Made by a program: the position numbers and the translations under genes. A stretch of DNA of 47,227 nucleotides from a virus: positions 1 to 47,227 of the IMG/VR virus record IMGVR_UViG_3300033388_005506; one strand, given 5' to 3'. The notes beneath the pieces are model-generated. The model had not been told where the DNA came from and searched no databases. It was given only the letters and a program-made list of their open reading frames with translations. Shown here piece by piece: positions 1 through 47,227 of this stretch. Position 1 is the first letter of the stretch. Each line of letters starts with the position of its first letter.

Positions 1-420
1 AGGTTTCCATGCCAGCGACCAATTATACACTTGGCCATTATCACCAACAGTTAGGCGAAGCTTCTGATCAAGGACTTTGATCATAATGCCATCAAGAGGG
101 AATGTTTGTGACCATTTTGAGTAAAGGCTAAGAAGTAGTTCTTCAAGATCAGAGTAGTTGCCGTTGAAATAATATGGATGTTTAAGCTTTCCTTTATTAT
201 GACTGATAAAGGTTATGGTATATTTATATGGGAGCTCTGTTCTTGCAAGCCATCCTGCGGTAGTGTTACGTGGATTCTTACCGAAATCAGCATTCCAATC
301 TTCATTTGTTATAAGCAGTTCGCCGGAATCAACTTGACGTGGACTTTCTGGGAAGAAGATATTTGGTAAGTGATGAGAGATATCTCTGCCGGCAATTCCA
401 TCTCCTTCAAGCAACAATCT
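1..420. repeat. Left copy of the terminal redundancy
   Basis: These 420 bases match 46746-47227 in the same orientation. The right copy differs by roughly eight substitutions and by an extra 62-base tandem duplication. Joining position 46745 to position 1 restores one continuous ligase reading frame. The redundancy is therefore an assembly overlap of a circular or circularly permuted genome. The mismatches suggest that two closely related variants contributed to the two ends. Confidence 0.9.
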
Positions 421-756
421 GTCATTTTCTTCTCCATCACCAGAATAAAATACCGCTGCACAACCATCATACTTTGGTTCAAGCACAAGTTCGGTATTTC
501 CAAATCTTGTGAAAAATGGTAGCAAGTCTTGGGTATTAAATGCCTTGAGTGTTCCCTTTACAGGATAGGAATGTGGAAATGTGCCAGCAGGCAAATCTGG
601 GTTATTTGCAGTATGGTAGAGGATAGGATTATGTGGATCAAGATCAAAGAGTTTGTTCCAAAACACATCATAATCTGCATCTGTCATGAATGGTAGTCCA
701 CGAGAGTAGGCAGAATTGGCAAGTTTTATCTTCTTAATAAGTTCGGATTTATTCAT
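1..756 (-). CDS. ligA: NAD-dependent DNA ligase, N-terminal part (cut by contig end)
   Basis: This open frame gives 252 codons that run off the left end and continue at 46745-45744 for a total of about 585 residues. Such ligases seal nicks by adenylating a lysine from NAD+. Visible signatures are the adenylation motif EPKYDG (KxDG), the block GDGIAGRDISHH, the NPRNTTAGWL block that matches NPRNTAAGSL of bacterial LigA, and DGIMIKV. The N-terminal stretch with YSRGLPFMTDADYD corresponds to the Ia domain that binds NMN. The start at 756 follows the DUF4406 gene by 8 bases. The protein is a little shorter than bacterial LigA (about 670). It presumably acts in phage replication with the PolA gene. 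The assignment is firm. Confidence 0.93.
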   Translation of the reverse strand, partial: MNKSELIKKIKLANSAYSRGLPFMTDADYDVFWNKLFDLDPHNPILYHTANNPDLPAGTFPHSYPVKGTLKAFNTQDLLPFFTRFGNTELVLEPKYDGCAAVFYSGDGEENDRLLLEGDGIAGRDISHHLPNIFFPESPRQVDSGELLITNEDWNADFGKNPRNTTAGWLARTELPYKYTITFISHNKGKLKHPYYFNGNYSDLEELLLSLYSKWSQTFPLDGIMIKVLDQKLRLTVGDNGQVYNWSLAWKP

Positions 757-764
757 ATGTTTTT

Positions 765-1145
765 TTATCCTTTCCAAAGATCATCAATATGTTTTTTAGT
801 AAAGAAATGATTCTGAATCATTCTATCTACTCTTTCCATATTAGTGAAATGAATGGTATGATTTAGGTTCTTGGCATTTTTATATTCATCCATGCAGCCA
901 ATTGAAGTTGTCCAATCTGGATGAAAGGCACTGTGGGTGCATTGAGCTTGGAGAAGAAGGGCAGCTTTGAGGAAATCAGCATCAGGGATGAGACCATCAA
1001 AGTTTGCAGTATTAAGATGTGGGCAGATTACAACGAAGCCTTTAAGCCAATAGAATTGAGCCATAAGACTTGCTTGGTGAATATTATGCTGGAGTTGTAT
1101 GATCGTATTTGCTCGATACGGCGCTGCGGTGTATAAGAGTTGCAT
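765..1145 (-). CDS. DUF4406 / nucleoside 2-deoxyribosyltransferase-like protein
   Basis: 126 residues. It starts with a YTAAPYRA segment that matches the Y(I/V)AGPYRA opening of DUF4406 proteins, a Rossmann-like family related to nucleoside 2-deoxyribosyltransferases. The central FVVICPHLNTA segment and the pattern W-x4-GCxDE-x4-AK near residues 79-93 also fit. In the enzymes an Asp and a Glu do the chemistry; which residues would act here is not clear, so activity is inference. A typical role would be nucleotide or base metabolism. The SD AAAGG lies just 5' of the ATG, and directly upstream is the TATAAAA tandem repeat. The ligase gene follows by 8 bases. Confidence 0.75.
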   Translation of the reverse strand: MQLLYTAAPYRANTIIQLQHNIHQASLMAQFYWLKGFVVICPHLNTANFDGLIPDADFLKAALLLQAQCTHSAFHPDWTTSIGCMDEYKNAKNLNHTIHFTNMERVDRMIQNHFFTKKHIDDLWKG

Positions 1146-1152
1146 TTTTTCC

Positions 1153-1201
1153 TTTTATATTTTATATTTTATATTTTATATTTTATATTTTATATTTTAT
1201 A
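1153..1201 (-). repeat. Seven tandem copies of TATAAAA upstream of the DUF4406 gene
   Basis: The minus strand carries seven perfect, uninterrupted copies of the heptamer TATAAAA, with a partial eighth. They end a few bases before the SD of the gene at 1145. Every copy resembles a -10 box (TATAAA). No clear -35 was found at the right distance. A unit of 7 is not a multiple of 3, but the repeat is non-coding. Confidence 0.85.
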
Positions 1202-1216
1202 TTTTAATTTATGGTT

Positions 1217-1254
1217 AGTAGGAAGGTGATTTGACTGTAAACCACCTTCCTACT
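1217..1254. repeat. 12-bp perfect hairpin between the DUF669 and DUF4406 genes
   Basis: AGTAGGAAGGTG (1217-1228) and CACCTTCCTACT (1243-1254) are exact inverted repeats with a 14-base loop. No long T run follows on either strand, so it is not a clear intrinsic terminator. It adjoins copy 1 of the dispersed element (1252-1282). The same pairing words (AGTAGG/CCTACT) enclose the element at 11609-11662. Confidence 0.75.
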
Positions 1255-1282
1255 GAAGTGTTCACCGAAAGAACACCAATTA
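1252..1282 (-). repeat. Dispersed GTTC-N7-GAAC element, copy 1
   Basis: On the minus strand this reads ATTGGTGTTC, TTTCG, GTGAACACTTCAG. The loop between GTTC and GAAC is exactly 7 bases, as in all nine copies. It is intergenic, downstream of the DUF669 gene. Confidence 0.8.
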
Positions 1283-1310
1283 AATACTGGTTTTATACGC
1301 TGCGTTGATA

Positions 1311-1691
1311 TTATGTGATGCGTTTAATGTTATTTCTGTTACCATACTCAGCGTTTTCCTCAAGTTCGAGTATGGCGCTAAAGGCCAGATCTTCAAAATC
1401 TACAACATCAAGTTCTCCTTCTGCTGGAAGACCGACAGCTACGACAAAGTCTTTAATCATCCGAAGCATAATTTCTTGCTTGGCAGCATCATCACTTGGC
1501 ATTGGCAGCCAGATTGAATGGATAAGATTCTGAGCATTATCCTCTCCTACGATGTCACAGACAAGCATTATACTGTTTCGTCCAGTACGCTTGCTTGGTG
1601 ATTCTTTCGCTGTAATGACACGCAGATCATATTCTCCTTCTGCTACTGGTTCCAGATCAGGGATGTCGCTAAGATTTGGTATTAAACTCAT
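1311..1691 (-). CDS. DUF669-family protein (phage single-strand DNA-binding type)
   Basis: 126 residues from the ATG at 1691, chosen over an upstream ATG at 1712 because AAGGAG sits 6 bases before it. The N-terminal pattern of an acidic patch followed by EGEYDLRVITA, then SIMLVCDIVG, and later IWLPMPSDD and MIKDFVVAVGL, fits DUF669. That family is regularly found beside Sak4-like ATPases and is thought to bind single-stranded DNA. Here it follows the Sak4-like gene and a Cas4-like nuclease, which gives the usual three-gene recombination cassette. The function is known from the family context; no catalytic residues are expected. Confidence 0.72.
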   Translation of the reverse strand: MSLIPNLSDIPDLEPVAEGEYDLRVITAKESPSKRTGRNSIMLVCDIVGEDNAQNLIHSIWLPMPSDDAAKQEIMLRMIKDFVVAVGLPAEGELDVVDFEDLAFSAILELEENAEYGNRNNIKRIT

Positions 1692-1756
1692 GATTGTTCT
1701 CCTTTCGGACAAAGTCCGATTTTATGTTAGTGCCACGTTATTGTGGCAATGGGTGA

Positions 1757-2527
1757 TTATTTTATAAGTGTATCACTATTAAGATATGCCTCTGCAAGCA
1801 TATTCATATTAAAGTCTCTCACTTCCTTAACGCTGAAGACCCGAGACTTTGCTTCAAACTTTAGTCTTTCTTTGAAATGGATTAAATGTTTATCTCCACG
1901 AGTTTCAAGCAAGTATGCTTCGTCAAAATCAACTGCAAGGAGTTGACGAAACTGACCGTTGACAGATGGATAACGAGCAACGACAGCTTGGTCTTTATCC
2001 ATCAAAGTGTGGATATGCACTGTAGTTGCAGTAGCACAAGGTAGTTCTTGCATAGTTCCTATGAGGGTTTGCATCCACTGGAGCAACTGTCCCCAGTGCG
2101 GCATACTCATTCCTTTTTTGTTATCAAGCTTTTTTCCTATACCAGACGGAGTAATATTACACTTAGTACAGATTTCAGTTATTGCTTTCTTGTTTGCTGC
2201 TGTAGCGGAATCAAGTATAATAATGCCGTTATTTGCTGCCATGTAGTCAAAGAATCCATCCTTTTCATCTTGCTGTAATTTGAGCCAAAAGTCAGAGAAA
2301 CTAACACTACTGTCGGATAAAATATCTACTGAGAGTGTTGGTGCAGTCTTGCTGCGCTTATCGATAAGCTTTTCTAATGTCTTTTCGCCACCTTTATCAA
2401 GCATATAGAAATGAACTGGGCCATTAGTATATGTTCCACAGAGATGTGTTTTGCCACTGCCAGAATTGCCGGCAAGAAGGAATTTAAGATTGAATGTTCT
2501 TTCTGCTGTTGTGAATGGTTTTTTCAT
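1757..2527 (-). CDS. Sak4-like AAA/RecA-fold ATPase
   Basis: 256 residues from the ATG at 2527 (SD AGGAGA; a longer frame to 2578 has no SD). Walker A is GNSGSGKTHL at about residues 20-29 and Walker B is GIIILDS at about 101-107. The acidic Walker B lacks the second carboxylate that is common in helicases, as expected for the AAA_24/Sak4 group. Sak4 proteins act as small RecA-like annealing or strand-exchange proteins. Neighbours are a PD-(D/E)XK nuclease upstream and a DUF669 protein downstream, all co-directional with short gaps, so the three probably process DNA ends together during replication-coupled recombination. Confidence 0.8.
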   Translation of the reverse strand: MKKPFTTAERTFNLKFLLAGNSGSGKTHLCGTYTNGPVHFYMLDKGGEKTLEKLIDKRSKTAPTLSVDILSDSSVSFSDFWLKLQQDEKDGFFDYMAANNGIIILDSATAANKKAITEICTKCNITPSGIGKKLDNKKGMSMPHWGQLLQWMQTLIGTMQELPCATATTVHIHTLMDKDQAVVARYPSVNGQFRQLLAVDFDEAYLLETRGDKHLIHFKERLKFEAKSRVFSVKEVRDFNMNMLAEAYLNSDTLIK

Positions 2528-2549
2528 GCTTTCTCCTTTCTTTTTTTCT

Positions 2550-2640
2550 TTACAATTGATGAATAAAGTTATGTACATTACCTTGTCCCCATCCAGGTTT
2601 ACGAACTCTAATTATTTTTCTATTAATCTTGATGACATCA
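2550..2640 (-). pseudogene. Possible small ORF broken by one base at its start
   Basis: A perfect SD (AAAGGAGGTAGC) and ATGATG overlap the stop of the nuclease gene, but the frame from that ATG stops after nine codons. The neighbouring frame stays open from the same point to 2550 and encodes a basic peptide containing IRVRKPGWGQGN and ending in NFIHQL. One added base after the first ATG (ATGGATGTC) would join the SD to this frame as a 30-residue protein. It may be a broken gene or a sequencing slip. Function unknown. Confidence 0.25.
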
Positions 2641-3615
2641 TGCTACCTCCTTTAGATTTCTTTTCATTTCTGCTTCATGTTCTTCTGGATTCCATTCATT
2701 TATGGCATATCCCTGTGGTGGATTATCTTTCCATAACAGTGGATTATTACGAATCTTACATAAGTCAAGATACGGGCAGTTTGACATATATACTGTACAA
2801 GCATAACCAGCTTGTCGGCGAAAACAATTGATAAAGCTATTACGATCTTTGCAAACAGTAAGTTCATATTCCATCACATCAAGATTTTTAATAATATCAC
2901 TGCTGTAGAATACCAAGTCATTGAGAAATTGTTCCACTGCAGATTTAGTTTTAATAATATTGAAGCGCTGAAATGCGATCTTAGATTTCTGACATAGAGC
3001 GATAGAGTATGTCATTGTGGGAATTTTATCATAGTACATATGACCAGAAGTGAGATATCCATCTGTTTGAAAACTCATTTCAAAGCCGGTAAGTGTTGTA
3101 GGGTAAAGGGCTTTTGCTGTTTTATGATCAACTATCTCAAGGCTGTCGTTATTATTTTTAAAGATCAAATCTTGTCTGCCGATATAATTAGGTAAGTTAT
3201 CTGCAAAGTTGCTTAAATTAATAACGAAGGGATCTTCTACAGCGATTATAGTCTTATTTTGTTGATCATAGTCCAGGAATTGTTGCCAATATTTGTTATA
3301 CATATTTGCTGCATGGCCAGGACTTTTAGGGAAAATCATATCTTGATCAGGGAAATATGGTTCTCCTTCAATTTTCCAAAGATCGTTGAAGCTAACAATG
3401 CTTAGTTCTGTAGCATCGATTACGGTAAGTGAATCTGGATCGGATTGTAGTTGTTTGTATACTACTTCCAGGCCGTAATGCCAACAAGAACCGAAGACGA
3501 GATGAATGCTCTTTCGACTGGATCTTAAATGGAGTAGGTATTGAAAGAGGAACTTCCTGGGACAATCAAGATATGTACTAAGGCTTGAAAAGTCTATTTT
3601 TTCACGATAGTTCAT
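2638..3615 (-). CDS. PD-(D/E)XK nuclease, Cas4/RecB-like
   Basis: 325 residues. The N-terminal SSLSTYLDCPRKFLFQYL is the classic opening of PDDEXK_1/Cas4-type nucleases. The catalytic core is visible as GRQDLIF (about 143-149) and EIVDHKTAK (D-x-K, about 156-164), followed by the QTDGYL helix. Four C-terminal cysteines in CFRRQAGYACTVYMSNCPYL-DLC together with the N-terminal DC resemble the iron-sulfur cluster ligands of Cas4/AddB-like enzymes, though the spacing is unusual. The SD GGAGAACTTT precedes the ATG. It is first in the nuclease, Sak4-like, DUF669 cassette and probably resects DNA ends. Confidence 0.82.
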   Translation of the reverse strand: MNYREKIDFSSLSTYLDCPRKFLFQYLLHLRSSRKSIHLVFGSCWHYGLEVVYKQLQSDPDSLTVIDATELSIVSFNDLWKIEGEPYFPDQDMIFPKSPGHAANMYNKYWQQFLDYDQQNKTIIAVEDPFVINLSNFADNLPNYIGRQDLIFKNNNDSLEIVDHKTAKALYPTTLTGFEMSFQTDGYLTSGHMYYDKIPTMTYSIALCQKSKIAFQRFNIIKTKSAVEQFLNDLVFYSSDIIKNLDVMEYELTVCKDRNSFINCFRRQAGYACTVYMSNCPYLDLCKIRNNPLLWKDNPPQGYAINEWNPEEHEAEMKRNLKEVA

Positions 3616-3624
3616 AAAGTTCTC

Positions 3625-3843
3625 CTAACTATATAAGTGCCGAGTATATTCAAGTTTGGGATCATGGATATAAGGTCTTCCAGTTTCTTCTTCACAATCT
3701 TTTATTGTGAAAGCAATTAAATCCCGGCATGCTTTTTCTCGTTCAATGATCTTGTCCATGATAGTTTTCTTTGGAGTTAATTGATCGAGCTTATGCTCAA
3801 GATTGTTGATTTTGACTAAAAGGTCTGTTTTTGTTTCTTTCAT
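3625..3843 (-). CDS. Small hypothetical protein, coiled-coil N-terminus
   Basis: 72 residues from the ATG at 3843. An in-frame ATG at 3852 abuts the SD directly, so the inner start with 9-base spacing is preferred. Residues 5-30 (KTDLLVKINNLEHKLDQL) form a short predicted coiled coil. The remainder is charged with one Cys pair. It ends in TAG. The family is not recognised. It belongs to the leftward small-gene cluster. Confidence 0.65.
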   Translation of the reverse strand: MKETKTDLLVKINNLEHKLDQLTPKKTIMDKIIEREKACRDLIAFTIKDCEEETGRPYIHDPKLEYTRHLYS

Positions 3844-3886
3844 CTTTTTCATCTCCTTTTGCTTGTAGGTATAATGTTATGATCAC

Positions 3887-4135
3887 TTACTCCACTTTTA
3901 ATAAAGTATCCCGCTTCTTGCAAAAATATTCATGCTGGCAAAAATCATATCCACAACCAGTCATCCAAATTGCAAATTCTCGCAATTCATCTATCAGATT
4001 GGCCGCATCATTTAGTCTGTAGGCCAAGTCTTGTATTGTCTCGTCATTAGTTGCTCTGAAGACACATTTTGCAACTTCACGGAGTTCATCAGTGTCGATT
4101 TTGTCTGGAACTGGTAATTGAGTTTTCATTTTCAT
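3887..4135 (-). CDS. Small hypothetical protein
   Basis: 82 residues with SD AAAGGAG 5 bases before the ATG. It is acidic and helical in the first half (DELREVAKCVF, LNDAANLIDELREF), then has three cysteines and a histidine in GCGYDFCQHEYFCKK that could bind a metal. Family not recognised. Confidence 0.7.
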   Translation of the reverse strand: MKMKTQLPVPDKIDTDELREVAKCVFRATNDETIQDLAYRLNDAANLIDELREFAIWMTGCGYDFCQHEYFCKKRDTLLKVE

Positions 4136-4160
4136 TTTTACTCCTTTCTATTTTTACTTG

Positions 4161-4307
4161 TTACACCTTATATCGACATTTATACCAACGCCGACCTGGT
4201 GTTTTCCAAAATGGTAATATACAAATATAACCGGTTTCTTTATGCTGCCAATAACACCAGATCCATCTTGTTAAAATACTATTCTGAAGTTTTTGAATAA
4301 TTGCCAT
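4161..4307 (-). CDS. Small Trp-rich hypothetical protein
   Basis: 48 residues from the ATG at 4307, which has AAGGAGG 5 bases upstream. A longer frame to 4346 overlaps the preceding gene and lacks an SD. It is rich in Trp, Cys and Arg (TRWIWCYWQHKE, GRRWYKCRYKV) and basic at the C-terminus, possibly membrane- or nucleic-acid-associated. Family not recognised. Confidence 0.5.
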   Translation of the reverse strand: MAIIQKLQNSILTRWIWCYWQHKETGYICILPFWKTPGRRWYKCRYKV

Positions 4308-4335
4308 TTCTACCTCCTTGTTATGATTTATCTCC

Positions 4336-4659
4336 TTATTCATCAAACTGTCCTATTTTAAACTTCACACAAGCAAGTCTATCTGTCGAACTATGTAAAT
4401 CTGCCTCTTCCCGAGATGTGTGAATAATACATGCTCCATCTGAATAATAATTTATCCACTTATATTTAGGAACATTTTCTAAATCATATTCACATTTTAC
4501 GCCAATACTAAATTCACCGCTTTTTGACCATGTCATAGACGTTTTCGTTTCTGCTGTTATAGCTATACCCAAGATTGGATAACTTCCCGTCAAGTCTGTA
4601 CACAAAATTTTAACAGGCTTTCCATTTTTAATCTGTACAGATTTTGTTAAATCAAGCAT
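4336..4659 (-). CDS. Conserved phage hypothetical protein
   Basis: 107 residues. The opening LDLTKSVQIKNGKPVKILCTDL followed by SYPILGIAI resembles a small beta-rich domain common in phage genomes (pattern F/LD-x-SKPVQTRDGR-x-VRI, then YPI) whose role is unknown. The start overlaps the stop of the preceding gene by 13 bases and the SD (GGAG) lies inside that gene, so the two are probably translationally coupled. Confidence 0.7.
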   Translation of the reverse strand: MLDLTKSVQIKNGKPVKILCTDLTGSYPILGIAITAETKTSMTWSKSGEFSIGVKCEYDLENVPKYKWINYYSDGACIIHTSREEADLHSSTDRLACVKFKIGQFDE

Positions 4660-4919
4660 TTTATTTCTCCATTTGATTTATAATATGTTGTGATCAATCG
4701 TGGATTAGCTTTATTAAGGGCTTTCCAGTCCTTGAAATCTTTTAACTCTATTTCATCTTTATGCGTGAATACTTCTGGTGTACCGTCTTCTCTTACACGC
4801 AATTCAACCTGAAGAGTATCTCGCTTGCATTTATCTTTTTCACGATCAAGCCAAACTGTAAATATTTGACCGGGCTTAATTGTAATTTGATCTATATCAT
4901 ATGGTATATGTAATTTCAT
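4647..4919 (-). CDS. Small hypothetical protein
   Basis: 90 residues with SD AAGGAG before the ATG. Predominantly beta at the start (KLHIPYDIDQITIKPGQIFTVWLDRE), then basic. Family not recognised. It overlaps the next gene downstream (4659-4336) by 13 bases. Confidence 0.65.
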   Translation of the reverse strand: MKLHIPYDIDQITIKPGQIFTVWLDREKDKCKRDTLQVELRVREDGTPEVFTHKDEIELKDFKDWKALNKANPRLITTYYKSNGEIKCLI

Positions 4920-4934
4920 TCTTTCGTCTCCTTA

Positions 4935-5195
4935 TTACTTGTTAGATAACTTTTCACTGAATAAATGAGCTCTTAGGCTTGGTTCTTTTTCTTTCATTTT
5001 CTTTTCAACTGTATATAGACTACACAGGCAATAAAATTTATACATTACAGATGTAATTTCTTTAGCAGCATCTTTTAATGATTCATTTTCCTGCACTGCT
5101 ATATGCTTTTCTACGTATTCGTGAAAGTGATCATTGGCAACATGAGCCCTGTCAAGAAGTTCGTGGTAATGGTATTTGTCTAAGTTTAATTTCAT
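4935..5195 (-). CDS. Small helical hypothetical protein
   Basis: 86 residues from the ATG at 5195, with SD GGAGAAG just upstream; the frame is open to 5324 but without an SD. It is His-rich near the start (DKYHYHELLDRAHVANDHFHEY) and largely alpha-helical. Family not recognised. Confidence 0.6.
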   Translation of the reverse strand: MKLNLDKYHYHELLDRAHVANDHFHEYVEKHIAVQENESLKDAAKEITSVMYKFYCLCSLYTVEKKMKEKEPSLRAHLFSEKLSNK

Positions 5196-5212
5196 TACTT
5201 CTCCTTTATTTT

Positions 5213-5419
5213 TCATCTTGTTTCTGTAGGTTTTAAACAAATCGGGCAGCAATCTTCTGGAACAGACATGTGGGGTATAAACTGCATAGATGTTCCTGTA
5301 TATTCGCCTTTGATCCATCTGCAAGTAGGATCATATTGAGCTTTGCATAATTTACAAAGTACAAGATTTTCAGCTATTAAAGACGGTTCTTTTGTCGGTA
5401 TTGGTGTTGTCATTCCCAT
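5213..5419 (-). CDS. Zinc-ribbon-like small protein
   Basis: 68 residues. Two CxxC knuckles, LCKLCKA and CCPICLK, with a further Cys in PTCRWIKGEY, fit a small zinc ribbon. SD GAGGA is upstream at a somewhat long spacing. Probably nucleic-acid- or protein-binding. Specific family not recognised. Confidence 0.65.
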   Translation of the reverse strand: MGMTTPIPTKEPSLIAENLVLCKLCKAQYDPTCRWIKGEYTGTSMQFIPHMSVPEDCCPICLKPTETR

Positions 5420-5462
5420 AATTATTTTTCCTCTTTATTTATTGATTTGGTAACAGATTTTT

Positions 5463-5780
5463 TTATTTTACCCACCATTCAGGCAATCCTCTTGTCTCTA
5501 ATTTGTAATCTCCAACACCTGATCCAAGTCCGTCTTTAATTGCCAGACATTTCTTACATGCCCGACCATCCCATGATGAACCATACGCATAGTCAGTTGC
5601 TATTTTTACAGGTTCATCATTGCCACATTCACAAGAATTGTTTGGTTGTTTTCTCCAATTAGCACTCATGTCTATATATTTTTCGTAAAGGCAATTTTCA
5701 ACGATATCGACTGTACCGTTGTACTCAAAATAAAATACCGATCCATCTTTAAATTTTACTTGTCCATTTGCATGACTCAT
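5463..5780 (-). CDS. Hypothetical protein with CxC and CxxC motifs
   Basis: 105 residues with SD AGAGGTT. The first half is beta-rich (QVKFKDGSVFYFEYNGTVDI). The second half carries CECGND and ACKKCLA, a likely zinc site. This arrangement recurs in phage early-region proteins of unknown role. Confidence 0.65.
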   Translation of the reverse strand: MSHANGQVKFKDGSVFYFEYNGTVDIVENCLYEKYIDMSANWRKQPNNSCECGNDEPVKIATDYAYGSSWDGRACKKCLAIKDGLGSGVGDYKLETRGLPEWWVK

Positions 5781-5795
5781 TGTAACCTCTATTTT

Positions 5796-6066
5796 TTAAA
5801 AACTTAAAAAGACTGCTATTAAGAATCGTATTAATGGAAATAATGCTATGCCTATTAATATTAAACAAACAATTTTCCAAATCTCTATTGGTTTTACCTT
5901 ATCATTATTATATAAATTCATTATTTTTTCTTTCTTCAATTCTTTTTCAAATTCCTTATGTCTTTTTTTTTACTCTATATTTCATTTCTAATGTTGAGAT
6001 AAATCCTTTATTGCGATCTCTTGATATTGCCTCAAGGTCGGCAATTAGATATTGTATTGCAGTCAT
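5796..6066 (-). pseudogene. Small membrane-protein gene interrupted at an A9 run
   Basis: The ATG at 6066 (preceded by AAAGGGG) opens 36 codons that end just after a run of nine A (plus strand T9 at 5963-5971). Reading the run as eight A continues in frame as RHKEFEKELKKEK, then a hydrophobic C-terminus (IVCLILIGIALFPLIRFLIA) to a TAA at 5796. Together they make an 89-residue protein with a coiled-coil middle and one C-terminal membrane span. An internal ATG at 5921 could give the membrane part alone (41 residues). Transcriptional slippage on A9, a real lesion, or a homopolymer sequencing error are all possible. Confidence 0.5.
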
Positions 6067-6136
6067 TATTTTCCCCTTTAAATAAATAAGTTATTTTATT
6101 AGTTTACTTATTTTTAATTCTTCTCAACAACCATTT

Positions 6137-6514
6137 TTATATGTTATCATCTAATAATCTAATAGGGATTTCTAACAGTTCTAAGTCATTTATAAACCTT
6201 TCACACTCTACTATTTCTTGAAAAATAGTTTTTTCTAACTCTTTGTTTTTAGATATTTCATAATGGAGTCCTTTTACTTTTTCTTTTGATGCGTTTTTTA
6301 TCCATTTTGTTAGTATTTGAATTGTTTCATAAGCATGTGGTATAGAAAGTTGGATGTATCCGGGCTCTTCAACTTTTTCTGGTATGATAGCAGAGCATCC
6401 ACCAAAGCCTTGTGTTAGTTGAATCATGGGTTCTTTACTCCAGAAAAGACAAAAATCTAACTCTTTGTCTTTTCCAATGCCTGTATTTTTTAGTGTTGCT
6501 ATTTTTTCACTCAT
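6137..6514 (-). CDS. Conserved phage hypothetical protein
   Basis: 125 residues. Contains EPMIQLTQGFGG and GYIQLS, a pattern that I recognise from hypothetical proteins in many phages but to which I cannot assign a function. SD GAGGAA lies upstream. The C-terminus is helical and acidic. Confidence 0.7.
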   Translation of the reverse strand: MSEKIATLKNTGIGKDKELDFCLFWSKEPMIQLTQGFGGCSAIIPEKVEEPGYIQLSIPHAYETIQILTKWIKNASKEKVKGLHYEISKNKELEKTIFQEIVECERFINDLELLEIPIRLLDDNI

Positions 6515-6519
6515 TTTTT

Positions 6520-6679
6520 TTATTTTTCCTCTTTTTCTCTCTTTCTTTGTTCAACTTCATCCATGCGGTTTAGGATGCATAGATTGTAAATATCAATGTT
6601 TGACATAGCTGTTCCTTTTGCCATAATCTTTTCAGCCCTTTGCTCTTTGCTCTATAACGATTTCAATAGCTGTTTTCAT
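6520..6679 (-). pseudogene. Small ORF with one-base shift at a GGG run
   Basis: A consensus SD (AAAGGAG) precedes the ATG at 6679, which opens only 15 codons (start MKTAIEIVIEQRAKG). Dropping one G at 6636-6638 continues into the frame of a 34-codon ORF (ATG at 6624, or 6606 with SD AAAAGGA) that ends at 6520 with RMDEVEQRKREKEEK. Either the 28-residue ORF 6606-6520 is the real gene or a 52-residue gene is broken by one base. Function unknown. Confidence 0.4.
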
Positions 6680-6704
6680 GTTTTCTCCTTTCTTAGCTGT
6701 TGTT

Positions 6705-6809
6705 ACAGTGGGCAGGGATTTGCACCCTGCAATGTCAGTCAACTGAGGGTCTTACACTGACAAACTCCCTCTCGCTTTGTGATGCGTCTACCTATTCCGC
6801 CACCACTGT
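6705..6809 (-). tRNA. tRNA-like element 1 (Leu-type D and T arms, aberrant anticodon region)
   Basis: On the minus strand a perfect 7-bp acceptor (ACAGTGG with CCACTGT) is followed by TG and GCGGAATAGGTAGACGC, which is the D arm of bacterial tRNA-Leu with only minor change. The 3' part is a 5-bp T stem CAGGG/CCCTG with loop TGCAAAT (usually TTCAAAT), one extra C, then the acceptor strand. The middle is about 17-20 bases too long. The best hairpin there is GAGGG/CCCTC with a 17-base loop, so no anticodon can be read. A variable-arm-like hairpin TCAG-TTGA-CTGA is present. CCA is not encoded. It may be a degenerate tRNA, or an RNA that imitates one. Confidence 0.45.
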
Positions 6810-6816
6810 AGTTGTT

Positions 6817-6930
6817 GCGATGGGCAGGGAATTTAACCCTGCACTTCCGAAGGCTTGTACTATTTAATTACAGTTATGTACGCCTATCATAGATGTGTAA
6901 TTCCACCTGTGACTACTTAGTCACCATCGC
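6817..6930 (-). tRNA. tRNA-like element 2
   Basis: The same design as element 1, beginning 7 bases beyond it. The acceptor is GCGATGG/CCATCGC (8 bp with the flanking T-A pair), the T stem is CAGGG/CCCTG with loop TTAAATT, and a C separates the T stem from the acceptor. The 5' side has TGGTGACT-AAGT-AGTCACA (6-bp stem) and GGTGGAATTACA. A hairpin ACTGT-AATTAA-ATAGT lies where an anticodon arm might be, with a 6-base loop. CCTTCGGAAG resembles a class II variable arm. At 114 bases it is too long for a normal tRNA and no anticodon is assigned. Confidence 0.38.
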
Positions 6931-6944
6931 ATAAAGGATAAGAA

Positions 6945-7028
6945 TGACGCAGCGTGAAGAAAAATAAAGATAAGCTAATTTCAATTATTTTTTTAAAAGA
7001 TCTTCCCGGCCAGTCCGGTGCTGCGTCA
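6945..7028 (-). ncRNA. Structured element 3 closed by a 9-bp stem
   Basis: TGACGCAGC (6945-6953) pairs exactly with GCTGCGTCA (7020-7028). Inside, GAAGA and TCTTC can stack as a second tier, and the minus strand has CCGG-ACTGG-CCGG as a small hairpin. It lies 14 bases from element 2 and continues the non-coding block. It has no T arm, so it is not tRNA-like. It may be an RNA or a processing signal. Confidence 0.35.
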
Positions 7029-7048
7029 AGACTCAAAAAGGTTAGAGG

Positions 7049-7402
7049 TTATTTCTCATAATTTGCAATAACGGCTGCTCGAACTTCTGGCGGCAATGCA
7101 CCCAGAAGATCCATTGCTTTCTCTTCTGCTGTCTTTCGTGTTCTTGCTTCAGGTTTCCAGTCAATGAAATCCATTTCCTCAATTTCCTCGACAGAGTATG
7201 TCGGCTCGCCATCTGTTTCTGATTCGAGTTTACCACGAATATGAGACCGGAAACCGATGGTAAGTTGGGCATTGATCTGAGATAAGCAAAGTTCCTCGCC
7301 TTGCAGGGCTACTTTCTCCTCAAGTGTGGCTGCTGCAATAATTGCAGGAGTTTCAAGAGTGACCTCTCTTTCTACTTTGTTGGATTTTGTTACGATGGAC
7401 AT
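7049..7402 (-). CDS. Hypothetical protein
   Basis: 117 residues with SD AAGGAG. Acidic, mostly helical. The C-terminal ALPPEVRAAVIANYEK resembles the C-terminal end of the protein at 7921-8247 (SLPPEAVERIIKEYEK), which suggests a shared small motif. Family not recognised. Confidence 0.65.
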   Translation of the reverse strand: MSIVTKSNKVEREVTLETPAIIAAATLEEKVALQGEELCLSQINAQLTIGFRSHIRGKLESETDGEPTYSVEEIEEMDFIDWKPEARTRKTAEEKAMDLLGALPPEVRAAVIANYEK

Positions 7403-7427
7403 AGTTTTTCTCCTTCTTATGGGTTAT

Positions 7428-7463
7428 GGTACGAAATGTACCGTTGTAACACAGAATGTGTTA
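7428..7463. promoter_or_regulatory. Two adjacent palindromes between the RHH gene and the next gene
   Basis: GGTAC-GAAAT-GTACC (7428-7442) and TAACACA-GAA-TGTGTTA (7447-7463) are perfect palindromes directly after the stop of the RHH gene and upstream of the SD of the gene at 7402. They could be operator sites or intercistronic RNA hairpins. There is no T run. Confidence 0.5.
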
Positions 7464-7619
7464 TTAGTCTTTATTTTGGTCTTTAAAATCTTGTTTATTT
7501 TTCTCTTTATCAATAAGGAATTTAATATAGTTGCTGACTGTCCTGGATTCTTTCTTTGCCCTGTCTTTGACAAAGATGGCAGTTTTTGTTGATAAATATA
7601 TATGAAATCTTTTTGCCAT
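7464..7619 (-). CDS. Ribbon-helix-helix DNA-binding protein
   Basis: 51 residues from the ATG at 7619 (SD AAAAGG); the frame is open to 7748 but the upstream part is the promoter region. The sequence RFHIYLSTKTAIFVKDRAKK-ESRTVSNYIKFLIDKEK has the RHH layout: one beta strand, helix A, then the S-x-T-x-S turn before helix B. RHH proteins (Arc, CopG) bind DNA as dimers and often repress their own gene. The promoter and palindromes at 7640-7697 and 7447-7463 flank it, which fits autoregulation (inference). Confidence 0.75.
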   Translation of the reverse strand: MAKRFHIYLSTKTAIFVKDRAKKESRTVSNYIKFLIDKEKNKQDFKDQNKD

Positions 7620-7639
7620 TGGTCTTTTCCTTTTATGAA

Positions 7640-7697
7640 GTGGTATTTTTTTATGTTGTGTAATAATACCACAACGACACACCTTTGTCAAAGACAG
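7640..7697 (-). promoter_or_regulatory. Promoter with operator-like repeats for the RHH gene
   Basis: The minus strand has a consensus -35 TTGACA (7691-7686), a 17-base spacer and -10 TATTAT (7668-7663), placing the start near 7655 and a leader of about 36 bases. GTGGTATT/AATACCAC (7640-7647 and 7665-7672) is an inverted repeat spanning the -10 and start site. The palindrome CTTTG-T-CAAAG overlaps the -35. CTTTGTCAAAGACAG here is repeated exactly in inverted orientation at 7561-7575 inside the RHH gene. Confidence 0.65.
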
Positions 7698-7713
7698 TCT
7701 TTTTGTGTTTTGG

Positions 7714-7900
7714 TTATTCTTTTGCCTTTTCCGAGGTTTTCCAATCACTGAATACTACACAAAATTTAACGTCCTTATAGTCCTCTATTAACATTGTAAT
7801 TATTGAGTAATCAATTTCAGGGTATAGTTTTAATAGTTTTTGAAGCTCTACTGAAAAAGACTCCTATTGGTTTAGTTGAGTATAATATTGATGCTTCCAT
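7714..7900 (-). pseudogene. Remnant of a small gene: frameshift plus amber codon
   Basis: An open frame ending at 7714 encodes ESFSVELQKLLKLYPEIDYS, then TMLIEDYKDVKFCVVFSDWK, a well-composed small protein. Its upstream extension (KHQYYTQLNQ) is separated from it by a TAG at 7864-7866 and is one base out of frame with the SD-supported ATG at 7900. With two lesions the gene is probably dead. TAG is used as a normal stop elsewhere (capsid gene, 3625), so amber recoding is unlikely. Function unknown. Confidence 0.4.
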
Positions 7901-7920
7901 TTTATGTCTCCTTAAAATTG

Positions 7921-8247
7921 TTATTGTTTTTCATATTCCTTGATGATTCGCTCGACTGCTTCTGGCGGGAGTGATTTGAGTATCTTACGCAGTTTTGCCG
8001 ATATTGGATTGTAGGATTCCTTCTTAGTACGAGATTTTGAACACTTTTTCTTCTTACAAATAGTTAGTTTATACTGTTCTGCGTAAAGAAGATCAAGTTT
8101 TTGGTATGCCTTAAGTGCTTTGCCATACTTAACACTTGCCCGATCGTAGATAAGACGGATAGCTTTCATGAATCGGAGTTCTTTTTGTAGTGTTTTTTGT
8201 GCTAATCTACGATGACTGCCAAGTTCTGATAATTCATAATTATTCAT
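7921..8247 (-). CDS. Basic helical hypothetical protein
   Basis: 108 residues with SD AAAAGGA. Lys/Arg-rich, with a KKKKCSKSRTKK patch around residues 65-76 that suggests nucleic-acid contact. The C-terminus SLPPEAVERIIKEYEK is similar to the end of the protein at 7049-7402. Family not recognised. Confidence 0.65.
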   Translation of the reverse strand: MNNYELSELGSHRRLAQKTLQKELRFMKAIRLIYDRASVKYGKALKAYQKLDLLYAEQYKLTICKKKKCSKSRTKKESYNPISAKLRKILKSLPPEAVERIIKEYEKQ

Positions 8248-8262
8248 GCTAAAAATCCTTTT

Positions 8263-8697
8263 TTATTTTGTTATAATAAAAGAACAATCTTCTTTTATTT
8301 CTGGGATCATTTTTCCTGTTTTGATTGTTTTACAAGAGGCTGATTTTATTTCAACAATACATTCTTCTTTCTTTTCATTTATAAAGCAATGCTCTATTGA
8401 AGAATTCCAAGATGGTTGTTCATAATCCATGTTGAAAGAAAAACCATATGATGACATAATATCTTCAATGCTATCAATAATTTCATCATAATCATCTGGT
8501 GATATGGATGAAATATAGAAATAGATTTTTTTATTTGATGCCCAATAAACTATCTTGTTATAAGATTCTAACATTGTACTAACTTCCCAGAGGATTGCAG
8601 TGCTTTCTGGTAATGAAGTTAATTCTTTTTGATAGTCTTTTATATATTCTTGATAACTTGCTATGCTTCTATTTATCTTTTCAAAATAAAATTCCAT
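8263..8697 (-). CDS. Hypothetical protein
   Basis: 144 residues with SD GGGGGAA upstream of the ATG. Helical first half (residues 1-50), beta/alpha second half, no recognisable motif. Four cysteines are spread through the second half. Part of the leftward early cluster. Confidence 0.65.
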   Translation of the reverse strand: MEFYFEKINRSIASYQEYIKDYQKELTSLPESTAILWEVSTMLESYNKIVYWASNKKIYFYISSISPDDYDEIIDSIEDIMSSYGFSFNMDYEQPSWNSSIEHCFINEKKEECIVEIKSASCKTIKTGKMIPEIKEDCSFIITK

Positions 8698-8700
8698 GTT

Positions 8701-8880
8701 TTATTCCCCCATAAGTTCAATAGAAGCAGAATTAGAATCTTTTCCATATTTTTTCATCAGCTTTTCTGCTTCTATTATAAGTTCTTCATAATTTGAATGT
8801 TTTTTATTAATACCAATTTTATTTTTTAATAAAGTAATTTCATTAATATCACCTTTTTTTAGCCCGATGAGATTCAGCAT
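8701..8880 (-). CDS. Small acidic/helical ORF, possible continuation of the preceding gene
   Basis: 59 residues starting MLNLIGLKKGDINEITLL and ending SIELMGE. It lacks an SD and overlaps the preceding gene by 32 bases. Removing one A from the A7 run at about 8852-8858 would instead fuse it to that gene (HRAKK then GDINEIT), giving one protein of about 107 residues. It may therefore be the second half of a frameshifted gene. Confidence 0.4.
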   Translation of the reverse strand: MLNLIGLKKGDINEITLLKNKIGINKKHSNYEELIIEAEKLMKKYGKDSNSASIELMGE

Positions 8881-9022
8881 TTATATTATGTAAAACCATC
8901 CAAATAGAACTTAATAATGCGTCTGCTCGATATGTAGGACTATCTTTATCAAAGAAAGTATTACAATCTTCACAATAAAATCCATGTGTGTATCTAATTC
9001 TTGCCTTATGATTACATTTCAT
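8849..9022 (-). CDS. Small zinc-finger-like protein
   Basis: 57 residues with SD AAAGGAAAATAAA. The start MKCNHKARIRYTHGFYCEDC has C-x-H and CxxC pairs that fit a zinc knuckle. It terminates just after an A7 run. See the overlapping ORF at 8701-8880 for a possible frameshifted extension. Confidence 0.5.
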   Translation of the reverse strand: MKCNHKARIRYTHGFYCEDCNTFFDKDSPTYRADALLSSIWMVLHNINAESHRAKKR

Positions 9023-9052
9023 TTTATTTTCCTTTATTAATTAAAAGGTTGC

Positions 9053-9085
9053 CTACTTGGTGTTCTTTGTGTGAACGCTACTCGG
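9053..9085 (+). repeat. Dispersed GTTC-N7-GAAC element, copy 2
   Basis: Reads CTACTTGGTGTTC, TTTGT, GTGAACGCTACTCGG, the best match to the consensus. It overlaps the 3' end of the small membrane-protein gene at 9078-9236, whose TAG stop (9080-9078) lies inside the element. Confidence 0.85.
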
Positions 9086-9236
9086 TTAGTGTTTGGTACT
9101 GTGTGAGATTCTTATCCTTGGTGATAGTTTGGTCTTGGTAAGTATGCCAACTTGACCAAGCATAACCAAGGGTAAGGCCAAAAATGAATATAAATAAAAC
9201 AATTACTAATTTATCAAGTACTGATTCTTTAATCAT
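9078..9236 (-). CDS. Small single-span membrane protein
   Basis: 52 residues. The start overlaps the stop of the preceding gene (ATGA) with SD AAAGGAAAAC inside it, so the genes are coupled. After a short charged N-terminus comes one hydrophobic span (LVIVLFIFIFGLTLGYAW), then a polar tail. It could be a holin-like or host-takeover peptide; no family recognised. Its stop codon is supplied by the dispersed repeat element. Confidence 0.55.
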   Translation of the reverse strand: MIKESVLDKLVIVLFIFIFGLTLGYAWSSWHTYQDQTITKDKNLTQYQTLTE

Positions 9237-9781
9237 GATTTGTTTTCCTTTACAAGTCTGTTGTAAGTTTCCTCAATAAGGGTTGCTTGGTCTGGGTAAT
9301 TGTCCTTACAAGGCATGAAGATTGTCGCTGTGATTCGTGCAATTGTCTCGTTGTCGGAATTAAGATTGTCGGCAAGAAGAATGCCTGATCGTAGTGCATC
9401 AAGTATGTTGTCTGCATAGACTTTGTCAACGGCTGACAAGGCTGTGGTGTCTGTGTCAGTGTAAAGTGTAGTGTCTGGTTTTGGAAAATGTGAGCTGGAA
9501 GTAGCAGAGGATATGTTTTGTTCCAAGATACTGTCAAAGTCAATCTTATTTCGTTTATTAGGTGATTGTAGGGTCATTTGTTCTATGATTTGAAGAGACT
9601 GGCGGGATGGAAGTAATGATTGTCCAGTAACCAGTTTGTTGATTCCATGCATGAAGGTAGCCCGTACGATTTCACTTAGTTTTACATAATGATCTTGCTC
9701 ATTATATGCTTGCAGTCCTTCCAAGGCTTTGGCAAGATGATTTGGTTTAATTCTCAATGATACTACTATTCCGATTGACAT
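9233..9781 (-). CDS. Hypothetical protein with RHH-like N-terminus
   Basis: 182 residues from the ATG at 9781 (SD AAAAGGAG). The N-terminal strand-helix pattern SIGIVVSLRIKPNHLAKALE then KLSEIVRATFMHGINKLV looks like a ribbon-helix-helix fold (inference). A Ser/Thr-rich linker follows and the C-terminus is helical. A 14-bp inverted repeat lies directly upstream (9815-9873), as expected for an autoregulated DNA-binding protein. Family not firmly recognised. Confidence 0.6.
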   Translation of the reverse strand: MSIGIVVSLRIKPNHLAKALEGLQAYNEQDHYVKLSEIVRATFMHGINKLVTGQSLLPSRQSLQIIEQMTLQSPNKRNKIDFDSILEQNISSATSSSHFPKPDTTLYTDTDTTALSAVDKVYADNILDALRSGILLADNLNSDNETIARITATIFMPCKDNYPDQATLIEETYNRLVKENKS

Positions 9782-9814
9782 AATTTGCTCCTTTTGTAAT
9801 AATAAATATTTGAT

Positions 9815-9873
9815 GTAAGCAACCAGAGTGATGTGATGCTGGTATGTTGGAAAATAAATCTCTGGTTGCTTAC
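9815..9873. promoter_or_regulatory. Perfect 14-bp inverted repeat upstream of the gene at 9781
   Basis: GTAAGCAACCAGAG (9815-9828) and CTCTGGTTGCTTAC (9860-9873) are exact complements 31 bases apart, between the genes at 9781 and 9884. It may be an operator or an attenuator-like RNA hairpin. There is no T tract, so termination is not the obvious role. Confidence 0.6.
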
Positions 9874-9883
9874 ACAATGAAGA

Positions 9884-10084
9884 TTAATAATTATAAGGTT
9901 TGAACATTGACAGTGTTGCCGCTGTCGTGGGTATTTTGAGAATACTGATCTTTGATACAAGCTTTTTAAGTTTAACTTTTGATTCTATTTTCTGATGATT
10001 GACACATGAAAGATAAGGTTGAATTTTGTTAAATTTTGTACATTTATCCCTGTCGCAGTTGTTACAAGTTGGTATTTGATTCAT
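9884..10084 (-). CDS. Small Cys-rich protein
   Basis: 66 residues with SD AAAGGAGAC. The opening MNQIPTCNNCDRDKCTKF has three cysteines (CxxC-x4-C) and another at about residue 27, likely a zinc site. The C-terminal half is basic. Resembles the next upstream gene in length and Cys content; the two may be distant paralogues. Confidence 0.6.
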   Translation of the reverse strand: MNQIPTCNNCDRDKCTKFNKIQPYLSCVNHQKIESKVKLKKLVSKISILKIPTTAATLSMFKPYNY

Positions 10085-10085
10085 T

Positions 10086-10277
10086 TTATTGTCTCCTTTT
10101 GTTACTGTTCCGGCTTGCCGGTAATTTGTTTTTTACTTCACTAGGTCTGCAACCAAAATATTTAACTTGTACTAAATTGTCTAAACTACAGCATGGTACG
10201 TTATATTTATTAAGTACCATGTATTGACAATTATCTTTATGGTTGCTTATGCAATTTCTATATTTATTATCATCCAT
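10086..10277 (-). CDS. Small Cys-rich protein
   Basis: 63 residues with an AAGAGAC SD-like leader that matches the leader of the following gene. Cysteines occur in NCISNHKDNCQYM, PCCSL and GCRP. Basic C-terminus. Possible metal-binding protein; family not recognised. Confidence 0.55.
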   Translation of the reverse strand: MDDNKYRNCISNHKDNCQYMVLNKYNVPCCSLDNLVQVKYFGCRPSEVKNKLPASRNSNKRRQ

Positions 10278-10292
10278 TTTTTATTGTCTCTT

Positions 10293-10478
10293 TTAAATCA
10301 ATTCTATTAAAAAATCTGGCTCAAGGGCAAAGTATTCACCACAGATGTCATATGCAGATGTTATATCGCCGTTTTGGAGATATTGTATCAATGCTTCTTT
10401 TGCCTCATTAATTTGATTTTCTGCCTCTTTTGAAGTAATGTCATCTCGACGGATGAGAACTTGTTTAAGTGTTTCCAT
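10293..10478 (-). CDS. Conserved small phage protein
   Basis: 61 residues. METLKQVLIRRDDITSKEAE, then a helical stretch, then DICGEYFALEPDFLIELI. This layout (LIRRDG-x-T-x-EEA, later D-x-EEYFGLEPDYL) occurs in small proteins of many phages and mobile elements, with no known function. Its translation start GGAGCCACATC-ATGG is nearly identical to that of the gene at 10499-10786. Confidence 0.72.
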   Translation of the reverse strand: METLKQVLIRRDDITSKEAENQINEAKEALIQYLQNGDITSAYDICGEYFALEPDFLIELI

Positions 10479-10498
10479 GATGTGGCTCCTTTATTTAG

Positions 10499-10786
10499 TT
10501 AATGCCAAGTTTTATGTGTTTCTGCAATCCATTCAGTTCCATCATATTCTTCAATTGAATATGATATATCTTTCGGAATCTCAATTATTTTAAGTAATGA
10601 ATATTCATCATTCGCTGCCATTCCAAGTTCTTCAATAACTTGGATGAGTGTCAAGTCTTCTCTTGATATTTCAGAGTAATGATTTACTGGTTTGCCAGTT
10701 GTTTGTTCATTGTATCTTGTTAATGCTTGGTCAGAAAGACCAAAACCACCAAAACAATCGTTAATAACGACTTTTTTCATTGCCAT
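10499..10786 (-). CDS. Conserved phage protein (KKVVINDCFGGF type)
   Basis: 95 residues. The N-terminus MKKVVINDCFGGFGLSDQAL, the middle DLTLIQVIEELG and the C-terminal IEEYDGTEWIAETH are hallmarks of a widespread small phage protein of unknown function. Translation may start at the ATG at 10786 or at the in-frame ATG two codons on. SD GGAGCC precedes. It is the last gene before the long non-coding block 10800-11340. Confidence 0.8.
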   Translation of the reverse strand: MAMKKVVINDCFGGFGLSDQALTRYNEQTTGKPVNHYSEISREDLTLIQVIEELGMAANDEYSLLKIIEIPKDISYSIEEYDGTEWIAETHKTWH

Positions 10787-10799
10787 GATGTGGCTCCTC

Positions 10800-11340
10800 T
10801 TCAGCTATTGGTGTTTGCCTGTTGCCGGCTGGCCGGACTGCCGGGTGTCTGTTTTGATTTTATATGTAATTGTAACACTTTACGTTTACGTTTGCAAGTA
10901 CAGTCTTTGCGTGTTCTAAAATTCTTTGCCTGTTCACCTCTTTGTCTGTTGCTGACTTGTCGGGCTGTTGCTGACTTGCCTGTTGTCGTACCTGATTGCC
11001 GGGCTGTTCTGCTGTCTGTTTGGTTTGTCGATCCGGCTTGCCGGGCTGTTTACCGGGTTGCCGGGGGCTTGTCGGGAGGTTGCCGGGTGTAACGGTATTG
11101 TTTTACACTATACGTAATCGTAGCTTGCCTACCCTACCCGGCGGGTTTCTGACTGTTCTGCCCAGTTTATGTCTTGCTGTCTTGGTTGCTGTATCTACTA
11201 AAAAAAAAAAAAAAAAAAAAAAATACGTACCACCCAAATCAAGAAAACAACATGAAAACTCAAAAAGAAAGTTTGACACGCCACGGGTAGGGTAGGCGAA
11301 CTACGTTTACGTAAATCGTAGTGCGTAAACGTAAACATTT
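10800..11340. other. Long non-coding region with nested inverted repeats and GCCGGG words
   Basis: No credible gene lies here; plus-strand frames are low-complexity Cys/Leu/Val strings without an SD. GC-rich CCGGG/GCCGG words recur many times between 10820 and 11140, against an AT-rich background. An outer inverted repeat TTTACGTTTACG (10879-10890) with CGTAAACGTAAA (11324-11335) encloses an inner 30-bp imperfect inverted repeat (11111-11140 with 11284-11313), which encloses a run of 24 A. The architecture suits a replication or regulatory region, or a non-autonomous mobile element. Confidence 0.55.
11111..11313. repeat. 203-bp module bounded by 30-bp inverted repeats and containing A24
   Basis: The left arm at 11111-11140 and the right arm at 11284-11313 match as inverted repeats at about 27 of 30 positions, with the core GCCTACCCTACCCG perfect. 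The interior holds 24 consecutive A at 11200-11223. No ORF is inside. Confidence 0.7.
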
Positions 11341-11399
11341 ACACATCTACTCAACAAATCCTCCTTTTGATGCTATCTTCTGTTTAATAGTATGTTTAT

Positions 11400-11585
11400 C
11401 TAATAATATCTTTTATCATACTCACGACTTGTTTCCTTCTCAATATAGATAAGTCCAGGATTATCTTTGATATGATCCAGGATGTTTACTAACTCTTCTA
11501 TACTTACTTCCATGTCTTCTGCATGAGTAAGGTCAAAGTCTTCCCTACTCACGGGTATGTTTATATTTATTCGTACGTTATACAT
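11400..11585 (-). CDS. Small acidic hypothetical protein
   Basis: 61 residues with SD AAAGGGAG. Beta start (MYNVRININIPVS) followed by an acidic helix (MEVSIEELVNILDHIKD). The 15-bp hairpin with dispersed element copy 3 lies just upstream of its SD. Family not recognised. Confidence 0.6.
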   Translation of the reverse strand: MYNVRININIPVSREDFDLTHAEDMEVSIEELVNILDHIKDNPGLIYIEKETSREYDKRYY

Positions 11586-11608
11586 CTTTAGTTCTCCCTT
11601 TACAGTTT

Positions 11609-11662
11609 GCCACCCTGCCTACTGAAGCGTTCGCAAGGAGAACACCAAGTAGGCAGAGTGGC
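11609..11662 (-). repeat. Dispersed element copy 3 enclosed by a 15-bp hairpin
   Basis: GCCACCCTGCCTACT (11609-11623) pairs with AGTAGGCAGAGTGGC (11648-11662) with one mismatch. The apical part is the dispersed element, reading on the minus strand ACTTGGTGTTC, TCCTT, GCGAACGCTTC. It lies between two leftward genes, upstream of the SD of the gene at 11585. On the plus strand GTCTTTTT follows, so it could also work as a plus-strand terminator. Confidence 0.75.
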
Positions 11663-11668
11663 GTCTTT

Positions 11669-12139
11669 TTAATTTAGTTGTGCGATTGTGGCAGCAATAA
11701 CATCATCGTCTATGCCTGCTGCTTTCATGGCAACAGCCATCTTTTTACGCTCAAGCTCGATGGCAGCGCTAACTTTTTTGTTTGCAGCCTGTCCCGGTGG
11801 GGGTGTCGGTTTGCAAACATAATCATCAAGTCTTGTTTGCGCTCCTTCTGCATCATCAATTATTGATACTTTCACTATGTCACCCTTCAACCCATCCGGG
11901 TCTGCAACATCATTTGGTCTTGCGGCTGCTCGGAGCATGATAATCTCCTGCTTGATGCCAGAATGTAGGAGGCCATGCAGCACTTCATTATCTTTTGCCC
12001 ACTCAAGCAAGGCCTCTTCATCCATTAGTACTGCTCCTGCCTCTGCCAACCATGTTGGCAAGTCCAGCGTAATTTCTTCCCCATTATGGAGCACTTCAAT
12101 CTTACCTTCTTTTAAAATGTCATGAAATGATTTTGCCAT
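11669..12139 (-). CDS. Hypothetical protein
   Basis: 156 residues with SD AAGGAG. Acidic, mainly helical N-terminal half (FHDILKEGKIEVLHNGEEI, LLEWAKDNEVLHGLLHSG), a Pro-rich linker (CKPTPPPGQAANKK) near residue 110, and a helical C-terminus. The G+C content appears higher than that of its neighbours. Family not recognised. Confidence 0.65.
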   Translation of the reverse strand: MAKSFHDILKEGKIEVLHNGEEITLDLPTWLAEAGAVLMDEEALLEWAKDNEVLHGLLHSGIKQEIIMLRAAARPNDVADPDGLKGDIVKVSIIDDAEGAQTRLDDYVCKPTPPPGQAANKKVSAAIELERKKMAVAMKAAGIDDDVIAATIAQLN

Positions 12140-12160
12140 GATAGTTCTCCTTCTTTTATA

Positions 12161-12181
12161 ACCCCAGCGGAATGCCGGGGT
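12161..12181. promoter_or_regulatory. GC-rich hairpin upstream of the SD of the gene at 12139
   Basis: ACCCC and GGGGT close a hairpin that contains CGG-AATG-CCG. A related word CCAGCGGAATGCC recurs about 20 bases further on. It sits just 5' of the SD of the gene starting at 12139, as do the hairpins at 12512 and 12838 for their genes. Confidence 0.45.
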
Positions 12182-12215
12182 ATTTTGTTATATTCTCCAG
12201 CGGAATGCCAGATGC

Positions 12216-12497
12216 TTAGTTATACCATGCCCAGGTGATGAAACCTGCCTGGCCTGGGAATGTGTCCCTGACTTGTCTTTTTGCCTCTTCTGAGGCAAAC
12301 TCAATCTTAGACAAAGTATCCCCCAATTTGTGAGAAAAACCATTATCAATCCCAAGATCTTCCACGTAGGGAAAATCTTGGGATACAGGACTACAGGCTA
12401 TATCATAGACATAGCCCTTTTTAGAATTAATCTGGTTCAAAATATCCAGAACCAGAATTTTTTTCATTAATTTGACTTCTTTCTTATTCAGCTTCAT
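12216..12497 (-). CDS. Hypothetical protein
   Basis: 93 residues from the ATG at 12497 with SD AAAAGGAGAC; upstream in-frame codons lack an SD. Basic N-terminus (MKLNKKEVKLMKKILVLDIL), C-terminus ending GFITWAWYN. A CCGGC/GCCGG hairpin precedes the SD. Family not recognised. Confidence 0.6.
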   Translation of the reverse strand: MKLNKKEVKLMKKILVLDILNQINSKKGYVYDIACSPVSQDFPYVEDLGIDNGFSHKLGDTLSKIEFASEEAKRQVRDTFPGQAGFITWAWYN

Positions 12498-12511
12498 GTT
12501 TGTCTCCTTTT

Positions 12512-12534
12512 CCGGCATTATGAGTTTGCGCCGG
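12512..12534. promoter_or_regulatory. CCGGC/GCCGG hairpin before the SD of the gene at 12497
   Basis: CCGGC (12512-12516) pairs with GCCGG (12530-12534) with a 13-base loop. On the transcript it ends directly before AAAAGGAG. The same leader design occurs at 12838-12852. Confidence 0.45.
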
Positions 12535-12536
12535 GT

Positions 12537-12824
12537 TTATGTCAGTTGCCTGACAATAATTGTGTCAGCAGGACAGGCAACAAATACATTCCGTGTGTAA
12601 CGTGCCTTCTTAGTCCTACCAACCTGTTTTAAGGCTGTTTTGTAATCAAGCGCTTTTTTACACTTAATTTCAAAAACAAAAGATCCGTATCTCTTACAAG
12701 ATTTAATATCACTTGTAAAGAATACGGCTCCACCATTTAAAATATTACCGTCTGCCCGCCCTGTTTTAGTTAACAGGGTATCACCGGGCTGCAACAGTCT
12801 TTTTGTTGCATGGTAATATTTCAT
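12537..12824 (-). CDS. Small protein resembling Arr-type ADP-ribosyltransferases (tentative)
   Basis: 95 residues from the ATG at 12824 with SD AAAAGGAGA. The opening YYHATKRLLQPGDTLLTKTG, then GGAVFFTSD, then YGSFVFEIK resembles the layout of the rifampin ADP-ribosyltransferase (Arr) fold (YHGTK-x5-GD-x-L, then V/IYF-S/T, then Y-x-Y-x-VE). The resemblance is short and the protein is shorter than Arr (about 140), so the enzyme call is inference only. It is the first gene after the leftward promoter and is therefore probably expressed early. Confidence 0.5.
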   Translation of the reverse strand: MKYYHATKRLLQPGDTLLTKTGRADGNILNGGAVFFTSDIKSCKRYGSFVFEIKCKKALDYKTALKQVGRTKKARYTRNVFVACPADTIIVRQLT

Positions 12825-12837
12825 GATTTCTCCTTTT

Positions 12838-12852
12838 CCGGCCACTTGCCGG
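12838..12852. promoter_or_regulatory. CCGGC/GCCGG hairpin before the SD of the gene at 12824
   Basis: CCGGC-CACTT-GCCGG forms a 5-bp stem with a 5-base loop that ends right before AAAAGGAG on the leftward transcript. It is near-identical in stem and position to 12512-12534. Confidence 0.5.
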
Positions 12853-12884
12853 CGTTAAAAGTTTGTTGAGCCCAATCGCTCGGT

Positions 12885-12913
12885 AATATAAAGGTATGCA
12901 AGCCACATGCCAA
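12885..12913 (-). promoter_or_regulatory. Leftward sigma70-type promoter
   Basis: The minus strand has TTGGCA (12913-12908), a 17-base spacer and TATATT (12890-12885). Transcription would start near 12878, about 50 bases before the ATG at 12824. It is the most plausible driver of the leftward early operon. Confidence 0.55.
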
Positions 12914-12919
12914 ACCGGT

Positions 12920-13300
12920 ATGCCGGAAAAATAAAAGTGCTAACTGTTTGATATTACAGGCAAAAGTGTTGAAGTACCACAATGCAGTAGTACCACAAAG
13001 TGGTTGTGAATAACTGTTCAATATTCAAAAAAATAAACCGTTTTGCCGGAAAAGCTTGAATGTTCAATAATATCAAATGGTTAAAGAGTTCATAATAATG
13101 AACCGTGAAAGTGGCAGAATGACCAAGACCGGCTTGCCGGAACGTCCTAGGTGGGTTCAAGATTTTGAATTGTATATACAAACATAAATGAATACTGCCT
13201 CAGCTTGATGACAAAGAATGTTGATGACAAAGAATGCTGTGTGATGATATGACACTAAAAATCGATGGGGGATACCTGTGCGCTTCTTACTAAGGGAGTA
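12920..13300. other. Non-coding control region between the divergent arms
   Basis: No gene is supported here. It contains TTTGATATTA (about 12938) with its inverted partner TAATATCAAA (about 13069), two GTACCACA words near 12975-12992, the palindrome GTTCAT-AATA-ATGAAC (about 13088), CCGGC-TT-GCCGG near 13130, and the 16-bp direct repeat at 13205-13236. These look like operator or origin motifs for the switch between arms (inference). Confidence 0.45.
13205..13236. repeat. Perfect 16-bp tandem direct repeat
   Basis: TTGATGACAAAGAATG occurs twice without a gap, followed by CTGTGTGATGATATGACAC, which shares the GATGA and GACA words. Possible iteron or regulator-binding site in the divergent control region. 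Confidence 0.7.
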
Positions 13301-13385
13301 GCAATACATAGCTTTCAGATTTTAATAAAAACCCACAAGCTCGTGGTGTCTGACCTTTCATCACCACTGGTGGCGACAGCCCAAT

Positions 13386-13469
13386 AGTGGGACAGCCCGG
13401 CAGTCAGTTGGGACAGAAGGATGGTGGGACAGGCATCAGATTACCGAGCACCAAAGGATAGTGGGACAG
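13386..13469. repeat. Four GGGACAG direct repeats upstream of the small terminase gene
   Basis: GTGGGACAG or TTGGGACAG occurs at 13387-13395, 13408-13416, 13424-13432 and 13461-13469, all in the same orientation. The intervals between cores are 21, 16 and 37 bases. They lie about 220 bases before the small terminase start, where pac or cos signals and regulator sites are common. Confidence 0.65.
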
Positions 13470-13478
13470 AAATTCCCA

Positions 13479-13508
13479 GCACCGTTCACCAAACGAACAC
13501 CAAGTATC
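13479..13508 (-). repeat. Dispersed GTTC-N7-GAAC element, copy 4
   Basis: On the minus strand it reads ACTTGGTGTTC, GTTTG, GTGAACGGTGCTGG. It lies between the GGGACAG repeats and the rightward promoter. Confidence 0.8.
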
Positions 13509-13615
13509 AGACTGTCGGCTCAGTATAAATAACAGAAGAGTTATGTTAAAAATAATGTATGTGACAAACACACGAAAAACCTCGACCTTGTGCCAACTAC
13601 AACGAAAAATAATCC

Positions 13616-13645
13616 TTGACAGCCATCTTCAGTTCGTGTTATACT
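13616..13645 (+). promoter_or_regulatory. Rightward sigma70-type promoter
   Basis: TTGACA (13616-13621), an 18-base spacer and TATACT (13640-13645) lie about 45 bases before the small terminase gene and its SD CCAGGAG. It is the strongest consensus promoter seen on the plus strand and probably drives the 24.5-kb structural arm. Confidence 0.75.
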
Positions 13646-13688
13646 AACAGTAGACTACAGATAGATGTAAAATCCAGGAGAATGCATT

Positions 13689-14120
13689 ATGCTGAAAGAG
13701 TTAAAACTAAATCATAAAGAGATCGCCAGGTTAAGTTTTGAGGGCTTTAAACCCAGCGAAATTGCAACTCGAACAAATAATAAGATTAGCACCGTTTACG
13801 CAATTCTTCGTGATTCATTATGTAAAAGCTACATGGCAGGACTTTCTGATCGTGCCGACAAAGCTGTCATTAATGTTCGGGAACGACTTGCAGAAATGAA
13901 TATATCCGCCCTTGATACAATCAATCATATGCTTCAAAAATCCAATATTGATACAACACCAGCAGCAGTACGTCTCGGAGCTGCAAACTCTGTACTCGAT
14001 CGTAATGGTTACAAAGCACCGGAGAAACACGAGCATCTACATGGTCACTTCACAGCGGAAGACCTTCAAGCATTACGGGAACGGAATGAGAACAGTAATA
14101 AAATCACGGAATTAAATTAA
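13689..14120 (+). CDS. terS: Terminase small subunit
   Basis: 143 residues. The N-terminal helix-turn-helix (LNHKEIARLSFEGFKPSEIA, then KISTVYAILRD) binds packaging-site DNA in this family. The central helices (DKAVINVRERLAEMNISALD, then VRLGAANSVLDRNGY) and the tail KAPEKHEHLHGHFTAEDLQA are typical of phage small terminases. SD CCAGGAG precedes the start. It recognises concatemeric DNA and hands it to the large terminase, which is encoded about 4.6 kb downstream rather than adjacent. Confidence 0.85.
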   Translation: MLKELKLNHKEIARLSFEGFKPSEIATRTNNKISTVYAILRDSLCKSYMAGLSDRADKAVINVRERLAEMNISALDTINHMLQKSNIDTTPAAVRLGAANSVLDRNGYKAPEKHEHLHGHFTAEDLQALRERNENSNKITELN

Positions 14121-14138
14121 ATTAATAAGGAGTTTATT

Positions 14139-14240
14139 ATGGCCAGGGTAGTAAAAACATGGATAGTAGCAGGGACTTATATTTTTGCTTATAATGATGA
14201 CTGGACGTCTGGTCAATGTGATGTAAGGCTTGGCAGGTAA
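14139..14240 (+). CDS. Short hypothetical protein
   Basis: 33 residues with SD AAGGAG. Reads MARVVKTWIVAGTYIFAYND and ends CDVRLGR. The stop TAA overlaps the next ATG (TAATG), which implies coupling. No family recognised. Confidence 0.5.
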   Translation: MARVVKTWIVAGTYIFAYNDDWTSGQCDVRLGR

Positions 14241-14497
14241 TGTTCTCACTTAAGCTTGAATCTGGTGAAGATTTACTACTTGAAACAGGGTATGCTTTAC
14301 TACTTGAAAGTATTCTTACTGTTCTTACTATTCTTGGAAAGGATAAACTTACTCTTATGATAAAAGAAGCTAAGTTTTCTATCCAAGCTGTAGAAGATTT
14401 ACTTACTATTAAAATAAAACAGGATAAACTCCAAACAGAGCTTAAAGAAGACAAGATGAAGATAATGATAAAAGAAGAAGTAATAAAATTATTATAA
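14240..14497 (+). CDS. Hypothetical protein, helical
   Basis: 85 residues, start coupled to the previous stop. Leu-rich first half (LLLETGYALLLESILTVLTI) then Lys/Glu-rich helix likely to form a coiled coil (KIKQDKLQTELKEDKMKIMI). It may be a small virion or fibre-associated protein by position. Family not recognised. Confidence 0.55.
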   Translation: MFSLKLESGEDLLLETGYALLLESILTVLTILGKDKLTLMIKEAKFSIQAVEDLLTIKIKQDKLQTELKEDKMKIMIKEEVIKLL

Positions 14498-14506
14498 AGG
14501 TGTTTT

Positions 14507-14839
14507 ATGTCTCAAGCAGTTACAATGTATGAAGATCGAGATAATTCATTTGATATCGTATTAAGTAAGAATAATGTCCTGTTGACTGAATCAGAGATGA
14601 GTCTTATCACAAAATTTGAGATTAAGTTCAATGGTTCATATTACAACAGTGTAGATAATCCAACTGGTTTTGTACTTAATGCTGCAGAGAGTTCTTACAC
14701 AGTTAAGATTGTAAACTTATCTCTTACAGCATCGACTGATAAAGTAACAGAAGTTATTGTTTATACTTCTGTATACACAAATGGTATGAGATGGGATAGT
14801 TTTGATTTGACAATTAATGGTGATGTTACTGTTGTATAA
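14507..14839 (+). CDS. Hypothetical beta-rich virion-type protein
   Basis: 110 residues with SD AAAGGTG. Alternating pattern of beta strands (FDIVLSKNNVLLTESEMSLI, YTVKIVNLSLTA, TEVIVYTSVYTNGMRWDSFD) fits a small fibre- or baseplate-like protein. It lies directly before the large fibre gene, whose RBS region is triplicated. Confidence 0.6.
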   Translation: MSQAVTMYEDRDNSFDIVLSKNNVLLTESEMSLITKFEIKFNGSYYNSVDNPTGFVLNAAESSYTVKIVNLSLTASTDKVTEVIVYTSVYTNGMRWDSFDLTINGDVTVV

Positions 14840-14867
14840 GGAAAGATAAGGAAAGATAAGGAAAGAT
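14838..14867 (+). repeat. Three tandem AAGGAAAGAT units before the fibre gene
   Basis: The 10-base unit AAGGAAAGAT is repeated three times without a gap and runs into the ATG at 14868. Each unit carries an SD-like AAGGA. Only the last two are at useful spacing. Confidence 0.85.
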
Positions 14868-17627
14868 ATGGCAGAAGAACCTAAAAAGTTAAGTGAGATT
14901 ACAGAAGAAGCAACAATACTTGTTGATGGTGATAAGTCTTATGAGGTTACAAATAATGATACTACACCAACAAGTAAATTTACCTTATGGTCTACGAAGA
15001 AAGCAGTTCTTAAAACTTACTTTGATACACTTTACAATAAGTATGTTCTTGAAAATCATGCAAGTAAGCATACTAATGGTACTGACGATATCCAGAGTGC
15101 TACGAATGCTCAAAAAGGTCTTGCTACAGCAGCTCAAATCACAGCTATTGAAGCCAACACCAGTGCGAGTCATGCTGAAAGTCACTCGATTGTGTCACAT
15201 AATGATACAACAGCGACAGGAGCAGAGCTTGATACACTAACAGGTGGCGGTGATACTACTTTGCATGATCATGATGGGATAAGTGAAAACACAGCAGCAC
15301 GACATACTCAAGGGACTGATACAGACCTAGGTACTGTTGGAACAAAAGCAACGCCTGTTGATGCTGATAAAGTACTCCAGCGAGATAGTGAAAGCCTTGA
15401 TGTATTAGTTACAAGCACTTGGACTCAGATTAAAGCTTTTCTTAAAACATATTTCGATACAATTTATAATAATTATAGTCATCCAAACCACTCAGGAGAT
15501 GTAACTTCAACTGGTGATGGGGCAACTGTTATTGGGGCTGATAAAGTTAAAGATACAATGATTGATTGGGGAACCGATGCAGGACAGGTAAGTTCAGATG
15601 ATATCCCAGATCATAATGAGCATACAATTAAAGCTACCTTTGATCATATTATTAATAGTGGTAAGGTGGAAGTATCTACAATTACATTAACTGGTGGTCT
15701 TGGAATAAGTTGGATTGAGCATAAAATATTTGATTCTGTTACTGAGACATTTATAACGATAGCCGCCGGAAGTGGGAACCTCACAGATAATATGCATAAT
15801 TATCTCAAGTGGGTATCTGGAACAACTGCTACTATATCAACGTCAAGCAGTTCTGATAATGAGATTCTCTTAGCATCGTTTAGCGTTTATGATGGAGTTA
15901 TTAATGGATATAGAGAAACTTCTTTAATGAATGAAACTATATTTGATACCCGTAGAGCTATAAGGGCATTTTTCCCAACTTATGTTATTTCAGGAATGAG
16001 TGTTTATGAAGATACTGATGTTACCAATGCTTTTGATGTGACGATGGATGCTAGTGTTTTTTGGAAAGATGGGATTGAAAGGGAAACTTCGGCTGAAATT
16101 AAATCACGAAATACAGCAATGGTTCGACACTTCCACACAGGTGGAGTGTGGGACTCAGATACAAATGCTGAAGTTGACGTGGTAAATTATGATGATGGTA
16201 CAGGTCTTGTTGCTATTCCATCGAATAAATATACTAAATCACTTTTCATCCTTATGGGCACCAAGATCGGTTGGATTTATCCAAGAGAATATTTTACAGT
16301 TGAAGCTGATGCGATTGCTGCCGCACTTCCTCCTGTACCTCCTGGACTTGAGCATGCACCAAAATCAACAGCAGTTGTTCTTAAACAAGGGGATGCTGCT
16401 TTCCCGACAAATGGTGATAGATGGCAGGATGTGCGACCAGGAATAAGTGAGGCGTCTTTTGTTGGAATTACAAACCATGCTGCAATGAGTAATCTTGGTT
16501 TTGCAGAATCAGGACATACGGGGTTTGTTGGAGATTCTGACTTCACTCAAGATTCTGGCATTTTAGTAGGCACAGGAGCAGGTACTTTCCAGGAAGAAAC
16601 CGGTGCTACACTTAGAACAAGTATAGACGTTGACCAGGCTGGGACAGATAACAGTACAGATGTGACCCTTAATGCTTCGGCTATAACAGGTGGGATGAGT
16701 CTTAGCGCTCAAGAAATTTCAAACCAAGCTGCCACGAATGCACAGAATGGATATATGACATCCACTTTGGTTGGTAATATTGAAACTAATAATAATAAAG
16801 CAGATTCTGGAATTAATGCAGACATCACCAGCATGACTGGGCTGGACAATTACGGAATACCTGGCGTGAAGATAGATAATTCAGTTGTATCAAAAACAAC
16901 AACGGCAACCTTGACCGTGGCAGAGGCGGGGGTAGTATTAGTTTCCGCTTCTGCTGATTATACAATAACCTTGCCAACCGCAGTAGGCAATGCAGGGCTT
17001 ACTTATCACTTCATTAAAACTGACGCTAATTATAACCTAATCACGCTTGATGGTGACGGGACAGAGACATTTAATTATGAGAACGCTGATGGAGTGCCAA
17101 AAGAAACTTACGCAAGACTGAATACTTATTGTGCAGAAGTAACAGTAGTTTCAGATGGCTCTAACTGGCAATGTATAAATGAGAAGCTGGGGCAAGTGCC
17201 AAAGTGTTTTGTATATTTAAGTGCTGATCAGATTAATATAGTAGATAATACATGGACATTGATAGAATTTAACTCAAAAATTGATGATATAGGCTCTAAT
17301 TTCAATACTACAACTCATAAATTTATATGCCCTGTTGCTGGACAATATATTGTTGCTCTACACATAGTTTGGACGGGTACAAATGTAGTAGCAGACAAGA
17401 AATATGTAGGAACTATTAGGACAGATGCTACCGCATGGGGAGAGCATACAGTTCAATCTGCAATTGCAGATTATGTTGTCAACACATATACCAAAATAAG
17501 AACTTGTGCTAAAGATAGCGAATTAACAACATATTGTTATCATAAGGCAGGTGTAGATACCATTTATATTAGAGGGACAAGTGAAAAATTCTCTTCTATG
17601 GACATAAGATTAATCTCAAAAGATTAA
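14868..17627 (+). CDS. Tail fibre / receptor-binding protein with C1q-like C-terminus
   Basis: 919 residues. Repeated HxxH/HTNGTD and FLKTYFDTLYN segments in residues 1-200 are typical of phage fibre shafts. The middle is beta-rich. The last ~125 residues (starting FVYLSADQINIVDNTWTLIE, with FICPVAGQYIVALHI and ending MDIRLISKD) match the C1q/TNF-like jelly-roll head domain that phages use for trimerised receptor binding. The unusual position between the small terminase and lysis genes is noteworthy. Expression may be tuned by the triplicated SD. The fibre call is confident; the receptor is unknown. Confidence 0.8.
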   Translation: MAEEPKKLSEITEEATILVDGDKSYEVTNNDTTPTSKFTLWSTKKAVLKTYFDTLYNKYVLENHASKHTNGTDDIQSATNAQKGLATAAQITAIEANTSASHAESHSIVSHNDTTATGAELDTLTGGGDTTLHDHDGISENTAARHTQGTDTDLGTVGTKATPVDADKVLQRDSESLDVLVTSTWTQIKAFLKTYFDTIYNNYSHPNHSGDVTSTGDGATVIGADKVKDTMIDWGTDAGQVSSDDIPDHNEHTIKATFDHIINSGKVEVSTITLTGGLGISWIEHKIFDSVTETFITIAAGSGNLTDNMHNYLKWVSGTTATISTSSSSDNEILLASFSVYDGVINGYRETSLMNETIFDTRRAIRAFFPTYVISGMSVYEDTDVTNAFDVTMDASVFWKDGIERETSAEIKSRNTAMVRHFHTGGVWDSDTNAEVDVVNYDDGTGLVAIPSNKYTKSLFILMGTKIGWIYPREYFTVEADAIAAALPPVPPGLEHAPKSTAVVLKQGDAAFPTNGDRWQDVRPGISEASFVGITNHAAMSNLGFAESGHTGFVGDSDFTQDSGILVGTGAGTFQEETGATLRTSIDVDQAGTDNSTDVTLNASAITGGMSLSAQEISNQAATNAQNGYMTSTLVGNIETNNNKADSGINADITSMTGLDNYGIPGVKIDNSVVSKTTTATLTVAEAGVVLVSASADYTITLPTAVGNAGLTYHFIKTDANYNLITLDGDGTETFNYENADGVPKETYARLNTYCAEVTVVSDGSNWQCINEKLGQVPKCFVYLSADQINIVDNTWTLIEFNSKIDDIGSNFNTTTHKFICPVAGQYIVALHIVWTGTNVVADKKYVGTIRTDATAWGEHTVQSAIADYVVNTYTKIRTCAKDSELTTYCYHKAGVDTIYIRGTSEKFSSMDIRLISKD

Positions 17628-17639
17628 AGGAGTGATAAT

Positions 17640-17969
17640 ATGCAAGTAAACATAAATTTATCAGAAGAACAAATAAAAGCACTGCTAACCGAATACACTT
17701 CAATAGAGGAATATTGCCAACGAGTAGTAGAAAATAGGGCAAATCGGATAATGATGGAAATTGTCAAAAAGCATGCTGATAACCTTGAAGGCGTAACAAC
17801 AGAGGAAGCTGATATTATAACGGCAGCAACTAAAAAGGTAATAGTTAATGCAGAAAAGTTATCAGGAGAAGTACAAAACATTATAGTCCGCAGGGCAAAA
17901 ACTAAAACCATGGCACAGAAGATCCTTGACCAGGAATTAATTAATTTAGACGAACAGGCAACAAAATAA
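17640..17969 (+). CDS. Hypothetical helical protein
   Basis: 109 residues with SD AAGGAG. NINLSEEQIKALLTEYTSIEEYCQRVVENRAN suggests a helical protein similar to small phage proteins that accompany fibres and lysis genes. Function unknown. Confidence 0.6.
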   Translation: MQVNINLSEEQIKALLTEYTSIEEYCQRVVENRANRIMMEIVKKHADNLEGVTTEEADIITAATKKVIVNAEKLSGEVQNIIVRRAKTKTMAQKILDQELINLDEQATK

Positions 17970-17994
17970 CCCACGATCTTGAAATGAGGCCAAC

Positions 17995-18084
17995 ATGGAA
18001 CACAACCGTAGGAGGACAGACAAATTGGAACTGTTATCAGATTATGATCTACTAATTAGACATTCAGTTAAAAGGGAAGTTTAA
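17995..18084 (+). CDS. Short hypothetical protein
   Basis: 29 residues: MEHNRRRTDKLELLSDYDLL then IRHSVKREV. SD GAGG 5 bases before the ATG; its stop abuts the next ATG at 18085. The compact charged sequence is typical of tiny proteins before lysis genes. No family assigned. Confidence 0.5.
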   Translation: MEHNRRRTDKLELLSDYDLLIRHSVKREV

Positions 18085-18387
18085 ATGGAAACGGTATCAA
18101 AATTCTTAACCGGCGCTCTGGGTGGTAGTATGGCATCAAGTTTTTTACTTTTTATCTTTCGGGGACAGAATAAAAAGATAGATGTAATTGAGAAAGAAAA
18201 GGTTGACATTTCTAACTGCAAAATCATTACAAAGAATATGGATAAAAACATGGATGAGATCAAAAAGGATATTAGGGTTATTAAAGTAAATCAAACAGAA
18301 CAGCTTGTGAATCTCACTGAATTTAAAACAATTTTAACTGAGATTAAACAAAATATGATGCAACGAAGGAAAAGTGATACAAAATGA
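18085..18387 (+). CDS. Membrane-anchored coiled-coil protein, possible lysis accessory
   Basis: 100 residues. One N-terminal membrane span (GALGGSMASSFLLFIFRG) followed by a long charged coiled coil (KKIDVIEKEKVDISNCK to LTEIKQNMMQRR). Position immediately before the M15 endolysin and the holin segment suggests a lysis accessory role, such as an i-spanin-like or holin-modulating protein (inference). Confidence 0.6.
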   Translation: METVSKFLTGALGGSMASSFLLFIFRGQNKKIDVIEKEKVDISNCKIITKNMDKNMDEIKKDIRVIKVNQTEQLVNLTEFKTILTEIKQNMMQRRKSDTK

Positions 18388-18740
18388 ACTACTTTAAAGA
18401 ATGTGAATTTGCTTGTCAATGTGGATGCGGCAAAGGTTTCAGTGATATGGATGAGGATTTCCTGTTCAAGCTTGATCGAGCAAGAGGAATAGCTGGTATA
18501 TCATTCAACCTTAATTCTGCTTTCCGATGTTGGAAGCATAATAAAGAGGTTGGTGGGTCAGAAATTTCAAGTCACCCTGAAGGACATGCGGTTGATATTG
18601 CTTGCACAAACTCGTATAAAAGATTTAAAATAATCACATCTTTGTTTGAAGTAGGATTTAACCGTATCGGAGTAGCAGAAACATTTATTCATGTAGATGA
18701 TGATCCAGCAAAGCCTAAAGAGCTTGTTTGGGTTTATTAA
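18384..18740 (+). CDS. Endolysin, peptidase M15A (D-Ala-D-Ala carboxypeptidase type)
   Basis: 118 residues. The Zn-binding pattern is visible as SSHPEGHAVDIAC (H and D ligands) and FIHVDDDP (third His), with the SAFRCWKHNKEVGGS block typical of family M15A endolysins. They cleave peptide cross-links in peptidoglycan. There is no signal peptide, so release needs a holin, for which the next ORF holds a candidate domain. Starts in a 4-base overlap with the upstream gene. Confidence 0.85.
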   Translation: MNYFKECEFACQCGCGKGFSDMDEDFLFKLDRARGIAGISFNLNSAFRCWKHNKEVGGSEISSHPEGHAVDIACTNSYKRFKIITSLFEVGFNRIGVAETFIHVDDDPAKPKELVWVY

Positions 18741-18749
18741 GGAGGTAAT

Positions 18750-20642
18750 ATGTTTGGGATAGGTGCAACTATTGGTAGAATATTCGGATCAGACAAAGCT
18801 TTAACATCTATGGTAGATCATGTAAGCATTGGTCTTGATAAGCTTATTTACACCAATGAAGAAAAGGCTGAAGACGCTGCAAAGGCAACTACTGAAGCCA
18901 GACTTATGATAGTCAAGTGGATGGATTCCACTAAAGGGCAAAATCTTGCCCGGAGGCTGATTGCTCTTGCTGTTGTAAGCGTTTGGTTATTTCAGTATCT
19001 TGCTTGTATGTTTCTCAGTGTTGCTGCTATATGGACTCCAGCACCAGAAAGAATTATTGAGTCTGCCCTAATGTTTGATAAGAATGATCCAGAAATAGAA
19101 GAATTAATATTAAGTTGTATGAACAGCTCAATGACGTTTGACAAGACACTTTTTCCAGAAGAAGTGAAGAGTGATTTTTCTATTCTCCATCATAAGATAT
19201 TTGAAGTGATCGATGCAAAGCATAATAAGAAAGCAATTGCTGCCCCACGTGGACTGGGAAAGACTACCTTGGCTAAGTTAAGAGTAATAAAAGCAATTCT
19301 TTTCCGTGAGGTGCACTTCATAATATATTTGTCAAATAGTGCAAGTAGTGCTGAAATGCAGACGGAAAGTATAAAAAGAATGATCCAACAATCCGATCTG
19401 ATTCGAACAATGTTTGGAGATATCAAATTCAGTAAGGATGGTTGGAGAGATAGTTTTAGCAAACAGAGTTGGGTGGCGTATGGGGATGTTTTTGTTCTCC
19501 CTCGTGGTGCTGGGCAACAGGTGCGGGGGCTCAACTGGATGGGTCACCGCCCTGGGCTTATTGTAATTGATGATCTTGAAAGCACTGAACTTGTTCGTAG
19601 CGATGAGCAGAGAGAAAAACTTGCTCTTTGGTTCTTCTCAGATTTGATGAAAACAGAATCTAAGTTTGGCGACCCAGCAGAGTTCCTTTACATTGATACT
19701 GTGAAACATGAAGATAGTTTGCTTAAAAATCTTATTGATGCAGATGATTGGTTAAAAGTATCAACTGAGGATAAAGTACTCAGTATTTGTGATGAAAACT
19801 TTAATACTTTTGATCCTAATTATATGACCACCGAGGAGATTAAACAAAGTTATCAAGAACACAAAAACATGGAGCCTTCTAAAACAGATTTATTCTATAT
19901 GGAATATATGAACATACCAATCTCGAAGGAAGATGCGATATTTAAGGTTGAATACTTTAAGTATTTTGAAGAAATGGGAGATTATCTTCGAGTACCAAAA
20001 GAAGTACTTGGTGTTCTTTCGGTGAACGCTACTGGGGACAGTGATGAATATGAAAAGATTTGGGTTAAAGATCTTGTGACTATTATACTCGTTGATCCAG
20101 CAAGAACAGTGAAGTTACAAGCTGCTGAATCTGCTGTCGTTACTGTCAGTGTAAGTCGTAGCAGTGGAAAGATTTTCGTAAGAGATGTTTTTGCCGAAAA
20201 GGTAAGGCCAGATGAACTATATGAGGCAATCTTCAGCGCAGTACTTCTCCACAATGCCATGATACTTGCTGTTGAGGTTACAGGGTTGCATGAATTTATT
20301 AGCCAACCGTTGCAGAATCAGATGCGAGTTCGGGGAATCTACCCATATTATATAGAACTAAATGCTAAGGGTGACAAAGATCAGAGGATTTCCACCCTAG
20401 CGCCAAACTATCGTCTTGGTTATATGTATCATAACAGAAGTAATTGCACTGCACTTGAGAGTCAGTTAGAATGGCACCCGAAAAGTAAAAGAAAAGATAT
20501 TATAGATGCTCTTAGTTATATAAATAAAGTTATGGATGATCAAGCAATGTTCTTCGATCCGTCTGATGATGAAGACCTCCCAGATGAGTTTGATGAACTT
20601 GAAGATGAAGCAATTCTTGCAGATGAATATTGTATAATATAA
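18750..20642 (+). CDS. terL: Holin-like domain fused in frame to terminase large subunit
   Basis: 630 residues from an SD-supported ATG (AAGGAGG). Residues 1-100 match the 3TM holin type: a helical segment with LDKLIYTNEEKAEDAAKATT, then KGQNLARRLIAL and hydrophobic spans to about residue 100, but the usual last span is missing. From about residue 107 (FDKNDPEIEELILSCMNS) it is a large terminase: Walker A APRGLGKTT (about 165-173), Walker B LIVIDDLES (about 270), RNase H-like nuclease IILVDPART (about 445), AVEVTG and KRKDIIDALSY. An internal ATG begins at MFDKND but has no good SD. Dispersed element copy 5 is in frame at about residue 421. The motor drives DNA packaging. Confidence 0.85.
   Translation: MFGIGATIGRIFGSDKALTSMVDHVSIGLDKLIYTNEEKAEDAAKATTEARLMIVKWMDSTKGQNLARRLIALAVVSVWLFQYLACMFLSVAAIWTPAPERIIESALMFDKNDPEIEELILSCMNSSMTFDKTLFPEEVKSDFSILHHKIFEVIDAKHNKKAIAAPRGLGKTTLAKLRVIKAILFREVHFIIYLSNSASSAEMQTESIKRMIQQSDLIRTMFGDIKFSKDGWRDSFSKQSWVAYGDVFVLPRGAGQQVRGLNWMGHRPGLIVIDDLESTELVRSDEQREKLALWFFSDLMKTESKFGDPAEFLYIDTVKHEDSLLKNLIDADDWLKVSTEDKVLSICDENFNTFDPNYMTTEEIKQSYQEHKNMEPSKTDLFYMEYMNIPISKEDAIFKVEYFKYFEEMGDYLRVPKEVLGVLSVNATGDSDEYEKIWVKDLVTIILVDPARTVKLQAAESAVVTVSVSRSSGKIFVRDVFAEKVRPDELYEAIFSAVLLHNAMILAVEVTGLHEFISQPLQNQMRVRGIYPYYIELNAKGDKDQRISTLAPNYRLGYMYHNRSNCTALESQLEWHPKSKRKDIIDALSYINKVMDDQAMFFDPSDDEDLPDEFDELEDEAILADEYCII
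20005..20035 (+). repeat. Dispersed GTTC-N7-GAAC element, copy 5 (inside terminase)
   Basis: TACTTGGTGTTC, TTTCG, GTGAACGCTACTGGGG, translated as VLGVLSVNATG. It lies between the ATPase part and the nuclease part of the terminase and has the same loop bases as copy 1. Confidence 0.85.
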
Positions 20643-20652
20643 AGGAAAAATT

Positions 20653-22530
20653 ATGCCACCACTACTATATGGAAATACCGCAACAGAGGATATAGTACAA
20701 CTTACGAAGAAAGACTTCAATTATGATTATCCAAACAACTTGGATCTCAAGCCTGGAAGTGCTCTCCATGAGAAGATAAAGAATAAGATCTTAGAACGGG
20801 CAACAGAATCTGCAAGCATAATGTCAAGTCGATTTGAATCTTGGAATGAGCAAGATCAGTTCCTTACTGCATACAAACGGATTGACTCAGATGAGAAGAA
20901 AGTAAAAGATGTTGATGATAGAAAACCTGTTAGTATTGTTTTCCCATACTCCTATGCGATTCTTGAAACATTGTTGTCATATATGATGGGAGCATTTTTT
21001 CGTGAGCCTCTTTTTCGTTACGAGGGTTATAGTCCTGATGATGTTATGGGCAGCATCTTAATGGAGCAGGTTGTAAATCTTCATTGTAACAAGTTCAAAG
21101 TTATGCTTAACCTACATACAATGTTTCGAGATGCTTTTGTTTACGGAATCGGGGTTGTGGCACCAATTTGGAAAGTTCATTCCAGAGGAAACTTTGAAGG
21201 TAATGCTTTGATAAACATTGATCCTTACCGATACCTGCCTGATCCAAATGTAGCAGCAGATAAAATACAAGACGGTGAGTTTGTTGGCTGGGCAAGTGAT
21301 ACAAACTATATGGATCTTCTAACTGAGGAAGGTAATGACGAGGATTTGTTTAATGTACAATATTTGAAAGAATTAAAGTTTAAAGGAACAAGTATATATA
21401 GTACTGACAACTCAGGTAGGTATATCAAGACTGGATCAGGAAAGAGTACGAATAATACTTTTACTCCAATAACCGAGATAGCTATGTACATCAAGATCAT
21501 TCCACAAGATTGGGGACTTGGTTCCAGTGATAGACCAGAAAAATGGTTCTTCAGACTTGCCAGTGATGCAGTACTAATCACGGCTCGACCTGCTGAGTTT
21601 AATCATGACAAATTTCCAACTGCTGTAACTGCACCGGACTTTGATGGATACAGTAGCACACCCCTAAGTAGGCTTGAAGTACTTGGTGGTATGCAAGGAG
21701 TCTTGGATTGGATGCTTAATGCACATATTGCCAATGTTAGAAAGTCAGTAAACAATACACATATTTATGATCCATATTTAATCAACACCAATGATTTAAA
21801 AGCAGCTAAGTATGGTGGCCTCGTAAGGATGAGGCGTCCTGCTTGGGGACAGGGCAAGATCAAAGATGCTGTACATCAGCTTAATATTAATGATGTAACT
21901 CGGGGTCATGTAGCAGATTCGAGTTTCATTGTCCAGGGAATGGAAAAAATCGGTGGTGTTGATTCAATGAATATGGGTAGTTTACGCAGCTCTGGGCCAG
22001 AACGACTTACTAAGGCAGAATTCCAAGGTACTGCAAGTGGCGGCATTACAAGGCTTGGTCGGCTTGCAAAAGTAACTGGTCTCCAGGCTATGCAAGACAT
22101 TGGAGAATTCTTCGCAGATCATACACAACAAATGATGACAGATGATATGTATGTGAAGATTAATGGTAGCTGGACTGAAACACTACTTGAAGAATATAGT
22201 CACAGTATTAGTCGTGGTAGGATGAAAATAAGTCCAAGTCAGCTTGATATTAACTACGATGTGCTGGTACGAGATGGTAGTGTTCCGGGTGGTAATAGTT
22301 CTGAAGTATGGCTCAGGATGTTTGAAACAATAGCAGGAGTTCCTGAACTTAATCAACATTTAGACATTGTAAAGATATTCAAACATATTGCAAAAGAAGC
22401 TGGTGCTAAGAATGTAGATGATTTTGTTAGGCGTGGGGGAGACTTTCAAGGCCAGGCTATGTCGAATGAACAAGTATCGCAACAAACTCAAGCAGGAAAT
22501 ATTGTTCCAATGACTGGAGGTGTAAGATGA
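20653..22530 (+). CDS. Portal protein
   Basis: 625 residues. It follows the terminase by 10 bases with SD AAAGGAA. The segment RKPVSIVFPYSYAILETLLSY-MMGAFF, the DAFVYGIGV helix and the NIDPYRYLPDPNV segment are typical of podovirus portals, as is the size. The C-terminus (DFQGQAMSNEQVSQQTQAG) is polar. It forms the dodecameric ring for DNA passage and the start point for capsid assembly. The last bases overlap the next start (ATGA). Confidence 0.85.
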   Translation: MPPLLYGNTATEDIVQLTKKDFNYDYPNNLDLKPGSALHEKIKNKILERATESASIMSSRFESWNEQDQFLTAYKRIDSDEKKVKDVDDRKPVSIVFPYSYAILETLLSYMMGAFFREPLFRYEGYSPDDVMGSILMEQVVNLHCNKFKVMLNLHTMFRDAFVYGIGVVAPIWKVHSRGNFEGNALINIDPYRYLPDPNVAADKIQDGEFVGWASDTNYMDLLTEEGNDEDLFNVQYLKELKFKGTSIYSTDNSGRYIKTGSGKSTNNTFTPITEIAMYIKIIPQDWGLGSSDRPEKWFFRLASDAVLITARPAEFNHDKFPTAVTAPDFDGYSSTPLSRLEVLGGMQGVLDWMLNAHIANVRKSVNNTHIYDPYLINTNDLKAAKYGGLVRMRRPAWGQGKIKDAVHQLNINDVTRGHVADSSFIVQGMEKIGGVDSMNMGSLRSSGPERLTKAEFQGTASGGITRLGRLAKVTGLQAMQDIGEFFADHTQQMMTDDMYVKINGSWTETLLEEYSHSISRGRMKISPSQLDINYDVLVRDGSVPGGNSSEVWLRMFETIAGVPELNQHLDIVKIFKHIAKEAGAKNVDDFVRRGGDFQGQAMSNEQVSQQTQAGNIVPMTGGVR

Positions 22531-22805
22531 GAGATATAGTAAGTTCTCCGAATGATATTCAACTTTTTGTTGATAGCTCCATCCACAGTGATTATCTCAA
22601 AGAGTTGAATCTCCGAATCGAAGAAACAACAATAATGCTTGATGATTTTGATTCACATTATACTGGTCGTCAGTATGATATGTTTCGAGGAAGAAAGAGA
22701 AACTTGATTGAAATGAAGCAACTCTTTCTTGATATGATAATTAATAAAACTACTGACTTAGAACTGGAAGAGGGAGAGTCAGTAGAAGGAGAAGATGATG
22801 TTTAA
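22527..22805 (+). CDS. Hypothetical protein between portal and scaffold
   Basis: 92 residues with SD GGAGGTG inside the portal gene and a 4-base overlap. Helical, with an acidic C-terminus (LELEEGESVEGEDDV). Similar small proteins occur between portal and scaffold genes of other phages. Function unknown. Confidence 0.65.
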   Translation: MRDIVSSPNDIQLFVDSSIHSDYLKELNLRIEETTIMLDDFDSHYTGRQYDMFRGRKRNLIEMKQLFLDMIINKTTDLELEEGESVEGEDDV

Positions 22806-23697
22806 AAACAGATGGGAAAAAGTATTAAAAAAGGTTTTTATGGCTGATGATCTTGCAAATGAAATGGATGCAATGTTAAATCCTGGAGTAAAAGAAAATG
22901 ACTCTGATCTTGATGGAGGAGTTGGGGATGATGACACTGAAGATAATGACCAAAAGGGAGAAGGCGAAGAAGGCAATACAGAAACTGAAGAAACTGATGA
23001 TGAGGAAGAAGATTCAGAAGAAGATGCAGAAGGAGATGCTGATGAAGAAGACGGTGAAAAGGATGAAGATTCTGCTGATGATACCGATAATGTTCCTGAA
23101 ATAGAACGGCTTAGATCACAGAATGAAGAGTTGATGAAAATTGTTGGTTCAATTACTAAGAAGGAAAAACCAGAAGCAAAGGAAGAAAAAACCATTGATC
23201 TTTACGAATCTGATGAGTTTAAAAATCTCCAGAAAGAATTTGAATGGGATGACAAAGAAGTTGCAGCATTTAAACTCTTCCAAGCTAAAGCAAATGAACA
23301 AAGTGTTAATAAGGCTGTTGAGTATTTACAAAAGACTGCACCAGGAATGATTAATCAGACGATAACAAATCAGCAGCAGTTGCAAAATGTTCGAGATACA
23401 TTCTATAAGGATAATCCAGCACTGTCTCATATTAAACCATATGTGGCACAGATAGCAAGTCAAATTGCAAAGACAAAAAGTGATGACGTTTCCATCCAAG
23501 AAGTACTTAATGAAGCAGCAGAAAAAGTATATACTGTGATGGGGATTGACAAAGATAAGTTTAAAGGCAATGAGGATAATAAGACCGGGAAGGGTAAAAA
23601 ACCTGCATTTCCTAAAGCAAAGGGGTCAAGGAAAAAGACTCCTAAACCAACCGCTCTTGAAAAAGAAATAAATGAAATGATAGAGCTTGATGAATAA
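22795..23697 (+). CDS. Capsid scaffolding protein
   Basis: 300 residues. A strongly acidic Asp/Glu-rich stretch (about residues 33-100) is followed by a coiled coil (EIERLRSQNEELMKIVG) and a basic Lys-rich C-terminus, the usual layout for scaffolds whose basic tail binds the capsid protein. ATGs at 22795, 22798 and 22840 are candidate starts; 22840 gives MADDLANEMDAML with AAAAGG upstream and looks natural. Position between portal and capsid supports the call. Confidence 0.75.
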   Translation: MMFKNRWEKVLKKVFMADDLANEMDAMLNPGVKENDSDLDGGVGDDDTEDNDQKGEGEEGNTETEETDDEEEDSEEDAEGDADEEDGEKDEDSADDTDNVPEIERLRSQNEELMKIVGSITKKEKPEAKEEKTIDLYESDEFKNLQKEFEWDDKEVAAFKLFQAKANEQSVNKAVEYLQKTAPGMINQTITNQQQLQNVRDTFYKDNPALSHIKPYVAQIASQIAKTKSDDVSIQEVLNEAAEKVYTVMGIDKDKFKGNEDNKTGKGKKPAFPKAKGSRKKTPKPTALEKEINEMIELDE

Positions 23698-23709
23698 GGA
23701 GAAAAAATT

Positions 23710-24498
23710 ATGACTGGAGAAGGAAAATTTTTTGATACTCTCGGTGATGGACTTAGTACTCATATGCCTGGAGGAATTGAATCTGATGGAGCAATTAAAA
23801 TAAAAGATAGTTATTACATACATGAGTTCTTTGATGCTACGCCTGTCTGTGTGAAGAAGACTGGTGCTGGTGCTGCTACTGGAACAGAAGGGGATGAGAA
23901 TCTCTGTATGTTGAATAACAGTATTTGGGAATATCATGTGATTGGAACACAGACTATTCTTGCACCAACAACTGGTACATATGGATTAAATATCATTCAG
24001 GATGAAACTGAGAATGATGGTGTTGAATATTGTCTTGGTATTAGTGCAATTAACCGTGGTGTCTTTGTAGTTGGAACAAGTCCTGCATTTTATGCAAAGA
24101 TGAAATTCTATATTGATGATGTTAGTGGTACTGATGACTGTGCATTTGGTTTTCGTAAAGTTGAAGCATATGATACTGCTATTGATAACTATGATGAAAT
24201 GGCAGCGTTGAATGCAATTTCTGGTAATATTAATATTGAGACTATCTTGAATGGTGGAAGTACTATAACGACTGATACTACTGATGATTTTGGTGATGGT
24301 GAGATTCATGAATTCGCTGTGTATGTAAGTGCCGCTGGTGTGGTAACATATACCATTGATGGTCTTGCACCGAGTACAACTAAAGCATTTACTTTTGATG
24401 ATGCTGAAGTTGTTGTACCATTCTTTTATCAACTTCAAGCTGCTGATCCTGAGTGTGCTGCTGTAGAGCTTATTGAATTTGAATGTGGCTTACAATAA
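23710..24498 (+). CDS. Probable capsid-associated or decoration protein
   Basis: 262 residues with SD AAGGAG. Beta-rich with a lectin-like pattern (AFYAKMKFYIDDVSGTDDCA and EIHEFAVYVSAAGVVTYTID), which suggests a concanavalin-like jelly roll. It sits just before the major capsid gene, where decoration proteins are often encoded. Function inferred from position only. Confidence 0.6.
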   Translation: MTGEGKFFDTLGDGLSTHMPGGIESDGAIKIKDSYYIHEFFDATPVCVKKTGAGAATGTEGDENLCMLNNSIWEYHVIGTQTILAPTTGTYGLNIIQDETENDGVEYCLGISAINRGVFVVGTSPAFYAKMKFYIDDVSGTDDCAFGFRKVEAYDTAIDNYDEMAALNAISGNINIETILNGGSTITTDTTDDFGDGEIHEFAVYVSAAGVVTYTIDGLAPSTTKAFTFDDAEVVVPFFYQLQAADPECAAVELIEFECGLQ

Positions 24499-24509
24499 GG
24501 AGAAAAATT

Positions 24510-25118
24510 ATGAGTTTTGATGGTAAATTTTTAGTTAAACCAGTACAAAGTATTCGTTATGCTGGTGAGCTTGTGCTTGCTGCAAATGCGGGAACTACTG
24601 GTAATATAAAGGTTCTTATGCGAGATGAGGACTTTAAAATCCTTATGGCTACTGGGACTGATGTGCCGACAGATGATACAGACGGTTATGCTAAGGGTTG
24701 TATCTTTATCAATACTGATGTAACAGCAGGTACTGGTGGGACTTATGAGAATATTGGAGATACTGATGATTGTAACTTTGACATTCTTGGAGCAGTGACT
24801 GCTGGAAGTGTTGATACAGCAGAACTTGCCGCTGGAGCAGTAACCTTAGCTAAACTCGATGTTGGAGTAACTCCAACTCATGTGGTTAAATATGCTGGTG
24901 AGGTCACCTGGACTGGAGGTTTAGCAACATTGGCTGCTACAATAACTGGTGTAGCTGCAACAGATATTGTCATTGCCAGTATCCTAACACTTGGTACAGA
25001 AGGTACAATCTTACAGGGAGCAATTGCTTCAGCGAATACAATAACCTTTACACTTGATGCTGCGAATACATCAAATGATGCTGTAATATCATATGTTGTT
25101 TTTCGAGCAGTAGTTTAA
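24510..25118 (+). CDS. Probable capsid decoration protein
   Basis: 202 residues from the ATG at 24510 (SD AAGGAG). Gly/Thr/Ala-rich with repeating beta-strand units. LAAGAVTLAKLDVG in the middle resembles fibre and decoration proteins of SU10-like phages. Followed 21 bases later by the major capsid gene. Confidence 0.6.
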   Translation: MSFDGKFLVKPVQSIRYAGELVLAANAGTTGNIKVLMRDEDFKILMATGTDVPTDDTDGYAKGCIFINTDVTAGTGGTYENIGDTDDCNFDILGAVTAGSVDTAELAAGAVTLAKLDVGVTPTHVVKYAGEVTWTGGLATLAATITGVAATDIVIASILTLGTEGTILQGAIASANTITFTLDAANTSNDAVISYVVFRAVV

Positions 25119-25139
25119 TTTAATTAAGGAGAAAATATA

Positions 25140-26456
25140 ATGGCTTTTTTTGGAATGCGTGGCACGGGAGATTGGGCTGATGATCAGAGACCTATGTCTT
25201 GGAGAAAAATGATTTTGAGGCAGTTTCCTAACGGAGATGCACCGCTTACTGCGATGCTAAGTAAGATGAAGAGTGAAATATCAACTGATCCACAGTTTCA
25301 TTGGTGGACAAAATCTTTGCCTGGACAGGCTGGAGCAATTACCAACATTTATACTGACGCTGCTCTTACTGTAGCTTATACCTCAGGTGGAACAAGTGGT
25401 GATTTTCTTTATGTGAAAATAGCCGCTGCTACTATAGCTGAGATTCGTGTTGGTCATCTTGTTACTCTTCGTGATGCAAGTGATCTTACAGTTGATGTTG
25501 TGGCAAGGGTAGTGGATAGGGTTGAAGATGGAGCAAATTCTTATGTGAAGGTAAAGTTGCATGAAGATGATGACAACAGTACAACTCATGATCTTAGTGA
25601 TGCTGACAGGATTTTGGTTACTGGTAATGCAACGTCTGAGGGTGCTGCTATGCCTGATGCGATTAGTTATGATCCTACTAAATGGTATAACTATACGCAA
25701 ATTTTTAGAACTCCACTGGAAATTACTGGTACTGCAATGGAGACAGAGTTGAGAACTAATCCACAAGCGTATCAGGAACTTAAACGGGAAATTCTGGAAC
25801 TTCACTCTATTGAAATGGAAAAGAATTTCTGGTGGGGTGTACCGAGTGAGACGTTAGGTGATAATGGAAAGAAATTACGAACTACACTTGGAATCATCCC
25901 AGCTATTCGTGGCGGCTACACTGGTCATGGTGGACTTGTTGGGACAGTTAGTAATTATGCTACTGAGAGTGCTTGGTCTGGACAGAGCTGGCTTGCTGGT
26001 GGAGAGGATTGGTTAGATACTCAGCTTGAAGTAATGTTCCGTTATGGGAAGAAAGAGAAGTTGGCTTTCTGTGGATCTGGTACGCTTATGCAAATCAATA
26101 AGTTAATCAAAAATGGTAGTGACTTTACATTTGGCCCCGATACAACTCATTATGGGATCAAGGTTAAGAATTGGGTAACAGTCCAGGGTACAATAGGACT
26201 CATTACTCATCCATTATTCTCACAGGAAACAACAACTCGGAACATTATGGCGATTATTGAGCCGGAGAATTTGAAGTACAAGCACATCCGGAATCGTGAT
26301 ACTAAGTTTATTGGAGAAGAATTGGGTAAGACAAATACAGGGTACACCAGACGTGATGGTAAGAAAGAAGAGTACTTGACGGAATGTGGTCTTGAATACC
26401 ATTTCCCTAACGCCTGGGGCTACTTAAGTGGCTTTGGTGATGCTAATACAGCATAG
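25140..26456 (+). CDS. Major capsid protein, SU10/DUF5309 type
   Basis: 438 residues with SD AAGGAG. The N-terminal TGDWADDQRPMSWRKMILRQ, the middle YNYTQIFRTPLEITGTAME and EMEKNFWWG, and the C-terminal MAIIEPENLKYKHIRNRDTK then LTECGLEYHFPNA match the DUF5309 major head protein family. It assembles into the HK97-fold shell. It ends in TAG with TAA one codon later. A repeat element and a hairpin follow. Confidence 0.85.
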   Translation: MAFFGMRGTGDWADDQRPMSWRKMILRQFPNGDAPLTAMLSKMKSEISTDPQFHWWTKSLPGQAGAITNIYTDAALTVAYTSGGTSGDFLYVKIAAATIAEIRVGHLVTLRDASDLTVDVVARVVDRVEDGANSYVKVKLHEDDDNSTTHDLSDADRILVTGNATSEGAAMPDAISYDPTKWYNYTQIFRTPLEITGTAMETELRTNPQAYQELKREILELHSIEMEKNFWWGVPSETLGDNGKKLRTTLGIIPAIRGGYTGHGGLVGTVSNYATESAWSGQSWLAGGEDWLDTQLEVMFRYGKKEKLAFCGSGTLMQINKLIKNGSDFTFGPDTTHYGIKVKNWVTVQGTIGLITHPLFSQETTTRNIMAIIEPENLKYKHIRNRDTKFIGEELGKTNTGYTRRDGKKEEYLTECGLEYHFPNAWGYLSGFGDANTA

Positions 26457-26462
26457 AGCTAA

Positions 26463-26494
26463 CTACTTGGTGTTCGTTATGTGAACGCAACTTG
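26463..26494 (+). repeat. Dispersed GTTC-N7-GAAC element, copy 6
   Basis: CTACTTGGTGTTC, GTTAT, GTGAACGCAACTTG. It is intergenic, directly after the capsid gene and before the terminator-like hairpin. Confidence 0.85.
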
Positions 26495-26520
26495 ACAGGG
26501 GTGTTTCATCATCCCTGTCA
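26493..26520 (+). terminator. Hairpin after the capsid gene
   Basis: TGACAGGG (26493-26500) pairs perfectly with CCCTGTCA (26513-26520) over a 12-base loop. The T tract is poor (TTAACA), so it may be a partial terminator or an mRNA-stabilising 3' end for the abundant capsid message. Confidence 0.5.
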
Positions 26521-26537
26521 TTAACAAAGGATTTATT

Positions 26538-27263
26538 ATGACGCTACTTGAAATTAGAACACAGTTTGTAAAACTATCTGGCAGGTATGATCTTGTACTT
26601 GATGCAGTAGATTTTGTAGATAAAGGTGCAAACTTTTACATTAATGCTGCTATCCATATGCTGGAAAAACTTGCGGAAGTTCAAGAAAGTAAAGCGAAAT
26701 TATATTACGACATTGCTGCAAGCGAATACTCTCTAACGTTCCAGCATAATTGTAGATTGATTACAGAGGTATGGTGTAATGATGCAGAAAAGAGAACACC
26801 TCTTATGAAGATATCCTTAAAGCAGTTAAAGACCGAATGGTATAAAGCTGCTGCTGATGAAGATACAGGCATTCCGGCTTATTTTGCCCTTGCAGGACTT
26901 AGAGCACTTGAGACAACAGATAAAGAATCTCTTGGAACATTCATTGATGTGACTAATGATGAGACTGATACAAACTATGATTATCGAGGCATTGTGATTG
27001 TACCGCCTGCAGATGGAGCATATACAATAGAAGTATCGGGACTCTTCAAAAATGTTGATCTCAGTGCAGACGGGGATGAAAACTTCTGGACAATTGAAGA
27101 ATCTGATTTGTTGCTCCGTGCTGCATTGTACAAGCTCGAAGCATTTAGTCGAGGAACTGAGAATGCAAAGAATTGGCTTTCTGCGATTCGAGATGATGTA
27201 TTTGAAATTAACAAAGATGTTGCTGAAGAAGAGAGTTATGGCGTGACTCAGAGGGAGGGATAA
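26538..27263 (+). CDS. Head-tail adaptor protein
   Basis: 241 residues. The helical N-terminus (LEIRTQFVKLSGRYDLVLDA then NFYINAAIHMLEKL) and the C-terminal ENFWTIEESDLLLRAALYKLE match podovirus-type adaptor proteins that sit below the portal. SD AAAGGA. First gene after the capsid hairpin. Confidence 0.7.
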   Translation: MTLLEIRTQFVKLSGRYDLVLDAVDFVDKGANFYINAAIHMLEKLAEVQESKAKLYYDIAASEYSLTFQHNCRLITEVWCNDAEKRTPLMKISLKQLKTEWYKAAADEDTGIPAYFALAGLRALETTDKESLGTFIDVTNDETDTNYDYRGIVIVPPADGAYTIEVSGLFKNVDLSADGDENFWTIEESDLLLRAALYKLEAFSRGTENAKNWLSAIRDDVFEINKDVAEEESYGVTQREG

Positions 27264-27264
27264 G

Positions 27265-27621
27265 ATGGAAGTGGATAACGAAATGTTTGATAAGATCGTA
27301 TTTGAAGTTACAGAGAAAGTGTTGTTACGGATGCCAGAAGTTATTGGAAACCTTATGAAGAATCATTCTGAGATAAATAAGATGACGAAAGGGTTTAATG
27401 AAAAGTATCCGGAATTTAAAACTGATCCAGTTAGTGTCCAGAGTGTTGTGGGACAATTGGAAAGGGAAAATACAGGGATGTTGTATGAAGACATCTTGGA
27501 GAAGGCAGTACCATTGATTAAAGAAAGAATGAGGACTGTTGGTTCTCTGGATATAAGCAACATAGGGGAGAGGAGCAAGCTTGCTCTTAACATACCAATT
27601 GGTGGTAATGGAGAATTGTAA
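27265..27621 (+). CDS. Hypothetical virion-region protein
   Basis: 118 residues with SD GAGGGAGG. Helical, acidic and basic by turns (MFDKIVFEVTEKVLLRMPEV, EDILEKAVPLIKERM). Start-stop linked to the next gene (TAATGG). Found between adaptor and tail genes; role unknown. Confidence 0.6.
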   Translation: MEVDNEMFDKIVFEVTEKVLLRMPEVIGNLMKNHSEINKMTKGFNEKYPEFKTDPVSVQSVVGQLERENTGMLYEDILEKAVPLIKERMRTVGSLDISNIGERSKLALNIPIGGNGEL

Positions 27622-28103
27622 TGGAAGTACTTCGGAATGGAAAATTTACTCTTATTCTTAACCGAAGAGATCTTGCAAAAGGACTTCGAATGAATAAGAA
27701 TAACGTAAGAGACAATCATGCTATGGTAAGTATGACCAGGATGGTGGGAAAGGATGGAGTGCTTAGTACTCTTAATGAGATTACCAGGCTTGCTACAACT
27801 GCTATAACAGATTCTTTTCCATATCCACAGATTTTTGTCTTCACTAATGTTATTATTATATGCAGTGAGACGAAGATATATGAGTGGGTGAACAGTGCTT
27901 TGGTGGAAAAGCTTGAAGTTAGTGCCGGCAGTAGTTGGAAGGCGCTTGACTTTTTTGACTACATATACCTTACTAATGCAAAAGTCTCGGTTGAACGTGA
28001 TGCAGGGACTAAAGCATACAGCCTGTCTGATCAACCAATAGCAAGTGCAGCTTGTAATTATAATGGACAAGTATTGCTTGGTGCACCGGGATTTATTGTA
28101 TGA
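27621..28103 (+). CDS. Tail or neck structural protein
   Basis: 160 residues. FFDYIYLTNAKVSVERDAGT, then YSLSDQPIASAACNYNGQVL-LGAPGF, is a pattern seen in tail or DNA-stabilising proteins of podoviruses, and related language recurs in the protein at 30658-31884. Exact role inferred from position. Overlaps both neighbours by a few bases. Confidence 0.6.
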   Translation: MEVLRNGKFTLILNRRDLAKGLRMNKNNVRDNHAMVSMTRMVGKDGVLSTLNEITRLATTAITDSFPYPQIFVFTNVIIICSETKIYEWVNSALVEKLEVSAGSSWKALDFFDYIYLTNAKVSVERDAGTKAYSLSDQPIASAACNYNGQVLLGAPGFIV

Positions 28104-28705
28104 GCTGGATTGATAATTATAAAGGTTCTGGACTTTGGGATTTCACAGCCCAGCCTCAAAAAGCCTCTTATAACGAAGGGGATAAGATAGCCACGGCTGT
28201 TAATCCTGTTTGGAGCAGTGACCATAGTGGTATACCAATTACAGATGGACACAATCCTTGCGGGTATTGGTTTAAGGATTATTCGCCACCAGTTATTGTA
28301 TATTATACTTCCAAACTTTATCCTATTGTAATAATTGAAGATATTGAATCTTACCCTGCAACTATTTTATTTGGTGAATTGAGAGCATTAAGGCATACTT
28401 ATGAATATATCGAAGAACTTGAATCATATAGTGCAACAGTAACAACGGGAGAACTTAGAGCATTATTGAAATATTATACAGATGGTGAGATTGAAGAGCT
28501 TGAATCATACAGTGCAACAATACAATCTGGTGAATTAAGGGCATTATTAAATTATTACACAGACGGAGAGATTGAGGAACTCGAATCATATTCAGCAACT
28601 ATACAGTCTGGTTCTTTAGAGGATGTACTCATTCATTATGAGAATGGAGTGATTGAAGAACTTGAATCATACTCAGCAACAATAACTGGAGGTACTTTAG
28701 AATGA
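28100..28705 (+). CDS. Tail protein with about 27-residue tandem repeats
   Basis: 201 residues. After about 85 residues of unique N-terminus there are five repeats of the form IEELESYSATIQSGELRALL-x-YYTDGE, at about 86-200. Repeats three and four are nearly identical. Such ladders occur in fibre-like proteins and can change length by recombination. Overlaps the preceding and following genes by 4 bases. Confidence 0.65.
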   Translation: MSWIDNYKGSGLWDFTAQPQKASYNEGDKIATAVNPVWSSDHSGIPITDGHNPCGYWFKDYSPPVIVYYTSKLYPIVIIEDIESYPATILFGELRALRHTYEYIEELESYSATVTTGELRALLKYYTDGEIEELESYSATIQSGELRALLNYYTDGEIEELESYSATIQSGSLEDVLIHYENGVIEELESYSATITGGTLE

Positions 28706-29595
28706 TAGAAATGGAATCAAAATTATGTGGGTTCTATAAACTCGAAGCTATAAATATTAAAACAGGTAAGAAAAGACTCTTGGTCGATTGGTTTCCAAAT
28801 CTCATAACAGATGGTGGATTGGATAAAATTGGGACATCCAGTGCATGGCTCAGTTATTGCCATGTTGGAACTGGAAATACTGCACCTGCTAATAGTAATA
28901 CAGCTCTTGAAACTTTTGTTGGCTCTGCAGACGCTTACAGTGTTACAGATGGAGTATCTGGTGCATCACCTTATTATAGATGGATTAAAAAAGTTTATCG
29001 GTTTAATCCAGGGGAAGCAACAGGGAATTTAGCTGAAGTTGGTATAAGCTGGACAGCGGCAACAGGAAGTTTATTTAGCAGGGCTTTAATTTTAGATGGT
29101 GCAGGAAGTCCTACTACAATTACTATTTTATCTGATGAATATCTTGATGTGACATATGAGTGTAGAAGGTATTTGCCTGAAAGTGATGCTTCTTCTTATG
29201 AGATTACTTTGAGAGGTACTGTGCATACCATAACAGGAGGACGGGCTGCTTCTATTACAAGCACGAATAGCTGGCAAATGCCATTCTCTGCTGGTGCTGC
29301 TTATAATACAAACGGTTTTGTTTATGATGGCACTATAGGTGCGATTACAGACTCACCGTCTGGCACCAGTTCCAGTACAGGTTCTGAATCAATCACAGAT
29401 TATACTCCTGGCAACCATTATCGAGACTGGACATATTCTTTTGCTTTAACTGAGGGGAATTTAGCTGGATATATAAGTGCAATTAAAGTTGATATGGCAG
29501 GTGGGGTGTATCAATTCGGAGTCTCTCCAGATATTGAAAAGACTTCTGATGATATTATGAGCCTTACTTTCAGAGCTTCATGGGGTAGGAAATAA
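28702..29595 (+). CDS. Tail structural protein
   Basis: 297 residues. Starts KLCGFYKLEAINIKTGKKRL then NLITDGGLD, CHVGTGNTAP and later EVGISW, a pattern shared by tail or fibre proteins in many podoviruses. Beta-rich, with a Ser/Thr-rich stretch around residue 225. Start overlaps the repeat protein by 4 bases. Specific role unknown. Confidence 0.65.
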   Translation: MIEMESKLCGFYKLEAINIKTGKKRLLVDWFPNLITDGGLDKIGTSSAWLSYCHVGTGNTAPANSNTALETFVGSADAYSVTDGVSGASPYYRWIKKVYRFNPGEATGNLAEVGISWTAATGSLFSRALILDGAGSPTTITILSDEYLDVTYECRRYLPESDASSYEITLRGTVHTITGGRAASITSTNSWQMPFSAGAAYNTNGFVYDGTIGAITDSPSGTSSSTGSESITDYTPGNHYRDWTYSFALTEGNLAGYISAIKVDMAGGVYQFGVSPDIEKTSDDIMSLTFRASWGRK

Positions 29596-30188
29596 TGATA
29601 CCTGAGAACTCACTATCTTCTGAACCTGTAATAGCCAACATCTTTGGTGGTAGAGCAAAACCTGTTTCTGTTATGCAAGATTATGAAGATGGTGGGATTG
29701 CTTTAAATGATGCAAGCGAAGGATTGCTTTATCAAATCTGGCTTGGCTTTAGTGATGGTGAAAATATTTATGTAAAGGCACCAAATACGCCACAGACACT
29801 TGTTTATTCAGGAGCAGATATCACTGAATTTAGTTTTACTTTTGATCAGAATATGAGAATTGTTATTGTTTTTATGCAAAATGGCATTGCAAAATTATAT
29901 TGGTATGATTCAACTATTGAGGGTTATGCAACGACAGCTTTTGAAGCCGGAGCAAGATGCCCTAAAGTATTTCTTGACGATAAAAGAGCCTCGCAAACAG
30001 GTAATAGTGATGTTCTTTTGTTTTATATGAACGGTAACGAACTTTGTTATCGGCAGCAACGTGATAGGTTTGGGGAAAGATATGTTTTAACTGATGTCGC
30101 AAGCGATTATCCCAAAGAAAATAAAAGATTGGTACTTATTAACGTTGGTATGGGAAAGAATTGGCGAATACAATTTACTATAATGTAA
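29595..30188 (+). CDS. Tail structural protein
   Basis: 197 residues. Beta-rich, ending with DVLLFYMNGNELCYRQQRDR-FGERYVLTD. This ending resembles proteins that precede the tail-fibre genes in podoviruses. The stop of the upstream gene overlaps the start (TAATG). Function inferred from position. Confidence 0.6.
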   Translation: MIPENSLSSEPVIANIFGGRAKPVSVMQDYEDGGIALNDASEGLLYQIWLGFSDGENIYVKAPNTPQTLVYSGADITEFSFTFDQNMRIVIVFMQNGIAKLYWYDSTIEGYATTAFEAGARCPKVFLDDKRASQTGNSDVLLFYMNGNELCYRQQRDRFGERYVLTDVASDYPKENKRLVLINVGMGKNWRIQFTIM

Positions 30189-30226
30189 ATATAGATTTAC
30201 GGAAAAATAAAAAAGGAGAATAAAAC

Positions 30227-30658
30227 ATGGCAAGTACACTGGCAAACAAAATTAGATATGCTCTGGCAACAAAGCAAATTGATTTTGCAACTGATTCATT
30301 TAAAATTATCTTAATGGGCACAGGATTCACATTTGACAAAGACACCCATCACGGCTATGCTGACGTGAGTGCAAGCGAGCTTGCAACAGGTAACGGGTAC
30401 ACTCAGAACACCAAACTATTAGCAGGTGTTGTTGTAACAGAGAACGATACAACTGATCTTGCTGAGATCACATGGGATAACGTGGTATGGACAGCAAGTG
30501 GTGGAGATATTGGCCCAACACCGGGAGCAATTATATTTGATGACACTCCAACAACTCCACAAGATGATCCAATTGTAGGGTATATTGACTTTGGTGGTGA
30601 GCAGACTCAGGCAGATGGAGGAGCAGCAACCATAGCGAACCCTAAAGTGACGATCTAA
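30227..30658 (+). CDS. Virion structural protein
   Basis: 143 residues with SD AAAGGAG. NKIRYALATKQIDFATDSFK then IILMGTGFTFDKDTH and GYTQNTKLLAGV is characteristic of a small tail protein family found in many phages. No enzymatic motif. The stop overlaps the next start. Confidence 0.65.
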   Translation: MASTLANKIRYALATKQIDFATDSFKIILMGTGFTFDKDTHHGYADVSASELATGNGYTQNTKLLAGVVVTENDTTDLAEITWDNVVWTASGGDIGPTPGAIIFDDTPTTPQDDPIVGYIDFGGEQTQADGGAATIANPKVTI

Positions 30659-31884
30659 TGGCTATCAATATCACAGCAGATCCGTTAGTATTCACCCCTA
30701 CTATATCTGGGAGTTGGCTTGAGGTTACGATATTTTCCGAGCCTTTAGTCTTCACTCCTAATTTATGGGGTGTGACTACGTTTGTTGTTCCAGCTGTACG
30801 TAATCCTGATCTTGATGTAAACTTCGACTGTCTTGGTTATGACAGGTTTGATGAGGCAAATCAAGGAGTACTTTCCTTTGATCCAGGAATTAGTGGAACT
30901 TGGTTGAATCTACGCTTGGTTACTGACACACTTAGTTTTGATCCAACAATTTCTGGTACATACATCAGTGGGATATTAATAACTGATACAACACTTGCAT
31001 TTAGTACAGGCATTTCAACTGATGCAATATTCGAAATGCCGGCAAATTCATGGATACAGTGGAGCAAGATAGGGTACTTTGACTTTACTCAAGATCATAA
31101 GAACCAAGCTGGTAAAAGACCGATGGAGTGGGCAGGTCTTGTTTATGATATTCTAAAGTTTAAGGATAGTGTCATTGTTTACGGGGCTAATGGGATCTCT
31201 GAAATGAAACCTGTAAAGAATACTTGGTCATTGAGAAATATTTCTGCTCTTGGAACAAAAGGAAAGCAAGCACAGATAAGTAATAAAAGTAATAATACTC
31301 ACTGGTATGTTAACATACTCGGGGAATTATGGGAGCTTGGGGATAAGATAACTAAGTTGGATTACTCAGAATTTCTATCCTCATTAACTTCACCGGTACT
31401 CACAATTAATGAGAAAGATAACTTGCTGTATATTTGTGATGGGAGTACAGGCTATACTTATTCTTATATTGATAAAAGTCTTGGTCAAAGTGCAGGGAAT
31501 ATTACAGGATATGGATATAAAGATGGTGTTGAGTATCCAGTCAGTACAGCAGCAGTTGTTCAGCCGACTGTGGCTTTTACTACAGATGTATATGATATGG
31601 GTACAAGGAAAAATAAAACTATATTCAATGTTGAACTTCATACAAATACAGCACAGACGATACAGGTTGCAATAAACTATCGGATGGATTACACCAGTGA
31701 ATTTGTTCAAACTCCATGGGCTACAGTCAATCCAAGTGGTTTTGCATATCTTCCATGTTACGGTATTGAGTTTCAATTTAAATTTAAGATGGAAACATAT
31801 GCAGATTTTAACATTGATCAAATGAAAATTAATGGAGTTATTCATGGATTTAGTTTTCTTGATACAGTTAGGAAGGAGAATTAA
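30658..31884 (+). CDS. Tail hub or DNA-stabilising protein with N-terminal repeats
   Basis: 408 residues. Residues 1-115 contain repeats of about 24-30 residues built on LVFTPTISGSWLEV (DPLVFTPTISGSW, GVLSFDPGISGTW, DTLSFDPTISGTY). The remainder is a beta-propeller-like sequence (LVYDILKFKDSVIVYGANGI, TKGKQAQISNKSNNTHWYVN) similar to podovirus DNA-stabilising or hub proteins. Starts in a TAATG overlap. Confidence 0.6.
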   Translation: MAINITADPLVFTPTISGSWLEVTIFSEPLVFTPNLWGVTTFVVPAVRNPDLDVNFDCLGYDRFDEANQGVLSFDPGISGTWLNLRLVTDTLSFDPTISGTYISGILITDTTLAFSTGISTDAIFEMPANSWIQWSKIGYFDFTQDHKNQAGKRPMEWAGLVYDILKFKDSVIVYGANGISEMKPVKNTWSLRNISALGTKGKQAQISNKSNNTHWYVNILGELWELGDKITKLDYSEFLSSLTSPVLTINEKDNLLYICDGSTGYTYSYIDKSLGQSAGNITGYGYKDGVEYPVSTAAVVQPTVAFTTDVYDMGTRKNKTIFNVELHTNTAQTIQVAINYRMDYTSEFVQTPWATVNPSGFAYLPCYGIEFQFKFKMETYADFNIDQMKINGVIHGFSFLDTVRKEN

Positions 31885-31887
31885 AAA

Positions 31888-32316
31888 ATGTTGATACAAA
31901 TTCAAGCGGTACAAGTACCAAAGTTTTGGGAAGTAATAAAGTTTGCAGCAGTCAAATCAGATGGGATTGAAGATGATGTGATGCAGACATATTGTTTGAC
32001 ACTTCTCCAGGATTTGCTCAGCGGTAAAAAGGTTTGTTTTGTTGGCCAGAAAGAAGAAAAGATTTCCTTTGTTGTCATTATTGAGATAAAATTCGATAAT
32101 CTTAGGGGATATAATTATTTACATTTTCTAAATATTTATTCTTTCTTTCCTCAAGATGATAAAATATGGAAGGAAGGTTTTACTGATTTATATAAAATTG
32201 CCTTGGCAACAAAAAGTAAAATGATTGTAGGTGAATCTGGGAATGATAAAATTGACTATTTAGCTCACTTAATTGGAATTAATGTTATAAGTAAGAAGTA
32301 TGTTTATTATTTATAA
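31888..32316 (+). CDS. GNAT-like protein next to ejection genes
   Basis: 142 residues with SD AAGGAG. VPKFWEVIKFAAVKSDGIED then TYCLTLLQDLLSGK-VCFVGQ, and SKMIVGESGN near the end, fit a protein that resembles GNAT acyltransferases and occurs beside internal virion proteins of podoviruses. The CoA-binding loop is not clearly conserved, so it may be structural rather than enzymatic. Confidence 0.6.
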   Translation: MLIQIQAVQVPKFWEVIKFAAVKSDGIEDDVMQTYCLTLLQDLLSGKKVCFVGQKEEKISFVVIIEIKFDNLRGYNYLHFLNIYSFFPQDDKIWKEGFTDLYKIALATKSKMIVGESGNDKIDYLAHLIGINVISKKYVYYL

Positions 32317-32328
32317 GGAGGATTACTT

Positions 32329-33171
32329 ATGGGTAGCAGTGGTGGTGGAGGTGGCGGTGGAGATAGTACAGCAAGGTATGCTCCATATATAGAAGCGAAA
32401 CATCAGACTTTTTTGAATACATCAGCAGCTGCTGGTACTGCTGCAAGGGCTGATAATCCATATAAAAATTATACTGATCTTGATTTCGATGATGCTTTTT
32501 ATGGTGTCGGGTATGTTATATCAAGCTTTCCAAGTTTGTATGATATGTTTGGAAAGTTTATGGCAGGGCTGGATATTGAAAGTCTCTGGAATCAAGTGCT
32601 TAATGATGTGCAACATAATTCGACAATTCGAGCAGCAACAAATGCACATAGAGATCTTTTAGATGATGATATTGAACAGAATGTTTTGCCTCGATTTGAA
32701 GAAGGGATGAGAGATATCAATGCTGTGATGTGTAGTTCCTTTGTTGTAGGGAAGGGAATAATAGAAAATGCAAGAGTTAAGAAACTTGCAGAATTTGATG
32801 CAGACTTGAGATATAAACTCATACCTGTTGCAGCTGAGGTTTTTAGTAAACATCTATCTTGGAATTCTGGAATGATTACAAGTTATATAGAAGTTATGAA
32901 ACTTGCAATTTTGACTAAGATTGATACAACTACACAGAATTATGACTATGCACTTAAGGATACAATGTGGCCTTTTACAGTTCTGGAGCAAGAAAGAGCT
33001 AATCTTGGTGCATTACAGGGAGCAGTTGCTGGTAGTGCTGGTGGTGAAGCTTCTAAAGGACAGAAAGTTCTTGGTGGTGCTCTTGGTGGAGCAAGTCTTG
33101 GTGCATCAGTTGGTGGAGCACCAGGTGCTGCTATTGGTGGAATTATTGGTGGTATTGCAGGATTATTATAA
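32329..33171 (+). CDS. Internal virion / ejection protein
   Basis: 280 residues. A Gly run at the start (GSSGGGGGGGDS), a long helical body and a C-terminal glycine-zipper (GALGGASLGASVGGAPGAAI-GGIIGGIAGLL), typical of proteins ejected into the host envelope that form or seal the transfer channel. SD GGAGG. First of three consecutive ejection genes. Confidence 0.7.
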   Translation: MGSSGGGGGGGDSTARYAPYIEAKHQTFLNTSAAAGTAARADNPYKNYTDLDFDDAFYGVGYVISSFPSLYDMFGKFMAGLDIESLWNQVLNDVQHNSTIRAATNAHRDLLDDDIEQNVLPRFEEGMRDINAVMCSSFVVGKGIIENARVKKLAEFDADLRYKLIPVAAEVFSKHLSWNSGMITSYIEVMKLAILTKIDTTTQNYDYALKDTMWPFTVLEQERANLGALQGAVAGSAGGEASKGQKVLGGALGGASLGASVGGAPGAAIGGIIGGIAGLL

Positions 33172-33192
33172 TAAAATATAAGGAGAAGGATT

Positions 33193-33690
33193 ATGGCTTT
33201 TTGGGATTTTTTAACAAGTACAAATATAAATCCGTCAGACTATGCTGGCCCAATGATGGGACAAGATGCAAATGTAGGAATTGGAAGTAAGATTGGAGAT
33301 TTCTTTACTGATCCGAATATAAGAGTTATGTTGGGAGAAATGGCTGGGCAGGTTAGTGGGTCAGGATCAATTGGAGACATTCTTGGTACAGCAGGAAAAA
33401 ATCTTACTCAAAGAGAGCAGTATCAAAAGGCAGCAACAAAGGGACAAGGTAGTATGATTGATGCACTGAGAAGAGGAGAAGGTCTCGGGCCAGAGTCTGA
33501 TAATCATACTTGGGATTCTGTTACTCAAGATGGTAAAGGAAATATTTCTGCAAAGATGAATTATAAAGCACCAGAATTTCGTATTCCTGGAGCACAAAAA
33601 CAACTTGAAGGGATTAAAAGTTTTGAAGCACCTTCTATTCCATCTACACAAAGTGGGAGGTCTGATATTGACTACTCCCCTTTCTTTTAA
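33193..33690 (+). CDS. Ejection-type protein, short form (zero frame)
   Basis: 165 residues with SD AAGGAGAAGG. MAFWDFLTSTNINPSDYAGP then IGSKIGDFFTDPNIRVMLGE is a common opening of ejection-protein genes. It ends at TAA (33688-33690), right after the slippery sequence. Most ribosomes would make this short form and a fraction would shift to the downstream frame, giving 397 residues. Confidence 0.7.
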   Translation: MAFWDFLTSTNINPSDYAGPMMGQDANVGIGSKIGDFFTDPNIRVMLGEMAGQVSGSGSIGDILGTAGKNLTQREQYQKAATKGQGSMIDALRRGEGLGPESDNHTWDSVTQDGKGNISAKMNYKAPEFRIPGAQKQLEGIKSFEAPSIPSTQSGRSDIDYSPFF

Positions 33691-33725
33691 GCCAGTCTAA
33701 GTATACAACAGATGACTTAGCTGGC
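33678..33725 (+). promoter_or_regulatory. Programmed -1 ribosomal frameshift signal
   Basis: The zero-frame codons are TCC CCT TTC TTT TAA. C CCT TTC (33678-33684) is a canonical X XXY YYZ heptamer on which both tRNAs can re-pair as CCC TTT. After a 6-base spacer (33685-33690) comes GCCAG-T-CTAAGT (33691-33702), a 12-base loop, and ACTTAG-CTGGC (33715-33725), an 11-bp stem with one bulged T. The -1 frame then stays open to 34385. Confidence 0.8.
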
Positions 33726-34385
33726 CTTGACCCAGAACAGATTAATAGTTTAATGCAAGAAAAACGAGCTCGAGAACAGATGACAATGGGTTTTGTCAGA
33801 AATATGATTAATCGTAGAGACATGTTGGAGAAACAAGGATATAATCGGAAGACTGCTGCTGAGCAAGTAAAAAGAGAAGCATTGGCAGCACTTCAGTTGA
33901 GAAAAGATAAAGAGGCACAGGAAAAAGTAAGACTTGGTGAAAGAGAAGAGGAGCATGATTGGGAACTTACTAAAGAACAACGAAAATATAAGCAAGCTTT
34001 TGATATCCTTGGAGAACAAGCAAGAATTAAACAAGAAGATGCAGCAAAAGTTAAGCCACTATCTTCAACAGAAAAACTTAATCTTACCAAATACACAAAT
34101 GAGTCTTTAGACTATATTACTAATCCAGAAATTGATTGGAACAGCAGAGTAAGTCGTGCAAACATAGAAAATAATAGACCTGGTGCTGGTGTTGTTTATG
34201 AGATGGTGAGTGAAGGAGAAGAACCTTGGTTAGGTAAGAATACAGAAGATGAAATAAATGTTCATCCAATCCCACCGGGAATGAAAATTAATGGTAGTCC
34301 TCCTACTGGAAATGAGATCATTCGTAGAGCAAAGATGGCAAATATGTCTATTGAAGAATTTCTTAATAAAATACAACAGAGGTAA
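33684..34385 (+). CDS. Ejection-type protein, -1 frame extension
   Basis: The -1 frame reads from the slip site as LLSQSKYTTDDLAGLDPEQI then NSLMQEKRAREQM. It continues as a Lys/Glu/Gln-rich coiled coil (EREEEHDWELTKEQRKYKQA) to the stop at 34385, with 233 residues added to residue 164 of the short form. The first ATG in this frame (33753) has no SD, so independent start is unlikely. The C-terminus ends MSIEEFLNKIQQR. Probably an internal virion protein. A gene broken by one missing T in the TTTT run is the alternative. Confidence 0.65.
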   Translation, partial: LLSQSKYTTDDLAGLDPEQINSLMQEKRAREQMTMGFVRNMINRRDMLEKQGYNRKTAAEQVKREALAALQLRKDKEAQEKVRLGEREEEHDWELTKEQRKYKQAFDILGEQARIKQEDAAKVKPLSSTEKLNLTKYTNESLDYITNPEIDWNSRVSRANIENNRPGAGVVYEMVSEGEEPWLGKNTEDEINVHPIPPGMKINGSPPTGNEIIRRAKMANMSIEEFLNKIQQR

Positions 34386-34387
34386 TT

Positions 34388-37300
34388 ATGACAAATCCAT
34401 TTGCAGGTATAACTTTTGATGGTGATCAAACAATAGAAAAAGCTGGTGATGTTAAAGATTTTATTAAGAAATGGGAAACATTCCAACCAATAGCTTATCA
34501 ACCTACAAAAAATGATATAATGACTGTTGGCTATGGTCATACTGGGACTGCCTATCCTGGAATGAAGATAGATGAAGCACAAGCAGATAAACTTCTTGTT
34601 ACTGATCTGCAAGCAGCAAATAAAGCTATTGATGATCTTGTAACTGTTGATGTTAATCCAGAGCAAAGAGAAGCATTGACAAGTTTAATTTTTAATGTAG
34701 GTCGTGGATCTTTTGCTAAATCTAAAGCATTAAAGGCTCTTAATGCAGGGAATATTGAGGAGTTTAAACGGCAAGCTTTTGATCCAGAACTTGGTTGGGT
34801 TAAACAAGGGAAGAAGACTTTACCTGGTTTGGTTAAAAGACGAGAGGAAGAAAGACAGATGTTTGACAGGATGCAGGATGAAGATCCTTTTGGTGGGATT
34901 ACATTGCATGGTTTGAGTTATGATGAAACTACTCGGCGTTCACCAAGTGAACAGCAAGTAGATCCTGATGACCCATATGGAACAGGCTTGGCTGCGGAAG
35001 CTGGTGGTCAATCGCCTTTAAAAAAAACTATAACTTCTAAGGACGTCTTGGAACAATGGAAAGATCAATGGAAAAAAGTTCCTGGGGGATTAGAAGGCTT
35101 GGCTCATCTTGCTTATGGAGCAGCAACCTTTGTTCCTTCAGGGATTCTTGGTCTTGGTACTATTGCTCTTGGTAAAGCTCAAGATTGGTCGGCAAGAGAA
35201 CTTGTTAAAAGTAAAGGTGATAAGATGTCACCTGAAGAAATTGCCAAACAGGAAAGTCTTTATATGACTCCAGAAGATATTGATAAAGCAGCAGATGCCT
35301 CAAGAGCTATATTTAGTCAATGGATACCTGAACCACAATCAGAATCTGCAAAAAAGATTATAGCAGGAACAAATGAAATAATTGAAAAAGCCTTGTTCTG
35401 GGCACCTTCAGTAGAAAAATATTTTGATGATAAAGGACAACCAAATCTTGGGAGTAGTATGAGATTTGTTTTGGAACTTGCTGCATTTAAAGCTGCTCAT
35501 GTTGGAGGTAAAAAAATAGCGAAAAAGGTTAAACAGATTAATAGAAAGTTTAAAGATGGTAAGACACCGGAAGATGTTAAGAGTGATATTGATGCACTTA
35601 AAAAATATCTTGATCCTAAAGACCCGGAATTGGTGAAGGAACAGAGAGCTTATTATAATGACAAAGCTGTAATGGAAAGGAATATGAAAGCAGCGAAAGA
35701 TGCAGAGATTACAAAAGAATGGGTAACACGACAGAGAGCTTTGCAGGCGAAATTGAGGAAAGGAATTCCAGCAGAGAAACCAAAGCCAGAGCCGTTGGTG
35801 TATCCTGAGAAACCACTCAGCACAGGTGATCCTGCACGTACAGCAATAGAACAACAAAGATTTAAAGAAGGTTTGATTAAGAAATTTAAACTGAAGAAGC
35901 ATGAAAGTATTGATAATATTTTTGCACCACTGATGAATAAGCGAGGATCGATTACAGTTCCAAATTTGAAGAAATTCACTGAGAAGGTTGATCCTACAAT
36001 CCGAGATCATATTCGTCGAATTGGTAAAGCAGCAGAGAAATCAGGATTGCCACTGGACTTGTTCTTAAAGAACCAAGGGATGACAGACAACCAAATTAAG
36101 GACTTTACAAAGATGCATGAGAGAGCAAAGGAAGAAAGACCTTTGGCTTCTGCATTGACAAAAGATGATGTTAGTCCTGCGAAAGATCCACTTGTCATGT
36201 CTGAAGGTGATACTAATGTTAATGTTAGTTCTTCAAAAAAGACTAAACCTTCCATTGAAGTTGGGCAGAAAACCTTGGATCAACTTAAAGCTGCACCAAA
36301 TGTAAGTACAGCAAGTTTAGCAAAGACCTTTACTCCAACATTACATAAGATTAGAAAGTTTGGTATTCCACTCTTAAAAGATCTTTGGCATAAGGCTAAT
36401 AAGATTGAAGTTGCAAGGCTGAAGGATTTAGACATATTAAAAAAGACCATATTAAATCTTGATAAAGAATATCCGGATATTAAACTCCGTCAAGAAGTTT
36501 ATTTAAAGATGATGTCACAAAACACATTAGGGAGGAAAGCAATAGAGAAGAGTGGTTACAAACCTATTGACAAACCGATTGCTTATGATGAAATGATCAA
36601 GGTATTGAATGAACAATTCGGTGATCTGGTACAAAGAATTAATGAAGCAAGAATTGCAAGAGGAGAGAAGCCGATTAGGGTTATGAAAGATTACTTGCCA
36701 ATGATTGCTCAGGAGAATTTCTATCATCAGTTGCGAACCTTATTTAAAGATGGTGAAGCACAGCAGGGGATGCCAAACTTAGTTCTTGATAGTATGCAAG
36801 ATATTAAACATCGTCATTCTTTTGCTACTGCTGATGCTACAAACTTACGTCATACAAAGAGAGGGAAACTTCGAGCAGGCATTCGATTAGAACCTGATCC
36901 TTTAAAGCTGCTTTCATCCTATGGTAGTACAGCACTTAGGCATGTACATTATAGTCCACTTAATAGTTTTGTCGAACAGCTGGTAAAAAGTCCTTTGGTA
37001 GATTTAAAGACAGGGAAGAAATGGAGAATGGAAGAACAGAACTATGAACTGGCTGAATTTTTAAGTCGGTGGAATAACAAGCTTGCCGGCAGAGCTAATG
37101 TTATATTGCCAGAAGCTTTGAGATTTATTGAACGTGGAATACAAAAACTTAGCCAGAATCTTACTATGGCTACACTTGGTTGGTCTGTAAGAACGATTCT
37201 GGTACAACCCACAGCACTTCTTCCAGTTATGACAGAATTTGGAACTGGTAATATGATGAAGGGGATGTTAGATACAATAAGGGATAAGAAAGGAACACCG

Positions 37301-38212
37301 ATAAAGAGATCAAATGTGCTGAAGATGCGAGTATCTGATGCATTTATAAATGATTTGGTTGATATTCAACTTGGTGGAAAATTAAAAAAGGCTTCGTCCT
37401 TTCCTCAGCAAAAGGCTTTAAGCTTTATGAAATTTGTCGATCTGGTTGCAGCTAAAGCAGCTTGGCGAACAGCTTATAAGGTAGCAAGAAAAACTATGGG
37501 CGAGCAAGAAGCATTTCGTTTTGCAGAAGAAGCAGTTGTGAGAACACAAGGTTCTGGATTTGCTGGAGATTTAAGTCCAATACAAATGAATACTATTGGT
37601 AAGGCTGTGACACTTTGGCAGACATTTACAATCAATCATATTAATTGGCTGGCAAAGGAAGTATTGAATATTAAGCATCCAGAAAGAAAGCCTGTGGAGT
37701 CTGCAAGACGAGTTATGACTTACATCATAGGTTCTGCTCTTATTAGTACGATTTTTGAAGATGGGATGGGGATTCAAAGTCCACAACCGGCACCACTTAA
37801 AGCGATTCAAAAAGGATTGGAGGATGGTGATTCTACAGCTGCGGCAGCACTTAAAGGATTACTTGAAATGACTGAGCTTATGCCTATTGGTAGTAGTGTT
37901 AAGTTTGCAAGTGATCCAGCTGGTGCTGTGGCTCAGTTTCTTGCTGATGCATCAGAGGGAATTAGTAAAGATTTACCTGCAGCACTTAATGGAGATAAGA
38001 AAGCCATGCAAAGACTGGGGTTTTTAATTGCAAAGGGTTATGGTGTACCGGGAAGTGGGCAAATAAGAAGATATGTTAAAGGAAGACAGAGAGGGGAAAG
38101 TCATCTCGGTGCAGCAGTTGGGAGATATGAGAAGAAAAAAGCTGGTGCAAAAAGTAAGATGCGGGGAAAGAAGTATAAGTCACGTGGTAATACAAAGTAT
38201 AAATCAAGATAA
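34388..38212 (+). CDS. Large ejection protein with N-terminal lysozyme (GH24-type) domain
   Basis: 1274 residues, starting 2 bases after the previous stop. Residues 20-165 form a phage lysozyme: FIKKWETFQPIAY carries the catalytic Glu, IMTVGYGHT the conserved core, and VNPEQREALTSLIFNVGRGS the typical helix. A long helical region follows (300-900), then a partly hydrophobic C-terminal third (LTMATLGWSVRTILVQPTAL, TLWQTFTINHINWLAKEVLN) and a basic tail (KKKAGAKSKMRGKKYKSR). It would digest peptidoglycan locally during DNA injection. Dispersed element copy 7 lies in the linker after the lysozyme domain. Lysozyme is confident, the ejection role is inferred. Confidence 0.8.
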   Translation: MTNPFAGITFDGDQTIEKAGDVKDFIKKWETFQPIAYQPTKNDIMTVGYGHTGTAYPGMKIDEAQADKLLVTDLQAANKAIDDLVTVDVNPEQREALTSLIFNVGRGSFAKSKALKALNAGNIEEFKRQAFDPELGWVKQGKKTLPGLVKRREEERQMFDRMQDEDPFGGITLHGLSYDETTRRSPSEQQVDPDDPYGTGLAAEAGGQSPLKKTITSKDVLEQWKDQWKKVPGGLEGLAHLAYGAATFVPSGILGLGTIALGKAQDWSARELVKSKGDKMSPEEIAKQESLYMTPEDIDKAADASRAIFSQWIPEPQSESAKKIIAGTNEIIEKALFWAPSVEKYFDDKGQPNLGSSMRFVLELAAFKAAHVGGKKIAKKVKQINRKFKDGKTPEDVKSDIDALKKYLDPKDPELVKEQRAYYNDKAVMERNMKAAKDAEITKEWVTRQRALQAKLRKGIPAEKPKPEPLVYPEKPLSTGDPARTAIEQQRFKEGLIKKFKLKKHESIDNIFAPLMNKRGSITVPNLKKFTEKVDPTIRDHIRRIGKAAEKSGLPLDLFLKNQGMTDNQIKDFTKMHERAKEERPLASALTKDDVSPAKDPLVMSEGDTNVNVSSSKKTKPSIEVGQKTLDQLKAAPNVSTASLAKTFTPTLHKIRKFGIPLLKDLWHKANKIEVARLKDLDILKKTILNLDKEYPDIKLRQEVYLKMMSQNTLGRKAIEKSGYKPIDKPIAYDEMIKVLNEQFGDLVQRINEARIARGEKPIRVMKDYLPMIAQENFYHQLRTLFKDGEAQQGMPNLVLDSMQDIKHRHSFATADATNLRHTKRGKLRAGIRLEPDPLKLLSSYGSTALRHVHYSPLNSFVEQLVKSPLVDLKTGKKWRMEEQNYELAEFLSRWNNKLAGRANVILPEALRFIERGIQKLSQNLTMATLGWSVRTILVQPTALLPVMTEFGTGNMMKGMLDTIRDKKGTPIKRSNVLKMRVSDAFINDLVDIQLGGKLKKASSFPQQKALSFMKFVDLVAAKAAWRTAYKVARKTMGEQEAFRFAEEAVVRTQGSGFAGDLSPIQMNTIGKAVTLWQTFTINHINWLAKEVLNIKHPERKPVESARRVMTYIIGSALISTIFEDGMGIQSPQPAPLKAIQKGLEDGDSTAAAALKGLLEMTELMPIGSSVKFASDPAGAVAQFLADASEGISKDLPAALNGDKKAMQRLGFLIAKGYGVPGSGQIRRYVKGRQRGESHLGAAVGRYEKKKAGAKSKMRGKKYKSRGNTKYKSR
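34928..34961 (-). repeat. Dispersed GTTC-N7-GAAC element, copy 7 (inside lysozyme-ejection gene)
   Basis: On the minus strand it reads CTACTTGCTGTTC, ACTTG, GTGAACGCCGAGTAG. It is translated on the plus strand as TTRRSPSEQQVDP at about residues 180-192, in the linker after the lysozyme domain. Confidence 0.8.
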
Positions 38213-38248
38213 CTTTTTAGGTGGGTGAGACCTTGGCAGGGGAGCAGG

Positions 38249-38280
38249 AAGAGGAGAGATTGATATATATCTCTCCTCTT
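38249..38280. terminator. Bidirectional terminator between the convergent arms
   Basis: AAGAGGAGAGAT (38249-38260) pairs perfectly with ATCTCTCCTCTT (38269-38280) over an 8-base loop. It lies in the gap between the rightward ejection gene (stop 38212) and the leftward exonuclease gene (stop 38328), so it should stop transcription from both sides. Only short pyrimidine tails follow. Confidence 0.75.
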
Positions 38281-38300
38281 TCTAATAGGGGTGATGTTTC

Positions 38301-38331
38301 TAATTGGTGTTCTTCTGGTGAACGGTACTAA
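38301..38331 (+). repeat. Dispersed GTTC-N7-GAAC element, copy 8
   Basis: TAATTGGTGTTC, TTCTG, GTGAACGGTACTAAA. It is just after the convergent terminator and overlaps the stop codon of the exonuclease gene. Confidence 0.85.
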
Positions 38332-38936
38332 ATTATACCTTTTTTCAGTAGCTCGTAATAACACTTTCGTGTAGCCATGACATCTGCCATAGCATTATGA
38401 GCATTTTCAATTTCTTCTTCAAAGAGGATCATATATAATTCTTCAAGTTTCGGCCATTTGGGAGCACCCTTTACATTTGTAAGACCACAAAAGGATTTGA
38501 TTCTAGAATCTTTCATTGTACAAAAATGTGGAAGTTGGAGAAAGTATTTGCTTCTGGCAAAATCGGACAGAGCATCCATATTTCGCTGAAACATATGATC
38601 GATGAACAGGGAATCAAAATCATAATTATGACAGATTTTTTTCGGTATATCTTTCATCATCAAAGCAAAGAGTTCAAGTGCTTCAACTTCTTCAATTCCC
38701 TCAATATCTGCTTTTTCTGAACTTATACCATGAACACTTTGAGCATATGGATTCATTGTTCGGCCATTAGCTTTTATAATGATATCAAGATCGGAGATAA
38801 TTTCCGTAGCTGTACTGAGGATTGCACCAAGTTGTACACACCAAGCTTGAGTTGGATCATTAACGGTTTTGGATTTTGAAATAAATCCACTTGTCTCTGT
38901 ATCGAAAAATAAATGTAATTCGTTCTTGCTTTCCAT
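38328..38936 (-). CDS. DnaQ-like 3'-5' exonuclease (DEDDh)
   Basis: 202 residues from the ATG at 38936 (an in-frame ATG at 38951 has its own copy of the same SD). ExoI motif LFFDTETSG (D12, E14), ExoII CHNYDFDSLF (D), ExoIII ENAHNAMADV (H and D) are all present, giving a complete DEDDh active site. As a free-standing DnaQ-type enzyme it could proofread for or process DNA with the phage polymerase. Last gene of the leftward arm. Confidence 0.85.
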   Translation of the reverse strand: MESKNELHLFFDTETSGFISKSKTVNDPTQAWCVQLGAILSTATEIISDLDIIIKANGRTMNPYAQSVHGISSEKADIEGIEEVEALELFALMMKDIPKKICHNYDFDSLFIDHMFQRNMDALSDFARSKYFLQLPHFCTMKDSRIKSFCGLTNVKGAPKWPKLEELYMILFEEEIENAHNAMADVMATRKCYYELLKKGII

Positions 38937-38963
38937 CTTAATTCTCCCCATCTTAATTCTCCC
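38934..38963 (-). repeat. 15-bp tandem duplication of SD and start codon
   Basis: On the minus strand GGGAGAATTAAGATG occurs twice in direct tandem, giving two in-frame SD-ATG pairs for the exonuclease (38951 and 38936). As the unit is 15 bases the frame is kept. Confidence 0.85.
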
Positions 38964-39087
38964 TTCTGTTAATAGTGTTTGATTTTACTGCTATATATTT
39001 AAACCCATCGTTAATCTTAATCTGGATTATAAACATATCCATTTCTTGCATACACAGCATTAATGACATAAGTACTAAGTTCATCAT
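38953..39087 (-). CDS. Small hydrophobic ORF between helicase and exonuclease genes
   Basis: 44 residues starting MMNLVLMSLMLCMQEMDMFI and ending SNTINRREN, with AAAGGATGGT before the ATG. A second frame over the same bases reads WYDELSTYVINAVYARNGYV then YNPD and stops, and looks at least as protein-like but has no start codon. One of them may be a frameshifted conserved small gene. Function unknown. Confidence 0.35.
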   Translation of the reverse strand: MMNLVLMSLMLCMQEMDMFIIQIKINDGFKYIAVKSNTINRREN

Positions 39088-40316
39088 ACCATCCTTTTGT
39101 AAAGTGTATCATTTAAAAATTTCCTATCAACCTTCTTTTCTTCTTTATGTATTACTTCATACTTTGTTGTTGTTGCAGAATGCTCAACTTTAACCTTTCC
39201 AGTTTGTTCTGCCATTGTCATGAATTCTTGCAGCTCTTGTCCTTTTGTATCAAGCTGGAATGTATCCATAATCTCTGACCAACTAAAGTTATCTTTGCTT
39301 TCAATGAATCGGAGAATGCTTGCATACACATCTGCATGAAGTCCTCGACCAAGACCGTAAAAAGCATTTGGCATTTCAGCTTCAGCTTCAACTAAGATTG
39401 CAAGAGCTTTATCAAAGTGTCTCTTATGAATTTCCATTTCATTACTTTCACTGGCAGATAAGATCATGCATAATTTGTTTAAATGTAATGGTCTTCTTCC
39501 ATTGTAGCCTAGGATTAGTTTATCATCAATACCATCAGCATTTGTATTACCTTCATACCATTTTGAGTAAGCTGTAAGAAACTCGTTTGTAAGAATAAAT
39601 GGCCCGGTCATAAGAGCAATTTCTTGTAAGTCTTCTGCAAGTTGTTGCTGCAAAGTGAGTTCTTCCTGAGAGTAGAAAGGTAAGGCAATCTTTGTTTTTG
39701 CTCCATAGCCTACAATGAATATTATTCGAGACAGCAGACCACCACCTACAGCGTTTTGAGTAAGTTTTGCCTGTAGTAATGCAGGAGTTATTGCACCAAT
39801 TATTGTAAGCCAACAAAAACTAAGATCAGTTGCTCCTCGTTTTATTGTAGAGTATTTCCATGTATCAGCGCAGTCAAAGAGATCAGTAAGACTGGCTATA
39901 AGCATGGGGTCACGATCAGATAAGAAGACTTGAAATTCCTCACTCCAAACACTGAGAGACTTGTGTTTCTTCAATACGCCATTTACTTCAATATATTCGT
40001 CTTCACTTCTCTTTACTTCCTCGTATAGGATTTGAACGCTGCCGAGAGCATCAGAACCAATTGGAAGTTCAAGAGGTTGAAGCATTGTTTTTGTTATCTT
40101 CATTGCTGTACCTTTCCTTCCAGCCGGCGGCCCGACAAGAGCGATATATAGATTAGGATAGACGTAACCTCTGGAACCCCAATTACAATAGCATTTGCGC
40201 CGAAGAGCAGAACTTATTGCTGTGATTCCTGACCAAAGATGATATATTGTTGGTGGCTCAGAATTCTGTGTGAATTGGAGATAGTGTTCAAGCCAATCAG
40301 AAAGTTGTCGTGACAT
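39084..40316 (-). CDS. DUF3987-family primase/helicase-like protein
   Basis: 410 residues. The opening LYIALVGPPAGRKGTAMKITKTM has a P-loop-like GPPAGRKGT at about residues 62-70, typical of DUF3987. VWSEEFQVFLSDRD and LTIIGAITPALLQ are further family blocks. DUF3987 proteins replace or assist DnaB-like helicases in phages without one. No other helicase is seen in this genome, so this is the best candidate (inference). Confidence 0.75.
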   Translation of the reverse strand: MSRQLSDWLEHYLQFTQNSEPPTIYHLWSGITAISSALRRKCYCNWGSRGYVYPNLYIALVGPPAGRKGTAMKITKTMLQPLELPIGSDALGSVQILYEEVKRSEDEYIEVNGVLKKHKSLSVWSEEFQVFLSDRDPMLIASLTDLFDCADTWKYSTIKRGATDLSFCWLTIIGAITPALLQAKLTQNAVGGGLLSRIIFIVGYGAKTKIALPFYSQEELTLQQQLAEDLQEIALMTGPFILTNEFLTAYSKWYEGNTNADGIDDKLILGYNGRRPLHLNKLCMILSASESNEMEIHKRHFDKALAILVEAEAEMPNAFYGLGRGLHADVYASILRFIESKDNFSWSEIMDTFQLDTKGQELQEFMTMAEQTGKVKVEHSATTTKYEVIHKEEKKVDRKFLNDTLYKRMV

Positions 40317-40364
40317 GTTATGTTTGCTTCCTTTGTGGGTTATATTTCGTTTTGTTGGTGGTTT

Positions 40365-40441
40365 TTTGCCCGTTTAACGGTGTTTTGTGGGTTTTGTGTG
40401 CCATAGTACCAACCACAATGTGGCACAACTTAAACGGCAAA
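40365..40441. repeat. Nested inverted repeats between polymerase and DUF3987 genes
   Basis: TTTGCCCGTTTAA (40365-40377) pairs with TTAAACGGCAAA (40430-40441) with one bulge. Inside, GTGCCA and TGGCAC form a second hairpin. The block starts right after the polymerase stop on the transcript. It contains a 28-codon basic frame (40404-40318) without an SD, which I do not call a gene. Likely an RNA-processing, termination or DUF3987-binding site. Confidence 0.5.
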
Positions 40442-42955
40442 CTATACTCCCAACTTTCTCAGTGCGTCATCAACATTAGGTTGTGTAAATTCCGAAATCT
40501 CAACAGTATTCCCTGCCCACTGAAATCCTAGCTTTGCATCAAGCCCGATACAGAAACTTCTTCCTTTGTATGTAAAGGTATAAGACATGTGATCTTTGAT
40601 AATGAGAAGAATGTCAAGAAGATTAGGAAGTTGTTCCAAGGACAGTTGAAAAACATCAGAGTCATGAACAGTTGTAAGGAAATCAATATCATATCCATCA
40701 CGACCAAGACGGGGATCTGCTGTCATTTTAATTGTACTACGATTTAATAACTCAGCGACAGTTGATTGAGGTTTATAGCTATATGCACTGCGAAACAGTG
40801 TGGAGTTTAGGAGACCCAGAAATCGCTTTGGCCTGCCGTATAAGTTATAGAGGACTCGAGTAGCCTTTACTTCATCTTCAATTAATTTATGCCAGCGATG
40901 GAGGCCTGGGAAACGAGTTGAATATGCCATAAGAAGTTGTTTGCATTCAGATTGAGACATGAAGACAGACTCTTTGGCAAGATTATCTGAAAAGGTTTGG
41001 GGCCCCATTCCATAGTTGCTGGAATGCACTACACGTTTTCCCATATCACGCTTTGTCATCTTGCCGGGAATCCTTTTCTCTTTTGCTATTTCCTCTATTG
41101 GAAGATTAAATATCTTTGAAGCATTAAAACTGTGGACATCAATCCCAGACTCGAAGGCTTCAATCATATGGGCATCTTGAGTGAGGAAGGCAACAACATG
41201 AGCTTCTGCCCTGGCAAGATCTACTTCACAAAGAAGTTTTCCTTTTTCAGGGATGAGGAATTTCTTATAAATATACGGTTGATTTTGTAAGTTTGCACCG
41301 GTACCTAAAAATGTTTTTTCTGTAGCAATTCTGCCAGATACAGTGCCGGAAATCTTATGAGAGCAACGAAGCTTGTTATCTGAGTCTACATTGATGTTGA
41401 AGTAGGTACTGAGAAGTTTGTAATAAGTTCGTATTTTGATTATTATTTTAGCTTCGATTCTTCCCTTAGTTTTTTTCCTTGCAATTCGGCTTAGTGCTAC
41501 GGCATCACAGGAAGGCTTCCCTGTTTTACGATTCACATATGGTTTGATCATAAGAGTACCATAGAAGTAAGCTATCATTTGTTTGGAACTGTTTATATTA
41601 AGCTCTTGTTTGGTGATCTTGTTAAGTCCGTGAGTCATAGCGAGGATTTTTCGTTGCAACACTTTACGCATTTTTTGAATCCCAGCCTGATCTGTGAGTA
41701 TGCCATTCCACTCCATTTCCATCAACGGCTTATGGAGATCCATAGTATAAATCATGGCATCAGTTGCTTCGAAATCTTCTAATTCTTTTTGAAGCTTGGC
41801 CATGATTGGAAAAAGATAAGCAGAGTCTTTAGCATTATATTTCCAATAACTTTGCCAATCCTTTATTGCAGCAAGATGACTTTGTTTGCCTTCATCTTTA
41901 TAGTAAGGGAAATATGTATATGTGGAAGTAAGAAAGCCTAAGCTCTTTGGCAGGTCTGTATATACTATATGTTGAGCTAACATTGTATCAAAATAAAAAT
42001 TATCAGATATGATATTCATTGTTCGGAGAATGAACATGATGTCAAACATACCGTTCTGGCAGATTATTCTAATAGCTGGATCAATTAATATCTCAGCCAA
42101 GCCTTCCCAAATTTGGATTTCTTCTGCAACAGTCCAATAATTACCCTTATTATTCATCAAAGGTATTGACATAGATTCAAGAGATCCATCCTTGTGTTGT
42201 ATGGCAAGAGAAAAACAAGTTATGTACTGAGGTGTAGCTTCAATGTCGAAACCAACCTTGGTGTGTTGTTTAACAAACTCGTAGAATTGCATAACTTTGT
42301 TGAAGCTTGGTTCAGTATGGATAACTACCTTGGTATCGAGAAGGCTTGGATTGGAATCAAGAAGCATGAACTTTTGCATATCAGCTATCATGATGTAAAA
42401 ATTAGTCGGTTGATTCCGAGCAAGTGTGGATGCTGGGTGATATGTTAGAGCAATAAACTTTCCCTTTAACTTCTCAGCAAGGTGAGGAAAGTTCTCTGCT
42501 TTGTAAATACTGCCCCGATAATTAGAAATTTTATTATACTTCGGCTCATCGATGAGCATTCTCATAGCGGTTGCCCCAAGGCAAATTATGAGCTTTCCTT
42601 CAAAGTGTGATAATTCCTCAATCAGGCGGGCTTGTAACTCTCCCCATTCTGGACAGCGATATCCTTTCTCTGTCCAAAGTTTGTTAGTATTATTATTCGG
42701 TAATTGTGCCTTGCAGCAATTGGTCAAGTATAGTTTGTATCTCGGTAGATTTACTGCTGCACAAATACGATTTAGTTGACTGCCAGCTGGGCCGACAAAT
42801 GGTTCTTGTTCCATCACTTCTATGTTGCTGGGTGCTTCTCCGATGAAAGCAAACTGGGCGGTGGTTATATTATCAGTTGGCGGACACTGAGTTTTGAGTG
42901 GATCAAAGTCTTTGGACTTCACTTTGTCTGGTATAAGTTTAGGTATTAGTGACAT
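40442..42955 (-). CDS. polA: Family A DNA polymerase with N-terminal uracil-glycosylase-like domain
   Basis: 837 residues from the ATG at 42955 (SD AAGGAG). Residues 35-195 resemble family 4/UdgX uracil-DNA glycosylases: FIGEAPSNIEVMEQEPFVGP-AGSQLNRI, LTNCCKA and YHPASTLARN. Next a DEDDy exonuclease: VGFDIEAT (about 236), QNGMFD, KYNAKDSAYLF. Then PolA motif A CEVDLARAEAHVVAFLTQD (about 578), motif B KRVVHSSNYGMGPQTF (about 643) with His at the position of E. coli Phe762, and motif C TTVHDSD (about 761). This is the phage replicative polymerase. Whether the glycosylase domain is active is not clear (the usual Asp of motif A is Val). Its start overlaps the YopX stop by one base. Confidence 0.9.
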   Translation of the reverse strand: MSLIPKLIPDKVKSKDFDPLKTQCPPTDNITTAQFAFIGEAPSNIEVMEQEPFVGPAGSQLNRICAAVNLPRYKLYLTNCCKAQLPNNNTNKLWTEKGYRCPEWGELQARLIEELSHFEGKLIICLGATAMRMLIDEPKYNKISNYRGSIYKAENFPHLAEKLKGKFIALTYHPASTLARNQPTNFYIMIADMQKFMLLDSNPSLLDTKVVIHTEPSFNKVMQFYEFVKQHTKVGFDIEATPQYITCFSLAIQHKDGSLESMSIPLMNNKGNYWTVAEEIQIWEGLAEILIDPAIRIICQNGMFDIMFILRTMNIISDNFYFDTMLAQHIVYTDLPKSLGFLTSTYTYFPYYKDEGKQSHLAAIKDWQSYWKYNAKDSAYLFPIMAKLQKELEDFEATDAMIYTMDLHKPLMEMEWNGILTDQAGIQKMRKVLQRKILAMTHGLNKITKQELNINSSKQMIAYFYGTLMIKPYVNRKTGKPSCDAVALSRIARKKTKGRIEAKIIIKIRTYYKLLSTYFNINVDSDNKLRCSHKISGTVSGRIATEKTFLGTGANLQNQPYIYKKFLIPEKGKLLCEVDLARAEAHVVAFLTQDAHMIEAFESGIDVHSFNASKIFNLPIEEIAKEKRIPGKMTKRDMGKRVVHSSNYGMGPQTFSDNLAKESVFMSQSECKQLLMAYSTRFPGLHRWHKLIEDEVKATRVLYNLYGRPKRFLGLLNSTLFRSAYSYKPQSTVAELLNRSTIKMTADPRLGRDGYDIDFLTTVHDSDVFQLSLEQLPNLLDILLIIKDHMSYTFTYKGRSFCIGLDAKLGFQWAGNTVEISEFTQPNVDDALRKLGV

Positions 42956-43323
42956 CAAGTTTTCTCCTTCAATAATTCTGGATTTTCATGGATGTTGCCA
43001 ATAATTTCAAGTTCATCCCAAGCAAAATTACAGTAGACATCCAAAGTAAATCTATATTTTTCCCAAATAATTGTCGCTATTTGTTCAGGATAATGAAATG
43101 AAATTGTTGGATATGGTGGAACTTTAACAATATCATCTTCATAAATCTCTTTACCATTTTTATCTTTTATTCCGGTGAATTGTTCTATAATAACTTCATC
43201 GTATTCACTTCTAAAGGTATTTCCATCTGGATGCTGCAAGCTAATTAATTCACGTATATGATAAGCTTCATAAAATGATATGTATTTTTCACCATCCCAA
43301 ACTCTGAATTTAATTTCTCTCAT
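42955..43323 (-). CDS. YopX-family protein
   Basis: 122 residues from the ATG at 43323 (another ATG two codons upstream). MREIKFRVWDGEKYISFYEA, QFTGIKDKNGKEIYEDDIVK and the C-terminal LEIIGNIHENPELL are the signature blocks of YopX proteins, which are found in many phages of Gram-positive and Gram-negative hosts; function unknown. Coupled to its neighbours. Confidence 0.85.
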   Translation of the reverse strand: MREIKFRVWDGEKYISFYEAYHIRELISLQHPDGNTFRSEYDEVIIEQFTGIKDKNGKEIYEDDIVKVPPYPTISFHYPEQIATIIWEKYRFTLDVYCNFAWDELEIIGNIHENPELLKEKT

Positions 43324-43325
43324 AA

Positions 43326-43583
43326 TCATTTTTTCCTTTCAGGAGCCAGGATTTCCTTTCCACATTTTGGACAATAGTACGAGTGGACTCTGGAAATATG
43401 TGCTCCCATTATATTACTGCTGAAATCATAAAATGATTCAAATTTTGGCCCATTTGGTTTCATCCTCTTTGCAAAGTGAGTCTCAAGAGGAACAAGATTC
43501 GGATGCGGGCATTTTAGCTTAGAGTATTTCTTTTTTGCAGCGGCTTTTGCAGCGGCTGCTTTTGCTGATATGTTATATGTCAT
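43326..43583 (-). CDS. Small zinc-finger protein
   Basis: 85 residues with SD AGGAGG. The Ala/Lys N-terminus (SAKAAAAKAAAKKKYSKLKC) is followed by CPHPN and YYCPKCGKEI, a Cx-H and CxxC zinc site. The overall basic character suggests nucleic-acid binding. Stop overlaps the YopX start. Confidence 0.6.
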   Translation of the reverse strand: MTYNISAKAAAAKAAAKKKYSKLKCPHPNLVPLETHFAKRMKPNGPKFESFYDFSSNIMGAHISRVHSYYCPKCGKEILAPERKK

Positions 43584-43813
43584 TTGACCTCCTTATTTGA
43601 TTTTTTTATAAACAAAATAGTTCCATTTGATGATATTAAAACAGCATTATAATCACCAAAAAACAAAGATTGATTTAATTCAAAATATTGATAAAGCCAA
43701 GAAAAGTTATTTTTTCTTATTGTGTTTACAAGTCTTTTTGAAGCAAAAATAAATTTTATTGGGTTATCATAAATGTTGTACTTTTCATGATGGACAGCAT
43801 AAAATCTATTCAT
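43580..43813 (-). CDS. Small hypothetical protein
   Basis: 77 residues with SD AAGGAG and a short overlap with the following gene. Aromatic-rich (HHEKYNIYDNPIKFIFASKR, NFSWLYQYFELNQSLFFGDY). Family not recognised. Confidence 0.6.
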   Translation of the reverse strand: MNRFYAVHHEKYNIYDNPIKFIFASKRLVNTIRKNNFSWLYQYFELNQSLFFGDYNAVLISSNGTILFIKKSNKEVK

Positions 43814-43822
43814 TTGATCTCC

Positions 43823-45250
43823 TTATTTTAAAAAATGATTATTGTATCTTTCATAAAACATATAAATATATTTCTGCTCGTTGTCGCAACCCATTGGAAT
43901 CATACCAGCAAGACCTGCTGCAATCATAGAGTTGCCGCTGCCGGCAAAGGGAGAAAGAAAGATAGATCCTGGGCGACCAAAAACTTGAAGAAGATAGTTA
44001 TACATACTAAGAGGTTTTTCCCATTGATGAATTCTCTTTGATGATGAAGGTGAATCGAATTGGATGGTGCCCAGCATTGAGGGAAGGTTGAATGTTGCTT
44101 TACCTTTACGGAAAAGAAGGAACATTTCATAATTGGATATCATATTTGTTTTTGGAGTATTGGTGCTGCCTCCTGGTTTTACCCATATTCCTGGCATTTG
44201 GACTTTAAATCCACTTGCAGCTGCAATCTCGTTTGTCTTAAGCCAATGTTCTTTTCCTGTCCAGCAAAGAATCCAACTTGATGGGAGAAGCTTTTGATGT
44301 AGGATAGGAAGCATTTTTGTGTAAAAATCAAATAGGGTCGTTGTATCCCAGTCAGTTGCCTTTGCTTGGATTTTACCAGTCTTGCCATAATTGGTGTTGA
44401 AGTCAATTGCATATGGTGGATCAAGTTCAATAAACCCAGTAGAGTTATCCGGTATCTTTGGGATAAAGGAATTGAGATCTTCAACAGCGTAGATTGCTTC
44501 GGGCTTTTCTTTATTCGTCATAACATCTACTTGGTGTTCACCAAGTGAACGGTCAAGAGTTGTTATTCCGTCTGTGTTTGGTACTTCATCTTTATGAGTT
44601 GCCTTCAAAGGTTCAGATTTTGCACTACTATTTTTTTTCATAATCTCTTTATTGCCAGAGATAAGTTTTTGCATCCTGTCTCGTTCTTCTGGAGACAAGT
44701 TTTTCATAGTCATAATCGCATCAGCTTGTTCACCGAGTTTTTTGTAAGCATCTCTGGCTTTGCCCTTAGTGCTGAGTTTTTTGAGTTCAGGGAAGGATTT
44801 AAGAGCTTCAGCAAGAGTAAGATCAGTGCTAAGTCCACTGACACTACAGTTGAGTTTTTTCGCTGTGGATCGATAGCCCCATTCTTCCGGCAATGCCTTT
44901 TCTTTCCAATATAAATGAAGTTTATAACGAAGTTCAAGTTCTTCATGCCATTCGAATTGCTTCCGAGCTTCATTTTCCATCCGCTCGATTATCATAATAT
45001 CATCGGGATCGAGGTCAGGCATTATTCGTGCCGGGATTGTTTCAAAACCAAGTTCGGAGAAGGCAGTGAGTCTACGTTCTCCAGCAATAAGTCTTCCTTC
45101 TGGTGTGATCTGAATTGGATTGAAGAGTCCAGAATTAGTGATACTTTCTTTTAAGATTGTTAAATCTCCAAAGTTAGTTCTTGCCCGATTTTCGGAATAA
45201 ATACTTGTTATTTTTACCTCTGTTATAGTGAACATCTTATTTTGTTTCAT
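43823..45250 (-). CDS. ParB-like nuclease domain fused to N6-adenine/N4-cytosine DNA methyltransferase
   Basis: 475 residues. Residues 10-115 are a ParB/Srx-type domain (LTILKESITNSGLFNPIQIT then RLIAGERRLTAFSELGFETI, where GERR is the ParB box), followed by an HTH-like region. Residues about 258-475 are a beta-class methyltransferase: DPPY motif (FIELDPPYAIDF, about 277) comes first and the SAM-binding LSPFAGSGNSMIAAGL (about 428) later. Such phage fusions methylate DNA to evade restriction or to mark phage DNA. The linker contains dispersed element copy 9, read as LDRSLGEHQVDV. No restriction partner is adjacent. Confidence 0.85.
   Translation of the reverse strand: MKQNKMFTITEVKITSIYSENRARTNFGDLTILKESITNSGLFNPIQITPEGRLIAGERRLTAFSELGFETIPARIMPDLDPDDIMIIERMENEARKQFEWHEELELRYKLHLYWKEKALPEEWGYRSTAKKLNCSVSGLSTDLTLAEALKSFPELKKLSTKGKARDAYKKLGEQADAIMTMKNLSPEERDRMQKLISGNKEIMKKNSSAKSEPLKATHKDEVPNTDGITTLDRSLGEHQVDVMTNKEKPEAIYAVEDLNSFIPKIPDNSTGFIELDPPYAIDFNTNYGKTGKIQAKATDWDTTTLFDFYTKMLPILHQKLLPSSWILCWTGKEHWLKTNEIAAASGFKVQMPGIWVKPGGSTNTPKTNMISNYEMFLLFRKGKATFNLPSMLGTIQFDSPSSSKRIHQWEKPLSMYNYLLQVFGRPGSIFLSPFAGSGNSMIAAGLAGMIPMGCDNEQKYIYMFYERYNNHFLK
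44527..44557 (+). repeat. Dispersed GTTC-N7-GAAC element, copy 9 (inside ParB-methyltransferase gene)
   Basis: CTACTTGGTGTTC, ACCAA, GTGAACGGTCAAG on the plus strand. It is translated from the minus strand in the linker between the ParB and methyltransferase domains (about residues 232-243), in the same relative frame as copy 7 (DRSLGEHQVD against RRSPSEQQVD). Confidence 0.85.
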
Positions 45251-45513
45251 CCATATATCTCCTTTAGTTTAGCAAGTTGTGTCGGATTAAGTTTCTTCAT
45301 TGCAGCAATGGCAGCGGCTTTTGGATCAGGTGGTTTTCGTCCTCGTGCTGCACGATTCTTAGTTGCAGATTTTGTCATTCCTTTTGCCTTCTTAATACGG
45401 GCTTCCTCAAGAGAATGGATTCTCATTGCTTGAAGGGATTCAATCTTGAGGATTTTATCCAGAGAAGATAGGGTGAGAAATGACTTTACTTTGATTCTAT
45501 CCATCAAGGTCAT
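45247..45513 (-). CDS. Small basic protein
   Basis: 88 residues from the ATG at 45513 (SD AAGGAG). Lys/Arg/Ala-rich C-terminal part (MTKSATKNRAARGRKPPDPK then AAAIAAMKKLNPTQLAKLKE) suggests DNA binding. Its stop overlaps the ParB-methyltransferase start (ATGA), so the two are coupled. Family not recognised. Confidence 0.6.
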   Translation of the reverse strand: MTLMDRIKVKSFLTLSSLDKILKIESLQAMRIHSLEEARIKKAKGMTKSATKNRAARGRKPPDPKAAAIAAMKKLNPTQLAKLKEIYG

Positions 45514-45742
45514 CTTTTTTCTCCTTCTTTGGATCAAGGAGTAGTGATTGCCTTTTATAGATATATCCAATCACTTCTTCAATCCTGTCTTCTTTAAAAA
45601 TTATGTCAAGACTCTCGAAAATGTTACGGAATAATCTTGTCATTTGTCCATAGTAAAGTTTGCTCTTTACTCTTTTGAATAACTCTTTTTCTACGTCTAC
45701 TGTCGCTTTTGATGTTTCAACGTTCTGCCAATCTTCTGTCAT
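45497..45742 (-). CDS. Small hypothetical protein (phage RHH-like type)
   Basis: 81 residues with SD AAAGGAG. VDVEKELFKRVKSKLYYGQM then TRLFRNIFESLDIIFKE resembles small phage proteins with a strand followed by helices (V-x-V-x-ELY-x-EVKSRL-x-HGQ), possibly RHH. Starts 2 bases after the ligase stop. Confidence 0.6.
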   Translation of the reverse strand: MTEDWQNVETSKATVDVEKELFKRVKSKLYYGQMTRLFRNIFESLDIIFKEDRIEEVIGYIYKRQSLLLDPKKEKKDDLDG

Positions 45743-45743
45743 T

Positions 45744-46745
45744 TTAATTCTCCTTTAAGTATGTTGAAAGTTCATTTTCTTCTATACTTATAATGTTTAA
45801 TTCATTTGCTTTAGTTGTTTTTGTCCTGCCTGGATTTTCACCAACAAGTAGTATGTCGGTAAACTTACTCACTTGATTGGAAAAGCTCCATTGATACTTC
45901 TCAAGGTATGTGATCATATCTTGGCGACTACTACTAAGTGTGCCAGTAATACAATATGTTATCTTTGGTGGGCTTGGGGGTGGGATGAATGAAAAATTAT
46001 TAAATGTAGGTTCAGCAAGGTAGAATTTGCTAAGGGCTACTACAAAGTTTTCCATAGCGGCTTTGGAGATGTGAGACTTAGTAGTATTGTGTTTAATGAA
46101 GTGATATAACTTTAGTGCGGTCTTGTATGCAAGTCCTTTGTAACCCAAGGCAGCGATAAAATGGATAACTGATTTCTTTCCCTTGATCTGAGCTACAGAT
46201 GCAAGGTAGTTGTAGGTTCTTTTTGCTCCCCAAATCTTATGAATGTTATCATAGATGTTGAATGTGATTGGATCAAGTAATGCCCAAGGTTTTGAGATAA
46301 GAGTTTCACGGATGCTGTAGTCTTGGAGAATGTCAGCGATCATAAATTCTCCGATTGTTTTAACTTCCATTCCTTTATCAGAGTAGAAATAATCGATTGA
46401 CTTTGTAAGTTGGGCAATACATTCGGGGGCGGTACAGATTAAATCAACTCCCTTTTTAATTAATTTTCCATTACAGATTGGACAAGTTTCTGGAAGCTTA
46501 GTAATAACTTGATTACTTTGAACAGATATTATTTTTGGTATAATTTCTCCTGCTTTACCAACAGTTATTTTATCGCCTATATTTATATAATGACTATAAA
46601 GCCAAAGTGCATTATTCCCTGTTACTCGTGAATTAACAGTGTTACAAAGCTCAATAGGTTCATATATAACAGTTGGAATGACCCGCCCTGTACGTGAAAC
46701 ATTCCAATCTATGTCAACAACTATTGTTTCTGCCGTTTGGATTGG
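45744..46745 (-). CDS. ligA: NAD-dependent DNA ligase, C-terminal part (continues from position 1)
   Basis: 333 codons plus stop that continue the frame at 1-756 across the circle joint. OB-fold block SRTGRVIPTVIYEP with GDKITVGKAGEIIPKI, four-Cys zinc finger CPICNGKLIKKGVDLICTAP-EC, helix-hairpin-helix region, and C-terminal BRCT domain KITYCITGTLSSSRQDMITY then FTDILLVGENPG. All LigA domains are present, so the joined enzyme should be complete. Ends at TAA (45744-45746). Confidence 0.92.
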   Translation of the reverse strand, partial: PIQTAETIVVDIDWNVSRTGRVIPTVIYEPIELCNTVNSRVTGNNALWLYSHYINIGDKITVGKAGEIIPKIISVQSNQVITKLPETCPICNGKLIKKGVDLICTAPECIAQLTKSIDYFYSDKGMEVKTIGEFMIADILQDYSIRETLISKPWALLDPITFNIYDNIHKIWGAKRTYNYLASVAQIKGKKSVIHFIAALGYKGLAYKTALKLYHFIKHNTTKSHISKAAMENFVVALSKFYLAEPTFNNFSFIPPPSPPKITYCITGTLSSSRQDMITYLEKYQWSFSNQVSKFTDILLVGENPGRTKTTKANELNIISIEENELSTYLKEN

Positions 46746-46797
46746 AGGTTTCCATGCCAGCGACCAATTATACACTTGGCCATTATCACCAACAGTT

Positions 46798-46921
46798 AGG
46801 CGAAGCTTCTGATCAAGGACTTTGATCATAATGCCATCAAGAGGGAATGTTTGTGACCAAGGCGAAGCTTCTGATCAAGGACTTTGATCATAATGCCATC
46901 AAGAGGGAATGTTTGTGACCA
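46798..46921. repeat. 62-base tandem duplication in the terminal copy
   Basis: 46798-46859 and 46860-46921 are identical and adjacent. Both start AGGCGAAGCTTCTGATCAAG and end TTTGTGACCA. The left end of the contig has only one copy. As 62 is not a multiple of 3, the duplication breaks the ligase frame. Confidence 0.9.
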
Positions 46922-47227
46922 CTTTGAGTAAAGGCTAAGAAGCAGTTCTTCAAGATCAGAGTAGTTGCCATTGAAATAATATGGATGTTTAAGCTTTCCT
47001 TTATTATGACTGATAAAGGTTACGGTATATTTATATGGGAGCTCTGTTCTTGCAAGCCATCCTGCGGTAGTGTTACGTGGATTCTTGCCGAAATCAGAAT
47101 CCCAATCTTCATTTGTTATAAGCAGTTCGCCGGAATCAACTTGACGTGGACTCTCTGGGAAGAAGATATTTGGTAAGTGATGAGAGATATCTCTGCCGGC
47201 AATTCCATCTCCTTCAAGCAACAATCT
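46826..47227 (-). pseudogene. Partial second copy of the ligase N-terminal region
   Basis: From the right contig edge this frame reads LLLEGDGIAGRDISHHLPN and on through NPRNTTAGWL to DGIMIKVLDQKLRL. There it enters the 62-base duplication and is shifted out of frame (GHKHSLLMAL). It is most likely an assembly end artefact and not a second gene. Confidence 0.8.

Follow-up and report, generated by a model that had tools for sequence, protein, structure and literature searches.

The window, i.e. the whole 47,227-bp stretch of viral DNA analysed here, contains two overlapping reading frames, gene A and, in the -1 frame relative to it, ORF B, which meet at a short junction (Table 1). Gene A ends with the codons TAC TCC CCT TTC TTT TAA. 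The heptamer C CCT TTC encodes Pro-Phe in the zero frame and would re-pair as CCC TTT after a shift of one base; a single codon, TTT, separates it from the zero-frame stop at 33688-33690. The stem that follows consists of 5 + 6 = 11 bp interrupted by one bulged T. On both sides of the heptamer the -1 frame is open, and the overlap within which a slip could join the frames is only 19 nt. No ATG, GTG or TTG precedes the conserved DLAGLDPEQI motif in the -1 frame of the window; the first ATG, at 33753, is downstream of this motif and has no SD.

Table 1. Features of the gene A/B locus, numbered from the first nucleotide of the window
Feature	Position	Strand	Remark
P0009, upstream gene, 280 aa, all-helical, Gly-rich C-terminus; family marker (PRFEEGMRDINAV)	32329..33171	+	Bait for the heptamer-unbiased search for relatives
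ORF A, putative short form, 165 aa, ending DYSPFF and stop	33193..33690	+	N-terminal region of single-ORF relatives is homologous
GGGAGG, SD-like element, 17 nt upstream of the heptamer	33655..33660	+	Possible extra stimulator; support weak
Slippery heptamer C CCT TTC	33678..33684	+	Junction also carries C CCT TTN in 19 further distinct split loci and in 10 single-ORF ones
Spacer TTTTAA, 6 nt, containing the zero-frame TAA	33685..33690	+	Spacer of ~6 nt recurs in relatives
Putative stimulatory stem, 5' arm GCCAG T CTAAGT	33691..33702	+	Best partner is its own downstream region, out of 20 loci
Loop ATACAACAGATG, 12 nt	33703..33714	+	Stem-loop analysis
Stem, 3' arm ACTTAGCTGGC	33715..33725	+	Overlies codons of the conserved D-L-A-G-L motif
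-1 frame, ORF B; would add 233 residues after a slip to give a 397-aa long form	33672..34385	+	Aligns with the C-half of single-ORF relatives
Downstream gene, 1274 aa, N-terminal lysozyme domain; likely ejected lysozyme protein	34388..38212	+	Domain match

A sequence-only reading of this DNA had proposed a programmed -1 frameshift signal here. On direct reading of the window its heptamer, TAA, 6-nt spacer, 11-bp one-bulge stem and 12-nt loop were base-exact, and the lengths that it gave for the added part (233 residues) and the joined protein (397 residues) were confirmed, as was the lack of an SD before the first ATG of the -1 frame. Zero-frame heptamers of the form X XXY YYZ (Y = A/T) occur 38 times in the window's 10,906 codons, and a downstream stem as stable as this one is found at 1.8% of random in-gene positions. 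When the B frame was shuffled synonymously, the stem had a z-score of -3.2. Taken by itself the window locus is suggestive of a signal, not proof of one, and the strongest evidence comes from its relatives. The GGGAGG element is the best anti-SD match in gene A, with 0/142 positions as good. As a general feature an SD-like stimulator was not supported, being present in only about half of the loci.

Genomic setting of gene A/B

The contig encodes an SU10-type portal and adaptor upstream of gene A/B, and its terminase is 43% identical to that of Desulfofustis phage LS06-2018-MD01. Three other regions of the window were noted in passing. The portal ORF contains T TTA AAA (codon 381) followed by a -20 kcal/mol double hairpin (21795-21870), where a -1 slip would reach a stop after 4 codons. 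A single ORF at 40442-42958 (-) combines uracil-DNA glycosylase, 3'-5' exonuclease and family A DNA polymerase domains, and a 919-aa ORF at 14868-17627 has a sub-threshold C1q-like match near its C-terminus.

Gene A/B sits between the P0009-family gene and the gene for the lysozyme-bearing 1274-aa protein. In relatives, the giant neighbour has matches to SLT, 'tail injection transglycosylase' or 'internal virion protein with endolysin domain', and it also carries polyvalent-protein domains. Neither A, B nor the single-ORF homologues gave a PHROG match, tail-assembly chaperone families included, and the position of the gene differs from the chaperone slot between the major tail protein and the tape-measure gene. 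It adjoins a giant protein with a peptidoglycan hydrolase domain, as expected of podovirus ejection proteins. Fold searches produced no significant match; the models were helical. Because of its position and its lysozyme- or transglycosylase-bearing neighbour, gene A/B is most likely part of a short-tailed phage's DNA-ejection module.

Relatives with a split gene

With A, B or the 1274-aa protein as a single query sequence, no relatives were found in viral contigs, and tblastn of A or B gave none in named phages. Matches to tail proteins were abandoned as a route to relatives, having led to unrelated siphophages and other phages. The family was opened by synteny with Desulfofustis phage OP947158, which supplied a two-row alignment of the neighbouring gene; profile searches with this gene, using the extended alignment, then yielded about 100 loci unselected for the heptamer. 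These loci form an undescribed family sharing the same gene module. No close relative of the window was found, the nearest (L005) being at 70% in the neighbouring gene. A DNA-pattern scan added heptamer-selected loci of like layout, which were kept apart in the statistics of CCCTTT enrichment.

A split gene, with B in the -1 frame and carrying the conserved C-half, was found at 22 distinct loci, the window included. The heptamer is C CCT TTN (N being C, T or A) in 20 of these and A AAT TTT in the other two; in the heptamer-unbiased set of 16 split loci the zero-frame counts are 14 and 2, respectively. Within this unbiased set, the 280 codons of the overlaps contain 14 instances of CCCTTT and the 6,624 codons elsewhere contain 2, although the loci are related, making the Fisher p-values for this enrichment approximate and only indicative. 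The residue preceding the proline varies (S, N, V, R, H, A, P and others), and its codon always ends in C in the CCCTTTN loci. Therefore, it is the nucleotides that are kept and not the amino acid.

In most split loci the stem starts ~6 nt past the heptamer, and its 3' arm usually overlaps the codons for the D-L-x-G-L motif or lies close to them; the stems are weak or distant in L086, L112, L173 and L184. The 5' arms vary between loci yet pair best with their own downstream region (permutation p<5e-5). When arms were swapped between loci, the summed pairing energy was -318.8 for the true combinations compared to -219.8 +/- 12.1 for the permuted ones, with 0/20,000 permutations as low. Restricting the comparison to 15 non-redundant loci gave -242.7 compared to -163.5 +/- 10.6 (0/50,000 permutations as low). 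Against synonymous shuffles, the split-locus stems had a mean z of -1.73 (n=22), and the controls -0.25. Comparing homologues for the heptamer and the paired bases was a check that the sequence-only reading had put forward.

One further locus (L026:11151-11230) has the same junction hairpin (TAGCCCTGCT/AGCAGGGCTA) with B in the +1/-2 frame and no heptamer; this may reflect a -2 slip, another mechanism or an error.

An HMM built from only the 22 joined sequences matched single-ORF homologues across the junction (L127, 2e-43; L064, 7e-35; L005, 7e-33). The junction aligns without a break between the joined proteins and these natural full-length homologues. In a structural model of L005 (pLDDT 64; only the outline is usable), the junction falls in a predicted disordered linker that connects a helical N-domain to a long helical C-domain. 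In L020:10776-11978 and L021:11217-12571 this N-domain is apparently duplicated as a separate short gene, and many relatives (L127, L130, L133, L135, L139, L174, L177 and others) have a tandem pair of P0009-family genes.

Relatives with a single gene and the direction of the shift

We initially took the single-ORF relatives, L005 among them, to be signal-free; this was overturned by the finding of in-frame CCCTTTY, A AAC CCT or slip-prone tetramers with hairpins at the junction. Ten single-ORF relatives have an in-frame C CCT TTY at the same place. A -1 slip would end translation early in all ten, and two codons later in seven of them. Most of the ten have a downstream hairpin; L166 lacks one at the expected place and is doubtful. 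The conservation of CCT TTY in single-ORF relatives may be partly at the protein level (Asn-Pro-Phe). A second type of site, A AAC CCT, mostly with a hairpin, is found in L014, L015, L018, L024, L043, L044 and L145, and L141 has T TTT TTC. A slip-prone tetramer (single-tRNA slip site), again mostly with a hairpin, is present in L005, L064, L016, L017, L034 and L062. No signal was seen at the junction in L124, L126 and L188.

Across 28 single-ORF genes the hairpin had a mean z of -2.33 against synonymous shuffles, compared to -0.10 for control zones. Stops in the -1 frame were mildly enriched in the single-ORF relatives (19, where 13.2 were expected). In the CCCTTTY single-ORF group a reversed polarity, i.e. 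a zero frame that gives the long product and a slip that would give the short one, is well supported by these observations. Reversed polarity is less well supported in the tetramer group, because the -1 stop is only mildly enriched.

The sequence-only reading had counted homologues with one uninterrupted frame and neither heptamer nor stem as evidence against a signal. The two nearest relatives, L005 and L064, are indeed single-ORF and have no CCCTTT, but both retain the hairpin, a T_TTT slip tetramer and a -1 stop. What that reading overlooked is the wider pattern, in which the frame of the long product flips among relatives. When the classes are mapped onto a tree built from the neighbouring gene, they are spread over it and change 18 times, and both deep clades contain shift-to-long loci; the tree is a quick one and the class label coarser, A AAC CCT and tetramer loci being scored as 'no site'. 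In our reading of this scatter, the polarity has switched repeatedly while the site itself was conserved.

Interpretation and comparison with known systems

The site, the stem, the frames, their conservation, the covariation of the arms and the homology of the joined protein are all properties of the DNA itself. That ribosomes do slip here, and how often, that both forms are present in virions and that the protein has a role in ejection are inferences. Ribosomes on gene A would decode CCT-TTC at 33679-33684 while the stem-loop, 6 nt further on, holds them back. A fraction would slip back one base onto CCC TTT, bypass the TAA and read 233 more codons, and the remainder would terminate at the TAA. 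One mRNA would in this way give a 165-aa short form (N-terminal domain plus linker) and a 397-aa long form in a set ratio, the long form adding the long helical C-terminal domain. In the relatives with reversed polarity the zero frame is open throughout, and the slip would lead to an early stop, as in dnaX. Selection would keep the pair of products and not the frame assignment.

We consider it very probable that the window carries a programmed -1 ribosomal frameshift signal giving a short and a long form, in a gene most likely of the ejection module. The 21 further distinct loci with the same architecture, the arm-swap covariation, the conservation of the stem beyond the protein code and the homology of the joined protein all argue for such a signal, as first proposed from the window, and indicate that it is neither a chance match nor a sequencing error. 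We think it reasonably probable, with less assurance, that almost all lineages of a widespread family have conserved a -1 recoding site where the N-domain meets the coiled-coil C-domain, that the polarity of this site switches repeatedly with a few sites replaced by two genes, and that selection keeps a fixed short/long ratio of an injected protein.

The hairpin could serve another role (mRNA stability, processing, or pausing for folding), with any slip a side effect, and its conservation where only a tetramer slip site is seen would fit such a role. We regard this as very improbable given the near-constant spacer of ~6 nt from a slip-prone codon pair, and the frames of the split loci make sense only with a slip. 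A and B could also be two separate genes, in which case B would have its own start or depend on reinitiation and the heptamer would be incidental. About seven relatives do have two ordinary genes with an SD and ATG at the boundary (as in L028, L029, L030, L042, L149 and L060), and L008 has a TTG with AAGG upstream. This arrangement has an even slighter chance of applying to the window, where the -1 frame has no start codon before the conserved motif and no SD at its first ATG; in loci without a proper B start, moreover, the heptamer is confined to the brief overlap. An error of sequencing or assembly, or a decayed gene, in which a base lost from the T run at 33685-33688 splits an ordinary 398-aa gene, is the least credible explanation: one added T would join the frames and the nearest relatives are single-ORF, but 21 further loci from separate metagenomes share the split and the kind of heptamer, in most of them a stem follows at the same distance, and the stem is conserved beyond the amino-acid code. 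Transcriptional slippage was set aside because the runs (CCCC, TTT, TTTT) are short.

The programmed -1 frameshift proposed here would add a gene class, that of the DNA-ejection module of short-tailed phages, to the few phage genes known for such recoding, and suggests that a protein of this kind is needed in a set ratio of short to long forms. Reversals of polarity within one family tell apart two views, 'the ratio is selected' and 'the long form needs recoding', between which single cases usually do not decide. For annotation of these phages, the rule would be that a split or a single gene stands for two overlapping products.

In E. coli the motifs that slip efficiently include C_CC.U_UU.Y, and tetramers of the C_CC.U/C type are active there as well (PMC4066793). 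Known cases of frameshifting in phages are tail chaperones and capsid genes, including those of kuraviruses (PMC9965538, PMC5009743). We found no published frameshifting in an ejection protein, which is weak evidence of novelty since subscription literature was mostly outside the search.

The lambda-type G/GT system of tail-assembly chaperones (Xu, Hendrix and Duda 2004, cited in PMC9965538) is similar: ribosomes slip by -1 at a heptamer close to where a structural-module gene ends, the short and long forms are made in a set ratio, and the arrangement is conserved across distant phages. Here the gene family is a different one, placed between a Gly-rich helical protein and a lysozyme-bearing giant and not upstream of the tape-measure gene, the heptamer is C CCT TTN, and the polarity flips among relatives. 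As in orfA/orfB of the IS3 family and IS911, a -1 slip with a stem-loop, and sometimes an SD-like element, decides between an N-domain alone and a fused N+C product; that product is a transposase there and a likely virion protein here, with no homology seen. The single-ORF relatives resemble dnaX (tau/gamma), in which the zero frame gives the long form and a -1 slip, with a stem-loop stimulator, gives the short form through an early stop, whereas the gene here is a phage structural-module gene whose family also holds the opposite polarity. Gene 10 of T7/T3 and the major capsid gene of kuraviruses (phiEco32/SU10-like) likewise belong to short-tailed phages and use -1 frameshifting to make a virion protein in two versions (PMC9965538, PMC5009743), virion presence being probable for the protein described here. 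Those are capsid genes with a GGGAAAG or G_GU-type site, and their slip adds a C-terminal extension. In the window, by contrast, the gene appears to be one of the ejection module, and it is the conserved full-length product itself that would need the slip.
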